In this document: positions 1 through 61,661 of the stretch, one piece after another
Layout: each line of letters begins with the position of its first letter
Numbering within the stretch: the first letter of the stretch is position 1
NCBI GenBank assembly: GCA_902826455.1
Contig: CADEEV010000027.1
Coordinates: 1 to 61,661 of the forward strand
From: an uncultured Acidobacteriota bacterium
Lineage (GTDB): Bacteria; Acidobacteriota; Vicinamibacteria; Fen-336
Length of the DNA: 61,661 bases
Reading direction: 5' to 3'
Made by a program: the position numbers and the translations under genes
The notes under the pieces: generated by a model
What the model was told of the DNA's origin: nothing
Databases searched by the model: none
Seen by the model: the letters and a program-made list of their open reading frames with translations, nothing else

Positions 1-28
1 ATCCGAGCCGCCCCTCGCGCCGCCGCCC

Positions 29-2164
29 GTGCGGCGCGGAGCGAAGCCGCGCTCCGCCTGGATCCTGGCGCTTGCGGGTCGCGACGACGACGACCCGCCC
101 CGCGCGCTGGGTGTCGTCGGCGGCGCGATCCTCGTGGCCATCCTGCTGGTCGCGGGGAGCCTGCGCCTGCACCGGCTCGCCGACGTGCCCGCGGGCTTCT
201 TCTGCGACGAGGCCTCGATCGGGTACAACGCCTACTCGATCCTCGAGACCGGCCGCGACGAGCACGGCATGGCGTTTCCGCTCTACTTCCGCGCCTTCGG
301 CGAGTACAAGAACCCGGTCTACATCTACAGCGCCGTGGCCTCGATCGCCGCGTTCGGCCTCGACGAGTTCGGGACGCGCTTTCCGGCCGCGGCCTACGGC
401 ACGCTCACCGTGCTGCTGGCCTTCCTCGTCGGCCGACGCCTCTTCGGCCGCGACGCCGGCCTCGTGGCGGCGGGGCTGCTGGCCGTCTCTCCCTGGCACG
501 TCCACTTCAGCCGCATCGCCTTCGAGCTGATCGCGCTGCCCTTCTACTTCGGCCTCGGCCTGTGGCTCCTGCTCTCGGGACTCGCGCGAGGGTCACGAGC
601 CCGGCTCGTGCTGGCCGGGCTCGCGTTCGGCGTGAGCCTCTACACCTACGCGCCGGCCCGCCTGTTCGTGCCGCTCTTCCTCGCCGGCTTCGCCGTGCTC
701 TTCCGACGCGACCTCGCCCGCGATCGCCGCGGCGCCTGGCTGGGCCTCGCGGCCCTCGCCCTCGCGGCGCTCCCCCAGGTCGTCTACACGCTGCGGAACC
801 CGGAGCGCGTGCAGGCCCGCTGGACCTCGATCTCCGGGATCTCCACGGAGGCGCCGCTCGCCGAGAGCCTGCGGAGCGTCGCGGAGCGCTACGCCTCGCA
901 CTTCTCGGACGACTTCCTGTTCGAGCGCGGCGACCCCCTGAAGCGCCACGCGGTGCGCGGCCACGGCGAGCTCTACCGCTCTCTCCTGCCCTGGCTGGCG
1001 CTGGGCCTGGTCGCGATCTTGTCGCAGCGGGCACGATCGGGATGGCTGCTGGTGTGGTGGCTGGCCTTGTTCCCCGTGGCCGCGAGCCTCACGCGCGAGA
1101 CCCCCACGGCGACGCGCACGATCGACGCGATCCCGGTGTTCGAGCTGATCGCCGCGGCCGGCGTTCTCGGCCTCGGTCGCCTGCTCCGCGCGCGCTTCCC
1201 CGCGTGGCCGGCGCTGGCCCGGACGTCGGCGCTCGGGCTGCTCCTCGGGTTGCCCGTGCTGCTCGAGTTCCGGTCGTACCTCGACGCGTACTTCGTCGAG
1301 TACCCGATCGTGGCGGCCGGGGGCGTCGACGGGTTCCAGCACGGCTACCGGGACACGGTGCGCTACATGGAGCGCCATCGCGCCGAGTACGACCTGCTGA
1401 TGCTCACCGCGACCGACGTCAACCAGCCCGAGATCCTCGCCCTGTTCTACGGCCGGCGCGAGCCCGCCGAGTACCAGGCGACGCGCGAGACCGGCTACCG
1501 GGTATCGATCCCCGAGGAGTACGGGCGCTATCCCGAGGGCGCCCACATCCTGTACGCGCTGCGGCCCGAGGACCTGCGTTACTTCCAGCGCTACACCCCG
1601 CGCCTGCGCGTTGTCGCGCCCGATGGCTCCGTGAGCTTCGTGGTGGCCGAGGTCGCGGGGCGCCGGCCCATGCTCCTCGACTGGCGGGTGCTCGGGCTCC
1701 TGCCGCGAGGCGACGGCACCCCGCCGCCTGACGTCGTGGATGCCGCGGCGCCCGGCCGCTCGGCGCTGCCGTGGAAGGCGTTCCGGTCGCCTCTCGCGAA
1801 CCTCGACCTCAACCGCTTGTTCGCGGATCAGGCCCAGGCGAACGGCGGCAACCCGGAGCACGCCTGCGCCTACCTGTGGACCACGGTGGAGGTTCCAGCG
1901 GCGGCGGCCGGCCTCCTGACGATCTTCGGATCCCCCGATCCGGTGACCGTCTGGTGGAACGGCGCGCGGCTGTCGGCCTTCGAGCCCTCGCGCGAGTTCC
2001 CGTCGCGCAGCCCGGTCGCGCTGCGCCCGGGCGCCAACCAGCTGCTGATCCGCTCCTGCGAGAACGACGGCGACTGGAACCTGCAGGTGGCCCTCGGCGA
2101 CGCGAAGGAAGAGCCGCTGCCGGGCCTGCGCCTCGACGCGACGGTGCCGGAGCCGCCGCGATGA
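29..2164 (+). CDS. GT39-like membrane glycosyltransferase with C-terminal beta-sandwich domain
   Basis: Predicted polytopic inner-membrane glycosyltransferase of the GT-C fold (ArnT/PMT-like), which would move a sugar from a polyprenyl-phosphate donor. Seen: an N-terminal membrane segment, then a CDE motif (D60-E61) in the first periplasmic loop where GT-C enzymes keep their catalytic acid, then about ten hydrophobic segments to residue 420. The soluble C-terminal 150 residues resemble a jelly-roll carbohydrate-binding module. The GTG at 29 is the first start in the window, but the frame is open to the left edge, so the true start may lie outside. Its stop overlaps the next gene's ATG (ATGA), so the two are coupled. 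Substrate unknown. Confidence 0.8.
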   Translation: MRRGAKPRSAWILALAGRDDDDPPRALGVVGGAILVAILLVAGSLRLHRLADVPAGFFCDEASIGYNAYSILETGRDEHGMAFPLYFRAFGEYKNPVYIYSAVASIAAFGLDEFGTRFPAAAYGTLTVLLAFLVGRRLFGRDAGLVAAGLLAVSPWHVHFSRIAFELIALPFYFGLGLWLLLSGLARGSRARLVLAGLAFGVSLYTYAPARLFVPLFLAGFAVLFRRDLARDRRGAWLGLAALALAALPQVVYTLRNPERVQARWTSISGISTEAPLAESLRSVAERYASHFSDDFLFERGDPLKRHAVRGHGELYRSLLPWLALGLVAILSQRARSGWLLVWWLALFPVAASLTRETPTATRTIDAIPVFELIAAAGVLGLGRLLRARFPAWPALARTSALGLLLGLPVLLEFRSYLDAYFVEYPIVAAGGVDGFQHGYRDTVRYMERHRAEYDLLMLTATDVNQPEILALFYGRREPAEYQATRETGYRVSIPEEYGRYPEGAHILYALRPEDLRYFQRYTPRLRVVAPDGSVSFVVAEVAGRRPMLLDWRVLGLLPRGDGTPPPDVVDAAAPGRSALPWKAFRSPLANLDLNRLFADQAQANGGNPEHACAYLWTTVEVPAAAAGLLTIFGSPDPVTVWWNGARLSAFEPSREFPSRSPVALRPGANQLLIRSCENDGDWNLQVALGDAKEEPLPGLRLDATVPEPPR

Positions 2165-4488
2165 TGCCCCTCGCCGCGACGCTCCTCGCGCTCGTCGCGG
2201 TGGCGCCGCGGCCCGTGCTCTCGGACGGCGAGTGGCGGGTGTCCGCCCGCGAGGAAGCCGGTTGGACCGCCCCGGCCTTCGACGATGCCCGCTGGGCCCG
2301 CGTCTCGGGGCCACACCCCGACGCCTGGTCGGGCGGTGCGCCGATCGCGTGGGCCCCGGATCCGGCCGCCCTGCCGATCTGGTCCGGCCCGGGGCAGCCC
2401 GAGGCCTTCCTCCGCCGCAGCTTCGAGATCGCGGGCGCGCGGCCCGAGACCGCGAGCGCCTTCATCGAGGCCGACGACGACTACGAGCTGTACGTCAACG
2501 GCACCCTCGCCGGCGCGAGCCGGGACGGCGCCCTCACTGTGCCCGGCGACGTCTACGACGTCAGCGCCCTGCTGCGCCCGGGCCGCAACGTGCTTGCGAT
2601 CCGCGGCATCGACACGGGCTTCGGCGAGCACGTGCTGTTCGCGCTTCACTTCGGCGGCGCGACGCCGCCGCCCGTCGTCGCCCCGGCGCCCTCGGCGGCG
2701 GACGTGGTCGAGGCGGTCCCGGCGTCACGAGCCCCGTCGGGTCCCCTCCTGGTCCTCCTCGCGGCGCTGCTGGCCGTCGGCGTCGTCGCCTGGCGCATCC
2801 CGCGCTTCCCGGGCTCCCACGCGGCCGTGCTCGCCAGCCTCGTCGGGATCGCGTGGCTCTACCAGGCGTCGGTGCTCCGCTCCCTGCGCGGCCAGGACGA
2901 CCTCGCGCATCTGCTCGCCCGGTGGAGCCTGAGCCTGGGCGCGGCAGCGCTCGCCTTCGGCGCGTGGGATCGGTGGACCGGCCGCTCCCTCCGGGCGCCG
3001 CTCACGCGACGGCAGGGGCTCGGCGTCCTGGCGTTGAGCGCGGCCTCTCTCGCGCTCTACGCGTGGGACCTCGGCTCCTGGCGCTTCTCGTTCCTGGGCG
3101 ACGAGTTCTCGTTCTTCACGGTCGCCCGGGACCTGGCGCGGGGCTCGCTCGTCTGGGCCGACATCTTCTCGGAGGAAGGCGTCTACGGATACCACCCGCG
3201 GCTGGCCTCCTTCTATCAGGCCGCGGTGATGCGCGTCTTCGGCATCGACAACTTCGGCTGGCGCCTGAGCTCGGCGCTCGCGGCGGCCGCCGGCCTGCTC
3301 CCCTGCTTCATCCTCCTGAAGCATGCCGTGTCCGCGCGCGCCGCCTGGGCCGGCACGTTCCTGCTCGCCGTCTCGCACTACTCCATGGCGTTCGCCCACG
3401 TCGGCTACGACAACAACCACGTGCTGTTCCCCGTCCTCGCGTGCCTCGCGCTCCTGTTCTGGTCGGAGCGCGTGGAAGCCACACTGGGAGACTTCGCGGC
3501 CGGCGTCGCCGCCGGCCTCGGCTTCTACACCTTCTACACGTCGCGCCTCGCGGTGGCCTTCGGGCTCGCCTACTTCCTGCTCCTGTGGCTGCGGCGCCGC
3601 CCATGGCGCGCCGTCGTCGCGCGCGCGGCGTGCTTCGCGGTCGGCTTCGGCCTCGCCGCGGGCCCGGCACTCGCGCGACCGGCGCAGTTCCTGGAGAACA
3701 TGCGCCAGCAATCCGGGGAGCCCCTGGCGGCGCGCACGCTCCGCAACGCCGTGCTCGCCCTCGAGAGCCCGTGGAGCTTCGAGGCCAGCTCGCATTTCGT
3801 GAGCGGCTCGCTCGTGGACGGGGTGAGCGCCGTGCTCTGGATGATCGGTGCCTGGACGGCCCTGGGGCGCTTCCGCCGGAGCGGCGCCTATCCCCTGCTG
3901 CTCGGCCTCTACGTCGTCTCCGCGATCGTGATCGGCGCGTCCGCGCCCTACGAATCGCCGCCGGCCACCCGCATGCTCTTCCTCGTCGTGCCCACCCTGC
4001 TGCTCGCCGCCCTGGGCGCCGAGGTCGCGTGGGGCCATGCCGAGTCGCGTCTCGGCCGGCGGGCCGGCGAGGCTCTCGCGCTGGTCGTGGCCGTGAGCGT
4101 CGCGGGCCTCAACCTGCATCGCCTGTACGTCGAGACGCCGCGTCACAACGGCGTGCCCACCCAGTCCCTCGTCCTCAAGTACCTGCAGGAGGCGCCGGCC
4201 GCGGGGCGCTACTACTACGTGCTCCCCGACGACTGGGGCGCCGAGCTGATCGAGCTCCACCTCGAGATGTACGGGATGAGCGGGAAGACCCGCGTGCTGC
4301 ACTTCGCCGACGTCCGCGCACGGCCGGAGGCGCTCGAGGCCCCGGCCACGGTGGTCTTCAACGACGCGGCGCCGGAAGCGCGGGCGGCCTTCGCGGCCTG
4401 GCTGCGGACGCGGCAGCCAGGCGCGACGGAGCGGCGCCTCGCGGGACCGGGAGAGCAGAGCGCGATGTTCGCGATGACGCTGCCCTGA
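2161..4488 (+). CDS. GT39-like membrane glycosyltransferase with N-terminal beta-sandwich domain
   Basis: Second GT-C type glycosyltransferase, 775 aa. It begins with a signal peptide (residues 1-20) and a jelly-roll domain (about 22-165) with a typical [10 protein letters not shown] strand. A linker and transmembrane helices follow, with a GDE motif (313-315) in the position of the GT-C catalytic acid. The ATG at 2161 overlaps the upstream stop by four bases; a second ATG follows at 2164. The open frame extends upstream to 1771, but that part lies over the first gene and is a shadow. The domain order mirrors gene one, where the beta-sandwich is C-terminal, so the pair may act together on a surface glycan (inference). 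Confidence 0.8.
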
Positions 4489-4503
4489 GCCAGGGCCGGC
4501 CGC

Positions 4504-6075
4504 TCAGTGCCGGAAGTGCCGCACGCCGGTGAAGACCATGGCCAGGTTGTGCTCGTTGGCCGCGGCGATCACCTCGTCGTCCTTGACCGAGCCGCCCGGC
4601 TGGATCACCGAGGTCGCGCCGGCCCTGGCGACCTCGTCGAGGCCGTCGCGGAACGGGAAGAAGGCGTCGGAAGCGACCGCGGTGCCGGCGAGCGGCAGCT
4701 TGGCCTTGAGGGCCGCGAAGCGCGCCGCGTCCACCCGGCTCATCTGACCCGCGCCCACGCCCACGGTCTGGGTGGCGTTCGCGAACACGATGGCGTTGGA
4801 CTTCACGTGCTTCGCGACGCTCCACGCGAGCAGCAGCGCCTTCCACTCGTCCTCGCTGGGCTTGCGGCGCGTCACCACCTCGCATTTCTGGCGGTCGAGG
4901 TGGTGCAGGTCCCATTCCTGGGCGAGCAGCCCGCCCATGACGCGGCGCAGGTCGAAGCCGGTCACCTTGTGGATGCCGGTCGTGTCCATGTCCATCACGC
5001 GCAGGTTCGTCTTCGGGGCGAGCAGCTTCTTGGCGTCGCCCTCGAAGCCCGGGGCGATCACGGCCTCCACGAAGACGGAGGCCAGCTTCTTCGCCGTGGC
5101 GGCGTCGACGCGGCGATTGAAGGCGAGGATCCCGCCGAAGGCCGAGGTCGGGTCGCACTCCCAGGCGCGGTCGTAGGCCTCGAGGGGGCCCGAGCCGAGA
5201 CCGGTGCCGCAGGGATTGTTGTGCTTCACGATCACGCAGGCGGGGTCCGGCAGCTCGGTGACGAGACGCCACGCCGCGTCGAGGTCGAGGATGTTGTTGA
5301 ACGAGAGCTCCTTGCCCTGGAGCTTGCGGGCCGCGGCGACCGAGTAGATCGTCGAGCCGAGGTCGCTGTAGAACGCCGCGCGCTGGTGAGGGTTCTCGCC
5401 GTAGCGCAGGTCCTGGACCTTCTCGTAGGCGAGCCCGAGGCGATACGGGAACACGTCGTCGGACTCCGCGACGCCGAAGCCGGTGGGCCGCACCTCGACC
5501 TGGGCGAAGTAGCCGGCGATCGCGGCCTCGTAGCGGGCAGTGTGGCGGAACGCCTTCTGGGCGAAGTAGAGGCGCGAGGCGGCGTCGATGCCGTCGGGCC
5601 GGTCGAGCTGCTCGAGGAGCAGCACGTAGTCGGCCGGGTCCACCACGACCGCCACGTGCTGGAAGTTCTTGGCGGCGGCCCTCACCATCGTCGGGCCGCC
5701 GACGTCGATGTTCTCGAGGGCTTCCTCGAACGGGGCTCCCTTCGAGACCTTGTCCTCGAACGGGTAGAGGTTCACGACCACCACGTCGATGCCGGGGATC
5801 TTGTGCTTCGCCAGGGCCTCGGCGTGCTCGGGCTTGTCGCGGCGGAACAGGATGCCGCCGTGGATCGCCGGGTGGAGCGTCTTCACGCGGCCGTCGAGGA
5901 TCTCGGGGAAGCCGGTCGCCTTGGAGACGCCCGTCACGGGCACGCCCGCCTTCTGCAGCTCGTCGGCCGTGCCGCCCGTCGAGACGATCTCGAAGCCGCG
6001 CGCGACCAGGCCCTTCGCGAGATCGACGAGGCCCTCCTTGCGGTAGACGGAGAGAAGGGCGCGCTTGACGGTCAT
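4504..6075 (-). CDS. purH: Bifunctional AICAR formyltransferase / IMP cyclohydrolase
   Basis: Catalyses the last two steps of de novo IMP synthesis in the cytoplasm: formylation of AICAR with 10-formyl-THF, then ring closure. The 523-aa product has the usual family length. Seen: an N-terminal MGS-like cyclohydrolase domain with STGGTADEL and the [13 protein letters not shown] segment, and a C-terminal transformylase domain with [13 protein letters not shown] and the catalytic-site KHNNPCGTG motif. The start is the ATG at 6075, matching the conserved [13 protein letters not shown]-terminus; the longer open frame upstream is a shadow of the previous gene. It overlaps that gene by ATGA and is the last of a four-gene operon. 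It converges with the glycosyltransferase gene 15 nt away. Confidence 0.97.
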
Positions 6076-6878
6076 GGTTCGGCCTCCGGAGGCAGGGGCG
6101 GCAGTGTGGCTTCGGGCGGGAGCGGCGGCGCGTCGACGGGTGCCACGAGCTTGGGACCGGGCTGGCGCGTCAGGTCCCCGCGGGCTTCGCGCCACTGCGC
6201 GAGCCAGGTCGCGGCGATCGCGGTGACCGCCCGCGAGTACGAGATCTGGGCGACGCCGAACACGTGGGAGCGGAAGTCGATGCGGGTGTGGTCCACGAGC
6301 CGGCCGTTGCGGAACAGCTCCTTGCGGATCACGCCGCTCTCGGGCCGGCTCTGGTCGAGCAGGCGCTGCCAGTAGTCGGGGATGTCGCGCAGCGGGAGCT
6401 TCAGGGCCGAGGCGTCGGCGAGGGTGACCGGCAGCTTGCCGAGGTTGGCCTCGATGAACGCGTAGTACTCGCGGGCGACGCCGGCGGGATAGCCCTCGGG
6501 GCCCGCGGTCAGGATCGGATCCGACAGATCGGCCGGCACCCGCATCGTGGCGCCCAGGCGCACGATGCCGTCGTTGATGCGCTGCTGCCGCAGGATCGCC
6601 ACGGCGTCGGCCGGCCCGGCCGCGAGCTCGGCGCGCGTGGCGGCGCTGAGCGAGCCGCCGGGCAGGTCGGTCGCGAGAGCCTGGCCGAGAGCGGGCGGGA
6701 AGCGCCGCATCTCCTCGAGAATCTGGACCTCGCGATCGCCGATGAGCTTCGCGAGGGTCTTGGGCACGAGGCGCCGCGCGTCGCGCATGAGCGCGAGCTG
6801 CAGCGACGCGGGCCAGGCCTGCGCCGGCAGCGCGAGGAGCACGCCCAGGGCCGCCACGCTCCAACGCGGGAGCCGCAT
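6072..6878 (-). CDS. Secreted protein of unknown function, coupled to purH
   Basis: 268-aa protein with a clear signal peptide (residues 1-23, ending PAQAWP). The body is mostly helical with scattered His and Asp residues. It faintly recalls zinc-dependent phospholipase C/S1-P1 nuclease-like proteins, but I cannot see a convincing complete metal site. Conserved-looking segments are DREVQILEEMRRFPP and the C-terminal SHVFGVAQISYSRAV. It lies between a MXAN_5187-like gene (1-nt gap upstream) and purH (4-nt overlap), so it is co-translated with a housekeeping gene without an evident metabolic link. I do not assign a function. Confidence 0.75.
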   Translation of the reverse strand: MRLPRWSVAALGVLLALPAQAWPASLQLALMRDARRLVPKTLAKLIGDREVQILEEMRRFPPALGQALATDLPGGSLSAATRAELAAGPADAVAILRQQRINDGIVRLGATMRVPADLSDPILTAGPEGYPAGVAREYYAFIEANLGKLPVTLADASALKLPLRDIPDYWQRLLDQSRPESGVIRKELFRNGRLVDHTRIDFRSHVFGVAQISYSRAVTAIAATWLAQWREARGDLTRQPGPKLVAPVDAPPLPPEATLPPLPPEAEP

Positions 6879-6879
6879 C

Positions 6880-7482
6880 CTAGCGGACGGCCTTGGCCTT
6901 GAGGCTGACCTTGCCGTCCTTCGTCTCGAGGCGGAAGTCCACGGCCTGGGCTCCCTTCTCGGTGAGGATGCGGGTAGTCTGCTGGGAGATGAGCTTCTGG
7001 AAGCTCTCGAACTTCACGGCCCCCGTCTCGCCGGTCTGCTCGCGGGCCGCGACGAACCGGCCGAACAGCTCGCGCACCGCCTCGACGTCGAGCTCCGGGC
7101 TCTCGACGCGCACCTCGCGGTTGCGCGAGGCGGCGGCGGGCATCTCGAGGCTGGGGCCGGGCTCGGGCGGCGGCTGCAGCGCCTCGTGGATCGCGAGGGC
7201 GCGGCCGTGGAGGCCCAGCGGGCGGCCCTCCTCCATCGCGCGCAGGCGCTTGTTCCACAGCTCGCTGAAGGTGTTGTAGCGCGACGTGAGGGTCTGGTAG
7301 CGGAAGCGCTCGCCGGAGTTGCGGATCTCGCCGGCCGCGTAGCGGCGGATCAGGCCCTCGACGCGGCTGCGCAGCTCGTAGGGCGGCTTGCGCTCGACGC
7401 CGCCGAAGAACTTGTCCCACTCGATCTTGAGCTGCCGCACGCCCTTCTCGATCTGGTCGAGGTCCTCGGTGATGGGCGTCAT
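6880..7482 (-). CDS. MXAN_5187 C-terminal-domain-like protein
   Basis: 200-aa cytosolic protein without signal peptide or membrane segment. Residues 1-90 (EDLDQIEKGVRQLKIEWDKF, then RYNTFSELWNKRLRAMEEG) look like the helical domain at the C-terminus of Myxococcus MXAN_5187-type proteins (from memory). A Pro-rich linker follows, then a second helical domain (about 125-195). Function is unknown; some homologues sit near signalling genes. The start ATG at 7482 overlaps the stop of the upstream gene (ATGA). Confidence 0.75.
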   Translation of the reverse strand: MTPITEDLDQIEKGVRQLKIEWDKFFGGVERKPPYELRSRVEGLIRRYAAGEIRNSGERFRYQTLTSRYNTFSELWNKRLRAMEEGRPLGLHGRALAIHEALQPPPEPGPSLEMPAAASRNREVRVESPELDVEAVRELFGRFVAAREQTGETGAVKFESFQKLISQQTTRILTEKGAQAVDFRLETKDGKVSLKAKAVR

Positions 7483-7892
7483 GCCGTGGCGTCGCCGTTC
7501 ACGAAGATCCAGTAGAGCGGCAGCCAGAGCTCCCGGGCGTAGGGAACCCGGCGGCCCTCGACGAGCACCTCGGTCGTGTGGATCTTGCCGACGATGTCGT
7601 AGAGCGCGCGCATCGTGCGCGCCTCGCTCGCGTCGAACTCGGCCTGGTGGCGCAGCGCGGGGCCGCTGCCGAGCTCGCGGTAGACGCTCGAGCGCCGGGC
7701 GATCTCGAGGGCGCGCGGGTAGTTGGGGCCGCCGAAACTGTCGAACACGACCCCCATGCGGAAGGGGCGCGGGCGGCGGCCCGGGTACAGCAGGTCCGCC
7801 ATCTCGTCGGAGAGCGCGGAGATGTCCGCTTCCTGCTTCGGGACCACCTCGGGCAGCCTTTCGGCGAAAGTCTTGGCGCTGTCCCGACCCAT
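7479..7892 (-). CDS. Conserved hypothetical protein, first gene of the purH operon
   Basis: 137-aa cytosolic protein beginning MGRDSAKTFAERLPEVVPKQ. I do not recognise the family. Visible features are an acidic helical N-terminus, a central FRMGVVFDSFGGPNY segment and an aromatic C-terminus (ELWLPLYWIFVNG). The ATG at 7892 is chosen because a TATACT -10 element lies only 6 nt upstream and upstream sequence belongs to the divergent promoter. The larger open frame reaching 8915 is a shadow of selA. It heads the operon with the two following genes and purH. Confidence 0.75.
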   Translation of the reverse strand: MGRDSAKTFAERLPEVVPKQEADISALSDEMADLLYPGRRPRPFRMGVVFDSFGGPNYPRALEIARRSSVYRELGSGPALRHQAEFDASEARTMRALYDIVGKIHTTEVLVEGRRVPYARELWLPLYWIFVNGDATA

Positions 7893-7898
7893 GCGGCG

Positions 7899-7906
7899 AG
7901 TATAAT
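7899..7906. promoter_or_regulatory. Shared divergent -10 element (selA / purH operon)
   Basis: The eight bases AGTATAAT read as TATAAT on the plus strand (7901-7906, 16 nt before the selA ATG) and as TATACT on the minus strand (7904-7899, 6 nt before the ATG at 7892). One AT-rich box in a very GC-rich setting therefore serves both directions. No clear -35 is visible for either side. Confidence 0.65.
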
Positions 7907-7922
7907 CCAAGCCCTCACGCGA

Positions 7923-9293
7923 ATGCCTCCACGCGACGGGCGCCGTCTCATCCCTGCGGTCGACAGAGTGCTCCAGGACGAGGCCGCTGCGCCGCTGATC
8001 GCGCGCCATGGCCGGCCCGTGGTCCTGCGGGCCCTGCGCGCCCTGCTCGACGAGGCGCGCCGCGCCTCGACCGGCGCCGGCGACGTCCTCCCGCGGCTGC
8101 GCGACCGCCTGGCGGCCGAGGCGGCGCCGTCCCTCGTGCGCGTCGTGAACGCGACCGGCGTCGTGGTCCACACGAACCTGGGCCGCGCGCCGCTCTCGCG
8201 CGCGGCGGCCGCGCGCGTCGCGAGCGTCGCGGCCTCGAGCTCGAACCTCGAGTACGACCTCGAGACGGGCGAGCGCGGCCAGCGCGAGGTCCACACCGAG
8301 GCCCGGCTGCGCGCCCTGCTCCGTGCCGAGGCCACCGCGGTCGTGAACAACTGCGCGGCGGCGGTGCTGCTCGCCGTGAACACGTTCGCCGAGGGACGCG
8401 AGGTCCTGGTGAGCCGCGGCGAGCTCGTCGAGATCGGCGGCTCGTTCCGCATCCCCGAGATCCTGGGCAAGGCCGGCGCGCGCCTGCGCGAGGTCGGCAC
8501 CACCAACAAGACGCGGATCGAGGACTATCGCGCGGCCCTCTCCCCCGCCACCGGGATGCTGTTGCGCGTCCACCGCAGCAACTTCGAAGTCGTGGGCTTC
8601 ACCGAGGAGGCGGCACGCGGCGGACTGGCGGCCCTGGCGCACGAAGCCGGCGTCCCGTTCGTCGAGGACCTCGGCAGCGGTCTCCTCCAGGCGCCCGAGC
8701 CCCGGCTCGCCACGGAGCCCACTGTGAGCGCGTCCCTGGCGGCCGGCGTCGACGTCGTGGCGTTCAGCGGCGACAAGCTCCTGGGCGGTCCCCAGGCCGG
8801 GATCCTCGCCGGCCGCGAGCCGCGGATCGCGGCGCTGCGCACGAACCCCCTGTATCGGGCGCTGCGCGTGGACAAGATGACGCTCGCCGCCCTCGACGTG
8901 GTGCTGGCCGACCACGACAGCGGCCGCGCTGCCGACCGCATTCCCGTGCTGCGCATGCTGGCCCTCGGCGAAGCCGAGCTCGGGAGCCGCGCGGCCGCGC
9001 TCTGCGCAGCCCTGAGAGAGGCCGTGAGCGAGCTGGCCGTCGAGACGCAGCCGGGCGTTTCGGCCGTGGGTGGCGGCGCCGCCCCCAGCGTCAGCCTTCC
9101 GACGACGCTCCTGTCCGTCTCACACCCCCGCCTCGGAGCGGACGCCCTGGCCACGGCCCTGCGCCGCGCGACGATCCCCGTCATCGTGCGGATCCTCGAC
9201 GGCCGCGTCGTCCTCGATCCGCGCACGATCGCTCCCCACGAGGAGGCCGACGTCGTCGCCGCTTTCCGGGCCCTGGAGGCGGATCCGGCGTGA
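7923..9293 (+). CDS. selA: L-seryl-tRNA(Sec) selenium transferase
   Basis: PLP-dependent enzyme that converts seryl-tRNA(Sec) to selenocysteinyl-tRNA(Sec) using selenophosphate. The 456-aa product matches bacterial SelA length. Seen: the N-terminal helical region (about 1-60), NATGVVVHTNLGRAPLS (76-92), the RHGELVE-type strand (SRGELVEIGGSFRIPEI), VGTTNKT, and the PLP lysine in FSGDKLLGGPQAG (K285). The ATG at 7923 is the first start after the promoter; in-frame sequence upstream is shadow. No selB, selC or selD is in the window, so they must lie elsewhere. The following gene's GTG overlaps its stop (GTGA). Confidence 0.96.
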   Translation: MPPRDGRRLIPAVDRVLQDEAAAPLIARHGRPVVLRALRALLDEARRASTGAGDVLPRLRDRLAAEAAPSLVRVVNATGVVVHTNLGRAPLSRAAAARVASVAASSSNLEYDLETGERGQREVHTEARLRALLRAEATAVVNNCAAAVLLAVNTFAEGREVLVSRGELVEIGGSFRIPEILGKAGARLREVGTTNKTRIEDYRAALSPATGMLLRVHRSNFEVVGFTEEAARGGLAALAHEAGVPFVEDLGSGLLQAPEPRLATEPTVSASLAAGVDVVAFSGDKLLGGPQAGILAGREPRIAALRTNPLYRALRVDKMTLAALDVVLADHDSGRAADRIPVLRMLALGEAELGSRAAALCAALREAVSELAVETQPGVSAVGGGAAPSVSLPTTLLSVSHPRLGADALATALRRATIPVIVRILDGRVVLDPRTIAPHEEADVVAAFRALEADPA

Positions 9294-10206
9294 GGCGAGC
9301 GGCGCTCGTCGCCCTGGTGCTGCTCGCCGGACTCGACGCACGCGCCCAGGTCGTCTCCCGCACCGTCGGACAGCTCACGATGACGGCCGATCTGTCCCAG
9401 GCCTGGCCGGGCGGCGTGATCGTCGCACGCCTCAGGAGCCGCGGCCGGATGAGCACGACCTATGCGATCCTTGACGGCCGGCGCGCTCTCTTCTACCCGT
9501 CGAGCGCGGGACTGCGCGCCCTGGTACCGATTCCCGCCGACGCCGAAGCCGGCGCCACGCAGCTCGGGATCGAGATGTTCACGCGCCGCGGGCGCCAGCG
9601 CATTCCCCTCGGCATCGAGATCGCGCCACGCGAGTACGCCGGACGCGAGGTGACCGTGCCCGAGACCCGCCGCCACCTCCCGTCGCGGCCGGGCGTCGTG
9701 ACCCAGGCCCGCCAGTTCCTCCTGCTCGTGCGGACCGAGTCCCGCGAGGCGGCCTGGAGAGGCGCCTTCCAGCCACCGGTGGACGTCGTGCCGGCGCCGA
9801 CGTTCGGAGCGCTCCAGTCCTGGCTCGGCGCGCCGTCGGTGGAGCCGCTGACCGACGGCCTGTTCGGCGAGCGCGGCCGCGGCCTCGACTATGAGGCGCC
9901 CGCAGGGACGCTGGTGCAGTCCCCCGCTGCCGGCACCGTCCTGTTCGCGGGGGCCCACGAGATCCTCGGACGCTGCGTCGCGATCGACCACGGCCAGGGC
10001 GTCGTCAGCGTCCTCGCCCACCTGTCACGCGCGGACGTCGCGGTCGGCGACCGGGTGGAGTCCCGCTCGCCACTGGGGCTGTCGGGCGACAGCGGCGTCG
10101 TGAGCGTGCCGCTCGTCGAGTGGCGGGTCTACCTGCACGGCATCCCCGTGGACCCGCGCGTGTTCGCGGCCGGGCCCTGGCCCACGCCGCGGCCCAGCTG
10201 GACTAG
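9290..10206 (+). CDS. Degenerate M23/LytM-domain exported protein (3' end uncertain)
   Basis: Exported protein with a signal peptide (residues 1-19, ending ARAQ), a beta-rich middle and a C-terminal LytM-like domain. The LytM fold is clear (GLDYEAPAGTLVQSPAAGTV, AIDHGQGVVSVLAHLS, GDRVESRSPLGLSGDSG). The first zinc His of HxGxD is replaced (RGRGLD) and the final HxH motif reads PLVEW, so it is probably an inactive regulator or binder, as in EnvC/NlpD (inference). GTG start at 9290 overlaps the selA stop. The frame has no stop until 11896, deep in the antisense of nuoN/nuoM. A TAG at 10204-10206 lies one frame away, so one missing base near the end is likely. The end given is that TAG. Confidence 0.65.
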
Positions 10207-10210
10207 GCGC

Positions 10211-11661
10211 CTAGAGCAGCGACTGGGCCGCGGCGTGGGCCAGGGCCAGGACGCCCGCGGGCCAGATGCCGAGACCGAGCACGACCAGCACGGACACCGC
10301 GAGCGCCAGGGCCGACGTCGTCGACACCGGGGCCCAGGCGTCCTCCACGGGCGCGTCCTTCATGTACATGTGGACCACGACGCGCAGGTAGTAGTAGGCG
10401 GACACGACGCTCATCAGGACGCCGACGATCGCGAGGGGCGTGTAGCCGGCGCCGACGGCCGCCGTGAACAGGTAGAACTTGCCCACGAAGCCGGCCGAGA
10501 CCGGAACGCCCATGAGCGAGATCAGGAACACGGTGAACGCCGCGGCCAGGACCGGGTGGCGACGCGACAGGCCCGAGAGGTGGTCGAAGGTCACGGGCTC
10601 GCGGCCGTCGCGGGCCAGCGACGACAGGGCGCCGAAGGTGCCGAGGTTCACCGCCGCGTAGCCGACCAGGTAGAAGATCACGGCCTCGGCGGACACGCGC
10701 GGAGCCGCCACGAGCGCGGCCAGCAGATAGCCCGCGTGGGAGACGGACGAGTAGGCGAGCATGCGCTTCACGCTGGACTGGGCGAGCGCCGCCAGGTTCC
10801 CGAGGACCATGCTGAACACCGCGAGGATGGCCACGAGCGGGCGCCAGTCGTCGGCCAGGCTCGCGAGGCCCGTGCCGAAGACGCGCAGCAGCGCGCCGAA
10901 GGCCGCGACCTTGACGCCGGCGGCCATGAAGGCCGTGACCGTGGTCGGGGCGCCCTCGTACACGTCCGGGGCCCACATGTGGAACGGCACGCAGGCGATC
11001 TTGAAGCCGAAGCCCACCAGCAGCAGGCCCACGCCGAGCAGGACGAGGCCGTGGTTGGGGTCGCTCGCCGACGTGACGGCCGAGCCGATGCGGCCCAGGG
11101 ACGTGCTGCCGCTGACCCCGTAGAGCATCGCGATGCCGAACAGCAGGAAGGCCGACGAGAAGGCGCCGGTGATGAAGTACTTCACGGCGGATTCCTGGCT
11201 CTCGACCTGGTCGCGGCGCGAGCCGCACAAGGCGTAGAGCGCGACCGACATGATCTCGAGGGCCACGAAGAGCGAGATCATCTCGGTGACCGCCACGAGG
11301 CCCAGCATGCCGACGACGGAGAACAACAGCAGCGCGTAGTGCTCGCCGCGTTCGCTGTTCGTGGCGCGCAGGTACGAGGACGAGAGCAGCACCGCGAGCA
11401 GGGCGACGCCGAGGATCACGGCCTCGAGGAAGAGCGCCAGCTCGTCGGCCACGAGGGCGCCGCCGGTGTGGCTGCCGAGGCCGCGCTCCTGGGACGACGC
11501 GATCATCACCGTGGCGAGGAACGCGGCGGCCAGGCCGGCGAGAGAGAACGGCACGTAGGGTCCGTGCTTGCCCTTGCCGGCGAAAGCCTGCAGCAGCAGC
11601 ACCACGACCGCGGTGACCGCGACGATGATCGCGGGATAGGCGGGACGAAGGTCGACCGCGT

Positions 11662-11665
<4 letters not shown>
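10211..11665 (-). CDS. nuoN: NADH-quinone oxidoreductase subunit N
   Basis: Antiporter-like proton-pumping subunit of complex I, about 14 transmembrane segments, 484 aa as expected. Seen: the TM5 Glu in LFVALEIMSVALYAL, the GFKIACVPFHMWAPDVYEGA segment with the central pumping Lys, and SSVKRMLAYSSVSHAGY. The GTG at 11665 overlaps the nuoM stop (GTGA). It is the last gene of the nuo operon. Its 3' end converges with the M23-like gene. Confidence 0.97.
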
Positions 11666-13184
<1,519 letters not shown>

Positions 13185-13188
<4 letters not shown>

Positions 13189-15164
13189 GGCCGCCACAGC
13201 AGGTAGCCGATGAGAGCGACCGCGCCTCCGAGGGTGACGAGGGCGTAGGCCCGGGCGAAGCCGCGCTGCAGGGAGCGGGTCGACTGCCCCAGGCTCGCGG
13301 CCAGGGCCCCCGAGCCGTTGACGAGGCCGTCGATCATGCGAGCGTCGACGACCTTCCAGAGCACGCTCGTGCTGCCGGCCACCACGACCTTGCTCGCGAA
13401 GGCGTTGTACGCGAGATCGAAGCCCCACTTCTCCTCGAACAGGCGGTGCAGGGGCTTGAAGGCCGCGGCCACCTTCGCGGGGCCGGCCGTGTACACGATG
13501 TAGAAGTAGAACGCGCCCAGGATGCCCACGAGCGCGCTCGCGATCACCACCGGGGTGAACCACACGGGATGCTGGCTGTGGAGTTCGTCGGGCGAGCGCA
13601 CCGCGAAGTGGACGATCTCCGGGATGTGGATCTGGCCCACGACGAAGCAGCCGATCGCGAGGGCCACGAGCGGGAACAGCATGCTCCAGGGCGACTCGTG
13701 GACGTGATGCTCGGCCTCGTGATCGCCACGGAAGTGGCCGAAGAACGTCATGAAGAGCGCCCGGGACATGTAGAAGGCCGTCAGGACCGCCGTGAACAGG
13801 CCAATCGCGAAGAGCGGCAGGCGCTCGCGCACCACGGCGTTCAGGAGGATCTCGTCCTTGCTGTAGAGGCCCGCCAGGAACGGGACGCCGGCGATGGCCG
13901 CGGTGCCGATCGTGAAGGTCGCGAAGGTCCACGGGATCTTGGAGCGCAGCCCGCCCATCTTGCGCATGTCCTGCTCGCCGGACATGGCGTGGATCACCGA
14001 GCCCGAGCCGAGGAACAGGAGCGCCTTGAAGAAGGCGTGGGTGAAGAGGTGGAACACGCCGACGCCGAAGGCCCCGATGCCGCAGGCCAGGAACATGTAG
14101 CCGAGCTGGCTCACCGTCGAGTAGGCGAGGACCTTCTTGATGTCGGTCTGGACCAGGGCGACCGTGGCGGCCATCACCGCGGTCGCGGCGCCGATCCAGG
14201 CCACGGTCAGCATGGCGCCTTCGGAGAGGCGGTAGAGCGGAGCGAGGCGCGCCACGAGGTAGACGCCGGCCGTGACCATGGTGGCGGCGTGGATCAGGGC
14301 CGACACCGGGGTCGGGCCCTCCATCGCGTCGGGCAGCCACACGTGGAGCGGGATCTGGGCGCTCTTGCCGCAGGCGCCGACGAACAGCAGCAGGCACAGG
14401 GCGGTCGCGATGCCGGCCTGGCCCACCGGCTCGTAGGGCAGGTTCTTCGCGATCTCGGCGAGCTCGAACAGGTCGAGGGTGCCGAAGGCGTGCCACGCGA
14501 GGGCCATGCCCAGGATCAGGCCCGCGTCGCCGATCCGGTTCACGATGAACGCCTTCTTGCCGGCGTCCGAGGCGCTCTTCTTCTTGAACCAGAACCCGAT
14601 CAGCAGGTACGAGCACAGCCCGACGCCTTCCCAGCCCACGAACAGCAGCGGCAGGTTGCCGCCCAGGACGAGCAGCAGCATGAAGAAGGAGAACAGGTTG
14701 AGGTACGAGAAGTACCGCACCCGCTCGGGGTCGTGGGACATGTAGCCGAGCGAGTAGATGTGGATCAGGGATCCGACGCCCGTGATCGTGAGGATCATGA
14801 CCGCCGAGAGCGGGTCGAGGAGCAGGCTGAAGGGGATCTGGAAGCCGCCGGCGTCGATCCAGAGCAGGCCCGTCGACAGGGCGTCGTCGGGCCGCCCGAG
14901 GCTCGGCTGGAAGAAGCGCAGGCCCTCCCCGTGGGGCCCGACGCCCGCCGACGCGAACAGCCGCGTCACCACGAACACCGCAAGGGCGAAGGAGCCGAGG
15001 ATCGTCGCGCAGGCGATGTAGCCCGCGCCGTTCTCCTCCTTGTCGCGCTTCATGGCGTCGCCGAACAGGCACAGCACCGTGAATCCCGCGAGGGGCAGCA
15101 GCAGGATCAGCCAGGGCACGATGGCGAGCGGGTTCTCGGAGAGACGCAGGAGGATCTGGCTCAT
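13185..15164 (-). CDS. nuoL: NADH-quinone oxidoreductase subunit L
   Basis: Largest antiporter-like subunit of complex I, carrying the lateral amphipathic helix; 659 aa. Seen: GVGSLIHIYSLGYMSHD, LLLFVGWEGVGLCSYLLIG with the TM5 Glu, SAQIPLHVWLPDAMEGPTPV, and KKVLAYSTVSQLGYMF. The C-terminal extension (VHESPWSM onwards) would hold the lateral helix and final TM. ATG at 15164, 4 nt after the nuoK stop. Confidence 0.97.
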
Positions 15165-15168
15165 GCCG

Positions 15169-15477
15169 CTACCACTTGAGCAGGTTGAAGGAGTCGAGGT
15201 CGAGGCTGTCGCGGTGGCGCTGCATGGCGATCACGATGGCGAGGCCGACGGCCGCCTCCGCGGCGGCCACGGTCATGACGAAGAAGACCAGGATCTGGCC
15301 GTCGAAGGCCCCCAGGGCGCGGCTGAACGTCACGAAGGCCAGGTTCACGGCGTTCAGCATCAGCTCGATGCACATGAACACGGTGATCACGTTGCGGCGC
15401 AGGAACACGCCGAGGACCCCGATGCCGAAGAGCAGCAGGCTGAGGATGAGGGCGTGCTGCAGGGGGATCGCGGTCAC
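15169..15477 (-). CDS. nuoK: NADH-quinone oxidoreductase subunit K
   Basis: Small three-TM subunit of complex I, 102 aa, the normal family length. Two conserved membrane glutamates are visible, in [13 protein letters not shown] and in [11 protein letters not shown]. The ATG at 15477 overlaps the nuoJ stop by four bases. Confidence 0.97.
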
Positions 15478-15962
15478 AGGTCCTTCTTCGCGAGCACGAC
15501 CGCCCCGACGAGGGCCGAGAGGATCAGGATCGACGTCGCCTCGAAGACGTAGAGGAAGCGCGACGAGAACAGGAGCTGGGCCATCCCGACCGTCGAGGCC
15601 TCGTAGCCCGGCGGCGCGTGGAACACGTCGGCCTTCAGCAGCGCCGACGCGACCTGGACCACGAACAGCAGCACCAGCACGCCGCCGGCGCCGGCCAGGG
15701 CCTTGCGGGGAGCCTCGCTCTCCTCCTTGACGTTGAGGAGCATCAGCACGAACAGGAACAGCACCATGATCGCGCCCGCGTAGACGATCACCTGGAGCGC
15801 CGCGATGAACGGCGAGCCGAGCAGCCCGTAGATGGCCGAGAGCGAGCAGAACGTCACGATCAGCGAGAAGGCGCTGTAGGTCGGGTTGCGCTGGCCGGCC
15901 ACCACGAGGGCCGAGACCAGGGTGAACGCGGCGAACACGTAGAAGAGGATGACGTCGATCAT
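15474..15962 (-). CDS. nuoJ: NADH-quinone oxidoreductase subunit J
   Basis: Five-TM subunit of complex I, 162 aa. Seen: [20 protein letters not shown] and the [20 protein letters not shown] segment that holds the pi-bulge region of TM3. The ATG at 15962 overlaps the nuoH stop (ATGA). Much of the longer open frame reported upstream is shadow of nuoH. Confidence 0.97.
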
Positions 15963-17008
15963 CGCTGGCCGAGGAACGCCACGAGGCCCGCCGTGACGAG
16001 GATGTTGATCGCCGCGATCGGGATCAGGATCTTCCAGCCGAAGTCCATGAGCTGGTCGTAGCGGAAGCGCGGCAGCGTGCCGCGCAGCCAGATGAAGAAG
16101 AACAGGATCGCCCCCACCTTCGCGAGGAACGCGAGGAAGCCGACGAGGGGCGGCGCCGCGAAGCCGAGCCCGAGGTGCCAGCCGCCGAGGAAGAGCAGCG
16201 CCACGAGCACGGCCACCGTGATCATGTTCACGTACTCGGCCATCTGGATGAGCGCGAACTTCATCGAGGAGTACTCGGTGTGGAAGCCGGCCACGAGCTC
16301 GGTCTCGCCCTCGGGCAGGTCGAAGGGCAGCCGGCTCACCTCGGCGGTGCCCGCGATCAGGTAGACCACGAAGGCCGGGAACTGCATGAACAGGTTCCAC
16401 TTCCAGATCGGGCCCGCCTGCGCCTCGACGATGTCGCCGACCTTGAACGAGCCCGCCAGCATGATGATGCCGACCCACGAGAGGCCGAGGGCGAGCTCGT
16501 AGGAGAACATCTGGGCGGACGAGCGCAGGCCGCCCAGCAGCGAGAACTTGTTGTTCGCGGCCCAGCCCGCCATCACGATCGCGTACACGCCCACGGCGTT
16601 GACCGCGAAGATGAACAGCAGGCCGATCTCGAGGTCGGCGATCTGCGGCGTGATCAGCCGGCCGCGCAGCCACTCGGGCATGAAGCCGAAGGACGGCAGG
16701 TGGAAGGCCGGCCCGTACGGGATCACGGCCATGGCGCTGAAGGCGCAGACGATCGCGACCATCGGCGCCAGGAAGAAGCCGAACTTGTTGGCGCCCTCGG
16801 GCATCACCTCTTCCTTGAAGAAGAGCTTGATGCCGTCGGCCACGGGCTGCAGCAGGCCGAAGGGGCCGGTGCGGTTGGGGCCGAGGCGGAACTGCATGAA
16901 CGCCAGCACGCGACGCTCGATCAGCGTCATGCCCGAGAACAGGCCCAGGTGCGCGTGGAAGATCACCACGATCAGCACCAGGGCGATCAGGAGCGCCTGC
17001 AGGGTCAC
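15959..17008 (-). CDS. nuoH: NADH-quinone oxidoreductase subunit H
   Basis: Eight-TM subunit forming the quinone channel between peripheral and membrane arms; 349 aa. Seen: [40 protein letters not shown] with the acidic E-channel loop, and [17 protein letters not shown]. The start is the GTG at 17008, overlapping the nuoEF stop (GTGA). nuoG, normally just upstream, and nuoI, normally just downstream, are absent. Confidence 0.97.
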
Positions 17009-18837
17009 GCCGGGGCCCCCGCGAGCGCGCCCTTCGCGGCCTTCGCCTTCGCTTCCTCGAAGGTCCTCGCGACCTTGCGCCAGCACTGCTTCTCGCGCAC
17101 GTGGTACTCGTACTCCTCGCGGAACTTCTTGAGCGTCGACTGGGGCGGGGCGATCGCGGCGTCCCCGAACGGGCACAGGGTCTTGCCCCCGATCGAGTCG
17201 GTGACACCCCACAGCACCTCGAGGTCCTTCATCTCGCCGTGGCCGGCCTCGATGCGGTCGAGGATGCGCAGCATCCAGCCCGTGCCCTCGCGGCAGGGCG
17301 AGCACTTGCCGCACGACTCGTGCTTGTAGAAGTAGGTCAGGCGCTGGGCCATCCACACCATGCACACCGAGTCGTCCATGACGATGGTGGCGGCGGAGCC
17401 GAGCATGGAGCCGGCCTTCGCGATCGAGTCGAAGTCCATCGCGACGTCGATCTCGGAGGGCAGCAGCACCGGCGTCGACGAGCCGCCCGGCACGACCGCG
17501 CGCAGGGTGTGGCCGTCCTTCATGCCGCCGCCGTACTTCGGGTCGTAGATGAGCTCGCGCAGGGTGATGCGGCCCATGGGCGCCTCGTACGTTCCGGGGC
17601 GCGCGACGTGGCCGCTCACGCAGTAGAGCTTGGGACCGCCGTTCTTCTCGGTGCCCCAGGACGCGAACCACTCGGCGCCCTTCTCCAGGATGATCGGCAC
17701 GCAGGCGATCGTCTCGACGTTGTTGACGATCGTCGGGCAGTTGTAAAGGCCGTTCGTGGCCGGGAAGGGCGGCTTCAGGCGCGGCTGGCCGCGCTTGCCC
17801 TCGAGGCTCTCGAGCAGCGCCGTCTCCTCGCCGCACTCGTAGGCGCCGGCGCCGCCGTGGATCACGACGTCCACGTCGATGCCCGTGCCCAGGATGTTCT
17901 TGCCCAGGTAACCCGCGGCGTAGGCCTCGGCCGTGGCGCGCTCCATGGTGCGGATCGCCTCGTGGAACTCGCCGCGGATGTAGATGAAGCAGGTCTTCGC
18001 CTTGAGGGCGTGGGACGACACGACGCAGGCCTCGAGGAGCTGGTGCGGATCGTTCTCGAGGATCAGCCGGTCCTTGAACGTGCCCGGCTCGCTCTCGTCG
18101 GCGTTCACCACGAGGTAGCGCGGCTTCGGGTTGTCCTTGGGCAGGAAGCTCCACTTGAGCCCCGTCGGGAAGCCGGCGCCCCCGCGGCCGCGCAGGGTGG
18201 ACTTCTTGACGGTCTCGATGATCTCCTCGGGCGTGAGCTTCAGGGATTTCCCGAGGTTCGCGTAGCCGCCGCCGGCCTCGTAGACCGCGAGCGTCGCCGA
18301 GTCCTTCTTCCAGACGTTGCGCAGCATCACGGGCTCGCCCGGGCTCTTCGGCCATTCGAACGGCCGGTACTCGAGGGTGCCGCCGAGGATCTTCGAGAGA
18401 TCCTCTTCCTTCGCGTTCTCCACCCACTCGCCGTTCACCTGCACCGCCGGGCCGCCGCCGCAGGCGGCCAGGCACTCGACGCGGGTGACCGTGAAGCGGC
18501 CGTCCTCGGTGGTGCCGCCCTCCTGGATCCCCAGGCGCTTGCAGGTCTTCTCGATCAGGTCGTCGGCGCCGTGCAGCGCGCACGAGAGGTTCGTGCAGAA
18601 CTCCAGGAGCGTCTTCCCCTGGGGCTTGAAGTGGAACATCGTGTAGTAGCTGGCGGTGTCGTGGACCTGGGCGGGCGTCAGCTCGAGGAGCGAGCCCACG
18701 TACTCCATGGCTTCCTTCGACAGGTAGCCTTCCTGCTCCTGGGCGATGTGCAGCGCCGGCAGGATCGCCGAGCGCTTGACGGGATAGCGCGCGAGGATGG
18801 TGTCGAACTTCGCCTTGTTCTCGGCCGTGAACTGCAT
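17005..18837 (-). CDS. nuoEF: Fused NADH-quinone oxidoreductase subunits E and F
   Basis: NADH-oxidising module of complex I encoded as one 610-aa chain. Residues 1-160 are NuoE-like, with 2Fe-2S cysteines C81, C86, C122 and C126. Residues 170-590 are NuoF-like, with the FMN loop GRGGAGFPTG (217-226), the NADH segment GAYECGEETAL (331-341) and 4Fe-4S cysteines C509, C512, C515 and C555. There is no stop or frameshift between the domains, so this is a true fusion, as in HoxF of NAD-reducing hydrogenases. The neighbouring nuoA and nuoHJKLMN argue for complex I, not a hydrogenase. The start ATG at 18837 has an AGGAAGG ribosome binding site 8 nt upstream. nuoG does not follow. Confidence 0.95.
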   Translation of the reverse strand: MQFTAENKAKFDTILARYPVKRSAILPALHIAQEQEGYLSKEAMEYVGSLLELTPAQVHDTASYYTMFHFKPQGKTLLEFCTNLSCALHGADDLIEKTCKRLGIQEGGTTEDGRFTVTRVECLAACGGGPAVQVNGEWVENAKEEDLSKILGGTLEYRPFEWPKSPGEPVMLRNVWKKDSATLAVYEAGGGYANLGKSLKLTPEEIIETVKKSTLRGRGGAGFPTGLKWSFLPKDNPKPRYLVVNADESEPGTFKDRLILENDPHQLLEACVVSSHALKAKTCFIYIRGEFHEAIRTMERATAEAYAAGYLGKNILGTGIDVDVVIHGGAGAYECGEETALLESLEGKRGQPRLKPPFPATNGLYNCPTIVNNVETIACVPIILEKGAEWFASWGTEKNGGPKLYCVSGHVARPGTYEAPMGRITLRELIYDPKYGGGMKDGHTLRAVVPGGSSTPVLLPSEIDVAMDFDSIAKAGSMLGSAATIVMDDSVCMVWMAQRLTYFYKHESCGKCSPCREGTGWMLRILDRIEAGHGEMKDLEVLWGVTDSIGGKTLCPFGDAAIAPPQSTLKKFREEYEYHVREKQCWRKVARTFEEAKAKAAKGALAGAPA

Positions 18838-18851
18838 TGGTGTCTGCCTTC

Positions 18852-19205
18852 CTACCAGTCGAAGGCGCCCACCTTCCAGGCGTAGGTGAACCCACCGCCC
18901 AGAAGGAGCATGAATGCGCCCATCTCCAGGAAGCCGAACACGCCCAGGTCGCGGAAGACGAGCGCCCACGGGTAGAGGAACGCCGCGTCCACGTCCAGCA
19001 GGATGAAGATCATGCAGATCATGTAGAACTTGATCGGGAAGCGCTCGCGGGCGGTGCCGATGGGCGGCACGCCGCATTCGTAGACCGAGTTCTTGGCGGG
19101 GTTCGGCCGCGGCTTGCCCAGGAGCTGGGACAAGCCGAGCGTGAAGGCCGAGAAGCCGATGGCGACGAGGGCCAGTATCAGGACGGGAACGTAGCTGGGC
19201 AGCAT
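18852..19205 (-). CDS. nuoA: NADH-quinone oxidoreductase subunit A
   Basis: Three-TM subunit at the quinone site of complex I, 117 aa. Seen: NSVYECGVPPIGTARERFP, with the conserved Cys of the switch loop, and FILLDVDAAFLYPWAL. The start MLPSYVPV at 19205 fits the family; the longer open frame to 19319 would add a charged non-homologous leader across the promoter. It heads the operon and is followed after 14 nt by nuoEF, not nuoB. Confidence 0.95.
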   Translation of the reverse strand: MLPSYVPVLILALVAIGFSAFTLGLSQLLGKPRPNPAKNSVYECGVPPIGTARERFPIKFYMICMIFILLDVDAAFLYPWALVFRDLGVFGFLEMGAFMLLLGGGFTYAWKVGAFDW

Positions 19206-19289
19206 CCTTGTTTCGGCCCTAACGGAAGCCTGTTCAATCAGTTCAGGGAAACCCGGACGTCGGGGTGCGGCGTGTCGAAAAGCGCGGTG

Positions 19290-19319
19290 ACTATACCGCT
19301 CGCTGGGGATGCTTTTCAA
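19290..19319 (-). promoter_or_regulatory. Promoter of the nuo operon
   Basis: On the minus strand TTGAAA (19319-19314) and TATAGT (19295-19290) are separated by 18 bp, a near-consensus sigma70-type promoter. The -10 ends 84 nt upstream of the nuoA ATG, so this transcript has a normal leader, unlike several other genes here. Confidence 0.6.
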
Positions 19320-19332
19320 GAGCAGCCACGCG

Positions 19333-19806
19333 TCAGCCCTGCGCGAGACGCTTCAGGAGCTGGATCTGTCCCGCGTGGTAGAGGTCGTGGGCCGCGATGC
19401 CGCGCACGACCGTGAGGTTCGTCTGCCGGCTGCCCTGGGCTTTCTTCGGGAGGTCGGCGTCGCGGAGCTTCGCGACCTCGGCCCGCAGCTTCCTGTGCTC
19501 CGAGACGAGCAGGGCCACGTCGGCGCGCCAGGCGGCCTCGGTCGCCGGGCGCTCGAAGAAGTTGCTGCCCTCGAGCAGGAAGCTGCCGCGCTTCTCCCCG
19601 GTCAGGCGCCGCCGCACCGTGTACTTCCAGTAGGCCGCGTGGACCACGAGGTCCTGGATGCTGTGGCGCCCCGGGCCCGGCCGGCGGGTCGCGACGCGCG
19701 CGTCGAGGCCGCGCAGCGCGCCGCGCAGGTTCGGACCGTGCCAGGCCTTCGTGTCGAAGGCCTCGTCGAGCAGACCCAGAAGGATCGCGACGCCCGTGGA
19801 GCTCAT
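19333..19806 (-). CDS. DinB-like four-helix-bundle protein
   Basis: 157-aa cytosolic protein of the DinB/YfiT-like superfamily, metal-binding four-helix bundles that include thiol transferases. Seen: HSIQDLVVHAAYWKYTVRRR in the position of the first metal-ligand helix and the C-terminal IAAHDLYHAGQIQLLKR typical of the family. ATG at 19806. It lies head-to-head with pyk, 35 nt apart. Substrate unknown. A second DinB-like gene is at 23996-24469. Confidence 0.8.
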   Translation of the reverse strand: MSSTGVAILLGLLDEAFDTKAWHGPNLRGALRGLDARVATRRPGPGRHSIQDLVVHAAYWKYTVRRRLTGEKRGSFLLEGSNFFERPATEAAWRADVALLVSEHRKLRAEVAKLRDADLPKKAQGSRQTNLTVVRGIAAHDLYHAGQIQLLKRLAQG

Positions 19807-19825
19807 GGCCGATTCTCTCCCGACT

Positions 19826-19831
19826 TATACT
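19826..19831 (+). promoter_or_regulatory. -10 element of pyk
   Basis: TATACT ends 10 nt before the pyk ATG at 19842, implying a leader of only a few bases. No ribosome binding site is visible in the gap and no clear -35 is seen. Confidence 0.5.
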
Positions 19832-19841
19832 CTCCCGACCT

Positions 19842-21278
19842 ATGCGCAGAACCAAGATCGTCGCGACCATCGGCCCCGCCTCGCGTGACCGCGCCGTGCT
19901 CGAGGCCCTCATCAAGGCCGGGGTCAACGTCGTCCGGCTGAACTTCTCCCACGGCGCCCACGAGGACCATCGCAGCGTCCTCCAGACGGTGCGGGAGATC
20001 TCCGCGTCCCTGGGCCAGTCCGTGGCGGTCCTCCAGGACCTGTCCGGACCGAAGATCCGCACCGGCAAGGTGAAGGGCGGCGGCGTCATCGACCTCGAGG
20101 TCGGGGCGAAGATCGTGATCACCACGGACGAGACGGTGGAAGGCACGGCCGAGCGCATCTCGACGAGCTACGACCCGCTCCCCCACGACGTGAAGCCCGG
20201 CGACACGATCCTGCTCGACGACGGCAACCTCGAGCTGCGCGTGGTGGCCTCGTGGGCCGACCAGGTGGAGTGCACGGTCGTCGTGGGCGGGCCGCTCAAG
20301 TCGAACAAGGGCATGAACCTGCCGGGCGTGAGCCTGTCGGCCCCCGCGCTGACCGAGAAGGACCGCAAGGACCTGGCCTTCGGCGTGGCAAGCGGCGTCG
20401 ACTACGTGGCGCTCTCGTTCGTGCGCAAGCCCGAGGACGTGCGCGAGGTGAAGGCGCTCATCAAGCAGCTCGGCGGCACCCAGCCCGTGATCGCGAAGAT
20501 CGAGAAGCGCGAGGCCGTGGACGATCTCGAGCGCATCCTGGTGGAGGCCGACGGCGCCATGGTGGCGCGCGGCGACCTGGGCGTCGAGCTCTCGACCGAG
20601 GAGGTGCCGGTCCTGCAGAAGCGCCTCATCGACCTCACGAACTTCGCGGGGAAGGTCGTGATCACCGCCACGCAGATGCTCGAGAGCATGATCGAGAACC
20701 CGCGCCCGACCCGCGCCGAGGCCTCGGACGTCGCGAACGCGATCCTCGACGGCACGGACGCGATCATGCTGTCGGCCGAGACGGCCTCGGGCGCCTACCC
20801 GGTGCAGTCGGTGCAGACGATGGCCCGCATCGCGGGCTACACCGAGGCCCATTACGGGCCCCGCGCGGCCCAGACCATCGAGGAGATCCGCTCGCGCATC
20901 CTCTCGGGGCCCCACTCGGCGGTGGCCCGCAGCCTCGCCCGGGTGGCGTCGACCGTGGCCGAGGAGCTCGACTGCAAGCTGATCGTGGCCTTCACCGAGT
21001 CGGGCTCGACCGCGCGCCTCGTCTCCTGCTACCGGCCCCGCGCCCCGATCGCGGCGATCACCTACAACGAAGACACCTACCGGCGCCTCGCGCTGTGGTG
21101 GGGCGTCGTGCCCGTGAAGTCCACGTTCGCCACCACGACCGACGAGATGATCGTGCAAGGCGAGGAGATCCTGAAGAAGAGCGGCCTCGCGGGCCCCGGC
21201 GACACGATCCTCATGCTCGCGGGCCAGAGCCACACCGCCGGGGCCACGAACATGCTGCGGGTCCACACGCTCTCGTGA
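19842..21278 (+). CDS. pyk: Pyruvate kinase
   Basis: Converts phosphoenolpyruvate and ADP to pyruvate and ATP in glycolysis. The 478-aa product has the standard length. Seen: the N-terminal TKIVATIGPAS motif, VVRLNFSHG, the KIEKREAV active-site lysine strand, MVARGDLGVE, and the TRAEASDVANAILDGTDA signature, followed by the C-terminal allosteric domain. The start gives the usual MRRTKIVATIGPAS N-terminus. The next gene starts with a GTG overlapping its stop. Confidence 0.97.
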   Translation: MRRTKIVATIGPASRDRAVLEALIKAGVNVVRLNFSHGAHEDHRSVLQTVREISASLGQSVAVLQDLSGPKIRTGKVKGGGVIDLEVGAKIVITTDETVEGTAERISTSYDPLPHDVKPGDTILLDDGNLELRVVASWADQVECTVVVGGPLKSNKGMNLPGVSLSAPALTEKDRKDLAFGVASGVDYVALSFVRKPEDVREVKALIKQLGGTQPVIAKIEKREAVDDLERILVEADGAMVARGDLGVELSTEEVPVLQKRLIDLTNFAGKVVITATQMLESMIENPRPTRAEASDVANAILDGTDAIMLSAETASGAYPVQSVQTMARIAGYTEAHYGPRAAQTIEEIRSRILSGPHSAVARSLARVASTVAEELDCKLIVAFTESGSTARLVSCYRPRAPIAAITYNEDTYRRLALWWGVVPVKSTFATTTDEMIVQGEEILKKSGLAGPGDTILMLAGQSHTAGATNMLRVHTLS

Positions 21279-21673
21279 GGCCCGGCCTCGCGACCCTCGC
21301 GGCCCTCGCCGTCTGCCTCGCCGCCTGCGGGGGCAACCCGAAGCCGCGGACGCGGGTGGACCGGGTGGTGCCGGCCCCCGGCACCATCGCCGAGGGCACG
21401 GCCTCCTGGTACGGCCCGGGCTACGACGGCAAGCGCACGTCCTGCGGCGAGCGCTTCGACCAGGACGCGCTGACCGCGGCCCACGGCTCGTGGGCCTGCG
21501 GCACGAAGGTGCGGGTCACGCTGCTCTCCACGGGCCGCAGCGTGGTGGCGCGGATCAACGACCTGTTCCCCAACCACAAGGGCCGGCTGATCGACGTCTC
21601 CAAGGGCGTCGCGAAGGCGATCGGCCTCATCGGGCCGGGCACGGGCACCGTGCGCATCGAGGTCGTGGAGTAG
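21275..21673 (+). CDS. RlpA-like double-psi beta-barrel lipoprotein
   Basis: 132-aa probable lipoprotein with lipobox LAAC (Cys about residue 17) followed by a double-psi beta-barrel of the RlpA type. Seen: GTASWYGPGYDGKRTSCGE, TAAHGSWACGTKVRVT, SVVARINDLFPNHKGR with the conserved Asp, and LIDVSKGVAKAIGL. RlpA proteins are septal lytic transglycosylases acting on denuded glycan. There is no SPOR domain, so it is a short form. GTG start overlaps the pyk stop (GTGA), and a penicillin-binding protein follows, which fits a cell-wall role. Confidence 0.85.
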   Translation: MRPGLATLAALAVCLAACGGNPKPRTRVDRVVPAPGTIAEGTASWYGPGYDGKRTSCGERFDQDALTAAHGSWACGTKVRVTLLSTGRSVVARINDLFPNHKGRLIDVSKGVAKAIGLIGPGTGTVRIEVVE

Positions 21674-21682
21674 GTCGCACCC

Positions 21683-21688
21683 TATAAT
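21683..21688 (+). promoter_or_regulatory. Consensus -10 before the penicillin-binding protein gene
   Basis: Perfect TATAAT ending 9 nt before the TTG start at 21698. No convincing -35 is seen. Transcription would begin within a few bases of the start codon. Confidence 0.55.
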
Positions 21689-21697
21689 CGAAGAGCT

Positions 21698-23986
21698 TTG
21701 GGGCAGGCCTACTCCGCGCGCCGGTTCAAGATCGTCGTCGCGCTCCTCACGATCCTCTCGGTGCCGCTGGTGGTGGGCGGCTCGCTGCTCGTCTACCAGT
21801 ACGTCAAGTTCGGCGTGATGGTGGACAAGCGCCTCTCGGGCGAGCGCTGGATGATCCCCTCGCGGATCTACGCGCGGCCCCTGGTGCTGCGCGAGGGCAT
21901 GGTCCTCCAGACCGCCGACCTGCTGAAGATCCTGAACGGGCTCAAGTACGAGCAGAAGATGGCGGCGCCGGTCAGCCCCGGCGAGTTCTCGGTGGGCGAG
22001 GGCGCGGTCACGCTGTTCCCGCGCCCCGGGGGCGACGCCGCGACCGAGGCCGTGACCCTCGTCTTCGACAAGGGCAAGGTCAAGCAGATCGCCGGGCTCG
22101 CGAGCAAGAAGCGCTACCCGGCCCAGACCCTCGAGCCCGAGCTGATCACGTACCTCTTCGACGACAGCCGCGAGAAGCGCCGCATCGTGCGCTACCAGGA
22201 GCTGCCGGACCAGCTCGTGAAGGCGGTGCTGGCCATCGAGGACCGCCGCTTCTTCAGCCACCCCGGCCTCGACCCGCTGCGCATCCTGGGCGCGGCCCTG
22301 CGCAACATCAAGGCCGAGAGCTATCTCCAGGGCGGCAGCACGATCACCCAGCAGCTCGTGAAGAACTTCTTCCTGACGCCGGAGCGGACGATCCGGCGCA
22401 AGGCCCAGGAGGCGTTCCTGGCCTTCGTCCTCGAGCGCCGCGCCAGCAAGCAGGAGATCCTCGAGCTGTACCTGAACGAGATCTACCTGGGCCAGGCGGG
22501 TTCCTTCAGCATCAACGGCGTGGGCGAAGCGGCGCGCATGTACTTCCACAAGGACGTCTCGAACCTGACGCTGACCGAGAGCGCGCTGCTCGCCGGCATG
22601 ATCCAGTCGCCGAACCCCTACAACCCGTACCGTCACAAGGAGCGCGCTACCGAGCGCCGCAACACGGTGCTGCGGTCGATGGTCGAGGCCGGCTTCATCG
22701 AGCCCGCCACGGCCCAGGCCGCGATCGCGCAGCCGCTGCGCACGGAGGCGCCGGCCCTCGACAGCGCCGAGGCGCCGTACTTCGTGGACCTCGTCGGCCG
22801 TCAGCTCGCCCAGCGCTACGACGAGAAGGACCTGCAGACCCAGAACCTGTCGATCCACACCTCCCTCGACCTGCACCTTCAGAGCCTCGCCCAGGCAGCG
22901 CTCGCGACGGGCCTGGACGCGGTCGACAAGCTGGTCAAGAAGAGGAACCCGAACGGCACCGTCCAGGGCAGCCTGATCGTCCTCGAGCCCCGCACCGGCG
23001 CGATCCTCGCCCTCGTCGGCGGCCGCTCCTACGGCTCGAGCCAGTACAACCGCGTGATCCAGGCGCACCGCCAGCCCGGCAGCACGTTCAAGCCCTTCGT
23101 GTACCTCGCCGCCTTCGAGGCGATCTTCGAGGATCCGGCCCTGCCGCCGATCACGCCGGCCACGGTCGTCGAGGACGCGCCCTCGGTCTTCTTCTTCGAG
23201 GACAAGGAGTACATCCCCGAGAACTACGAGGACGAGTACCTCGGCAACGTGACGCTGCGCCGGGCGCTCTCGAAGAGCCTCAACGTCGCGACCGTCAAGG
23301 TCGCCGAGATGGTGGGCTACGACCGCGTCGCGGACCTGTGGAACAAGAAGCTGGGCATGAGCGGCGCGGTGCACCCGTACCCCGCGATCGCGCTGGGCTC
23401 CTTCGAGACGACGCCGCTCGAGATGGCCACGGCCTACAACGTCCTCGCGAACGGCGGCCTCAAGGTCGAGCCCGTCAGCGTCATCCAGGTGACCGACGAG
23501 AAGGGCCGCACCCTCGAGCAGCACCAGGCTCCCCCGCCCAAGCGCGTCGTCCACGAGGAGTCCACGTACCTCGTGACCAACATGATGCGCAGCGTCCTCA
23601 ACGAGGGCACGGCCTACAACGCCCGGGTGTGGGGCTTCACCTCCGACGCCGCGGGCAAGACGGGCACGACCAACGACCTGCGCGACGCCTGGTTCGCGGG
23701 CTACACCCCCGACCTGCTCTGCGTCGTGTGGGTGGGCTACGACGACAACACGCCCCTGCACCTGTCGGGCGCCAAGGCGGCGCTTCCGATCTGGACGGAC
23801 TTCATGAAGGCCGCGGTCGCCGGCACGAAGTCCCGCACCTTCGAGGTGCCGCCCGAGAACGTGATCTTCGTGGACATCGACAAGGCGACCGGCCTGCTCG
23901 CGACTCCGGGCTGCCCCAAGGTGATCGCGGAGTCCTTCATCGCCGGCACCGAACCGCTGGAGCGCTGTCCGCTGCACGGCTACTGA
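21698..23986 (+). CDS. Class A penicillin-binding protein (PBP1b-like)
   Basis: Bifunctional peptidoglycan synthase of 762 aa anchored by one TM (about 12-34). Order: a UB2H-like region (about 45-135), GT51 glycosyltransferase domain with the catalytic Glu in AIEDRRFFSHPG (E181) and QGGSTITQQLVKN, then a transpeptidase domain with SxxK (S462-TF-K465), SLN (527-529) and KTG (654-656). All catalytic motifs are intact. The start is a TTG at 21698, supported by the N-terminal SARRFKIVV leader and the adjacent TATAAT. The protein ends CPLHGY with no long tail. Called mrcB-like by domain order; the exact orthologue is not certain. Confidence 0.93.
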   Translation: MGQAYSARRFKIVVALLTILSVPLVVGGSLLVYQYVKFGVMVDKRLSGERWMIPSRIYARPLVLREGMVLQTADLLKILNGLKYEQKMAAPVSPGEFSVGEGAVTLFPRPGGDAATEAVTLVFDKGKVKQIAGLASKKRYPAQTLEPELITYLFDDSREKRRIVRYQELPDQLVKAVLAIEDRRFFSHPGLDPLRILGAALRNIKAESYLQGGSTITQQLVKNFFLTPERTIRRKAQEAFLAFVLERRASKQEILELYLNEIYLGQAGSFSINGVGEAARMYFHKDVSNLTLTESALLAGMIQSPNPYNPYRHKERATERRNTVLRSMVEAGFIEPATAQAAIAQPLRTEAPALDSAEAPYFVDLVGRQLAQRYDEKDLQTQNLSIHTSLDLHLQSLAQAALATGLDAVDKLVKKRNPNGTVQGSLIVLEPRTGAILALVGGRSYGSSQYNRVIQAHRQPGSTFKPFVYLAAFEAIFEDPALPPITPATVVEDAPSVFFFEDKEYIPENYEDEYLGNVTLRRALSKSLNVATVKVAEMVGYDRVADLWNKKLGMSGAVHPYPAIALGSFETTPLEMATAYNVLANGGLKVEPVSVIQVTDEKGRTLEQHQAPPPKRVVHEESTYLVTNMMRSVLNEGTAYNARVWGFTSDAAGKTGTTNDLRDAWFAGYTPDLLCVVWVGYDDNTPLHLSGAKAALPIWTDFMKAAVAGTKSRTFEVPPENVIFVDIDKATGLLATPGCPKVIAESFIAGTEPLERCPLHGY

Positions 23987-23995
23987 CCACCGCGT

Positions 23996-24469
23996 CTAGT
24001 CGAACTCGACGCGCCCCTTCGTCTGGTCGGGGCCGACGCGGCCCGCGACGATGTCGGCCTTGAAGTAGTTCTCGCCCTTGATGGGCGCCCCGGCCATGCG
24101 CCGCAGCATGGCGATCTGGCCGACGTGGGTGAGGGCGTCGGCGATCGGCCCCTGGAAGATGGCGCCGGGCGCGGCGCCGAGGGGGTCGGGCGACGCGAGG
24201 CGGTCGTCGAGCGTCTGCAGCGCCGTGAAGAACCGGCGCACGTCCTCCTCCCAGTCGCGGGCCTGGGAGTCCTTCCAGACCGGCGTGCCGTCGGCCATGT
24301 GGCGTGCCCAGTCGAGCAGGTCGCCGATGTGGGCCAGGATCTGCGCCGGCGTGCGAGTGCCGCCGGAGAAGCCCGCGAAGGACGGCGGTGCGTTGCGCAC
24401 GGCCTTGCCGCCGCGGTATGCCAGGGTCGCTAGGGTATGGCGCAGGAGGTCGCGCGCGGGATCGCTCAT
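23996..24469 (-). CDS. DinB-like four-helix-bundle protein
   Basis: 157-aa protein of the DinB superfamily. Seen: TRTPAQILAHIGDLLDWARH (first ligand helix) and the C-terminal ADALTHVGQIAMLRRMAG. The ATG at 24469 (MSDPARDLL) is preferred; the longer open frame adds an Arg-rich leader that overlaps the neighbouring operon end. It converges with the penicillin-binding protein gene. It is the second DinB-like gene in the window, also about 157 aa, with little obvious identity to the first outside the family motif. Confidence 0.8.
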   Translation of the reverse strand: MSDPARDLLRHTLATLAYRGGKAVRNAPPSFAGFSGGTRTPAQILAHIGDLLDWARHMADGTPVWKDSQARDWEEDVRRFFTALQTLDDRLASPDPLGAAPGAIFQGPIADALTHVGQIAMLRRMAGAPIKGENYFKADIVAGRVGPDQTKGRVEFD

Positions 24470-24479
24470 GCGCGCGATT

Positions 24480-26909
24480 CTAGCGTCCGGCCAGGGCCCG
24501 GACGGGATCGACGCGCGACGCGCGCAGCGCCGGGACGATCGTCGACGCCGTCGCACCCACCAGGACGACGCCTGCGGCGGTCGCGGCCGCGGCCGCGTAG
24601 CTCGCGCCGGTCGTGAGCGGATCCGCGTCCAGCCACGGGAGGGCGAAGACGCTGAGCGCCGCCCCGCACGCGAGGCCCATCACGACCAGGAGCGCCGCCT
24701 CGCCCATCACCGTGCGACGGACGTCGGAAGGCCTCGCGCCGAGCGCGGCGCGGATGCCCAGCTCCGGCATCCGGCGCCGCACCGAGTAGGCGAGCACCGC
24801 GTAGACGCCCACGGCGGCCAGAAAGACGCCGAGGGCGCCCAGCAGGGCGGTGAGTGTGGCGCTCAGCCGTTCGGTCGACGTGAAGCGCGCGAAGCGCTCG
24901 TCGAGGCTCACCGCGTCGAAGATCGGGACGTCGGGATCGGACAGGGCCACCGCCTCCCCCAGGGAAGCGACGCTCGCGACGCCCGGCGTCGCCTTCACGA
25001 CGTAGGTGAGCTCGGCGATGCCGCCGGCCGTCGGCTGCCGATACGGGAGATACCACGCGTCGCTGGACGGGATGTCGGTTCCCGGGTTCTCCCGGAGGTC
25101 GCCGACGACGCCCACGACCTCCATCCACGGCTCCGAGCCCTCGAGGCGGCCCCGCTTGACGCGGCGGCCGAGAGCGCTGCGTCCCGGCCAGTAGCGCTCG
25201 GCGAGGGAGCGGCTCACGATGACGACCGGGGTTGCGTTCGAATCGTCGGTCTCGGCGAACGGTCGGCCCGTCAGCAACGGAACGCCCATCGCCTCGAAGT
25301 AGCGCGGGGTCACCGCCCGCGAGTGCGCGAGAAAGTAGCCGCGGGCCGGCGGCGGGGCGCCCTCGACCGTGAAGGGCGCCGCCTCGGTGCCCGCATAGAA
25401 CGGGGGCACGGTGGTCGCTCCAGCTGCGACGATGCCCGGCAGCGCGGCGAGGCGATCGACGACGTCGTGGACGAAGCCCTCCTGCGCCTCGCGGCGCCCG
25501 TAGCGCTCCCCTGACAGCGCGGCGTCGAAGGTCAGGACGCCCTCGCGCTCGAGTCCCCAGCTCTCGCGGTGCAGCGCCCAGAGCCCCTGCCCCACGAGGC
25601 TGGCCCCGGCCAGCAGCACGAAGGCGAGCGCGAGCTCGACGACCACGAGCCCCCGGAGCCAGCGCCGGTGCCCCGCGCTGAGGGTCCCCGAGCGCCCGAC
25701 CTCGCGCAGCACGTCGGACACGCGGGAGCGCGACATGCCGAGCGCCGGGAGCAGCCCGAAGGCGATACCGACGGCCATCGTCGTCGCGACCGTGAAGCCG
25801 AGCGTCGGCCAGTCGAGGCGCGGCTCGATGTCGAACTCCCCCGCCCCGTACAGCGGGCTGAGGGCCACCAGCGGGCCGACGCTCCAGAACGTGAGCAGGA
25901 CGCCGAGCAATCCGCCGATGCCCGACAGCAGCACGCCGTAGGTCAGGAACTGCCGCACGAGCTGGCTGCGCGAGGCGCCCAGGGCGGTGCGCACCGCCGC
26001 TTCGCCCTGTTTCTCGAGGCTCTGTGCGAGGAGCAGGTTGGAGACGTTCGCGACCGCGATCAGCAGCACGAGCATGGCCGCCCCCGCGAGGGCGTAGAGG
26101 ATGGTCGTGAGGCGGCCCAGCATCTCGGGCCGCAGGCGGGTCACCTGCGCGCCCGTGGGCGTGTCCGGCGTGGGCTGCGCTTGCCAGAGCCGGGCGGCCA
26201 TGCGGTCCATCGCGTCGTTCGCCTGAGCCAGCGTGACGCCCGGCTTCAGTCGGGCCGGCACGTAGACTCCGTCGGTGCTCGTGGGATCCTCACGGTAGCC
26301 CAGAGGCCGCCAGAGGTCCGACTGGTAGGGATGCTTGAAGCCCCGCGGCATCACCCCGACCACCGTGCTCAGGCCTCCGTCGAGCCGTACCGTGCGCCCG
26401 ACCACGCCCGGGTCGGCGCCGAAGGCCGAGCGCCAGAGCGCGTCCCCCAGCAACACCGCGTCGCGACGCGCCGGCGTGTCCTCGTCCGCCGTGAATGTCC
26501 GGCCGAGGGCCGGGCGGATGCCGAGGACGTCGAAGAAGTTCGCGGTGACGACGCCCGCGGCCACGCGCTGCGGGCGGCCGTCGACGACCAGCGTCGCGCT
26601 GCTGCCGCGGCCGGCCGCCATCGCGTCGAACACCGTGTTCTCGCGCCGCCACGCGCCGAAGTGCGCCAGCCTGAAGCCGCGCACGTCGGGCGCCTGGCCG
26701 GGGGCGGCGTAGTCCTCGCGCAACCGGACCACCTCGTCGGTGGCGCGGCTGCCCCACGACCGCCAGAGGAACGCGTTCACGACGCTGAAGGCCGCCGTGT
26801 TCGCGCCGATGGCGATCCCGATGGACGCGACGACCACGAGGCTCAGCCCCGGACGCGACAGGAGCGAGCGCCAGGCCCAGCGCAGGTCGTGCCCGAGTCC
26901 CGCGCCCAT
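24480..26909 (-). CDS. ADOP-type orphan ABC permease (MacB-like)
   Basis: 809-aa inner-membrane permease of the acidobacterial duplicated orphan permease type: two MacB_PCD plus FtsX repeats in one chain. First repeat: TM near residue 20-40, periplasmic domain to about 270, three TMs to about 400. Second repeat: TM near 430, periplasmic domain to about 680, three TMs at the end, closing with the typical PALRASRVDPVRALAGR. No ATPase gene is adjacent, hence orphan. The ATG at 26909 overlaps the aldo/keto reductase stop by one base. The open frame continuing to 27764 is shadow. Confidence 0.9.
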   Translation of the reverse strand: MGAGLGHDLRWAWRSLLSRPGLSLVVVASIGIAIGANTAAFSVVNAFLWRSWGSRATDEVVRLREDYAAPGQAPDVRGFRLAHFGAWRRENTVFDAMAAGRGSSATLVVDGRPQRVAAGVVTANFFDVLGIRPALGRTFTADEDTPARRDAVLLGDALWRSAFGADPGVVGRTVRLDGGLSTVVGVMPRGFKHPYQSDLWRPLGYREDPTSTDGVYVPARLKPGVTLAQANDAMDRMAARLWQAQPTPDTPTGAQVTRLRPEMLGRLTTILYALAGAAMLVLLIAVANVSNLLLAQSLEKQGEAAVRTALGASRSQLVRQFLTYGVLLSGIGGLLGVLLTFWSVGPLVALSPLYGAGEFDIEPRLDWPTLGFTVATTMAVGIAFGLLPALGMSRSRVSDVLREVGRSGTLSAGHRRWLRGLVVVELALAFVLLAGASLVGQGLWALHRESWGLEREGVLTFDAALSGERYGRREAQEGFVHDVVDRLAALPGIVAAGATTVPPFYAGTEAAPFTVEGAPPPARGYFLAHSRAVTPRYFEAMGVPLLTGRPFAETDDSNATPVVIVSRSLAERYWPGRSALGRRVKRGRLEGSEPWMEVVGVVGDLRENPGTDIPSSDAWYLPYRQPTAGGIAELTYVVKATPGVASVASLGEAVALSDPDVPIFDAVSLDERFARFTSTERLSATLTALLGALGVFLAAVGVYAVLAYSVRRRMPELGIRAALGARPSDVRRTVMGEAALLVVMGLACGAALSVFALPWLDADPLTTGASYAAAAATAAGVVLVGATASTIVPALRASRVDPVRALAGR

Positions 26910-28096
26910 CAGGCCAGGACTGTCCGGGCCCGCTCCATGTGAGCCGCGACGTCGATGCCGTGGGGGCAGGCCCGGTTGGCGCCGGCGAAGTCGATGCCGT
27001 CGAAAGTGCGCGCGGCCTGCGGCAACCCGGCGAACAGGCGCCGCGCCTTCTCCGGCTCGCCGTACGCGTCGTGGTACGAGAGGAAGCGCATCGTGTCCGC
27101 GATGCGCACGGGCGCGGCCACGGCCGCGCCGCACAGGTGGTCGCAGCCGTCGCACGCGAGCGAGCGCGTGGCCACCGCGTAGCGGTCGAGGGCCTGGTAC
27201 TCCGCGGCCGTCAGCGACGTCTTGTCGAGGGCCGCGCCGATGTTCTCGCGCAGCTTCTCGAAGCTGTCCATGTGGGACACGGCGGCCGTGATCCGCGGAT
27301 CCGCCCACACGGCCTTCAGCACCGCCTGGAACTTGTTCCACTTCCCGGTCTGCTCGAACTTCTTCCAGGCGTCCGTGAAACTGTTCTCCGAGCCCTGGGT
27401 CTTCATGGCGATCAGGCCGATGTTCGCCTTGTGGCAGGCGTCCATCGCGAGGTTCAGCTCCTTGTTCCCGTACTGGCGGAAGTTGTAGCGGAACATGATC
27501 GACTCGACCCACGGCAGGCCGGCGGCCTTGTTGAGAAGCTCGACCACGTTGCCGTCGTGGCACGAGAAGCCGAAGTGCCGGATCTTCCCCGACTTCTTCA
27601 GGCGGTCCACCACCACCGCGAGCTCGGGGCTCAGGTAGCTCGCCTGGTTGAGGCCGTGCAGGTAGTACATGTCGACGTAGGTCGTCTGGAGCTGGGCCAG
27701 GCTCTCGCCGAGGCGCTTCTCGAAGCCGGCGGGATCGTGGAGATCGCTCTTCGAGGTGATCCACAGCGCGTTGCGGTTCTTCGCGCGCTGGTGGAACGCC
27801 GCGACCGACACCTCGCAGCGCCCGCCGGCGTAGCAGTCGGCCGCGTCCACGTAGTTGACGCCGAAGCGCAGCGCCTCGGCGATCTTCGGGTCGAAGCGCG
27901 CGTCGAAGCCCATGGCGCCACCGAGCAGCAGGATCGGGATCTGCTGGCCGGTCTTGCCGAGGGTGCGGCGCGGCACCTGGGGCAGGGCGCCCTGGGCGAG
28001 CACGGTCGTGACGCCGAGCGGCGTGTTGCCGAGAAGCGTGGCTCCGGCGGCGGCGCCTCCGAGGCCGAGGAGTTGGCGACGAGTGACCTTCTTCAT
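26909..28096 (-). CDS. Tat-exported aldo/keto reductase
   Basis: Aldo/keto reductase family protein of about 395 aa. It has a twin-arginine signal ([21 protein letters not shown]) and a TIM-barrel core: [20 protein letters not shown], the tetrad Asp/Tyr region in [27 protein letters not shown] and [14 protein letters not shown]. The C-terminal part has Cys-rich CDGCDHLCG and ACPHGID, as in AKRs with a ferredoxin-like tail. The start MKKVTRR at 28096 places the Arg pair correctly; an ATG at 28117 would add seven residues. It follows the polyferredoxin gene, suggesting a redox role outside the cytoplasm (inference). Confidence 0.85.
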
Positions 28097-28133
28097 GGAA
28101 CCTGGCCTTTCATTCATCGACCCCCCACCCTAT

Positions 28134-28156
28134 CCCTCCCCACGTAGGGGGGAGGG
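28134..28156. repeat. G/C-tract palindrome (REP-like or terminator hairpin)
   Basis: Inverted repeat CCCTCCCC (28134-28141) and GGGGAGGG (28149-28156) with a 7-nt loop, in the gap between the polyferredoxin and aldo/keto reductase genes. The arms are extended by further C and G runs. It resembles REP-type elements common in other bacteria, but no second copy is visible in this window. Confidence 0.45.
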
Positions 28157-28195
28157 GACCGCCGAACTCCTGACGAAACAGCCCCGCGCTCCGCA

Positions 28196-30956
<2,761 letters not shown>

Positions 30957-30960
<4 letters not shown>

Positions 30961-31907
30961 GAGCCTGCCCCCACCGCCGCGCGCAGCCGCGCGAGGCCTT
31001 TCTCCGCGTCGTCGAGGTTCGCGGCGCCGCGGATGCCGACGACCGTGTCGCCGATCCCCTCGGCCCGGGCGAACGTGCCGAGATAGCGGTCCTTCACCCA
31101 CGTGGCCGCGCCACGCTTCACGGGCTCGCCGTACTCCTGGAAGCCCTTCTCGAACTGCAGGGCCAGCGCCGCCGCCGCGGCCGCGTCCTTCGCCTTCGTG
31201 ACGAACAGCTCGCTCTCGCCGTCCTCGAGGGTCGCGACGTAGACGTCCTTCGCGAAGCCGAACGAGAACGCGTTCTCCTGCTGGAAGGCCACGCGCCCCG
31301 GCGCGATCCCGAGGCGGTCGCCGAACAGCGCGTCGGCCCACGACTTCTCCCCCGCCGCGAGCGACGCCTGCATCACGCCGCGGAGATGTTCGAGGCCCGC
31401 GAGCACCGCCGGGCTCTCGTCGCCGCCGATCGCCCGGACGTAGTACGGCCCGCGGGCCAGGAACATCGCGTTCCGCGCGACGTACCAGGTCGAGCCGTCC
31501 TTCGACTGGGCGTCGAGCTCGGGCGGCTTCTCCCCCACCAACGCGCCGTTCGCGTTGGCGGGCGTGCCCAGGTCGTAGAACTCCACGTCCACCGAGGCGC
31601 CCGAAGCGGCCCCCGTCTCGCGCAGCGTCACGAAGGCCAGATCCTTGAACCCGCGCGCGATGAAGAAGTCCGCGCGCCCGTCGATCTTCACGTACAGGTT
31701 CTCGGGATTGAATCGCGCGAGCCCCGACTCCTGCCAGCCCGCCGGCACGAGCCCGGCCGGCAGCGCCCCGCGCGGCACGGCGGAGACGCCGGGATCGAGT
31801 AGGGCGTGAGGATCGGCGAAGAGCGTGGGATCGGGATGCCGCCCGGCCCACGCGACCCAGAGCGCGATGGCGGCGAGCAGGGCGAGCACTCCCAAGCCGA
31901 GGCGCAC
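30957..31907 (-). CDS. DUF6599 family membrane-anchored protein
   Basis: 316-aa protein with one N-terminal TM (about 3-22) and a periplasmic domain of the DUF6599 kind: [37 protein letters not shown] and FFLARGPYY-like strands ([18 protein letters not shown]). It has a twofold internal similarity, with the second half beginning near [18 protein letters not shown]. Function unknown. The only canonical start is the GTG at 31907, but the frame is open for about 38 codons upstream with protein-like sequence and no start codon. First gene of the redox-looking operon. Confidence 0.8.
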
Positions 31908-31947
31908 CTCGGTGAGCGAGTAGGTCGGCCGGTGATGCCGGCGCGGT

Positions 31948-31966
31948 CGCGGGTTGACGACCCGCG
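31948..31966 (+). other. Perfect 7-bp hairpin followed by T-rich run
   Basis: CGCGGGT (31948-31954) and ACCCGCG (31960-31966) form a perfect stem with a 5-nt loop, followed on the plus strand by TTTCTTT. On that strand it resembles an intrinsic terminator, although no plus-strand gene ends nearby. On the minus strand it lies in the leader of the DUF6599 gene. Confidence 0.4.
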
Positions 31967-32073
31967 TTTCTTTCGCCGTGAGTGCGGTCGTTCCCCGCCT
32001 CCGTGCCCTTTGCCCCGCGCTAGGGTAGCACCAACCTCAGGGCCGGCCGGGTGTCATTCGTTGTGAAAAGTGC

Positions 32074-32652
32074 CTAGCGCAGCCAGCCCGGGGGCACGCT
32101 CTTGCGGCGGGCTTCCGTCTCGAGGTCCTCGAAGGCCTGCTTCGCCTCGGCGAGGTGCGCCTTCGCCCGGCCCACGATCTTCTGCAGCGTCTCGGGCGAG
32201 CCCACGAGCTTCGTCCCGTCGTCGTCGACGAAGTACTGCCCCGGCGCCAGCGAAAGGTTGGACCAGTAGTCCACGCGCGCCTGCCAGTGCTCGACCTCCT
32301 CGCGCGCTTCCTTGGCCTGCGCGCGCCAGAACGCCTCGTTCTCCTCGACCGCCTGGGGCGCCTCGACTCCCCCGACCGGCGGGATCACGCTCGTGCGGGA
32401 CTGCCGCAACGGGGTCGCGGACACCGGACCGGGCGACGGCGAGGCCTTCGGCGCGGGCACGGCCCTGGGATCGTTCGCGAGCGTGCCCTTGCTCGCCTTC
32501 AGCGCGTCGCCGTCGACGACGGCGCTCGTGGTGCCCGTCTCCTTGAGCTTGCGGCGCCGCTCGCGCTCCTTCGCGGCCGCGTCGCCGAGCGACTGGCCCC
32601 AGGCGAGAGACGGAGCGAGCACGACGATGGCCACCCAACGCGCTGGATGCAT
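32074..32652 (-). CDS. Secreted coiled-coil protein of unknown function
   Basis: 192-aa protein with a signal peptide (residues 1-19, ending AWGQ) followed by the LGDAAAKERERRRKLKETG helix often seen in acidobacterial secreted proteins. A Pro-rich linker leads to a predicted coiled coil (about 100-185: ENEAFWRAQAKEAREEVEHW, then AKAHLAEAKQAFEDLETEAR). The ATG at 32652 has an AAGGA ribosome binding site 9 nt upstream. No family function is known to me. Confidence 0.75.
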   Translation of the reverse strand: MHPARWVAIVVLAPSLAWGQSLGDAAAKERERRRKLKETGTTSAVVDGDALKASKGTLANDPRAVPAPKASPSPGPVSATPLRQSRTSVIPPVGGVEAPQAVEENEAFWRAQAKEAREEVEHWQARVDYWSNLSLAPGQYFVDDDGTKLVGSPETLQKIVGRAKAHLAEAKQAFEDLETEARRKSVPPGWLR

Positions 32653-32695
32653 GAAGCGTGTCCTTCCCGAACGCCGCGCAGTGTACCGCGGCTTC

Positions 32696-32725
32696 TTGAC
32701 GCTCCCGTGACCGACGCACTAGACT
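32696..32725 (+). promoter_or_regulatory. Promoter of tRNA-Val
   Basis: TTGACG (32696-32701), 18-bp spacer, TAGACT (32720-32725). The -10 ends 9 nt before the mature tRNA 5' end at 32735. Confidence 0.65.
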
Positions 32726-32734
32726 TCGGGCGTC

Positions 32735-32809
32735 GGGCGCTTAACTCAGCGGTAGAGTGCCACCTTCACACGGTGGAAGTCGCAGGTTCGAATCCTGCAG
32801 CGCCCACCA
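32735..32809 (+). tRNA. tRNA-Val (anticodon CAC)
   Basis: 75-nt cloverleaf with a 7-bp acceptor stem (GGGCGCT with AGCGCCC), D arm containing AGCGGTAGAG, anticodon stem CCACC/GGTGG with loop TTCACAC (anticodon CAC, reading GTG), T arm with GGTTCGAATCC, discriminator A and an encoded CCA. It is the intact tRNA at the left border of the island; its 3' end is repeated at 35577-35602. Confidence 0.95.
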
Positions 32810-32810
32810 T
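32785..32810 (+). repeat. attL-like direct repeat (tRNA-Val 3' end)
   Basis: 26-bp segment covering the T arm, acceptor 3' strand, CCA and one following base of tRNA-Val. It is identical to 35577-35602. The two copies bound about 2.8 kb of lower-GC sequence, the signature of site-specific integration into a tRNA gene. Confidence 0.85.
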
Positions 32811-33021
32811 GCCCCGCAACAACCCACCGGCCTTTTGGTACCGACAAGTCGGTGCCTACGGGGACCTCGTCGCCCTCTTCGTGGCCGCCCTCGCTCTGAT
32901 ACCTGCAGGCGGCGCGCGCCTTCTGCCATACCTGCTCTGTCTCGGGCCCGTCTGCCCAGCCTCTAGCCGCAACTCGCCGAGACGCCGAGTTCGAGGCCTA
33001 GCGACGAGCTATTGCGGGTGA
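32809..33021 (+). CDS. Doubtful small ORF at left end of tRNA island
   Basis: A 70-codon open frame starting at the ATG formed by the tRNA CCA end. It has one hydrophobic stretch (about 18-36) and an Arg/Ser-rich tail. It lacks a ribosome binding site and overlaps the tRNA, so it is probably not expressed. Listed because it fills the space between the tRNA and the kinase gene. Confidence 0.15.
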   Translation: MPRNNPPAFWYRQVGAYGDLVALFVAALALIPAGGARLLPYLLCLGPVCPASSRNSPRRRVRGLATSYCG

Positions 33022-33040
33022 GCTTGTCGACAACCAAGCC

Positions 33041-33046
33041 TAGAAT
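33041..33046 (+). promoter_or_regulatory. -10 element of the kinase gene
   Basis: TAGAAT ends 9 nt before the ATG at 33056. The gap holds no strong ribosome binding site. Confidence 0.45.
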
Positions 33047-33055
33047 GCAAGGGCA

Positions 33056-34015
33056 ATGACGCAAGAGAAAGCGCCGGAACCAGACATATCCCTTGCTCCG
33101 CCCTCACCTGAAGATCTCTTCCACGCCGAGAAGCACTTCCGACTCCCCGAGGTCGGCGAGCAGATCACGAGCACTCGCACCAAGAACACGTTCACTATGG
33201 GCGAGCTAATTGCGGAGGGATCGTTTGGGTACGTCTACCACTGCACCGACGTGTGGGGCAACGATTTAGCTGCGAAAGTCCTCAAGCCTCGGGGAGCGAC
33301 GTACGAGTCGATTCGAGCAGCAGCCCAGACCGAGCTCGAGCGCCTAGTGGCACTGAGGCACCCCAACATCACCTTCGTCGTAGAAGCGTTCGAGCATGAG
33401 AATACGTTCTACATCGTGACCGAGCGGTGCCACTGTTCTCTGGGTGACCTCTTCAGGCGCCCCGGATTCCAGGGCCCCGTGTTCTTCGATGGCGTGGCAA
33501 GATGCATCCTTCAGGCGGTCGACTACGTTCATCAGTACACGATCGCGCACAACGACATCCATTCCGGAAACGTCCTCGTCTTCTTCGCGCCCGATGAGGT
33601 CCAAAGGGATGCGGTCGGGGCACTCCAATTCAAGCTCGCAGACCTTGGCATCTCGAAAATGTTCGGCGAGATAACGCCCGAGAACACCAGGGCGCCTTGG
33701 ATGCTTCCTCCTGAGGTCTACGACCAGGCTCAGTTCGGCCCCGTCGACCACCGTGTCGACATCTATCACCTGGCTCTCCTCCTCCTCCAGGTCGCCATGT
33801 CGCAGGAGCGCCAGTTCACGGAGGGCGAGATCCGGTCGGGTGAGCCTCAGAAGCTTGCTCTTGGGCTGCCGCCGAAATACAGCGTGCCTCTGGCAAAGGC
33901 GTTGAGCCCACGCGTAGCGGATCGGACCGGTACCCCGATGGAACTCTGGCGCGACCTTCAGGCCGCAGCGCGCAATTCGGCGTTGGCGCCGCCGTCGCCC
34001 CCAAAGGGCCCTTGA
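33056..34015 (+). CDS. Eukaryotic-like protein kinase with atypical HND catalytic loop
   Basis: 319-aa soluble kinase-fold protein, no TM. Seen: glycine loop AEGSFGYVY (G55, G58), ATP-binding lysine in LAAKVLK (K74), alpha-C acidic helix (QTELERL), catalytic loop HNDIHSGN (165-172) instead of HRDLKxxN, DLG (196-198) instead of DFG, LPPE for APE (217-220) and the alpha-F Asp in VDIYHLAL (D235). Catalytic Asp, Asn and metal Asp remain, so it may be active, but the loop lacks the usual Arg and Lys and recalls aminoglycoside-kinase-type loops. It lies in the tRNA-bounded island and is clearly less GC-rich than neighbours. Target unknown. Confidence 0.85.
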   Translation: MTQEKAPEPDISLAPPSPEDLFHAEKHFRLPEVGEQITSTRTKNTFTMGELIAEGSFGYVYHCTDVWGNDLAAKVLKPRGATYESIRAAAQTELERLVALRHPNITFVVEAFEHENTFYIVTERCHCSLGDLFRRPGFQGPVFFDGVARCILQAVDYVHQYTIAHNDIHSGNVLVFFAPDEVQRDAVGALQFKLADLGISKMFGEITPENTRAPWMLPPEVYDQAQFGPVDHRVDIYHLALLLLQVAMSQERQFTEGEIRSGEPQKLALGLPPKYSVPLAKALSPRVADRTGTPMELWRDLQAAARNSALAPPSPPKGP

Positions 34016-34353
34016 CTCGCCCGGCCTTGAGGCACCTTCGCCAACGGGAAGCGACCGCGGCGTCGTAGCCGGCTGGACCAGTGTCCCAGTGAGGCGCCTC
34101 TAAGTCCCGCGATTTTGCAGCCGGCCGGATCAGTGACTGCGGATGCGGCCCTTCATGTTTCAGCGGATGACACCGAGGACGACGGCCGCGAAGACGTAGC
34201 GCTCGCCCGCTTCGCGAGCGGCCTGTCAGATCGTTCTCGGTCGCGTGCCGTGGATCGGCCAGGAGGCCGAGTAGGAAGAGCCTCTTGCCGGGCTCGCTGT
34301 ATCCGTGTTACACACTTCGGCGTTTGTACCCTCCCTCTTCAAGGAGCGCAGCA
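34016..34353 (+). other. Non-coding stretch inside the tRNA island
   Basis: 338 bp without a credible gene. It holds two imperfect direct repeats (a GCCGGCTGGACCAGTG-like unit near 34070 and GCCGGCCGGATCAGTG near 34121) and a hairpin CGCTCGC/GCGAGCG at 34200-34220 without a T run. An AAGGAG ribosome binding site for the next gene lies at its end (34341-34346). Confidence 0.5.
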
Positions 34354-34686
34354 ATGGCGATGATCAAGTGCCCGGAGTGCACCCGGGAGATTTCGGATCA
34401 GGCGTCGGCGTGCCCGGGTTGTGGACACCCCATCAAGGGCCCTGCTCCAGCGATAGTCGTCTCAGCACCCCCAGCCGGGCCGAGTCCCGGCGTTGCCGCA
34501 GTCCTCTCCCTCGTGATCCCCGGCGCAGGGCAGATGTACGCCGGAAGCGTTGGGGGCGGAGTGCTGTGGCTCATGTTCGTTGTGATCGGCTACCTGGTCT
34601 TCATCGTGCCGGGCCTAGTCCTTCACCTACTCTGCATCCTGAGCGCAGCGCAGTCGGCGCGCGCCGCCGGCACGAGGGCCGCGTGA
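34354..34686 (+). CDS. Zinc-ribbon membrane protein
   Basis: 110-aa protein. Residues 1-27 form a treble-type zinc ribbon with two Cys pairs (CPEC and CPGC, in MIKCPECTREIS and ACPGCGHPI). A Pro-rich linker and two TMs follow (about 48-65 and 72-98), with the GAGQMYAG turn common in TM2-like membrane proteins. The ATG at 34354 is fixed by AAGGAG 7 nt upstream. Its stop overlaps the next gene's GTG, so it is coupled with the lipoprotein gene. Role unknown. Confidence 0.8.
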   Translation: MAMIKCPECTREISDQASACPGCGHPIKGPAPAIVVSAPPAGPSPGVAAVLSLVIPGAGQMYAGSVGGGVLWLMFVVIGYLVFIVPGLVLHLLCILSAAQSARAAGTRAA

Positions 34687-35492
34687 GGCCGCTTCGTTTC
34701 ACCATGCCCGCGATCGTGATCGCGGCCTTACTGGCGGCCGGCTGTGGTGCCCCTCGCATCGACGGAACGTCTCCGGAAAAGCTGGCGGCGTCTATCCAGA
34801 AGGTGACTGCCAGCCTCCCCGAGGCCGAGCGCTCGAAGTTCGGCGCCGCCGTGATGACGGTCTCGACGAAGGACCTGCTGACGGGCGGCCTGGCTTCGCT
34901 GGCCGGCAAGAGCAGCGAACAGATCCAGGCGCAGGCGGCGTCAACTCTCAACGGGAAAACAGCGGCCGAGGTCATCGCCGCGGCTGAGGCTATCCGGGCT
35001 GAGATCGCCGCGAAGGAACGCGCTCAGGCCTTGACTGAGATCAAGGAGCTTGAGGACAAGAAGGCCGGCGCCACGGCTGCGCGCAACGAACTCGCCAAGT
35101 TCGAGATCTCCCGCTCGCGCTTCCGGTTGGTGCCGCAGCGGTTCGGCGGGCCCGAGCCTCTGATCGAGATGACCGTGAAGAACGGAACCGCCGCGCCAAT
35201 CTCCCGGGCCTACTTCGTCGGAACGGTGGCTAGCCCTGGTCGGACGATCCCGTGGATCCGCGAGGACTTCAACTACCAGATCGCCGGAGGCCTCGAGCCC
35301 GGCGAGTCGGCAAGCTGGAGCCTGGCGCCGAATCAGTTCGGACCGTGGGGCAAGACGAGCGTGCCTTCCGACGCCATCCTCACAGTGGTGGCCGTCAAGC
35401 TCGATGGGCCCGACGAGAAAGTGCTCTACGACGCTCGCTTCGACGCGAGCGATGAGACTCGCCTCGCCTCGCTCAAGGCGCAGTTCAAGTAA
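34683..35492 (+). CDS. DUF6694-like lipoprotein
   Basis: 269-aa lipoprotein: signal peptide with lipobox LLAAGC (Cys about residue 21), then APRIDGTSPEKLAASIQKVTASLPEAER, which resembles DUF6694 lipoproteins (from memory). A long helical region with an Ala/Glu-rich coiled coil follows (about 75-140). The C-terminal half is a beta domain (FGGPEPLIEMTVKNGTAAPI onwards), like other small immunoglobulin-type periplasmic domains. GTG start at 34683 overlaps the preceding stop; an ATG at 34704 is the alternative. Last gene of the island. Confidence 0.75.
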   Translation: MRPLRFTMPAIVIAALLAAGCGAPRIDGTSPEKLAASIQKVTASLPEAERSKFGAAVMTVSTKDLLTGGLASLAGKSSEQIQAQAASTLNGKTAAEVIAAAEAIRAEIAAKERAQALTEIKELEDKKAGATAARNELAKFEISRSRFRLVPQRFGGPEPLIEMTVKNGTAAPISRAYFVGTVASPGRTIPWIREDFNYQIAGGLEPGESASWSLAPNQFGPWGKTSVPSDAILTVVAVKLDGPDEKVLYDARFDASDETRLASLKAQFK

Positions 35493-35522
35493 AGACCTGC
35501 GATGGCTGTTGCGGCTAGGTCA

Positions 35523-35552
35523 TTGAAAATCCTAGGCGGGCCCAAGTAGGAT
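35523..35552 (+). promoter_or_regulatory. Outward promoter at the right end of the island
   Basis: TTGAAA (35523-35528), 18-bp spacer, TAGGAT (35547-35552), pointing at yhhQ 58 nt downstream. It lies inside the inserted DNA just before the right repeat. Confidence 0.6.
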
Positions 35553-35576
35553 CTCCCGCGAAAGGAAGGCAGCGCG

Positions 35577-35602
35577 GGTTCGAATCCTGCAGCGCCCACC
35601 AT
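35577..35602 (+). repeat. attR-like direct repeat (tRNA-Val 3' end copy)
   Basis: Exact 26-bp copy of 32785-32810. The sequence to its left does not match the rest of the tRNA, so only the 3' fragment is duplicated. It is followed by chromosomal sequence and the yhhQ start. Confidence 0.85.
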
Positions 35603-35609
35603 CACCCCC

Positions 35610-36311
35610 TTGGCTTCCCAGCCTCCGAAACCGCCGGCCCGCACCTACAAGTACTACGACCTCGTCATGGCGGCCTTCGTCACGGTGCTGCTGTGCGCGA
35701 ACCTGATCGGCGCGTCGAAGGTCGCGACGCTGTGGGGGTACACGTTCGGGGCGGGCGTGCTGTTCTTCCCCATCAGCTACGTCTTCGGCGACATCCTCAC
35801 CGAGGTCTACGGCTTCGCGCGGGCGCGCAAGGTGGTCTGGGCGGGCTTCACGGCCCAGGTGTTCGCGGCGTTCATGAGCTTCTGCGTGCTCTCGTTCCCG
35901 CCGGCGCCGGGCTGGCCGCACCAGGCCGCGTTCGAGACGGTGTTCGGGGGCACCTGGCGGATCGTCGGCGCCTCGCTCGTGGCCTACTTCTGCGGCGAGT
36001 TCGTGAATTCGTACACGCTCGCCAAGCTCAAGCTGGCCACCAACGGCCGCTTCCTCTGGATGCGCACGATCGGCTCGACGATCGCGGGCGAGCTCGTCGA
36101 CTCGTTGATCTTCTATCCGCTGGCGTTCTACGGGATCTGGTCGGACAGCCAGGTGCTGACCGTGCTGTTCACGAACTACAGCCTGAAGGTGGGCTGGGAG
36201 GTCGTGATGACGCCGTTCACGTACCGCATCGTGGCCTTCCTCAAGCGGAAGGAGCACGAGGACTACTTCGACCGCGGCACCGACTTCACGCCCTTCTCGC
36301 TCGAGACGTAG
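35610..36311 (+). CDS. yhhQ: Queuosine precursor transporter (YhhQ/VUT family)
   Basis: 233-aa inner-membrane protein importing preQ0/preQ1-type queuosine precursors. Seen: YKYYDLVMAAFVTVLLCANL at the N-terminus, FFPISYVFGDILTEVYGFARA (the family signature), and GEFVNSYTLAKLKLATNGR, with about six TMs. The start is a TTG at 35610, just 7 nt after the tRNA copy; the nearest internal ATG would remove part of the conserved N-terminus. Before the insertion it probably lay directly behind tRNA-Val. Its 3' end overlaps the opposite gene by 49 bp. Confidence 0.9.
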   Translation: MASQPPKPPARTYKYYDLVMAAFVTVLLCANLIGASKVATLWGYTFGAGVLFFPISYVFGDILTEVYGFARARKVVWAGFTAQVFAAFMSFCVLSFPPAPGWPHQAAFETVFGGTWRIVGASLVAYFCGEFVNSYTLAKLKLATNGRFLWMRTIGSTIAGELVDSLIFYPLAFYGIWSDSQVLTVLFTNYSLKVGWEVVMTPFTYRIVAFLKRKEHEDYFDRGTDFTPFSLET

Positions 36312-37303
36312 CGCGCGATCTCGTCGTCGATGATCTCGGCGAAGGTCTCGAAGGGCCGCGCCCCCGAGATGTAGCGCCCGTTGATGAAGAACGCGGGCGT
36401 GCCGTTGATGCCGTAGCTCTCCGCGGCGGCCTTGCCCGACTGCCAGCGGGCCTCGCCCTTGCCGGAGTCGACGCAAGCCGCGAACGGCTCGGCCTGCAGC
36501 CCCAGCTCGCCGGCGTACAGCTTCAGGTCCGGGACGTCGAGCTTGCCGTTCGCCGCGAACAGCCGGTCGTGCATCTCCCAGAACTTGCCCTGGGCGTCGG
36601 CGCAGGCGGCGGCCTCGGAGGCCTTGATCGCGAACGGGTGCATGGGCAGCGGCAGGTCGCGATACACGAAGCGGACCTTGTCGGGATAGGTCTCGAGGAT
36701 CTTCTTCACGGCCGGGAACGCGCGCACGCAGTACGGGCACTGAAAGTCCGAGAACTCCACGATCGTGACCGGGGCGTCGGCCGGACCGCGGGCGTAGCCG
36801 TCGCCGGCCTCGACCGGCAGGCGCGGCGGGTCGAGCAGCACCTTGACGCCGGCCTTCGTGCGCAGCTCGCGGGAGAAGGCCTGGCGCCGCTCGTTCTGGC
36901 GCTGCTGGGTGACCTCGCGCAGGATCTGCGCCTTCACGTCGGCCGCGGGCTTGTCGGCGACCCGCGCCTTCACGGTCTCGTAGGCCGCGTCCACCTCGGC
37001 CGGGGTCACGGGCGCCGCCTTGTCGAGGACCTCGGCCTTCAGCAGCTCCTCGGTCGTCGACTGGCGCGCGTCGGCTTCGGCCTTCAGGAGCTGCTCGGCG
37101 ATCAGGCCGTTGAGGATGCGCAGCCGCGTGTCGTACTCCTGCACGCGGATCTGGAAGAGCGGCATCCGCCCCTTCTCCTCCACCTCGCGCACCGAGATCG
37201 GACGGCCGCCCACCACGGCCGCCGGCGGGTCGTCGGCGCGCGCGGCGCCGGTCAGGGCCAGGAGCCCCACGATCGCGACGGCGGCTCTCACCAGACGCGG
37301 CAT
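36263..37303 (-). CDS. SurA-N/DsbA-like thioredoxin-fold fusion
   Basis: 346-aa exported protein: signal peptide (1-23), a helical SurA N-terminal-like segment (about 28-150: PISVREVEEKGRMPLF, LNGLIAEQLLKAEADAR), then a DsbA-type thioredoxin domain (165-330) with CPYC at 189-192 and the cis-Pro loop in GINGTPAFFINGR. It probably acts in periplasmic disulfide formation coupled with a chaperone-like arm (inference). ATG at 37303 lies inside the end of the M13 peptidase gene (16-bp overlap), so the two are one transcript. Confidence 0.88.
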   Translation of the reverse strand: MPRLVRAAVAIVGLLALTGAARADDPPAAVVGGRPISVREVEEKGRMPLFQIRVQEYDTRLRILNGLIAEQLLKAEADARQSTTEELLKAEVLDKAAPVTPAEVDAAYETVKARVADKPAADVKAQILREVTQQRQNERRQAFSRELRTKAGVKVLLDPPRLPVEAGDGYARGPADAPVTIVEFSDFQCPYCVRAFPAVKKILETYPDKVRFVYRDLPLPMHPFAIKASEAAACADAQGKFWEMHDRLFAANGKLDVPDLKLYAGELGLQAEPFAACVDSGKGEARWQSGKAAAESYGINGTPAFFINGRYISGARPFETFAEIIDDEIARYVSSEKGVKSVPRSK

Positions 37304-39318
37304 GCCTTGTCCCCCCGCACCATCGGCGCGCCGGCGGGGCACGCGAAGGCCTTCTGGAACTCGGGCATGTTGCCCACGACGCCGTTGACGCGGAACTTCG
37401 GCAGCGAGTGGGGATCGGTCTGGACCTGGAGGCGCTCGGCCTCGAGGCGCGCCGACGCGCACCAGACCTGGCTCCAGCCCAGGAAGAAGCGCTGCTCCGG
37501 CGTGAAGCCGTCGAGCTTCTGCGCCTGCTGGTTCTTGAGGCTCTCGAGCAGGGCCATGTAGGCGATGCGCACGCCGCCGTTGTCGGCCACGTTCTCGCCC
37601 AGGGTGAGCTGGCCGTTCTGCTTCAAGTCGCCGTCGACGACGTAGCTGCCGTACTGGTCGACGATGCACTGGGCCCGCGTCTCGAACTCCTTGGCGTCGG
37701 CCTCCGTCCACCAGTCGGTCAGGTTGCCGTTCGCCGCGAACTGCCGGCCCTGGTCGTCGAAGCCGTGGGTCATCTCGTGGCCGATCACGCTGCCGATCGC
37801 GCCGTAGTTGAGGCCGTCGTCCTTCGTGAGCTCGAAGAACGGGGGCTGCAGGATGCCCACCGGGAAGTTGATGTCGTTGAGCAGCGGGTTGTAGTACGCG
37901 TTCACCGTGGGCGGCGTCATCGTGAACTCGCCGCGGTTCACCGGCTTGCCGATCTTCGCGAGCTGGCGCGCGAGCTCGAAGGCGTTGGCCCGGGCGACGT
38001 TGCCGGCCAGGTCGCCGCGCACGATCTTCACGCTCGAGTAGTCGCGCCAGGCGTCGGGATAGCCGACCTTGTTCGCGATCGCGTCGAGCTTCTCGACCGC
38101 CTTGCCCTTCGTGACCGGCGTCATCCACGGCAGCGACGCGATGTCGGCGCGCAGGGCCGTTTCGAGGTTCCCGACCAGCTCCTTCATGCGCTTCTTGCCC
38201 TCGGCGCCGAAGGTGCGGTCCACGAAGGCCTGGCCGAGCGCCTCGCCCAGGGCGGTGTCGGTCGCGTCGACGCAGCGCTTCCAGCGCGGCCGCAGCTCCT
38301 TGGCCCCGGTCAGCGCCTTGCCGTAGAACTCGAAGTTCTCGGCCACGAACGCGCTCGACAGGAAGGGTGCTGCGTCGTGGGCCAGGTGCCAGCGCAGATA
38401 GGTCTTGAGGGTGTCGAGGTCGTTCGCCGCCACGACGCCGTCGACGGCCTTCAGGAACTCGGGCTCGGTCACGTTGATCTCGTTCACGGCCGGGGCGCCG
38501 ATGCCCTTGAGGTACGCGTCCATGGCGAACGCCGGCGTGAGGGCGGCGAAGTCCTTCCCGCTCATCAGGTGGTAGATCTTCTGGGGATCGCGCTGGCTCA
38601 CCACGTCGAGAGCGCCCTTCGCGAGGGCCGTCTCGACCGCGAGCACGCTCGCGGCGTTCTTCCTCGCGACGGACGGGCCGTCGCCCAGCAGCACGAACAT
38701 CCGCTCGACGTGGGCGGCGTACTGCTCGCGCAGCGCCTTCGACTTCGCGTCGTCGCGGAAGTAGTAGTCGCGATCCGGCAGGCCGAGGCCGCCCTGGCCG
38801 GTGATCGCGAGGACGCGCGTCGCGTCCTTGAAGTCCTGCTCCGAGCCGAAGCCGAAGAACGCGCCGGTGCCGGTGGCGTGGAGGTGCGCGACGAGGGCCG
38901 GCAGCTCGGCCTTCGTCTCGAGCGCCGCGATGCGCGCGAGCTCCGGCGCCAGGGCCGAGACGCCCGTCTTCTCCACGGCCGGCTCGTCCATGCACGTGCC
39001 GTAGAAGTCGCCGATCTGGCGCTGGACCGGCGTCGCCTTGGCGCCGGCGGCCGAGGCCTCGTCCAGGATCGCCCTGAGGGTCGCGCGATTGCTGTCGGCC
39101 AGCACGTTGAACGTGCCCCAGCGCGACTGCTCGTTCGGCATGGGGTTGGCCTTGATCCAGCCGCCGCAGGCGTACTGGAAGAAGTCGTCGCAGGGGTTCG
39201 CGGTGGTGTCGAGGGACTGCGGCGTCCAGCCCCCGGCGCTCTTCGCGGGCTCGGCGGCGTTCGCGAGAGCGGCCACGAGGACGGCGGCTCCCAGTCCGAC
39301 GATCATGGGTTGGCGCAT
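37288..39318 (-). CDS. M13 family zinc metallopeptidase (neprilysin/PepO-like)
   Basis: 676-aa exported endopeptidase. Signal peptide 1-22, then the M13 N-terminal domain opening with NPCDDFFQYACGGWIKANPM. Catalytic part: VNAYYNP (472-478), HEMTH zinc site (514-518) and the third ligand Glu in GENVADNGG (E575, D579), with CRVW at the C-terminus as in the family. All active-site residues are present. It acts on short peptides in the periplasm or outside. Followed by the DsbA-like fusion, which could help oxidise it. Confidence 0.95.
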   Translation of the reverse strand: MRQPMIVGLGAAVLVAALANAAEPAKSAGGWTPQSLDTTANPCDDFFQYACGGWIKANPMPNEQSRWGTFNVLADSNRATLRAILDEASAAGAKATPVQRQIGDFYGTCMDEPAVEKTGVSALAPELARIAALETKAELPALVAHLHATGTGAFFGFGSEQDFKDATRVLAITGQGGLGLPDRDYYFRDDAKSKALREQYAAHVERMFVLLGDGPSVARKNAASVLAVETALAKGALDVVSQRDPQKIYHLMSGKDFAALTPAFAMDAYLKGIGAPAVNEINVTEPEFLKAVDGVVAANDLDTLKTYLRWHLAHDAAPFLSSAFVAENFEFYGKALTGAKELRPRWKRCVDATDTALGEALGQAFVDRTFGAEGKKRMKELVGNLETALRADIASLPWMTPVTKGKAVEKLDAIANKVGYPDAWRDYSSVKIVRGDLAGNVARANAFELARQLAKIGKPVNRGEFTMTPPTVNAYYNPLLNDINFPVGILQPPFFELTKDDGLNYGAIGSVIGHEMTHGFDDQGRQFAANGNLTDWWTEADAKEFETRAQCIVDQYGSYVVDGDLKQNGQLTLGENVADNGGVRIAYMALLESLKNQQAQKLDGFTPEQRFFLGWSQVWCASARLEAERLQVQTDPHSLPKFRVNGVVGNMPEFQKAFACPAGAPMVRGDKACRVW

Positions 39319-39375
39319 GAAAGCTCCTTCGTCAATCGAAACGGCCTATCAGAACACAAGACGCCACGGGAAACG

Positions 39376-40362
39376 CTAGACCGCGATCGTCTCTCCCAGG
39401 CCGCGCTCGAGGGCGAGGCCCACGACCCGATTCGCCACCGCGGCGTCCTGGATGCCGACGCCCGTGAGGTCGCAGAGCGTGATCTCGTCGGGCCGGGTGC
39501 GGCCGGGCTTGAGGCCGGCCGCGATCTGGCCCAGCTCGGCGTGGACGCGGTCCGCGGTGAACAGGCCGGCCGCCACGGCGTGGTGCAGCTCGCCGAGGCG
39601 CAGGCACTGGTCGAGGCGATCGACCACGACCGTGTCGACCCGCGCCAGGACCGCGGCTTCCAGCTCCTGCTTGTCGGGGCCGTCCGAGCCCACGGCCGTC
39701 ACGTGCTGGCCCGGCCGCAGCCACTCGGCCCTCAGCACCGGCTCGCGGGCCGGCGTCACCGTGACCACGATGTCCGCGGCCTCGACCGCCTCGCGCGCGG
39801 ACGACACGGCACGGGCCTCGAGGCCGTAGCGCTGCTGGATCTCCGCCGCGTAGGCGCGGGCCCGCTCGGGGGACCGGCTCCAGGCCAGCACCTCGCGAAT
39901 CCCCCGCACCTCGCGCAGGGCCTCGATCTGGTAACGGGCCTGGCCGCCGGCGCCGAGCATCGCGACGCGCGTGGCGTCGGGGCGGGCCAGCAGGTCGGCG
40001 GCGAGGGCGCCGGCCGCGCCGGTGCGCAGCTCCGTCAGGTAGGCGTTGTCGAACAGGATCGCCCGGAGCAGGCCGTTCGTCGCGTCGAAGACCAGGATCA
40101 GGCCACTGCCGACCGGCAGGCCCAGGGCGCCGTTCTTGTAGAAGCCCGCGGCCTCCTTGATCGAGAAGAACGGCGTGCCGTGGAGCCAGGCGCCCTTCAC
40201 GTGCACCTCGCCTTCCACCTGGGGCAGGTCGAGGCCGATCACGCCCGGCAGCGTCGCTTCGCCGCGGGCGAGCCGCGCGAACGCGTCGCGCACGGCGTCG
40301 ATCGCGGCACGCGGGCCCATCAGCTCGCGGATCTGCGCTTCGCGGAGAATGAGGACGTTCAT
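39376..40362 (-). CDS. Ornithine cyclodeaminase / mu-crystallin family protein
   Basis: 328-aa NAD(P)-dependent family member. Seen: KNGALGLPVGSGLILVFDA, LTELRTGAAGALAADLLA, the Rossmann loop MLGAGGQARYQIEAL and the C-terminal CDLTGVGIQDAAVAN. Possible activities include ornithine cyclodeaminase, ketimine reductase or alanine/lysine-type dehydrogenases; sequence alone does not choose. The ATG at 40362 lies 7 nt from its -10, in a 23-bp divergent intergenic gap shared with the VKOR fusion gene. Confidence 0.88.
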   Translation of the reverse strand: MNVLILREAQIRELMGPRAAIDAVRDAFARLARGEATLPGVIGLDLPQVEGEVHVKGAWLHGTPFFSIKEAAGFYKNGALGLPVGSGLILVFDATNGLLRAILFDNAYLTELRTGAAGALAADLLARPDATRVAMLGAGGQARYQIEALREVRGIREVLAWSRSPERARAYAAEIQQRYGLEARAVSSAREAVEAADIVVTVTPAREPVLRAEWLRPGQHVTAVGSDGPDKQELEAAVLARVDTVVVDRLDQCLRLGELHHAVAAGLFTADRVHAELGQIAAGLKPGRTRPDEITLCDLTGVGIQDAAVANRVVGLALERGLGETIAV

Positions 40363-40368
40363 GGTTTG

Positions 40369-40375
40369 TATTATC
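40369..40375. promoter_or_regulatory. Shared divergent -10 element
   Basis: TATTAT on the plus strand (40369-40374) ends 11 nt before the VKOR-fusion ATG; on the minus strand GATAAT (40375-40370) ends 7 nt before the cyclodeaminase ATG. The whole intergenic gap is 23 bp, so both transcripts must start almost at their start codons. Confidence 0.55.
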
Positions 40376-40385
40376 CTCGCTCGCT

Positions 40386-41675
40386 ATGACTGTTGAGCGG
40401 CGCCGCGGCGCGGCCGTCCTGTTCCTGATCGGCGCGGCGCTCGCCGCGCTCCTCCTGCTGCAGCACCACGGCGAGACGGGCGCGGTGGCCGCGGTGAACG
40501 CCGTGTGCGGCGACGGCCAGACGAGCGGCTGCGAGATCGTGGCCCAGAGCGCCTACTCGAAGGTCGCGGGGCTCCCCCTGGCGGCGCTCGGGCTCTTCTT
40601 CTACCTCGGCCTCGCGTCGCTCCTCGTCCTCGGCGGCACGGCGGGCGACGAGGCCGCGGGCCGCGCCTCGCGGATCGCGCTCTTCCTGACCCTCGCCGCC
40701 CTGGCCGCCGACGTGGTGCTGTTCGGCCTCCAGGCCTTCGTCATCAAGTCCTTCTGCAAGCTGTGCCTCGCGACGTACGGCGTGAACGCGGCGGCGGCGT
40801 TCGCCCTCTGGCCGGCGCGCCAGGCTCCGGCCGGCGCTCTCGGCCGCATGGCGACCGTGGCCTGGGGTCTCGTGCTCGCGACCCTCGGTCTCGGTGTCTT
40901 CGCGTCGAACGCGGCCCTCGAGGCTCGGGCGGCGACACGTGCCGGCACCCTTCTCGGAACTCCGGCCGGAGCCACGGCCGCGCCGTCGGGCAACGCGAGC
41001 GCCGAGGTCAAGCGGCTCCAGGAGATCCTGGACGATCCGCAGAAGTTCCAAGACTACCAGACCGCGAAGGCCGAGCGCGAGTTCGACACCTCGGCGCCCC
41101 AGACCTTCGACCTCACCGCGACGCCGATCAAGGGTCCGGCCGACGCCCGCGTCCAGGTCGTCGAGTTCTCGGACTTCCTGTGCCCGTTCTGCCGGGGACT
41201 GGCTGGCGCGTTCAAGGACTTCATGCCCCGGTCCCAGGGGCGCATCGCGATCCTCTTCAAGCACTACCCGCTCGACAAGGAGTGCAACCCCAAGCTCAAC
41301 AGCACGATCCACGCGGGGGCGTGCTGGGTGGCGCGGGGCGGCGTGTGCGCCCAGCAACAGGGCAAGTTCTGGGCGTATCACGACCTCGCGTTCGAGAAGC
41401 CGCCCCACGAGCCGGGCCGGGCCGAGGTCGTCAGGATCGGGACGGCCGCGGGCCTCGACGCGGCGGCGCTCGGAGCCTGCCTCGACTCTCCGGCCACCCA
41501 GGCCCGTCTGGCGGCCGACATCGCCGAGGCCGAGCGGACCGGCGTCAAGGCCACCCCGACCCTCTTCATGAACGGGAAGAAACTCCCCCGGGTCAACGAT
41601 TTCCTGCTCATGGTCGACAAGGAGTCGCAGCGCCTGGGTCTCCCGCCGCTGAACCCCCAGGCCGCGGGCCAATAG
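40386..41675 (+). CDS. VKOR-DsbA fusion (disulfide-forming oxidase system)
   Basis: 429-aa membrane protein joining a vitamin K epoxide reductase-like domain to a periplasmic thioredoxin domain. VKOR part: loop cysteines C41 and C49, the conserved Ser/Gly-Leu-Pro region (YSKVAGLPLAALGL) and the active CxxC in FCKLCLA (124-127), with about five TMs. DsbA part (about 240-425): CPFC (266-269) and the cis-Pro loop in VKATPTLFMNGKK. It would make disulfides in exported proteins and pass electrons to quinone, replacing DsbB/DsbA. Same natural fusion type as in cyanobacteria. Confidence 0.92.
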   Translation: MTVERRRGAAVLFLIGAALAALLLLQHHGETGAVAAVNAVCGDGQTSGCEIVAQSAYSKVAGLPLAALGLFFYLGLASLLVLGGTAGDEAAGRASRIALFLTLAALAADVVLFGLQAFVIKSFCKLCLATYGVNAAAAFALWPARQAPAGALGRMATVAWGLVLATLGLGVFASNAALEARAATRAGTLLGTPAGATAAPSGNASAEVKRLQEILDDPQKFQDYQTAKAEREFDTSAPQTFDLTATPIKGPADARVQVVEFSDFLCPFCRGLAGAFKDFMPRSQGRIAILFKHYPLDKECNPKLNSTIHAGACWVARGGVCAQQQGKFWAYHDLAFEKPPHEPGRAEVVRIGTAAGLDAAALGACLDSPATQARLAADIAEAERTGVKATPTLFMNGKKLPRVNDFLLMVDKESQRLGLPPLNPQAAGQ

Positions 41676-41748
41676 AACATCCGCGGGCTCCCCTCCGTAC
41701 GTAGGGTTGACGCTCACTTCGAGCGCATGGGAAAATTCCTCTTTGCTT

Positions 41749-42414
41749 ATGACGACAGCATCCTTCCCCTTCGACGTGCCCGAACCACGACGTGAGGGAG
41801 TCCGCCGGGATGTGGAGGCTCGCAAGGCCCGTCACCGCCTCTATCCCGTCACCATCCTGTACACCGCGTTCTCCCTCACCCTTCTTCTCCTCGCCTTGCG
41901 CAAGGAGACGCGTTTCATCTCTCTCGCCTTCTTCGCCCTGGGCTCCGCCCTGTGGACGGCGATGGAGTACTGGGCCCACCGGTACATCCTCCACGGCCGC
42001 TTCCCGGACGGTCCCGGCGCGTTCCAGCACTTCTGCCACAAGTTCTTCGACCACCTGCACATCGAGCATCACAAGCGTCCGTGGGACGGCAACCACGTGA
42101 ACGGCACGATCAAGGACACGCTGCCCTTCGTCGTGATCCTGGGGGCCGTCAGCGCCCTGTTTCCGTGGCACACCGGGCCGCTTTTGATAGCGGGCTTGAT
42201 TCAGGCATACATCATCGAGGAGTGGATTCATCACTCGGTCCACTTCTGCGAGTTCAAGGGCAAGTACTTCCAGTACATCAAGCGTCATCACCTCTACCAT
42301 CACAGTCCCAAGGGCTCGAACGTCGGCTACGGCCTCACGAACGGCTTCTGGGACGTCGTGTGGGACACGCGCATTCCGGCGGAAGACCGCCGGGCGCTGT
42401 ACTCGAAGCTCTGA
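41749..42414 (+). CDS. Fatty acid hydroxylase superfamily membrane protein
   Basis: 221-aa membrane di-iron protein. Histidine clusters are complete: HRYILH, HLHIEHH, HHSVHF and HHLYHH. About four TMs. Such proteins hydroxylate or desaturate lipids (for example sphingolipid or ceramide 2-hydroxylase, sterol desaturase-like). The ATG at 41749 is preferred; an upstream TTG at 41707 would add 14 residues. Substrate unknown. A small coiled-coil gene follows. Confidence 0.88.
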   Translation: MTTASFPFDVPEPRREGVRRDVEARKARHRLYPVTILYTAFSLTLLLLALRKETRFISLAFFALGSALWTAMEYWAHRYILHGRFPDGPGAFQHFCHKFFDHLHIEHHKRPWDGNHVNGTIKDTLPFVVILGAVSALFPWHTGPLLIAGLIQAYIIEEWIHHSVHFCEFKGKYFQYIKRHHLYHHSPKGSNVGYGLTNGFWDVVWDTRIPAEDRRALYSKL

Positions 42415-42461
42415 GCGACGCGCCCAGCCTCGAGGCGGTCGTCTACCGCTGGCACCAGCTC

Positions 42462-42680
42462 ATGTTCCGCCTGGACGAGCTGGACGAGATGGTCGTGACG
42501 GGTCTGACCGAGGACGAAGCGGGTGCGCTCGACTCCGAGCGCGCCCGCATCGGGCGTGAGCTCGCGGCGATCGAGGCGCATCTCGGCGCCGCGAGCGTCG
42601 AGCGCCTGAAGGCCGCCCACCAGAACGACCAGGCCTACGCGCGCCAGCGCCGGCAGATGGACGAAGAGGCGAGCTCCTAG
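42462..42680 (+). CDS. Small helical protein of unknown function
   Basis: 72-aa acidic protein (MFRLDELDEMVVTGLTEDEA onwards) predicted to be a helical hairpin. The frame is protein-like upstream of the ATG, back to a CTG at 42411 that overlaps the previous stop (CTGA), which would add 17 residues (SDAPSLEAVVYRWHQL). This mimics the ATGA/GTGA couplings used elsewhere, so a CTG start is possible. queD follows after 8 nt. Confidence 0.55.
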   Translation: MFRLDELDEMVVTGLTEDEAGALDSERARIGRELAAIEAHLGAASVERLKAAHQNDQAYARQRRQMDEEASS

Positions 42681-42688
42681 CCGTCGCG

Positions 42689-43042
42689 ATGGAGATCTAC
42701 AAGGAGTTCAGCCTCGAGGCGGCGCACCGCCTCCCGAGGGTGCCCGAGGGCCACAAGTGCGGCCGTCTCCACGGTCACTCGTTCAAGGTGGCCGTCCACG
42801 TGAAGGGCCCCCTCGACGACCGCGGCTGGGTGATGGACTACGCGCGCATCGCCGCCGCCTTCGAGCCGCTCCACGAAGAGCTCGACCACAACTACCTGAA
42901 CGACGTGCCCGGCCTCGAGAACCCCACGACCGAGGAGCTCGCGCGCTGGATCTGGCGGCGCCTGCAGCCGGCCCTGCCCGAGCTGTCCCGGCTGGTCCTG
43001 AACGAGACCTGCACGTCGGGCTGCATCTACACCGGCGACTGA
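42689..43042 (+). CDS. queD: 6-carboxytetrahydropterin synthase family protein
   Basis: 117-aa enzyme of the QueD/PTPS family, which turns 7,8-dihydroneopterin triphosphate into 6-carboxy-tetrahydropterin in queuosine synthesis. Seen: zinc His in EAAHRL, the catalytic Cys and two more zinc His in HKCGRLHGHSF, DYARI, the LDHNYLND segment and ENPTTEELARWIW, with the catalytic Glu/His region at the C-terminus. Full family length. yhhQ, a queuosine precursor transporter gene, is 6.4 kb away. Confidence 0.93.
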   Translation: MEIYKEFSLEAAHRLPRVPEGHKCGRLHGHSFKVAVHVKGPLDDRGWVMDYARIAAAFEPLHEELDHNYLNDVPGLENPTTEELARWIWRRLQPALPELSRLVLNETCTSGCIYTGD

Positions 43043-43046
43043 ACCG

Positions 43047-45401
43047 TCACTCGACGCGGAAGCGCAGCGTCTCGACGGCCTCCGCGGCGTCGGCGGCGGG
43101 CGCTCCCGGCCGCGCTTCCAGGGGGCGGCCGCTCACGTCCACGATGCCCGGCAGCAAGCGCATGCGGAGGCCGTGGCCGCGGCGCAGCGGGCGGCCCGGG
43201 TCGACGACCACGTGGCGGGTCTCCTCGCTGTAGCCGAGCTTCAGGCGCTCGAGGTCCCGGGAGCCGGGGATCGGCGGGTCGTACTCGAGCACGACGCGGC
43301 CGCGCAGGGACGTGGGGTCCATCGGCACGCTGAACTGGACCACGAACTGCGTGTCGGGGGCGATCCGCTCGCCGCCGTCGGGCAGCGCGAACGTGACGCT
43401 CGGCTCGTCGTAGCCCTTGGCCTGGGCCCGTGACGCGACGGCCCGCTCGTCGGCGGGCGGCGCGACGAGGCCGACGCTGACGGCCGACACGGAGACGACG
43501 CCCTCGCGCGTCGAGGGCCGCCCCACCACGGCCAGCCACTGGGCGGTGTCGGCGCTCGCCAGGGGATCGAGCTTGAAGCCGTCGCCCGAGGGCGCAGCGC
43601 CGGTGATCCACACGGCGTGGGAGCCGTCGCGCAGCACCCAGTCCTTGTCGCCGCGCTGGCTCGCGGGCGAGAGGTCGCGGTAGAGGTTGCGGCCGCGGAA
43701 GCGGCCGACGACGCGGACCAGGGCCCCGTCGAGCTCGCCGTTCGCGGCGCGCAGCGCCTGCAGCGTCACGGGCCGCCCCAGGACCGGGGCGCCGGCGTCG
43801 GCCACGCTCGGCGGCGTCACCTCGAAGGCGCGCGCGCGGTAGACGGGCCCGGGAGCCCCGGGCGTGACGCTCTGGCGCCGGAAGACCGCCGCGACCTCCA
43901 CCGGCCGTCCCGCCCAGGCCTCGGCGTGGGCCGCGACCCATGCGCCGAGGCCGCTCGCCGGCACGATCTCGAGGCGCGCGGCGCCGTCGCGCAGCGCGTA
44001 CAGCCCGCGCGACTCGGAGACGGTCTCGAAGGCGCCGCTCACGGCCACGGCGCGGCCCTCGTAGTCGCCGGGCGACGCGAGGAGATCGGCGATCGTGACC
44101 GCGATCGGGGCCCCGTAGAACGCGTGCTGGGTCGCCTCGCTCGCCGACGGGGCGCGGCCCAGGGCCTCGAGGAGGCTCGCGATCGCGAAGCGCGCCTCCG
44201 TCGCTCCGGCCCCGGCCACGCGCGGCCGGAGCTCGAGGCGCTGCTCGCGGAGCTCCACGACGAAGGCACCGCGCAGCGCCGCGCCGATGGAGACGACCGC
44301 GTCGAAGGGCGCTCGCGTCTCCGCAGAACCTGGCGCGGCCGGCTGCCACGACAGCTCGCGGCGCTGCGTGTCGGCGCGCAGCAGGCCGCCGACGGCCTTG
44401 ATCTCGAGGACGCCGTCGGCGAGGCTCATCCACTCGCCGAGCTCGGGTCCGGCCGGGGCCGACGTCGCGGCGCCACGGGCCTCGACGATCCGTGTCGCGC
44501 CGCCGCGGCCGCCGGCGGCGTAGTAGCCGAGCCGATGCCGCAGCTCGAGCTCCCCCACGCCGCGTCGCGCGCGTACGCTGACCCGGCGCCATTGCCCGTT
44601 GCGCGCGGGGTTCGTGGAGGCATAGCCGAGCGTGTACTGGTTCCGCAGCTCGTCCGCGATCTCGGCGCACGCCTCCTTGAGCCCGCGCCGCGGCAGGATC
44701 AGGCGCCCGCCGGTCTCGAACGTCAGGGCCTTCAGGAGTTCGAGGGGCGGCGTCGGCGCCCGCGACTCGTCGAGGCTGGGATCGAGGCCGATCGCGTAGA
44801 GGGCGACCTCGTTGCGCCGCGCCAGGTCCAGGACCTGGTCGTCGTTCAGCACCGAGGCGTTGTCGACGCCGTCGGACAGCACGAGGATCGCCTGGCGCCG
44901 CGTGTCGTCGTCGCCGGCCTTGTGGGCGCGCAGCGTCCGCAGCGACGTGTAGAGCGCGTTGTAGAGCGCGGTCGTGCCCGACGGCTGCGTGCGGGCGATG
45001 GCCGCCGTGAGCCGCGCCTTGTCGGCGGTGAAGTCCTGCAGCACCGTGAGCCGGTTCGTGAGCTGCGCGACCTGCACGCCGTCCTCGGGCCCCAGGGCCG
45101 CGACGAAGTGCGCGGCGGCCTCCTGCAGGCGCTGCAGCGGCTCCTTCATCGAGCCCGAAGTGTCGAGCAGCAGCACGAGCGACAGCGGCGCGCTGCGGCG
45201 GTTGAAGACCTCGAGCTTCTGGGGCACGCCGTCCTCGAGCACCTGCAGATCGGCGCTCTCGAGCCCGGTCACGAAGTGCCCGCCGCGCGTGGCCGTGACG
45301 CTGAGCCGCACGAACTCGACGCTGGTCTCGAAGGTCGCGCGGGCCTGGGCCGCGCACAGCGGCGCCGCGGCCAGCGTCACGAGGATCGGGCCGAGCCGCA
45401 C
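43047..45401 (-). CDS. VWFA-domain exported protein (acidobacterial type)
   Basis: 784-aa exported protein. Signal peptide, then a beta domain (FVRLSVTATRGGHFVTGLES, LQVLEDGVPQ), a von Willebrand A domain with intact MIDAS (LLLDTSGSMKEP; TTALYNALY; LVLSDGVDNAS), and the NQYTLGYASTNP ending typical of the VWFA-related acidobacterial family. The C-terminal 400 residues contain OB-like beta segments (VSGAFETVSESRGLYALRDG; VVGRFRGRNLYRDL) and a final beta domain. Start is a GTG at 45401, 3 nt after the upstream stop. Confidence 0.88.
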   Translation of the reverse strand: MRLGPILVTLAAAPLCAAQARATFETSVEFVRLSVTATRGGHFVTGLESADLQVLEDGVPQKLEVFNRRSAPLSLVLLLDTSGSMKEPLQRLQEAAAHFVAALGPEDGVQVAQLTNRLTVLQDFTADKARLTAAIARTQPSGTTALYNALYTSLRTLRAHKAGDDDTRRQAILVLSDGVDNASVLNDDQVLDLARRNEVALYAIGLDPSLDESRAPTPPLELLKALTFETGGRLILPRRGLKEACAEIADELRNQYTLGYASTNPARNGQWRRVSVRARRGVGELELRHRLGYYAAGGRGGATRIVEARGAATSAPAGPELGEWMSLADGVLEIKAVGGLLRADTQRRELSWQPAAPGSAETRAPFDAVVSIGAALRGAFVVELREQRLELRPRVAGAGATEARFAIASLLEALGRAPSASEATQHAFYGAPIAVTIADLLASPGDYEGRAVAVSGAFETVSESRGLYALRDGAARLEIVPASGLGAWVAAHAEAWAGRPVEVAAVFRRQSVTPGAPGPVYRARAFEVTPPSVADAGAPVLGRPVTLQALRAANGELDGALVRVVGRFRGRNLYRDLSPASQRGDKDWVLRDGSHAVWITGAAPSGDGFKLDPLASADTAQWLAVVGRPSTREGVVSVSAVSVGLVAPPADERAVASRAQAKGYDEPSVTFALPDGGERIAPDTQFVVQFSVPMDPTSLRGRVVLEYDPPIPGSRDLERLKLGYSEETRHVVVDPGRPLRRGHGLRMRLLPGIVDVSGRPLEARPGAPAADAAEAVETLRFRVE

Positions 45402-45404
45402 GCT

Positions 45405-46217
45405 CTAGGGAAGGCTCGTCGTCCCGGTGAGGGCGTTCGACAGGTGCCCCGCCTGGTCGTTCACCGAGACCGTGACGATCAGGGGCGTGCCCCGGCTCGG
45501 CCGGAAGATCGACTGGCTGAAGCCGGTGTGGCCGGACTTGCGGCCCGCCACGTCCGGCAGGGTGTTGAGGGCCGGGGCGTCGGGCGCGCGCACCGCGACG
45601 CTCACGATGTCGCCGTCGGCGTCCTGGTAGTCGAACTCGATCGGGATGAAGGCGGTGCCTTCCACGCCCGCGACGATCGGGTGCAGGATCAGGTTGGAGA
45701 TCACCGGCGCCTCGCCGGGCCCGGGGCCGCCGCTCGCGCCGCCGGCCGCCGCGAGGCCCGCGCCGGCCACGGCCGCGCCACCCACGAGGATGCCGATGAA
45801 CTTCCCCTTGTTCCCGCGCTTCGCGACGAAGGGGGCGCTCTCGACCTGCGACTGCGCCAGCGCTTCCGCGAACAGCTCCTGGGCGCGCGGCGCGGCCTTG
45901 GGGTCGAGGCGGATCGCGGCGTCGCGGCGCAGCGCCTGGTAGAACTGGGACACGGCCGGAGACGACTGGTCGAGCCCCGCGTAGGCGAGCCCGAGCTGCA
46001 GGTACGCCGCGGCCGCCTCCTTCTCGCGTCCCACGGCGGCTTGCAGGCGACGCACGACGCCCGAGAGCGTGCCGATCGCGCCCTGGTAGTCACCGGAAGC
46101 GACCTGGGCGGCGCCCTTCGCGAGGTCGGGATCGGCGGTTTGCGCGCCGCACGGCGCGGCCGACAGCAGCAGGCCCAGCGCGAGGCTCGCGAGCACGCGG
46201 TTCAGGTGAGCGGACAT
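45405..46217 (-). CDS. Exported TPR-like protein with C-terminal beta domain
   Basis: 270-aa protein: signal peptide (1-25), TPR-like helices (about 30-125: AAQVASGDYQGAIGTLSGVV, AYLQLGLAYAGL), a central Gly/Ala-rich membrane-like stretch (GKFIGILVGGAAVAGAGLAA) and a C-terminal immunoglobulin-type region (FIPIEFDYQDADGDIVSVAV). It is co-transcribed with the VWFA gene. A strong hairpin covers its ribosome binding site. Function unknown. Confidence 0.75.
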   Translation of the reverse strand: MSAHLNRVLASLALGLLLSAAPCGAQTADPDLAKGAAQVASGDYQGAIGTLSGVVRRLQAAVGREKEAAAAYLQLGLAYAGLDQSSPAVSQFYQALRRDAAIRLDPKAAPRAQELFAEALAQSQVESAPFVAKRGNKGKFIGILVGGAAVAGAGLAAAGGASGGPGPGEAPVISNLILHPIVAGVEGTAFIPIEFDYQDADGDIVSVAVRAPDAPALNTLPDVAGRKSGHTGFSQSIFRPSRGTPLIVTVSVNDQAGHLSNALTGTTSLP

Positions 46218-46222
46218 GGAAA

Positions 46223-46254
46223 CCTCGCGGCGATTCTCGGCCTGCGCCGCGAGG
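46223..46254 (-). promoter_or_regulatory. Leader hairpin that buries a ribosome binding site
   Basis: Perfect 10-bp inverted repeat CCTCGCGGCG / CGCCGCGAGG with a 12-nt loop, ending 5 nt before the ATG at 46217 on the minus strand. The GAGG that would act as Shine-Dalgarno is inside the stem. Confidence 0.5.
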
Positions 46255-46272
46255 GGTCACAAGTTAAATTCG

Positions 46273-46309
46273 GTGAACTTCACGGCCGGCGGAGTTCACT
46301 TTGCTGAAC
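46273..46309. promoter_or_regulatory. Cluster of TGAAC/GTTCA operator-like half-sites
   Basis: A perfect palindrome GTGAACTTCAC (46273-46283) followed by GTTCAC (46294-46299) and TGAAC (46305-46309), the last two forming another inverted repeat. They lie between the end of one gene and the hairpin in front of the TPR/VWFA operon, where a regulator could bind. Confidence 0.45.
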
Positions 46310-46314
46310 GACGT

Positions 46315-46893
46315 CTACTTGTCGACGCTCACCTGCGTGAGCCGCACGGGCTGCTGGCCGTAGTTCTCGATCTCGACGCGCTTCTCGCTGCGGTCGTACG
46401 AGATCTTGGCGGCGGTCGCGAGCTTGCCCTCGCCCTTGGTGCCGTCGGCGTTCAGCCGGATCTCGCAGAGCATGAACTCGTAGTCGCTCGAGCGCGTGTT
46501 GTTGCGCAGCTCGTAGAAGTTCATGGGCCGGTCCGTGGCGAAGATGATGCGCTTGCCGCCGCTCGGCAGGTCCTGCATGCGGGCGTACTGGATGTCCCAG
46601 CCGAGGCTGCGGCTCGTGCGGATGAAGCCGGCGCGCGGCTTGATGTCGTCGAGCACGTCGAGGAGCTTGTCGGAGCCCTTCTCGACCAGGGTGTCGACGA
46701 GGCGTCCGCGCTCCTCGTCGGTCGACCAACGCTCGATGACGATCGTGAGCTGGGTCGCGCCGGGCCGGCCGACACCCGACATGTTGACCGCGGTCGCGGT
46801 CAGGCTCAGCGCCGGCTTGTCGGCGGCCGCAGCCGTGACGGCGGCGAGAGCCAGGGGCAACGCGAGGGAGAGTGCCTTCAGTGTGCGATTCAT
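46315..46893 (-). CDS. Exported protein of unknown function
   Basis: 192-aa protein with a signal peptide (1-24, ending AAAADKP) and a compact beta-rich domain (LSLTATAVNMSGVGRPGATQ, TQLTIVIERWSTDEER, FMLCEIRLNADGTKGEGKLA). The ATG at 46893 is fixed by a GGAGG 6 nt upstream; the longer frame to 47100 is shadow. I do not recognise a characterised family. It precedes the operator-like region of the TPR/VWFA operon. Confidence 0.75.
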   Translation of the reverse strand: MNRTLKALSLALPLALAAVTAAAADKPALSLTATAVNMSGVGRPGATQLTIVIERWSTDEERGRLVDTLVEKGSDKLLDVLDDIKPRAGFIRTSRSLGWDIQYARMQDLPSGGKRIIFATDRPMNFYELRNNTRSSDYEFMLCEIRLNADGTKGEGKLATAAKISYDRSEKRVEIENYGQQPVRLTQVSVDK

Positions 46894-46985
46894 CGATACC
46901 TCCAGGAGACCAGGACGTCGTCTTCCATGTTCCGACGCCATCCAGGACCATGCAAATCCCGGTCCTCCGGGGCGCCCAAGCGCAC

Positions 46986-46991
46986 TAGAAT
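46986..46991 (+). promoter_or_regulatory. -10 element of the beta-propeller lipoprotein gene
   Basis: TAGAAT ends 6 nt before the GTG at 46998, so the transcript is likely leaderless. Confidence 0.45.
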
Positions 46992-46997
46992 GGAACC

Positions 46998-48335
46998 GTG
47001 CGCCTCGTTCCTCGGCTCGCGCTCGCACTCGGCCTGTTCGGCGCGGCCTGCGGCTCCGACGGCGGCGCCCCGAGCGGCGAGACGGCCGCGCCGGCGCCAT
47101 TCGTCGGCGAGGACTGGCCGATGTACGGTCACGACGCCCAGCGCCGCGGCTTCAGCCGCTCCGAGACGCGGCTCACGGCCGGGAACGTCGGCCAGCTCGC
47201 CGAGCGTTTCCGCGCCGAGGTGGGCCTCGGACCGCTGCCGTCCTCGAGCGGGCCGGTGGTCGCGAACGGCCGGGTCTACGTCGGGAGCAGCGTCGCCACC
47301 GGAGACAACTACTTCTGCCTCGACGCGGCGACGGGCGCGCGGCTGTGGAGCGCGAGCGTCGGCCACTCGCCGCCCTTCCAGGGCAACGTCGGCATCGGCT
47401 CGACCGCCGCGGTCGTGGACGGCATCGTGGTGGTCGGGGGCGGCGACCCGGCCTACTACGGCCTCGACGCCGCGACCGGCGCGCGCCTTTGGCGCCACGA
47501 CATGGGCGTCGGCGCCCAGGCCTTCGCGTGGTCCTCGCCGCTCGTGACCGACGGCGTCGCCTACGTCGGCATCTCGGCGCGCTACGCCGCCCTGCGCGGC
47601 GAGCTGCGTGCCCTCGACCTCCACACCGGCGCCCTGCTGGCCCGCCAGTACTTCGTGCCGGCCGGCCGCAGCGGCGCCGACATCTGGAACTCGCCGGCCC
47701 TCAGCCCGGACGGCCGCAGCGTCGTCGTCGCGACCGGCAACGACGCCGGCGGCTACAACGCGCTCCTCGCGCGCTCGATGGTCGCCCTCGAACCCGCGAC
47801 GCTGGCGATCCAGGCCTCGCACCGGGTGGCCGCCTTCGACCAGGACCTCGACTTCGGCACGACGCCGGTCTTCTTCAGCGACGCGAGCGGGCGGTCGCTG
47901 GTGGGGGCCAACGAGAAGGACGGCCGCTTCTTCGCGTACGACGCGAGCCGTCTCTCCGACGGGCCGATCTGGACGCGGCCCACCGGCCTCATCGTCGGCG
48001 TGATGCCCGCCTACGATCCCGACGCGGGCTCCGGCGGTACCCTGTTCGTGATGGGCGACAACCTGCTGCTCTACGGGCTCGATCCGGCGACCGGCGCCGA
48101 CCGCTGGCCGCCGCTCGTGACCGGCTTCGCGAACGGGAACATGGCCGTGGCGAACGGCCTGGTGTTCCTGGGCCTCGGCAACGGCACCATCGGCATCGTC
48201 GACGGGGCCGCCGGGCGGCGGGTGCGCGACCTCGCGCCGACGGCTCCCGGGCCGACCTTTTCCGGACCGGTCGTCGCGCGTGGGTTCCTGTACTGGATGT
48301 CGGGCGGTTCCCTCAACGCCTGGGGCGTGCCGTGA
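46998..48335 (+). CDS. PQQ-like beta-propeller lipoprotein
   Basis: 445-aa lipoprotein with lipobox FGAAC (Cys about 18) and repeated blades of the PQQ/BamB kind: WPMYGHDAQRRGFSRSE, GRVYVGSSVATGDNYFCLDA, DAATGARLW (twice), SSPLVTDGVAYVGISAR and AVANGLVFLGLGNGTIGIVD. The cofactor residues of quinoprotein dehydrogenases are not evident, so a binding or scaffold role like BamB is as likely as an enzyme. GTG start at 46998. The next lipoprotein gene overlaps its stop. Confidence 0.82.
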   Translation: MRLVPRLALALGLFGAACGSDGGAPSGETAAPAPFVGEDWPMYGHDAQRRGFSRSETRLTAGNVGQLAERFRAEVGLGPLPSSSGPVVANGRVYVGSSVATGDNYFCLDAATGARLWSASVGHSPPFQGNVGIGSTAAVVDGIVVVGGGDPAYYGLDAATGARLWRHDMGVGAQAFAWSSPLVTDGVAYVGISARYAALRGELRALDLHTGALLARQYFVPAGRSGADIWNSPALSPDGRSVVVATGNDAGGYNALLARSMVALEPATLAIQASHRVAAFDQDLDFGTTPVFFSDASGRSLVGANEKDGRFFAYDASRLSDGPIWTRPTGLIVGVMPAYDPDAGSGGTLFVMGDNLLLYGLDPATGADRWPPLVTGFANGNMAVANGLVFLGLGNGTIGIVDGAAGRRVRDLAPTAPGPTFSGPVVARGFLYWMSGGSLNAWGVP

Positions 48336-48820
48336 GACGCGCGGCGCTCGCGGCCCTCGTCGCAGGCCTCGCCGGCTGCGGCGGCGACGCGGTCACCGCT
48401 CCGGGCCCCTCGTCGTTCGCCGCCGTGGTCCTGCCCGGCGCGGCCCTGACCGTCACGATCCAGGCCGATCCCGTGGCCGCCACCCACGACCGTCTCCGGC
48501 CGTTGCAGGCGACGTGGCGCGTCGTGATCCAGGAGACGGCCGGCGTCTCCGGACGCCTGCTCTGGGTCAACGCGACGCTGCGCGACGCCGCGAGCGGCGC
48601 CCGCGCCTGGCCCGAGGCGTCGCTCTACCTGGGAACGGACGCGCTGGTGCCCCTGCTGGGCAGCGACCGCCTTCCCGCCGGCGGCACGCTCTCCGTGCCC
48701 GGCAGCCTGACGTACTCCCTGCCCTCGGGCGGCCGGGTCGCGATCGTGGACGTCGCGGTGCAGCTCGCCGACGACAACGGCCACCAGGTCTCGGTCGTCG
48801 CCCAGGCCGAGCTCCGCTAG
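48332..48820 (+). CDS. Small lipoprotein of unknown function
   Basis: 162-aa lipoprotein with lipobox LAGC (Cys 16) and a beta-rich domain (AALTVTIQADPVAATHDRLR, WRVVIQETAGVSGRL, VDVAVQLADDNGHQVSVV). The GTG at 48332 overlaps the preceding stop (GTGA), so it is co-translated with the beta-propeller lipoprotein. Confidence 0.7.
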   Translation: MRRAALAALVAGLAGCGGDAVTAPGPSSFAAVVLPGAALTVTIQADPVAATHDRLRPLQATWRVVIQETAGVSGRLLWVNATLRDAASGARAWPEASLYLGTDALVPLLGSDRLPAGGTLSVPGSLTYSLPSGGRVAIVDVAVQLADDNGHQVSVVAQAELR

Positions 48821-48887
48821 CGCCGTCTTTACGTTTCTTCATGCGGGCGACAAACGGCGGAAAGGAAGCGGGCCCATCTTCGTGTCC

Positions 48888-48894
48888 AAGGAGG
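48888..48894 (+). promoter_or_regulatory. Strong ribosome binding site
   Basis: AAGGAGG, 8 nt before the ATG at 48903; it rules out the GTG at 48882 as start of the CpxP/Spy-like gene. Confidence 0.7.
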
Positions 48895-48902
48895 ACGGAC
48901 AC

Positions 48903-49418
48903 ATGAGCAGGATCTGGACACGACGGGGCTTCTGGCTGGGAGGCGGCGCGCTCGCGGCCGCCGCGACGGCGTTCGCGTTCTCGCCCCGGGCGATGGCCTT
49001 CCATCGCGGCCTCGGCGCGAGCTTCGGGCCCGTCGGACACCACCACGGCTTCGGCCGGTTCTCGGGGGGCGCCGAGGGCCTCCGGGACAAGGCGAACTTC
49101 GCGACCGACTGGCTGCTGCGCACGGTCGACGGCACCGACGCGCAGAAGGACGCGGCCCGGCGCATCGGCGAGCGCCTCGCGACCGAGATGCAGCCCCTCG
49201 CGGAGCGCCACCGCGCGCTGCACGAGGCGTTGCTCCAGGAGTTCGGGAAGCCCGAGATCGACAAGGCCGCGGTCGAGCGGCTGCGCACGGAGGGCGTGAC
49301 GCTGGCGGACGACGCCTCCCGGGTGGCGCTCTCGGCCGTCACCGGCTTCGCGGACGTGCTGACGCCCGTGCAGCGCGGCGAGCTCCTGCAGTGGGCGAAC
49401 CGCATGCACGAGCACTGA
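48903..49418 (+). CDS. Spy/CpxP-like periplasmic protein
   Basis: 171-aa exported helical protein. Twin-Arg-like signal (TRRGFWLGGGALAAAATAFAF), a His/Gly-rich stretch (FGPVGHHHGFGRFSGG) and LTxxQ-type helices: TDAQKDAARRIGERLATEM and the C-terminal LTPVQRGELLQWANRM typical of Spy/CpxP chaperones. It directly precedes an OmpR/EnvZ-type pair, as cpxP does near cpxRA, so it may be an envelope-stress sensor or target (inference). The His cluster may bind metal. Confidence 0.82.
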   Translation: MSRIWTRRGFWLGGGALAAAATAFAFSPRAMAFHRGLGASFGPVGHHHGFGRFSGGAEGLRDKANFATDWLLRTVDGTDAQKDAARRIGERLATEMQPLAERHRALHEALLQEFGKPEIDKAAVERLRTEGVTLADDASRVALSAVTGFADVLTPVQRGELLQWANRMHEH

Positions 49419-49428
49419 GCGGCGGGAG

Positions 49429-49434
49429 TAGGAT
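49429..49434 (+). promoter_or_regulatory. -10 element before the response regulator gene
   Basis: TAGGAT ends 6 nt before the ATG at 49441; no ribosome binding site lies between. Confidence 0.4.
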
Positions 49435-49440
49435 CCCGCG

Positions 49441-50136
49441 ATGGCCGACCGCATCCTGCTGATCGACGACGACGCGGCCCTCGCGGGACTCCTCTCCGAC
49501 TACCTGACGCCCCTCGGATTCGAAGTGGAGGCCGCGGCCACCGCCGCGGCGGGACGCGGGCGCCTCGCGGCGTCCGCCTTCGACGCGGTGCTCCTCGACG
49601 TGATGCTCCCCGACGCCGACGGCTTCGAGGTCTGCCGGCTCATCCGCGCGGAGTCTCCCGTGCCCATCCTGATGCTCACGGCCCGCGGCCAGGACGAGGA
49701 CCGCATCGTCGGCCTGGAGCTCGGCGCCGACGACTACCTGGCGAAGCCCTTCAATCCCCGCGAGCTGCTGGCGCGCTTGCGGGCGATCCTCAGACGCCGA
49801 CGCCCCGAGGCCGGATCTCGCGCGCCCCTGCGCTTCGGCCGCCTCGAGATCGACCGCGACGCGCGCGTGGTGCGCGTCGACGGCGAGGAGCGCCCGATCA
49901 CCTCGTACCAGTTCGACCTGTTGCTGACGCTGGCCGAGGCCGCGGGCCGCGTGCTGAGCCGCGAGGCCCTGATGGAGCGCGTGCGTGGCGACGCCCTCGA
50001 GGCCTTCGACCGCTCGATCGACGTCCACATGTCGCGGCTGCGCGCCGCCATCGAGGACGACCCCAAGCGCCCGCGCCGCATCCTCACCGTTCGCGGCGCC
50101 GGCTACGTGTTCGCGAAGAAGCAGGACGCCGACTGA
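49441..50136 (+). CDS. OmpR/CpxR-type response regulator
   Basis: 231-aa DNA-binding regulator. Receiver domain 1-118 with acidic DDD at 9-11, phospho-acceptor D53 in VLLDVMLPD, Thr in MLTARG and K102 in AKPFNP. A winged-helix domain (about 130-225) ends RRILTVRGAGYVFAKK. All receiver residues are intact. Its stop overlaps the kinase ATG by one base (TGATG). Confidence 0.93.
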   Translation: MADRILLIDDDAALAGLLSDYLTPLGFEVEAAATAAAGRGRLAASAFDAVLLDVMLPDADGFEVCRLIRAESPVPILMLTARGQDEDRIVGLELGADDYLAKPFNPRELLARLRAILRRRRPEAGSRAPLRFGRLEIDRDARVVRVDGEERPITSYQFDLLLTLAEAAGRVLSREALMERVRGDALEAFDRSIDVHMSRLRAAIEDDPKRPRRILTVRGAGYVFAKKQDAD

Positions 50137-51377
50137 TGCGCCGGCTCTCCCACCAGATCTGGCTCACGGTCGTCGCGGTGCTCGTGCTGTTCGCCGTGCT
50201 CGTCTCGCTCGCCTGGTTCCTCTCGCCCGCCGCGCGCACGGAGCACGACCTCGAGACGGGCGTCGCCGAGACCCTGGCGGCCCTGCTGCCGGGACCGGAG
50301 CGGCCCGCGCACGAGCTGCAGGCGGCCGTGGAGCGCCTCGCCCGCCCCCTCGGCCTCGACGTCGCGGTGTTCGCCTCCGACGGCACGCGGCTCGCGGCCA
50401 CGGGCAGAGGCCTTCCCGCGCCTCAGGTCGGCGCGCACCCGCACCGCCTCACCCGGCAACTGACCCGCGGCTTCGTCATCTCGTGGCGCCTCCCCGACGG
50501 CCGGATCGTGCTCGCGCGCCGGCCTCACGGCCCGGGCCAGGCCCACGCATTCCTGCTCGGCGTCCTCGGCCTGCTCGCCCTCGCTCTCGCGCTCGGGGCC
50601 TGGCCGCTCACGCGCCGGCTCACCGGCCGCCTCGAGCGGCTCCGGCGCGGCGTCGAGGAGCTCGGGAGCGGCGATCTGTCGGCGCGCGTCGCCGTGGAGG
50701 GCCGCGACGAGATCGCGGACCTCGCCGGCAGCTTCAACCGCGCAGCCACACGAATCGAGGAGCTCGTCGGCTCGCAGCGGCGCCTGCTCGCCTTCGCGTC
50801 CCACGAGCTGCGTTCTCCGCTCGCTCGTCTGGGCGTCGCCCTCGAGATGGTGCCGGCCGACGACGCCCGCAAGGCCGGCATCGCCCGGGACATCGCCGAG
50901 CTCGACGGCCTGATCGGCGAGCTCCTCGAGTCGAGCCGCGTCGAGTCCCAGGGCGCGAACCGCGCCGAGGACGTGGACGTCCTGGCCCTCGTGGCCGAGG
51001 AAGCCGCGCGCGAGGCCCTCGAGGTCACGGGCGAAGCCGTCGTCGTCAAGGGCGATGCGCGGCTGCTGAGGCGCCTCGTCCGCAACCTGATCGAGAACGC
51101 CCGGCGCCACGGCGGCGGTGGCGGCGTCGAGGTCCGCGTCGAGCGCAGCGGCGCGAGCGCCGTGATCCGAGTGGCCGATCGTGGCCGCGGCGTGCCCGAA
51201 GCCGAGCGCGAACGCATCTTCGAGCCCTTCTACAGGCCCGCGGGCAGCGCCGAGACCGGCGAGGGCTACGGCCTCGGGCTGGCGCTCGTGAGGCAGATCG
51301 CGCGGGCCCACGGCGGCGACGCCCGTTGCCTGCCGCGCGACGGCGGCGGCAGCGTGTTCGAGGTCCGGCTCGGCTAG
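50136..51377 (+). CDS. Sensor histidine kinase (EnvZ/CpxA type)
   Basis: 413-aa membrane kinase with two TMs (about 8-30 and 137-157), a short periplasmic sensor, HAMP (158-210), HisKA with phospho-acceptor H223 in FASHELRSPLARLG, and an HATPase domain with NLIENARRHG (N box), ADRGRGVP (G1) and GEGYGLGLALV (G2). Pairs with the regulator just upstream. Confidence 0.93.
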   Translation: MRRLSHQIWLTVVAVLVLFAVLVSLAWFLSPAARTEHDLETGVAETLAALLPGPERPAHELQAAVERLARPLGLDVAVFASDGTRLAATGRGLPAPQVGAHPHRLTRQLTRGFVISWRLPDGRIVLARRPHGPGQAHAFLLGVLGLLALALALGAWPLTRRLTGRLERLRRGVEELGSGDLSARVAVEGRDEIADLAGSFNRAATRIEELVGSQRRLLAFASHELRSPLARLGVALEMVPADDARKAGIARDIAELDGLIGELLESSRVESQGANRAEDVDVLALVAEEAAREALEVTGEAVVVKGDARLLRRLVRNLIENARRHGGGGGVEVRVERSGASAVIRVADRGRGVPEAERERIFEPFYRPAGSAETGEGYGLGLALVRQIARAHGGDARCLPRDGGGSVFEVRLG

Positions 51378-52096
51378 AGCGTTCGCAGCACGACCGGCTG
51401 TCCGACCTCGAGCCGACCGCCGCGCGTGACCGTGCCGTAGATCCCGGCCTTGTTCTGATTGGCGCGCACCACGGCCTTCATGACCTCGGGCGCCGAGCCG
51501 CCCTCCGGGTTCAGGTTCACCATCGCGCAGCGAATGTCGTGCAGGGTGACCCCGAGCGTCGGCGCGTCCGCCGCCTCGCCGAACGACAGCGTGCCCCCCA
51601 CCCAGGTGTCTTCCTCGAACGGGATCCCGGTCGCGGAGCGCACGAGGACGTTCGGGCGAAACCGGCGCACCTCGCCCTCCTGACCCGCGAGGCGGCAGAC
51701 CTCGTCCACGGTGTCGGACGTGATCACCGAGAGGCTCGCGTCGTCGAAGATGCCGTGCTTCATCTGCATCATCTCGACCGGCGCGCCGTGGCGACGCCCC
51801 ACCTCGGCCGCGAGGGCCTCGCTGAACAGCGGCAGCTCCTCGCCCTCGGGCGTCACCACGTGGCTGGGCGCGTCGGCCTCGGCCTCACGCCGGACGGGCG
51901 TGAAGCGGATGAGATCGGGCAGCTTCCCGGCGGTGAGCCAGGGAAAGCCCCCGCGCTCCTCGCGCCGGCGGAAGGCGAAGCGCCGGTCTCCTTCGATGCC
52001 GTGGAAGCCCAGCGTGGCCGTCTCGAGGGACTCGCCGCGCATGGACTTCACCGGATACCGGAAGATCGCCTCGATGTGGCCGATCGTCTTCGTCAT
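51374..52096 (-). CDS. MOSC-domain sulfur-carrier protein
   Basis: 240-aa cytosolic protein with an N-terminal MOSC beta-barrel (IEAIFRYPVKSMRGESL, GIEGDRRFAF) and a MOSC domain containing the conserved Cys in HDIRCAMVNLNPEGG. Related to mARC and YcbX-type molybdenum-cofactor enzymes. Both motifs are intact. Its 3' end overlaps the histidine kinase end by 4 bp (convergent). Confidence 0.9.
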   Translation of the reverse strand: MTKTIGHIEAIFRYPVKSMRGESLETATLGFHGIEGDRRFAFRRREERGGFPWLTAGKLPDLIRFTPVRREAEADAPSHVVTPEGEELPLFSEALAAEVGRRHGAPVEMMQMKHGIFDDASLSVITSDTVDEVCRLAGQEGEVRRFRPNVLVRSATGIPFEEDTWVGGTLSFGEAADAPTLGVTLHDIRCAMVNLNPEGGSAPEVMKAVVRANQNKAGIYGTVTRGGRLEVGQPVVLRTL

Positions 52097-52183
52097 AGCG
52101 GGTCAACGCTAACCCAGGCAGCCGAAAAGCCGTGAGCGGCTGGTGTAAGTTCGGCGCTTCCGATACGACGAATGAAGGGAGTC

Positions 52184-52663
52184 ATGCCCGCGCCCGCCGA
52201 CGCCTTCCTCGAGCTCGTCCGCAGCCATGGGCCGCGCCTCCTGCGCCTCGCCTCGGGGTACGCGCGGGCCGAGGACCGGCGCGACCTGGTGCAGCAGATG
52301 TGGCTCGCGATCTGGCGCGCGTTGCCGGGCTTTCGCGGCGACGCGGCCCTCTCCACCTGGGCGTACCGCATCGCGATCAACACGGCGGTCAGCCACGTCC
52401 GCAAGGACGTGCGGCGGCGCGAGCAGGCCGCGGCCTCCGCCCCGGAGCCCGTGGCGCCCGGGGGCCGCGACGAGCGGGCCATCCTCGAAGAGTTCCTCGA
52501 GGCGCTCGGGCCCGTGGACCGTGCGGCCATGGCCCTCTACCTCGAGGGCCTCGCCGCCTCGGACATCGGCGCGGTACTGGGCGCGACCGAGGGCGCCGTC
52601 GCCGTGCGGCTCAGCCGGATCAAGGCGTTGTTCAAGCAGCGATACCTGGGGAGCGAGCGATGA
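52184..52663 (+). CDS. ECF-family sigma-70 factor
   Basis: 159-aa extracytoplasmic-function sigma factor. Region 2 (about 8-75): EDRRDLVQQMWLAIWRALPG and STWAYRIAINTAVSHVRK; region 4 (about 100-155): LGPVDRAAMALYLEGLAASD and GATEGAVAVRLSRIKALFKQ. The ATG at 52184 has GGGAG 4 nt upstream; an ATG at 52172 is the alternative. It overlaps the next gene by ATGA. No zinc-binding anti-sigma gene follows, which is unusual. Confidence 0.9.
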   Translation: MPAPADAFLELVRSHGPRLLRLASGYARAEDRRDLVQQMWLAIWRALPGFRGDAALSTWAYRIAINTAVSHVRKDVRRREQAAASAPEPVAPGGRDERAILEEFLEALGPVDRAAMALYLEGLAASDIGAVLGATEGAVAVRLSRIKALFKQRYLGSER

Positions 52664-53229
52664 CCTTCGAAGACCTTCCGTCCGTCTGGCAGAGCGACCG
52701 GGAGCGAGCGCCCGATCCTGAAGCGGTTCTCGCGGCGGCCGTCGAGCAGTCGCGGGCCCTCGAGAAGACCGTGCGCGGTCGCGATCGGCTGGAGACCGTC
52801 GCCTCCCTCGCGATGGTGCCGCTCTTCGCGGCATCGGCGGCGATGACCACGTCGACCGTGGCGCGGACCGGCGCCGTCATCCTGACGGTCGCGTGCCTCG
52901 TGATTCCCCTGCGGCTGCGCGCGGCGCGCCTGCTGTTCGATGCCAACGGCCGGGACGGCGAGCTCCGTGCGTTCCTGCGCTCCGAGCGTGAGCGCGTGGC
53001 GGCCCAGGCGCGCCTGCTCCGCACCGTGCTGTGGTGGTACCTGCTGCCGCTCGGCGTGGGGGTCGTGATGCTGTTCGGGGGTGGCGCGCAGTCGTGGCCG
53101 CTGTCCCTCGGGTACGCGGCCTTCGTCACGGTCTTCTACGCCTGGCTCTATCGTCTCAACCAGCGGGCCGTCGCGGAGCACCTCAAACCGCGACTCGTGG
53201 AACTCGACAGCCTGCTGAGCGGGCTATGA
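52660..53229 (+). CDS. Membrane protein coupled to the ECF sigma factor
   Basis: 189-aa protein. An acidic N-terminal helix (MTFEDLPSVWQSDRERAPDP) and a helix with LEKTVRGRDRLETVA precede two pairs of TMs (about 48-88 and 120-162). By position and coupling (ATGA) it is a candidate anti-sigma factor, but the HxxxCxxC zinc motif is absent. Such WQ-rich N-termini occur in small membrane proteins next to ECF sigma genes in Acidobacteria (from memory). Confidence 0.7.
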   Translation: MTFEDLPSVWQSDRERAPDPEAVLAAAVEQSRALEKTVRGRDRLETVASLAMVPLFAASAAMTTSTVARTGAVILTVACLVIPLRLRAARLLFDANGRDGELRAFLRSERERVAAQARLLRTVLWWYLLPLGVGVVMLFGGGAQSWPLSLGYAAFVTVFYAWLYRLNQRAVAEHLKPRLVELDSLLSGL

Positions 53230-53304
53230 GAGACGGCCGGTCACGCGAAAGTCGCAGCCAGGTGTTCCGATCTCCCGCCAGGACGTCGCCAGGGGGAGGA
53301 AGCG

Positions 53305-55848
53305 ATGAAGGAACGAAGGAGCACTGCCACGCCCAAGACGCGCCGCCCGCGACCGGTCCTCGTCGCGAAGGCCCCGACGACCGAGTCGCTCCAGGCCGGC
53401 ATCCTGAGGCATCTCGAGTTCACGCTCGGCGAGCTTCCCGAGCACGTCGACAGCGACTGGGAGCCGTACGTCAGCGTGGCCCTCGCCGTGCGCGACCGTC
53501 TCATGGAGCGCTGGATCCGGACCCAGGACGCCTACTACGAGCGTGACGCCAAGCGCGTCTACTACATGTCCCTCGAGTTCCTGATGGGTCGGACCCTCGG
53601 CAACAGCCTCATCAACCTCGGCCTCACGGAGGAGTGCCACGAGGCGGTTCAGGCCCTGGGCTACGACCTCGAAGTCCTGCGCGAGGCGGAATGGGACGCG
53701 GGCCTCGGCAACGGAGGGCTAGGGCGCCTGGCCGCCTGCTTCCTCGACTCGCTCGCGACGCTGGAGCTGCCCTCGTACGGCTACGGGCTGCGCTACGACT
53801 ACGGGATCTTCCACCAGCGCATCGTGGACGGCGTCCAGGTCGAGACGCCCGACGGGTGGCTCCGCTACGGCAATCCATGGGAGATCGCGCGCACCGGCGA
53901 CCAGTTCACGGTGAAGTTCGGGGGCCGCGTGCACCAGCGCGTCAACGATCGCGGGCGCCTGACCACGGACTGGCTCGACACGGACGACGTCCTCGCGATT
54001 CCCTACGACACGCCGGTCCCCGGCTATGGCAACGACACCGTCAACACGCTGCGCCTGTGGTCGGCCCGGGCCGCCGAGGAGTTCGACCTGCGCCGTTTCA
54101 ACGAGGGGGACTACCTGCGGGCCGTGGAGGAGCGGGCCCACTCGGAGAAGGTCACGAAGGTCCTGTACCCGAACGACAACGTGTTCGAGGGGCGCGAGCT
54201 GCGGCTGAAGCAGGAGTACTTCTTCGTCGCGGCGACGCTGCAGGACGTGATTCGCCGCTACAAGAAGCAGTACCGCATCCATGACGAGCCGCGGGGCCTG
54301 CCGGTCTTCGAACGCTTCGCGGCCCGCACCGCGATCCAGCTCAACGACACCCACCCGGCCCTGGCGATTCCGGAGCTCATGCGCCTCCTCGTGGACGTCG
54401 AGGAGCTCGGCTGGGACGAGGCCTGGGCGATCGCCATCGCCACCTTCGGGTACACGAACCACACCGTCATGCCCGAGGCCCTCGAGCGCTGGAGCCTGGA
54501 CCTCCTGGGCCGCGTGCTGCCGCGACATCTCGAGATCATCCTCGAGATCAACCATCGCCTCCTGGAACAGGTGAGGCGCCGCGGCGGGGACGACGCCCGG
54601 TGCCGTCGCATGTCGATCGTCGAGGAGGGCGACGAGAAGCGCGTGCGGATGGCGCATCTCGCGATCGTGGGCAGCCACTCCGTGAACGGGGTCGCCGCCC
54701 TCCACAGCGAGATCCTGAAGGCGGAGCTCTTCAAGGACTTCTACTGGCTCTGGCCGGAGCGCTTCAACAACAAGACCAACGGCGTGACCCAGCGGCGCTG
54801 GCTGAAGAAGGCCAACCCCGGCCTCTCGGCCCTGATCACCGAGGCGATCGGCGACACGTGGGTGACGGACCTCGACGAGCTCGAGGGCCTGCTCGCCCAT
54901 TCCCAGGACAGCGCGTTCGTCGAGGCCTGGCGCACGGTCAAGCACGCCAACAAGGTGGCCCTCGCCCAGGTGATCGAGGATCAGTACTCCCGCCGCGGCC
55001 TGCAGCTCCGCGTCGACCCGGCTTCCCTCTTCGACTGCCAGGTGAAGCGGATCCACGAGTACAAGCGGCAGCTCCTGAACGTGCTCCACGTCGTCACGCT
55101 CTACAACCGGATCCTGCGCGATCCCGGAGCGCCCCACGTGGCGCGCGCCGTGATCTTCGGCGGCAAGGCGGCTCCCGGCTACGCCAGGGCCAAGCTGATC
55201 ATCCGCCTCATCAACGCCGTGGGAAGCGTCGTGAACCCCGATCCCCGCGTCGCGGATCGGTTGAAGGTCGTGTTCCTGGCGGACTACCGCGTGTCCCTCG
55301 CCGAGCGCATCTTCCCGGCGGCGGAGCTCTCCGAGCAGATCTCGACGGCGGGAACGGAGGCCTCGGGGACCGGCAACATGAAGTTCGCCCTGAACGGCGC
55401 TCTCACCATCGGGACGCTCGACGGCGCCACCGTCGAGATGGTCGAGGAGGTGGGCGCGGACGACGTGTTCGTCTTCGGGCTTCGCGCCGACGAGGTCGCG
55501 CGCCTCGCCGGACGTCACGATCCGTGGCGCCACTACCACGGCAACGCGGAGCTCCGTCTGGCCCTCGACAGCATCGCGAGCGGCGTCTTCAGCCCGGGCC
55601 AGCCGGACCTGTTCCAGCCCATCGTGGCCTCGCTCCTCGAAGGCGGCGACCCGTATCTGTTGCTGGCCGACTACGAGGCCTACGTCGCCTGCCAGGAGCG
55701 CGTGGCGGCCACCTACCAGGAGCCTCTCGAGTGGACGCGCAAGTCGATCCGCAACGTGGCCCACATGGGCAAGTTCTCGAGCGACCGCACGATCCGGCAG
55801 TACGCGGACGAGATCTGGGGCGTGCGGCCGGTCAGCCCTGGTCGCTAG
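53305..55848 (+). CDS. glgP: Glycogen/alpha-glucan phosphorylase
   Basis: 847-aa PLP enzyme releasing glucose-1-phosphate from glycogen or maltodextrin. Seen: [46 protein letters not shown] and the PLP-lysine site [14 protein letters not shown] (K693). Length matches the GlgP family. The ATG at 53305 has a GGAGG 5 nt upstream. It converges with zwf, whose 3' end overlaps by 17 bp. Confidence 0.97.
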
Positions 55849-57358
55849 GATTGCGCCAGGAGCGGCCGTCGCGCGAGAGCAGCTCGTCGGCCTCGCGCGG
55901 ACCCCAGCTTCCGGCGGCGTAGTTCGGGAAGCTGCGCGCCGGTAGCGCCCGCCACACGTCCAGGATCGGCTCGACGACGCTCCAGCCGTCCTCGACACTG
56001 TCGGCCCGCTGGAAGAGCGTGGGATCGCCGCAGATGCAGTCGTAGAGCAGGGTCTCGTAGCCCGTGCTCGGCGTGCGGCCGAAGTGGTCCGCGTAGTTGA
56101 AGGCCATCTCGACCGGGCCCGTCTGCACGACCGGCCCCGGGATCTTGGCCTGGAACGTCAGCGAGATGCCCTCGTCGGGCTGCAGGTGCAGCACGAGCAC
56201 GTTGGGAGTGACGTCGGCCACCTGGGTGCCTTCGAACAGCCGATGCGGCGGCCGCCGGAAGGTGATCGTCACGTCGGTGTGCTGGCGGCTGAGGCGCTTG
56301 CCGGTGCGCAGGTAGAACGGCACGTCCGCCCAGCGCCAGTTGTCCACGACCAGCTTCAGGGCCACGTAGCTCTCGGTGTTCGAGCGGGGATCGACTCGGT
56401 TCTCGGCGCGATAGGCCGGCATGGGCGCCTGGCCCTCGGCGCTGGCGCCGTACTGGCCCCGGACCGTCCGCGTCAGCACCTCCTCGGGGCTGAGCGGCTG
56501 GATCGCCCGCAGCACCTTGATCTTCTCGTCGCGCACGGACTCGGCCTCGAAGGAAGAAGGCGGCTCCATGGCGGTCAGCGCCAGCAGCTGGAACAAGTGG
56601 TTCGGCACCATGTCGCGCAGCGCTCCGGCCTTGTCGTAGTAGCGGCCGCGCTGCTCGACGCCCACGGTCTCGGCGACCGTGATCTGCACGTTGTCGATGT
56701 AGAGCCGGTTCCAGATCGGCTCGAAGATGCCGTTGGCGAAGCGGAAGACCAGCAGGTTCTGGACGGTCTCCTTGCCGAGGTAGTGATCGATCCGATACAC
56801 CTGCGACTCGCGCAGCACGCTCCCGAGCCGCGCGTTCAGCTCGCGCGCCGAAGCATGGCTGTCCCCGAAGGGCTTCTCGATGATGACGCGGCGGAAGCTC
56901 TCGCCCGCCTCGGCGGTGAGCCCGGCGGTCCCCAGCCGGTCCACGATGTCGCCGAAGAAGTCCGGCGGCGTCGCCAGGTAGAACACCACGTTGCCGCGGG
57001 TGGCGCCGCCCGCCTCGATCTCGCGCAGCCGCTCCTGGAGCCGGCCGTACAGCTCGTCCGACCGGAAATCGCCCGGCATGTAGTGGGTGCGCTCGAGGAG
57101 CCAGCGCGTGAGCTCGGCGGGATGCTCCGGGGAGTCGGGCAGCTCGCCGCGCAGCCGATCGCGGAAGGCTTCGCTCGTCATCTCGCTGGTGGCCAGGCCG
57201 AGCACCGCGAACTCGTTGGGCAACAGCCCACTGCGCCGCAGGTTGAGGAGCGCCGGAAAGAGCTTCCTCTTGGCGAGGTCACCAGAGGCGCCGAAGAGGA
57301 CCAGCACACAGGGATCCGCAGGTTGGCCACGACGCGCGTCGCCTCGGGTTCGGGTCAT
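55832..57358 (-). CDS. zwf: Glucose-6-phosphate 1-dehydrogenase
   Basis: 508-aa NADP-dependent dehydrogenase opening the pentose phosphate pathway. Seen: [15 protein letters not shown] (nucleotide site), the catalytic [13 protein letters not shown], and [16 protein letters not shown] in the C-terminal domain. The ATG at 57358 is preferred; a GTG at 57382 would add eight residues. It lies opposite glgP, so glycogen breakdown and glucose-6-phosphate use are neighbours. Confidence 0.97.
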
Positions 57359-57433
57359 CGGAGGACTCTGGGACGGGCGCAAGGCATTCCGGCTGCATGC
57401 GGACGACGACGGCGTGACGGCGGACCGTCCTGG

Positions 57434-57865
57434 TCAGCGCCCACGGCCGGGCTCCTCGCGCTCCCACACTTCCTCGAGGGTCGCTCCGCCGCTGAGCGTG
57501 CCGCTGTGGTACCAGCGGTTGCCCTCCACCCGGCACCGGAACGACTGGGGCTTCCCCTTCAGGCCGTGAACGTCACCCGTCCCGTAGAGGGGCGTCTCTT
57601 CATAGGCGCCGCCCTTCAAGGAGTACGTGCCGCCAAAAGCGTCGGTCACCTTCCCGTCCTTGTCGTAGTCGACGAACATGAACTGGGTCGGCGTGATGTG
57701 CTTGATCAGCGTGACGCCCTCGGGCTGCCGGAACTCCTTGCCGTTGAACTTCCCCGAGACCTGCCTCCACGTGCCCACCAGCGTGTCCGGGCCCTGGGCG
57801 TTCGCGGTCTCGAACGCCATCGGCGCCAGGAGCGCCACCACTGCAACCATCGCGAGTCGCCGCAT
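57434..57865 (-). CDS. Exported lipocalin-like protein
   Basis: 143-aa protein with a signal peptide (1-23, ending TANA) and a single beta-barrel domain: LVGTWRQVSGKFNGKEF, KHITPTQFMFVDYDKDGKV and FGGTYSLKGGAYEETP. It resembles lipocalin-like/DUF4488 proteins. The ATG at 57865 has GGAGG just upstream, so the earlier ATG at 57877 is not used. Last core gene before the defence island. Confidence 0.75.
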   Translation of the reverse strand: MRRLAMVAVVALLAPMAFETANAQGPDTLVGTWRQVSGKFNGKEFRQPEGVTLIKHITPTQFMFVDYDKDGKVTDAFGGTYSLKGGAYEETPLYGTGDVHGLKGKPQSFRCRVEGNRWYHSGTLSGGATLEEVWEREEPGRGR

Positions 57866-58074
57866 CCATCCCTCCACGTGCGCCTCATGATGACAGGTGA
57901 AGGCACGTCAAAAAAAGAGCAACACCGGTCGTCTTTCTGGTAGCCTCCGCCTACATCCGACAGACGATCAACCGGGCGCTCCCAGGCCATTTCCAGCTTC
58001 AGGAGGAAATCTGCACGAGCCCCGCGCTTCGGCCTTCTCGAGTCGCTCGGATGTGTACGGCAGGGAAGCCCGCT

Positions 58075-58605
58075 CTAGACTTCTGGTACCGCGTTGGTGT
58101 CGATGTCGAAGGAGTAGTCTCCCTTCTTGATCTTCCACCGGGCTATGCTGAACATTGGCCACGGAGCAGTGAGGCTGAGACTACGCACTTGCGAGTGTCG
58201 GTCCACGAGGGCCTGATACTCGGACTCAAAGTCTGCGAAAGGCTTCTTGGACGAAACGACCGCCGCCTTGCGAAACGCATCGCGGAGGATCGTGTACTCG
58301 GCTGCGGCGGGTACGAGCGCCGCGATCGCTTCGTCGATCTTGAGAGCCGACTCGAGCGCCGGAAGGAGGCCTGCTAGGAAGGCGGCCACCGCCACGAAGG
58401 TCTTTGCGCCTGGCACGTCCGACGACGTCAGGATGCTCCACGATGCCAACGCGCCGAGGACGACCGGAGCGCCCCTCATCACGACACGGATGAACCTAAG
58501 CGTTGACAGCCAGAGGTTGAATGTGGCGGCGGAATAGAGGCAGTTGTCAAACTGTCTCTGCGCTTCTTTCGCGAGTTCGCCAGCTTTGGTTGCCACGATG
58601 TTCAC
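58075..58605 (-). CDS. 2TM SLATT-like effector of a CBASS-type system
   Basis: 176-aa membrane protein. A helical N-terminal arm (1-40: AKEAQRQFDNCLYSAATF) precedes two TMs (about 41-60 and 68-88) and a helical cytosolic tail (LRDAFRKAAVVSSKKPFADF, SEYQALVDRH). This layout matches the SMODS-associated SLATT 2TM effectors, which are thought to form membrane pores when a cyclic nucleotide signal appears (established for related families; inferred here). The GTG at 58605 overlaps the CD-NTase stop (GTGA). It is less GC-rich than core genes. Confidence 0.75.
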   Translation of the reverse strand: MNIVATKAGELAKEAQRQFDNCLYSAATFNLWLSTLRFIRVVMRGAPVVLGALASWSILTSSDVPGAKTFVAVAAFLAGLLPALESALKIDEAIAALVPAAAEYTILRDAFRKAAVVSSKKPFADFESEYQALVDRHSQVRSLSLTAPWPMFSIARWKIKKGDYSFDIDTNAVPEV

Positions 58606-59480
58606 CCTAGTGAAATGTCAGTGCCGAAGATGTCTTGCCAATACAGTCCAGCCAGCACGCCGTCTTGGTTGCTCTCGGCCACGCAAGCCGCGACCGCCTT
58701 CCGGTAGGCCCTCTCGGCTTTTGGGGTAAAGGCGCTTCCAATGGGCTGCCACTCGCCGTAGGGGAGCCTCACTCGCCAGGGACCGGGCCTGCTTAGGTAG
58801 GCAAAGAAGTCACGGACCATCCAATCGTCGAACCAAAAGCTTTTCCGATGGCGATACGCCCAATCTCGGATGAACACGGTAGCCAGGATCTCAAGCCAGA
58901 AGGACTTCATCGGGACGTTGCAGTGGGTCTGCCATCGCTTCAGGTAACGGATGAGCCGGCGGAGCGCGCCGCCCGTCTCGTCATCTACCTGTTCTAGGTA
59001 GGCAAACTCATCCAATGGGAACGTGCGCCGGTATTGGCCGCCATCATTGCTGTCACAAGTTAGAAAGCCTCCGCCGAGCCGATGGAAGGCGGGAGCGACC
59101 TCCACGTCAAAGGACAGCGCAAACGTGACGGCCACGACTTGGCCATCACCACCTACGTCGGTCGAGGCGTAGGTGGACAGCACGACGTCCTTGACCTCCT
59201 GCAGCAGGGCAGACTGCTTGTTTCCCGTCCGGGCCTGGAACCGATGGTAGACCGCAGTGGGCAACGCGAAGAGCATGTCGACATCGCGCGGCGGCGCAAT
59301 CTGAGTCTTCTTCCCCCACGATCCGATTGCCCAGACGTTTGCGAGTTCTGACTCGGCGCCGTAGTAGTGCCGGTTCAGCGCCTTCGCAATCCGCGCAAAT
59401 CTCGTCGCCGCGGCAGCCGCGTCCGCGCTCTTCAGCATCAGCCGGCCATGAAACTCCCTGAACCGCTGCGCTTCCTGCAA
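58602..59480 (-). CDS. CD-NTase (CBASS cyclic-oligonucleotide synthase)
   Basis: 292-aa SMODS-type nucleotidyltransferase. Active site: GSWGKKT (53-59), DVD (66-68) as the first two metal ligands and a third Asp in SFDVEVAPAF (D125), followed by a helical domain with LRRLIRYLKRWQTHCNVPM. It would make a cyclic di- or tri-nucleotide on phage infection. The start is a TTG at 59480 with GGGAGG 7 nt upstream and a conserved-looking FREFHGRLML N-terminus; an ATG at 59438 is the alternative. The linked 2TM gene makes this a minimal two-gene CBASS operon without Cap2/Cap3 or HORMA/TRIP13 genes. Confidence 0.88.
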   Translation of the reverse strand: MQEAQRFREFHGRLMLKSADAAAAATRFARIAKALNRHYYGAESELANVWAIGSWGKKTQIAPPRDVDMLFALPTAVYHRFQARTGNKQSALLQEVKDVVLSTYASTDVGGDGQVVAVTFALSFDVEVAPAFHRLGGGFLTCDSNDGGQYRRTFPLDEFAYLEQVDDETGGALRRLIRYLKRWQTHCNVPMKSFWLEILATVFIRDWAYRHRKSFWFDDWMVRDFFAYLSRPGPWRVRLPYGEWQPIGSAFTPKAERAYRKAVAACVAESNQDGVLAGLYWQDIFGTDISLG

Positions 59481-59640
59481 GACGGAGCCTCCCTGAACGC
59501 GAAACGTAGCATCTGTGAGCGGAACTCGCCATCAGCTAAGAGCATCTGGGGCGCAAACGGCAAACAAAGCTCGAACGTCGCGTAGTTGGGTCCAACAGAT
59601 GTGGACCCCGCTGGCAGGAAGCAGGTGTACGCTTTTGGAC

Positions 59641-60747
59641 ATGAGGATCAAGGGGGTCGTAGACACGATCGACGTAGCGCAAGCAGCCGGGGCGATCTTC
59701 GGCAAGGCGGGTGCGGCTGCTGCCATCGGGCATCACGGCGATCTAGCGCGCCATCTAGTAGATCCAATGATGGCGGCATACAGGCCCTTTCTTGAAGACG
59801 AAGCTCGGCGCGATCGGATGATGGCGGAACTGGCGGGACCGACATTCAGGACCGCCAATTTCTTCGCCTCCATCGCCCCACCCTTCGAATCAATGGTGTC
59901 GCTCAACGATGCCTTGGCTGCCTACACGGGCAGCCTTGAAGAGGCCGGGCGCGCGCTTAGCTCCTTCTCGGAAAATCAGAAAGCCATGATGGGCCTCATC
60001 CCAGGGGGCACGCACTGGTCGTCCATTGGCCCGTCAATCGAACGCCTCGGCCTCAATGAGATCGGCGCAGCCATCGGCCTACATCAGGACGTTGCGGACC
60101 GGCTGGGGCAAGGCTTGTCGGTGCTCCTCGATTCGGCTGCGCGCTTCTACCGGAGCGAGGCCCCAAGGCTCGGGGCGTTGCCTCGCGGCATTGTTCAGGC
60201 GCCATCTCGACAGGTTGCACTCCATGTTAGGGCTCTGGAGGCGATTTCCTACGCAGAGTCAGAGGAGCCCGAAGAGAGCGTCGGAAATGCGGACGAGAAG
60301 GACCGCCTCGCAGTTGCCCTTGAGGCTCTCAGTCCCCATCTCGTTCGAAGATGGCGCGGCGGTCATGAAGCGGTGGCATTTCGTGGATCGGATAGCGCTG
60401 CACACGCGGCACTTTCGTTCCGTGAGGTTCTGAAACTCACCCTCTACCATCTCGCTCCGGACAGGGACGTAAGCGCCTGGTGTGCATCCGTTGAGCGCCT
60501 TCTTGTCGGCAACAGGGTGTCGCGGGCTGACAGGTTCGACTTCATCTGTCGCGACTTGGCGACTCCGCTGCTAGCCGGCGTGTTGGAAAACGACCGCGCC
60601 ACGGCGCTGCAGCTTATTACCGTGTTCAACAAGGACGTTCATGAAGAGCGAAGAGCCCTGACCGACTTCCAGCTAAGAAGGATGGCTCATCGAGTTGACC
60701 AGGCGCTGCTGTTCCTGTTGGACACGGCGCAGGATCGGGATCGATAG
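59641..60747 (+). CDS. Protein with pPIWI-associating nuclease-like C-terminus
   Basis: 368-aa soluble protein. The N-terminal half is helical with no motif I recognise. The C-terminal 125 residues (LSPHLVRRWRGGHEAV, SFREVLKLTLYHLAPDR, VSRADRFDFICRDLA, ITVFNKDVHEERRALTDFQL) resemble, from memory, the domain called predicted pPIWI-associating nuclease. It stands divergent from the CBASS operon with a 160-bp gap. The ATG at 59641 is chosen; an ATG at 59599 is in frame. No PIWI gene is in the window. Confidence 0.6.
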   Translation: MRIKGVVDTIDVAQAAGAIFGKAGAAAAIGHHGDLARHLVDPMMAAYRPFLEDEARRDRMMAELAGPTFRTANFFASIAPPFESMVSLNDALAAYTGSLEEAGRALSSFSENQKAMMGLIPGGTHWSSIGPSIERLGLNEIGAAIGLHQDVADRLGQGLSVLLDSAARFYRSEAPRLGALPRGIVQAPSRQVALHVRALEAISYAESEEPEESVGNADEKDRLAVALEALSPHLVRRWRGGHEAVAFRGSDSAAHAALSFREVLKLTLYHLAPDRDVSAWCASVERLLVGNRVSRADRFDFICRDLATPLLAGVLENDRATALQLITVFNKDVHEERRALTDFQLRRMAHRVDQALLFLLDTAQDRDR

Positions 60748-60920
60748 CGTCGAGTCTCATCCTTGGGGAATGGAGCCGACGGTGGGACTTAGGCGGCCTA
60801 GCGCTCGCCTCCCACTTTCAGCTTGGCAAAGAGGCTTGGCAGAGCAAAAGGACTATCCTGGTCGCGCCGTACTACGGCGCTGATCCCGGCGGCGGTGGTG
60901 GTGGTTGGCCGGCCGAATTC

Positions 60921-61184
60921 GTGAAGCGTATCCGTCGCGCCACCTACCCGCAGTACATGTGGGACGTACTGCCCTCGAGCAAGGACGGAGAGTCTTCCGT
61001 CCTACGCCTCGACCACATCATGCCGGTGGGCCAGGATCCGGCTGGGTATGAGCTGACAGAATGGGCGCTCTCCGATCAAGGACTAGCGCTCTTGGATGAC
61101 TGGATTTCTTGGCTAGTTGCAGGTGGGCTTTCGCCGGCCCTCTACGACCTTCGATCTACGATGGCGGAGTTGTTTTCCGAATAG
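60921..61184 (+). CDS. Unknown protein, N-terminus uncertain
   Basis: Starting at the only canonical start (GTG 60921) this gives 87 aa: KRIRRATYPQYMWDVLPSSK, then the HIMPVGQDPAGYELTEWALS segment and ALLDDWISWLVAGGL. The frame stays open about 75 codons further upstream with plausible protein sequence (GEWSRRWDLGGLALASHFQL, TILVAPYYGADPGG) but without ATG, GTG or TTG. An ATA at 60744 overlaps the previous stop (ATAG) with AGGA 9 nt before it. Probably paired with the preceding gene. Family unknown. Confidence 0.45.
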   Translation: MKRIRRATYPQYMWDVLPSSKDGESSVLRLDHIMPVGQDPAGYELTEWALSDQGLALLDDWISWLVAGGLSPALYDLRSTMAELFSE

Positions 61185-61248
61185 GAAAAATTGGTTCGGC
61201 CGCCATCAACGTCTGGGATCCGAACCCAAGTCCGAACGGGGTCAGGTC

Positions 61249-61661
61249 CTACTGTGGCAGGAACTCCGGCTCCCGCACTCTCTGGCGGTCGAGCAGGAAA
61301 CTGAAGTCGGTGCCATACGCCTGCCGGTAGCCGTGGCATCCCATGCATCCGCCCGCCAAATAGCCCCTCCCCTTGTAGAAGACGTTCTGGAAAACCGGGA
61401 AGCCCGGCTGCGGCCGCGGGTTTAGGTAGGCCGTATCAGGGTAGATGAAGTCGGTCATCTTGCTAGCGGCGTGAGAGAGCTGGCCACTAAACCGCTGATT
61501 CGCAGGGGGAGCTTCGATGATCACATTCGCGGCGTAGTAGATGCCCGGATCCTCTGGGCCGTCGTAGTGGACCCCAGGCTTCTTGTCGAGCGGCACCCAC
61601 TGCACGCTGACTAGTCGATAGTGGCTAAAGGGCGAGGCTGGGCTCGCCTGGCGGATGGCGG
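61249..61661 (-). CDS. Heme-binding CxxCH protein, C-terminal part (runs off window)
   Basis: The C-terminal portion of a larger protein whose frame continues past the right edge of the window. A canonical c-type heme site CMGCH lies in GGCMGCHGYRQAYGTDFSFL near the end. Upstream are HYRLVSVQWVPLDKKPGVHY and a YYAANVIIEAPPANQRFSG segment, as in secreted cytochrome-like oxidoreductases. The GTG at 61605 is only an internal codon if the upstream frame is used. It marks the return to core-like sequence after the defence island. Confidence 0.7.
   Translation of the reverse strand, partial: AIRQASPASPFSHYRLVSVQWVPLDKKPGVHYDGPEDPGIYYAANVIIEAPPANQRFSGQLSHAASKMTDFIYPDTAYLNPRPQPGFPVFQNVFYKGRGYLAGGCMGCHGYRQAYGTDFSFLLDRQRVREPEFLPQ

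What the first reader, a model, noticed from the sequence alone, without database searches (positions are those of the whole stretch)
59641..61184. Divergent pair next to CBASS: pPIWI-associating-nuclease-like protein plus unknown partner
Facing away from the CBASS operon, a 368-aa protein with a C-terminal domain like predicted pPIWI-associating nucleases is followed at once by an ORF of unknown family. No PIWI/RE partner is present. The pair may be a stand-alone defence or toxin system sharing the intergenic control region (59481-59640) with CBASS.
Basis: inference. Interest (0 to 1): 0.68.

Follow-up and report, generated by a model that had tools for sequence, protein, structure and literature searches.

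The report
Lone defence gene beside gene fragment
Next to an anti-phage CBASS operon lies one intact gene of a known, untested defence-associated family, and the 'partner' gene behind it is a broken-off end of a gene from an unrelated two-gene system, so the proposed pair is not real.

Summary
The 368-aa ORF (59641-60747, +) is real. Its C-terminus (aa 228-358) is a full-length match to Pfam PF18165 (pP_pnuc_1, 'predicted pPIWI-associating nuclease'; 52.7 bits, cut-off 26.3). Predicted structures show an all-helical four-helix-bundle domain, not a restriction-endonuclease fold. HEPN RNases are among the structural matches, but so are unrelated bundles, and the HEPN RX4-6H arginine is absent. 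No Piwi domain (PF02171) was found in the genome. PF18165 genes are scattered one at a time through defence islands: beside CBASS, retron/RT, restriction-modification, short-Argonaute and Thoeris-type genes. Eight other SMODS loci lack it, so it is a separate module from this CBASS. The 'unknown partner' (60747-61184) has no usable start codon before 60921. It matches only about residues 115-240 of four full-length 240-256-aa relatives, each the second gene of a two-gene unit whose first gene weakly resembles Panacea (SocA) antitoxins. None of those loci has PF18165. It is a 5'-truncated remnant, with the junction within about 41 bp of the first gene's stop. Verdict: a solitary member of a known family next to unrelated debris. 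Toxin or effector action is plausible but untested.

The parts
59641..60747 (+). Intact 368-aa PF18165 (pP_pnuc_1) protein; helical N-terminal region (aa 1-205) plus conserved C-terminal domain
60322..60714 (+). PF18165 domain (aa 228-358); residues D251, S259, R261, R295, H334 and R351 invariant across the family sampled, H255 nearly so
60748..60788 (+). Inferred recombination junction between the PF18165 gene and the truncated gene
   Evidence: homology of ORF2 to relatives begins at its residue 15
60789..61184 (+). 5'-truncated remnant of a 240-256-aa gene (gene B of a Panacea-like two-gene unit); first ~115 codons and the upstream gene A absent from the window
59481..59640 (.). Divergent intergenic region between CBASS and the PF18165 gene; no sigma-70-like site found
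58602..59480 (-). CBASS SMODS nucleotidyltransferase (neighbouring, separate module)
   Evidence: PF18144 2e-29; PADLOC cyclase 1.9e-95
58075..58605 (-). CBASS SLATT/2TM membrane effector (neighbouring, separate module)
   Evidence: PADLOC 2TM effector 3.5e-52

Best explanation
This is a defence-island segment built from unrelated pieces: a complete two-gene SMODS-SLATT CBASS, a solitary PF18165 gene, and the 3' stump of a third system. Shown: the domain assignment, the all-helical prediction of the domain, the truncated state of ORF2, and the absence of a fixed partner or fixed CBASS link. Inferred: the PF18165 protein works on its own as an abortive-infection type effector. In this reading its variable N-terminal helical part senses infection or mediates assembly, and the C-terminal helical domain with its invariant Asp/Ser/Arg/Arg/His/Arg set is the toxic part, most simply an HEPN-like metal-independent RNase. 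ORF2 is what remained when the PF18165/CBASS block joined, or replaced, a Panacea-like two-gene unit.
For: PF18165 above the curated cut-off over its full length. AlphaFold2 models all-helical: P0001 domain and family domain with mean pLDDT 89. HEPN structures recur among matches to aa 228-365: 2hsb Z 8.4, rmsd 3.1, 113 aligned; HepT 7bxo Z 7.2; Csm6 Z 5.8. Six polar residues invariant across divergent subfamilies. Relatives sit beside many different defence genes: CD-NTase + NucC, retron RT-Toprim I-C, type I specificity subunit and Hypoth_Ymh HEPN, RT + exonuclease, PaeR7I R-M, type I R, ABC-3C + patatin, short-Ago partner, ThsB-like and MTase_I neighbours. No PF18165 at 8 other SMODS loci. 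ORF2 truncation: relatives at E 4e-38 to 6e-18 match only through their C-terminal half; gene A is present in 4/4 relatives and absent here.
Against: No assay exists. HEPN-like Z-scores (6-8) are within the range of unrelated helical bundles, and in the better domain model designed bundles, catenin and FAT domains score as high. Profile-profile comparison with HepT and Ymh alignments gave no signal. The RX4-6H arginine is replaced by Phe. P0001 also lacks the family's common Arg at 254 (Ala there). Neighbour counts were not a controlled enrichment test: distant control ORFs also included defence genes.
Confidence: 0.45

Rival explanations
1. The PF18165 protein is a non-catalytic accessory or regulator that tunes or is guarded by whatever defence system lies next to it; here it would modulate the divergent CBASS.
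For: It sits beside very different systems without a fixed partner; in G088 it lies directly upstream of a CD-NTase + NucC CBASS on the same strand; the domain resembles generic helical bundles.
Against: CBASS loci of this SMODS type lack it in 8 of 8 cases; invariant polar and charged residues argue for a chemical role.
Confidence: 0.25
2. One reading: P0001 and ORF2 form a two-gene toxin-antitoxin or defence pair.
For: ORF2 follows at once on the same strand and is real coding sequence.
Against: No usable start codon, half of the gene missing, relatives pair with a Panacea-like gene, PF18165 absent in 4/4 relative loci.
Confidence: 0.04
3. The PF18165 domain is a DNA nuclease that once worked with prokaryotic Argonautes, now orphaned here.
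For: The family's name; short-Ago partner genes among neighbours of the common PF18165 subfamily.
Against: No Piwi in this genome; all-helical prediction without a PD-(D/E)XK core; most relatives sampled lie next to other systems.
Confidence: 0.1

Closest known systems
PF18165 pP_pnuc_1 (predicted pPIWI-associating nuclease)
   Same: Full-length domain match above the curated cut-off; invariant D/S/R/R/H/R residues kept
   Different: Divergent member (about 19-33% identity to relatives); its N-terminal region differs from the common 'YNxxVRxxN' coiled-coil subfamily; no Piwi partner in the genome
HEPN superfamily RNase toxins (HepT, Csm6, Ymh)
   Same: Predicted helical bundle; conserved His before the last helix at the position of the HEPN motif histidine; Ymh HEPN gene adjacent in one relative
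   Different: Arg of RX4-6H absent; no sequence-profile similarity
CBASS SMODS-SLATT operon (neighbour)
   Same: Adjacent and divergent; same low-GC block (about 60% against 70% overall)
   Different: CBASS operons elsewhere are complete without PF18165
PanAT (Panacea/SocA-like antitoxin + toxin; PMC8832971)
   Same: Full-length relatives of ORF2 are the second gene behind a weakly Panacea-like first gene
   Different: Panacea score below the curated cut-off (14.8-19.8 against 25.7 bits); here only a 3' fragment remains

Membership tests
PF18165 pP_pnuc_1 | Score above the curated cut-off across the domain | tested here: met
   52.7 bits against 26.3, profile 2-132/133
PF18165 pP_pnuc_1 | Nuclease activity | not testable with these tools
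   No assay; no paper found by name or accession
pPIWI/Argonaute system | Piwi-domain partner gene | tested here: not met
   No PF02171 match in the whole genome; pPIWI-RE-specific models were not searched
HEPN superfamily RNase | HEPN four-helix fold | tested here: inconclusive
   HEPN Z 6-8.4 but tied with unrelated bundles
HEPN superfamily RNase | RX4-6H motif | tested here: not met
   VFNKDVH in P0001 and VFNDGTH in the family: Phe at the Arg position; His invariant
PD-(D/E)XK restriction-type nuclease | alpha/beta core with catalytic D...(D/E)XK | tested here: not met
   Domain models are all-helical, with at most isolated bridge residues
CBASS component | Conserved adjacency to SMODS-SLATT | tested here: not met
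   0 of 8 SMODS relative loci carry PF18165; one other CBASS (NucC type) has it upstream
Two-gene toxin-antitoxin pair P0001 + ORF2 | Both genes intact and co-occurring elsewhere | tested here: not met
   ORF2 is a 3' fragment; PF18165 absent at 4/4 relative loci
PanAT (for full-length relatives of ORF2) | Panacea domain above cut-off in gene A | tested here: inconclusive
   E 0.0016-0.055, below the curated cut-off, in three of three tested

The most novel reading that the evidence does not exclude
PF18165 proteins are a widespread single-gene abortive-infection system whose C-terminal domain is a variant HEPN-like (or new) RNase with an unusual active site, and which repeatedly settles beside many defence systems including CBASS.
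Probability: 0.3. Interest if true: 0.55.

Novelty: new member of a known kind. Interest (0 to 1): 0.3.

Why it matters
PF18165 is a broadly distributed domain with a name that asserts nuclease function but no experimental report in the library searched. The locus helps separate the domain from Argonautes and from CBASS, and gives six invariant residues to test. The ORF2 remnant exposes a candidate undescribed Panacea-like gene pair, one copy of which lies beside DISARM genes.

Tried and rejected
Close relatives of P0001 by peptide patterns in genome and viral contigs: none. Viral-contig scans with three further alignments found no relatives and one alignment was too diverse to use. P0001 in phages: none. 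ORF2 in plasmids, phages, viral contigs and the own genome: none besides itself. Profile-profile comparison of PF18165 with HepT and Ymh: no signal, decoys equal. Codon-usage test of ORF2 was uninformative because the whole block is atypical for the host. Direct or inverted repeats bounding the block: none of 16 bp or more. tRNA at the junction: none, the only one is at 32735. PADLOC scan of neighbours of the common PF18165 subfamily against distal controls: both contain defence genes, so no clean enrichment figure.

Full report
Setting. The window is a whole contig (C27) of a 5.26-Mb draft genome. A PF18165-bearing contig of a genome in the same phylum (L004, the same contig as L023) is labelled Acidobacteria. 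The block from about 57.6-57.9 kb to the contig end has about 60% GC against 70% for the window, and the genes of the block have GC3 of 0.63-0.76 against 0.92-0.94 in glgP and zwf. This fits a horizontally acquired defence block.

First gene. 59641-60747 encodes 368 aa. The in-frame extension back to 59515 lacks a coding-like codon-position GC pattern, so ATG 59641 is the likely start. Residues 228-358 match PF18165 pP_pnuc_1 over its full length at E 4.3e-14, well over the curated cut-off, and weakly the PADLOC Aga_Nuclease model. It is the only PF18165 copy in the genome. Relatives are rare and distant: 7 other genomes of 396 in the phylum sample with P0001, none in the same order, and none in 397 further genomes of the phylum of a PF18165-bearing Stappia genome. 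Against divergent relatives D251, S259, R261, R295, H334 and R351 are invariant, H255 nearly so.

Fold. AlphaFold2 with 62 sequences gives an all-helical C-terminal domain, with pLDDT around 90 over about residues 221-280 and 341-368 and lower (62-85) between. The family-level model of the domain reaches mean pLDDT 89 and is also a helical bundle. Structural matches for P0001's domain are rich in HEPN proteins (AF_0298 Z 8.4, rmsd 3.1, 113 aligned; HepT, Csm6, sacsin HEPN, Z 5.8-7.2). For the family model HEPN entries tie with unrelated four-helix bundles. No Foldseek match has a significant E-value. The position of the invariant histidine before the last helix is like HEPN, but the motif arginine is Phe in P0001 and in the family consensus, and profile comparison gave nothing. 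The HEPN survey marks HEPN domains that lost the motif and suggests that some use alternative active-site residues (PMC3710099). So 'HEPN-like RNase' is a working hypothesis, while a restriction-endonuclease fold is not supported.

Context of the family. PF18165 genes occur singly beside many systems: CD-NTase + NucC CBASS in L115, RT-Toprim retron I-C in L117, type I specificity + Ymh HEPN in L113, E1-E2-like and SLFN/AlbA in L111, RT + exonuclease in Leptospira, PaeR7I in Phaeobacter, type I R in Leptolyngbya, RT + polymerase in Dinoroseobacter, ABC-3C + patatin in Sphingobium. In the large subfamily with a coiled-coil N-terminus, immediate neighbours include type I methyltransferases, short-Ago partner proteins and ThsB-like TIR proteins. 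Distal control ORFs also contain defence genes, as expected inside islands, so this is context and not a measured enrichment. No Piwi domain exists in the window's genome.

Link to CBASS. Eight loci with SMODS relatives (L161-L168; six with SLATT next to SMODS by annotation or match) carry no PF18165. The window's CBASS is therefore a complete two-gene system without it, and the divergent arrangement looks like co-residence. No sigma-70-like promoter was found in 57900-61661, which says little because other promoter types are not covered.

Second ORF. The frame 60699-61184 has no ATG, GTG or TTG before 60921. A search of 396 genomes of the phylum found four clear relatives (E 4e-38 to 6e-18). 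They are 240-256 aa long, and ORF2 aligns only to their residues from about 115 onward. The missing first half is not elsewhere in the window. In all four, the gene lies directly behind, and overlapping or abutting, a 268-290-aa gene that gives weak, below-cut-off matches to SocA_Panacea in the three tested. One such unit lies beside DISARM DrmA/DrmB. No PF18165 gene is near any of the four. Homology in the window starts at 60789, 41 bp after P0001's stop, which places the junction. ORF2 is thus debris of a different system.

Conclusion. What is shown: a solitary PF18165 gene, next to but not part of CBASS, followed by a truncated fragment. What is inferred: stand-alone effector function, possibly RNase. 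The finding's claimed pair is rejected. The gene itself is a new, divergent member of a known but untested family.

Noticed in passing
L179 7780-9322, L180 7127-8774, L181 6099-7696, L182 7662-9195: Candidate undescribed two-gene unit: gene A (268-290 aa, weak SocA_Panacea) followed by gene B (240-256 aa, no family), same order in 4/4 loci, one beside DISARM and one beside what look like type I restriction genes.
   Followed up: partly
L115 7024-9984: A PF18165 gene lies directly upstream, same strand, of a CD-NTase (PDLC00803) and a NucC effector: a CBASS with a possible extra first gene.
   Followed up: partly
L113 5009-8602: Type I specificity subunit, Hypoth_Ymh (HEPN) and PF18165 genes overlap in one apparent operon.
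   Followed up: no
L023-L102: A widespread, well-conserved ~295-aa PF18165 protein with an N-terminal YNxxVRxxN coiled-coil repeat occurs in many phyla as a single gene.
   Followed up: partly
window 58075-59480: Complete two-gene CBASS: SMODS cyclase plus SLATT/2TM membrane effector.
   Followed up: yes
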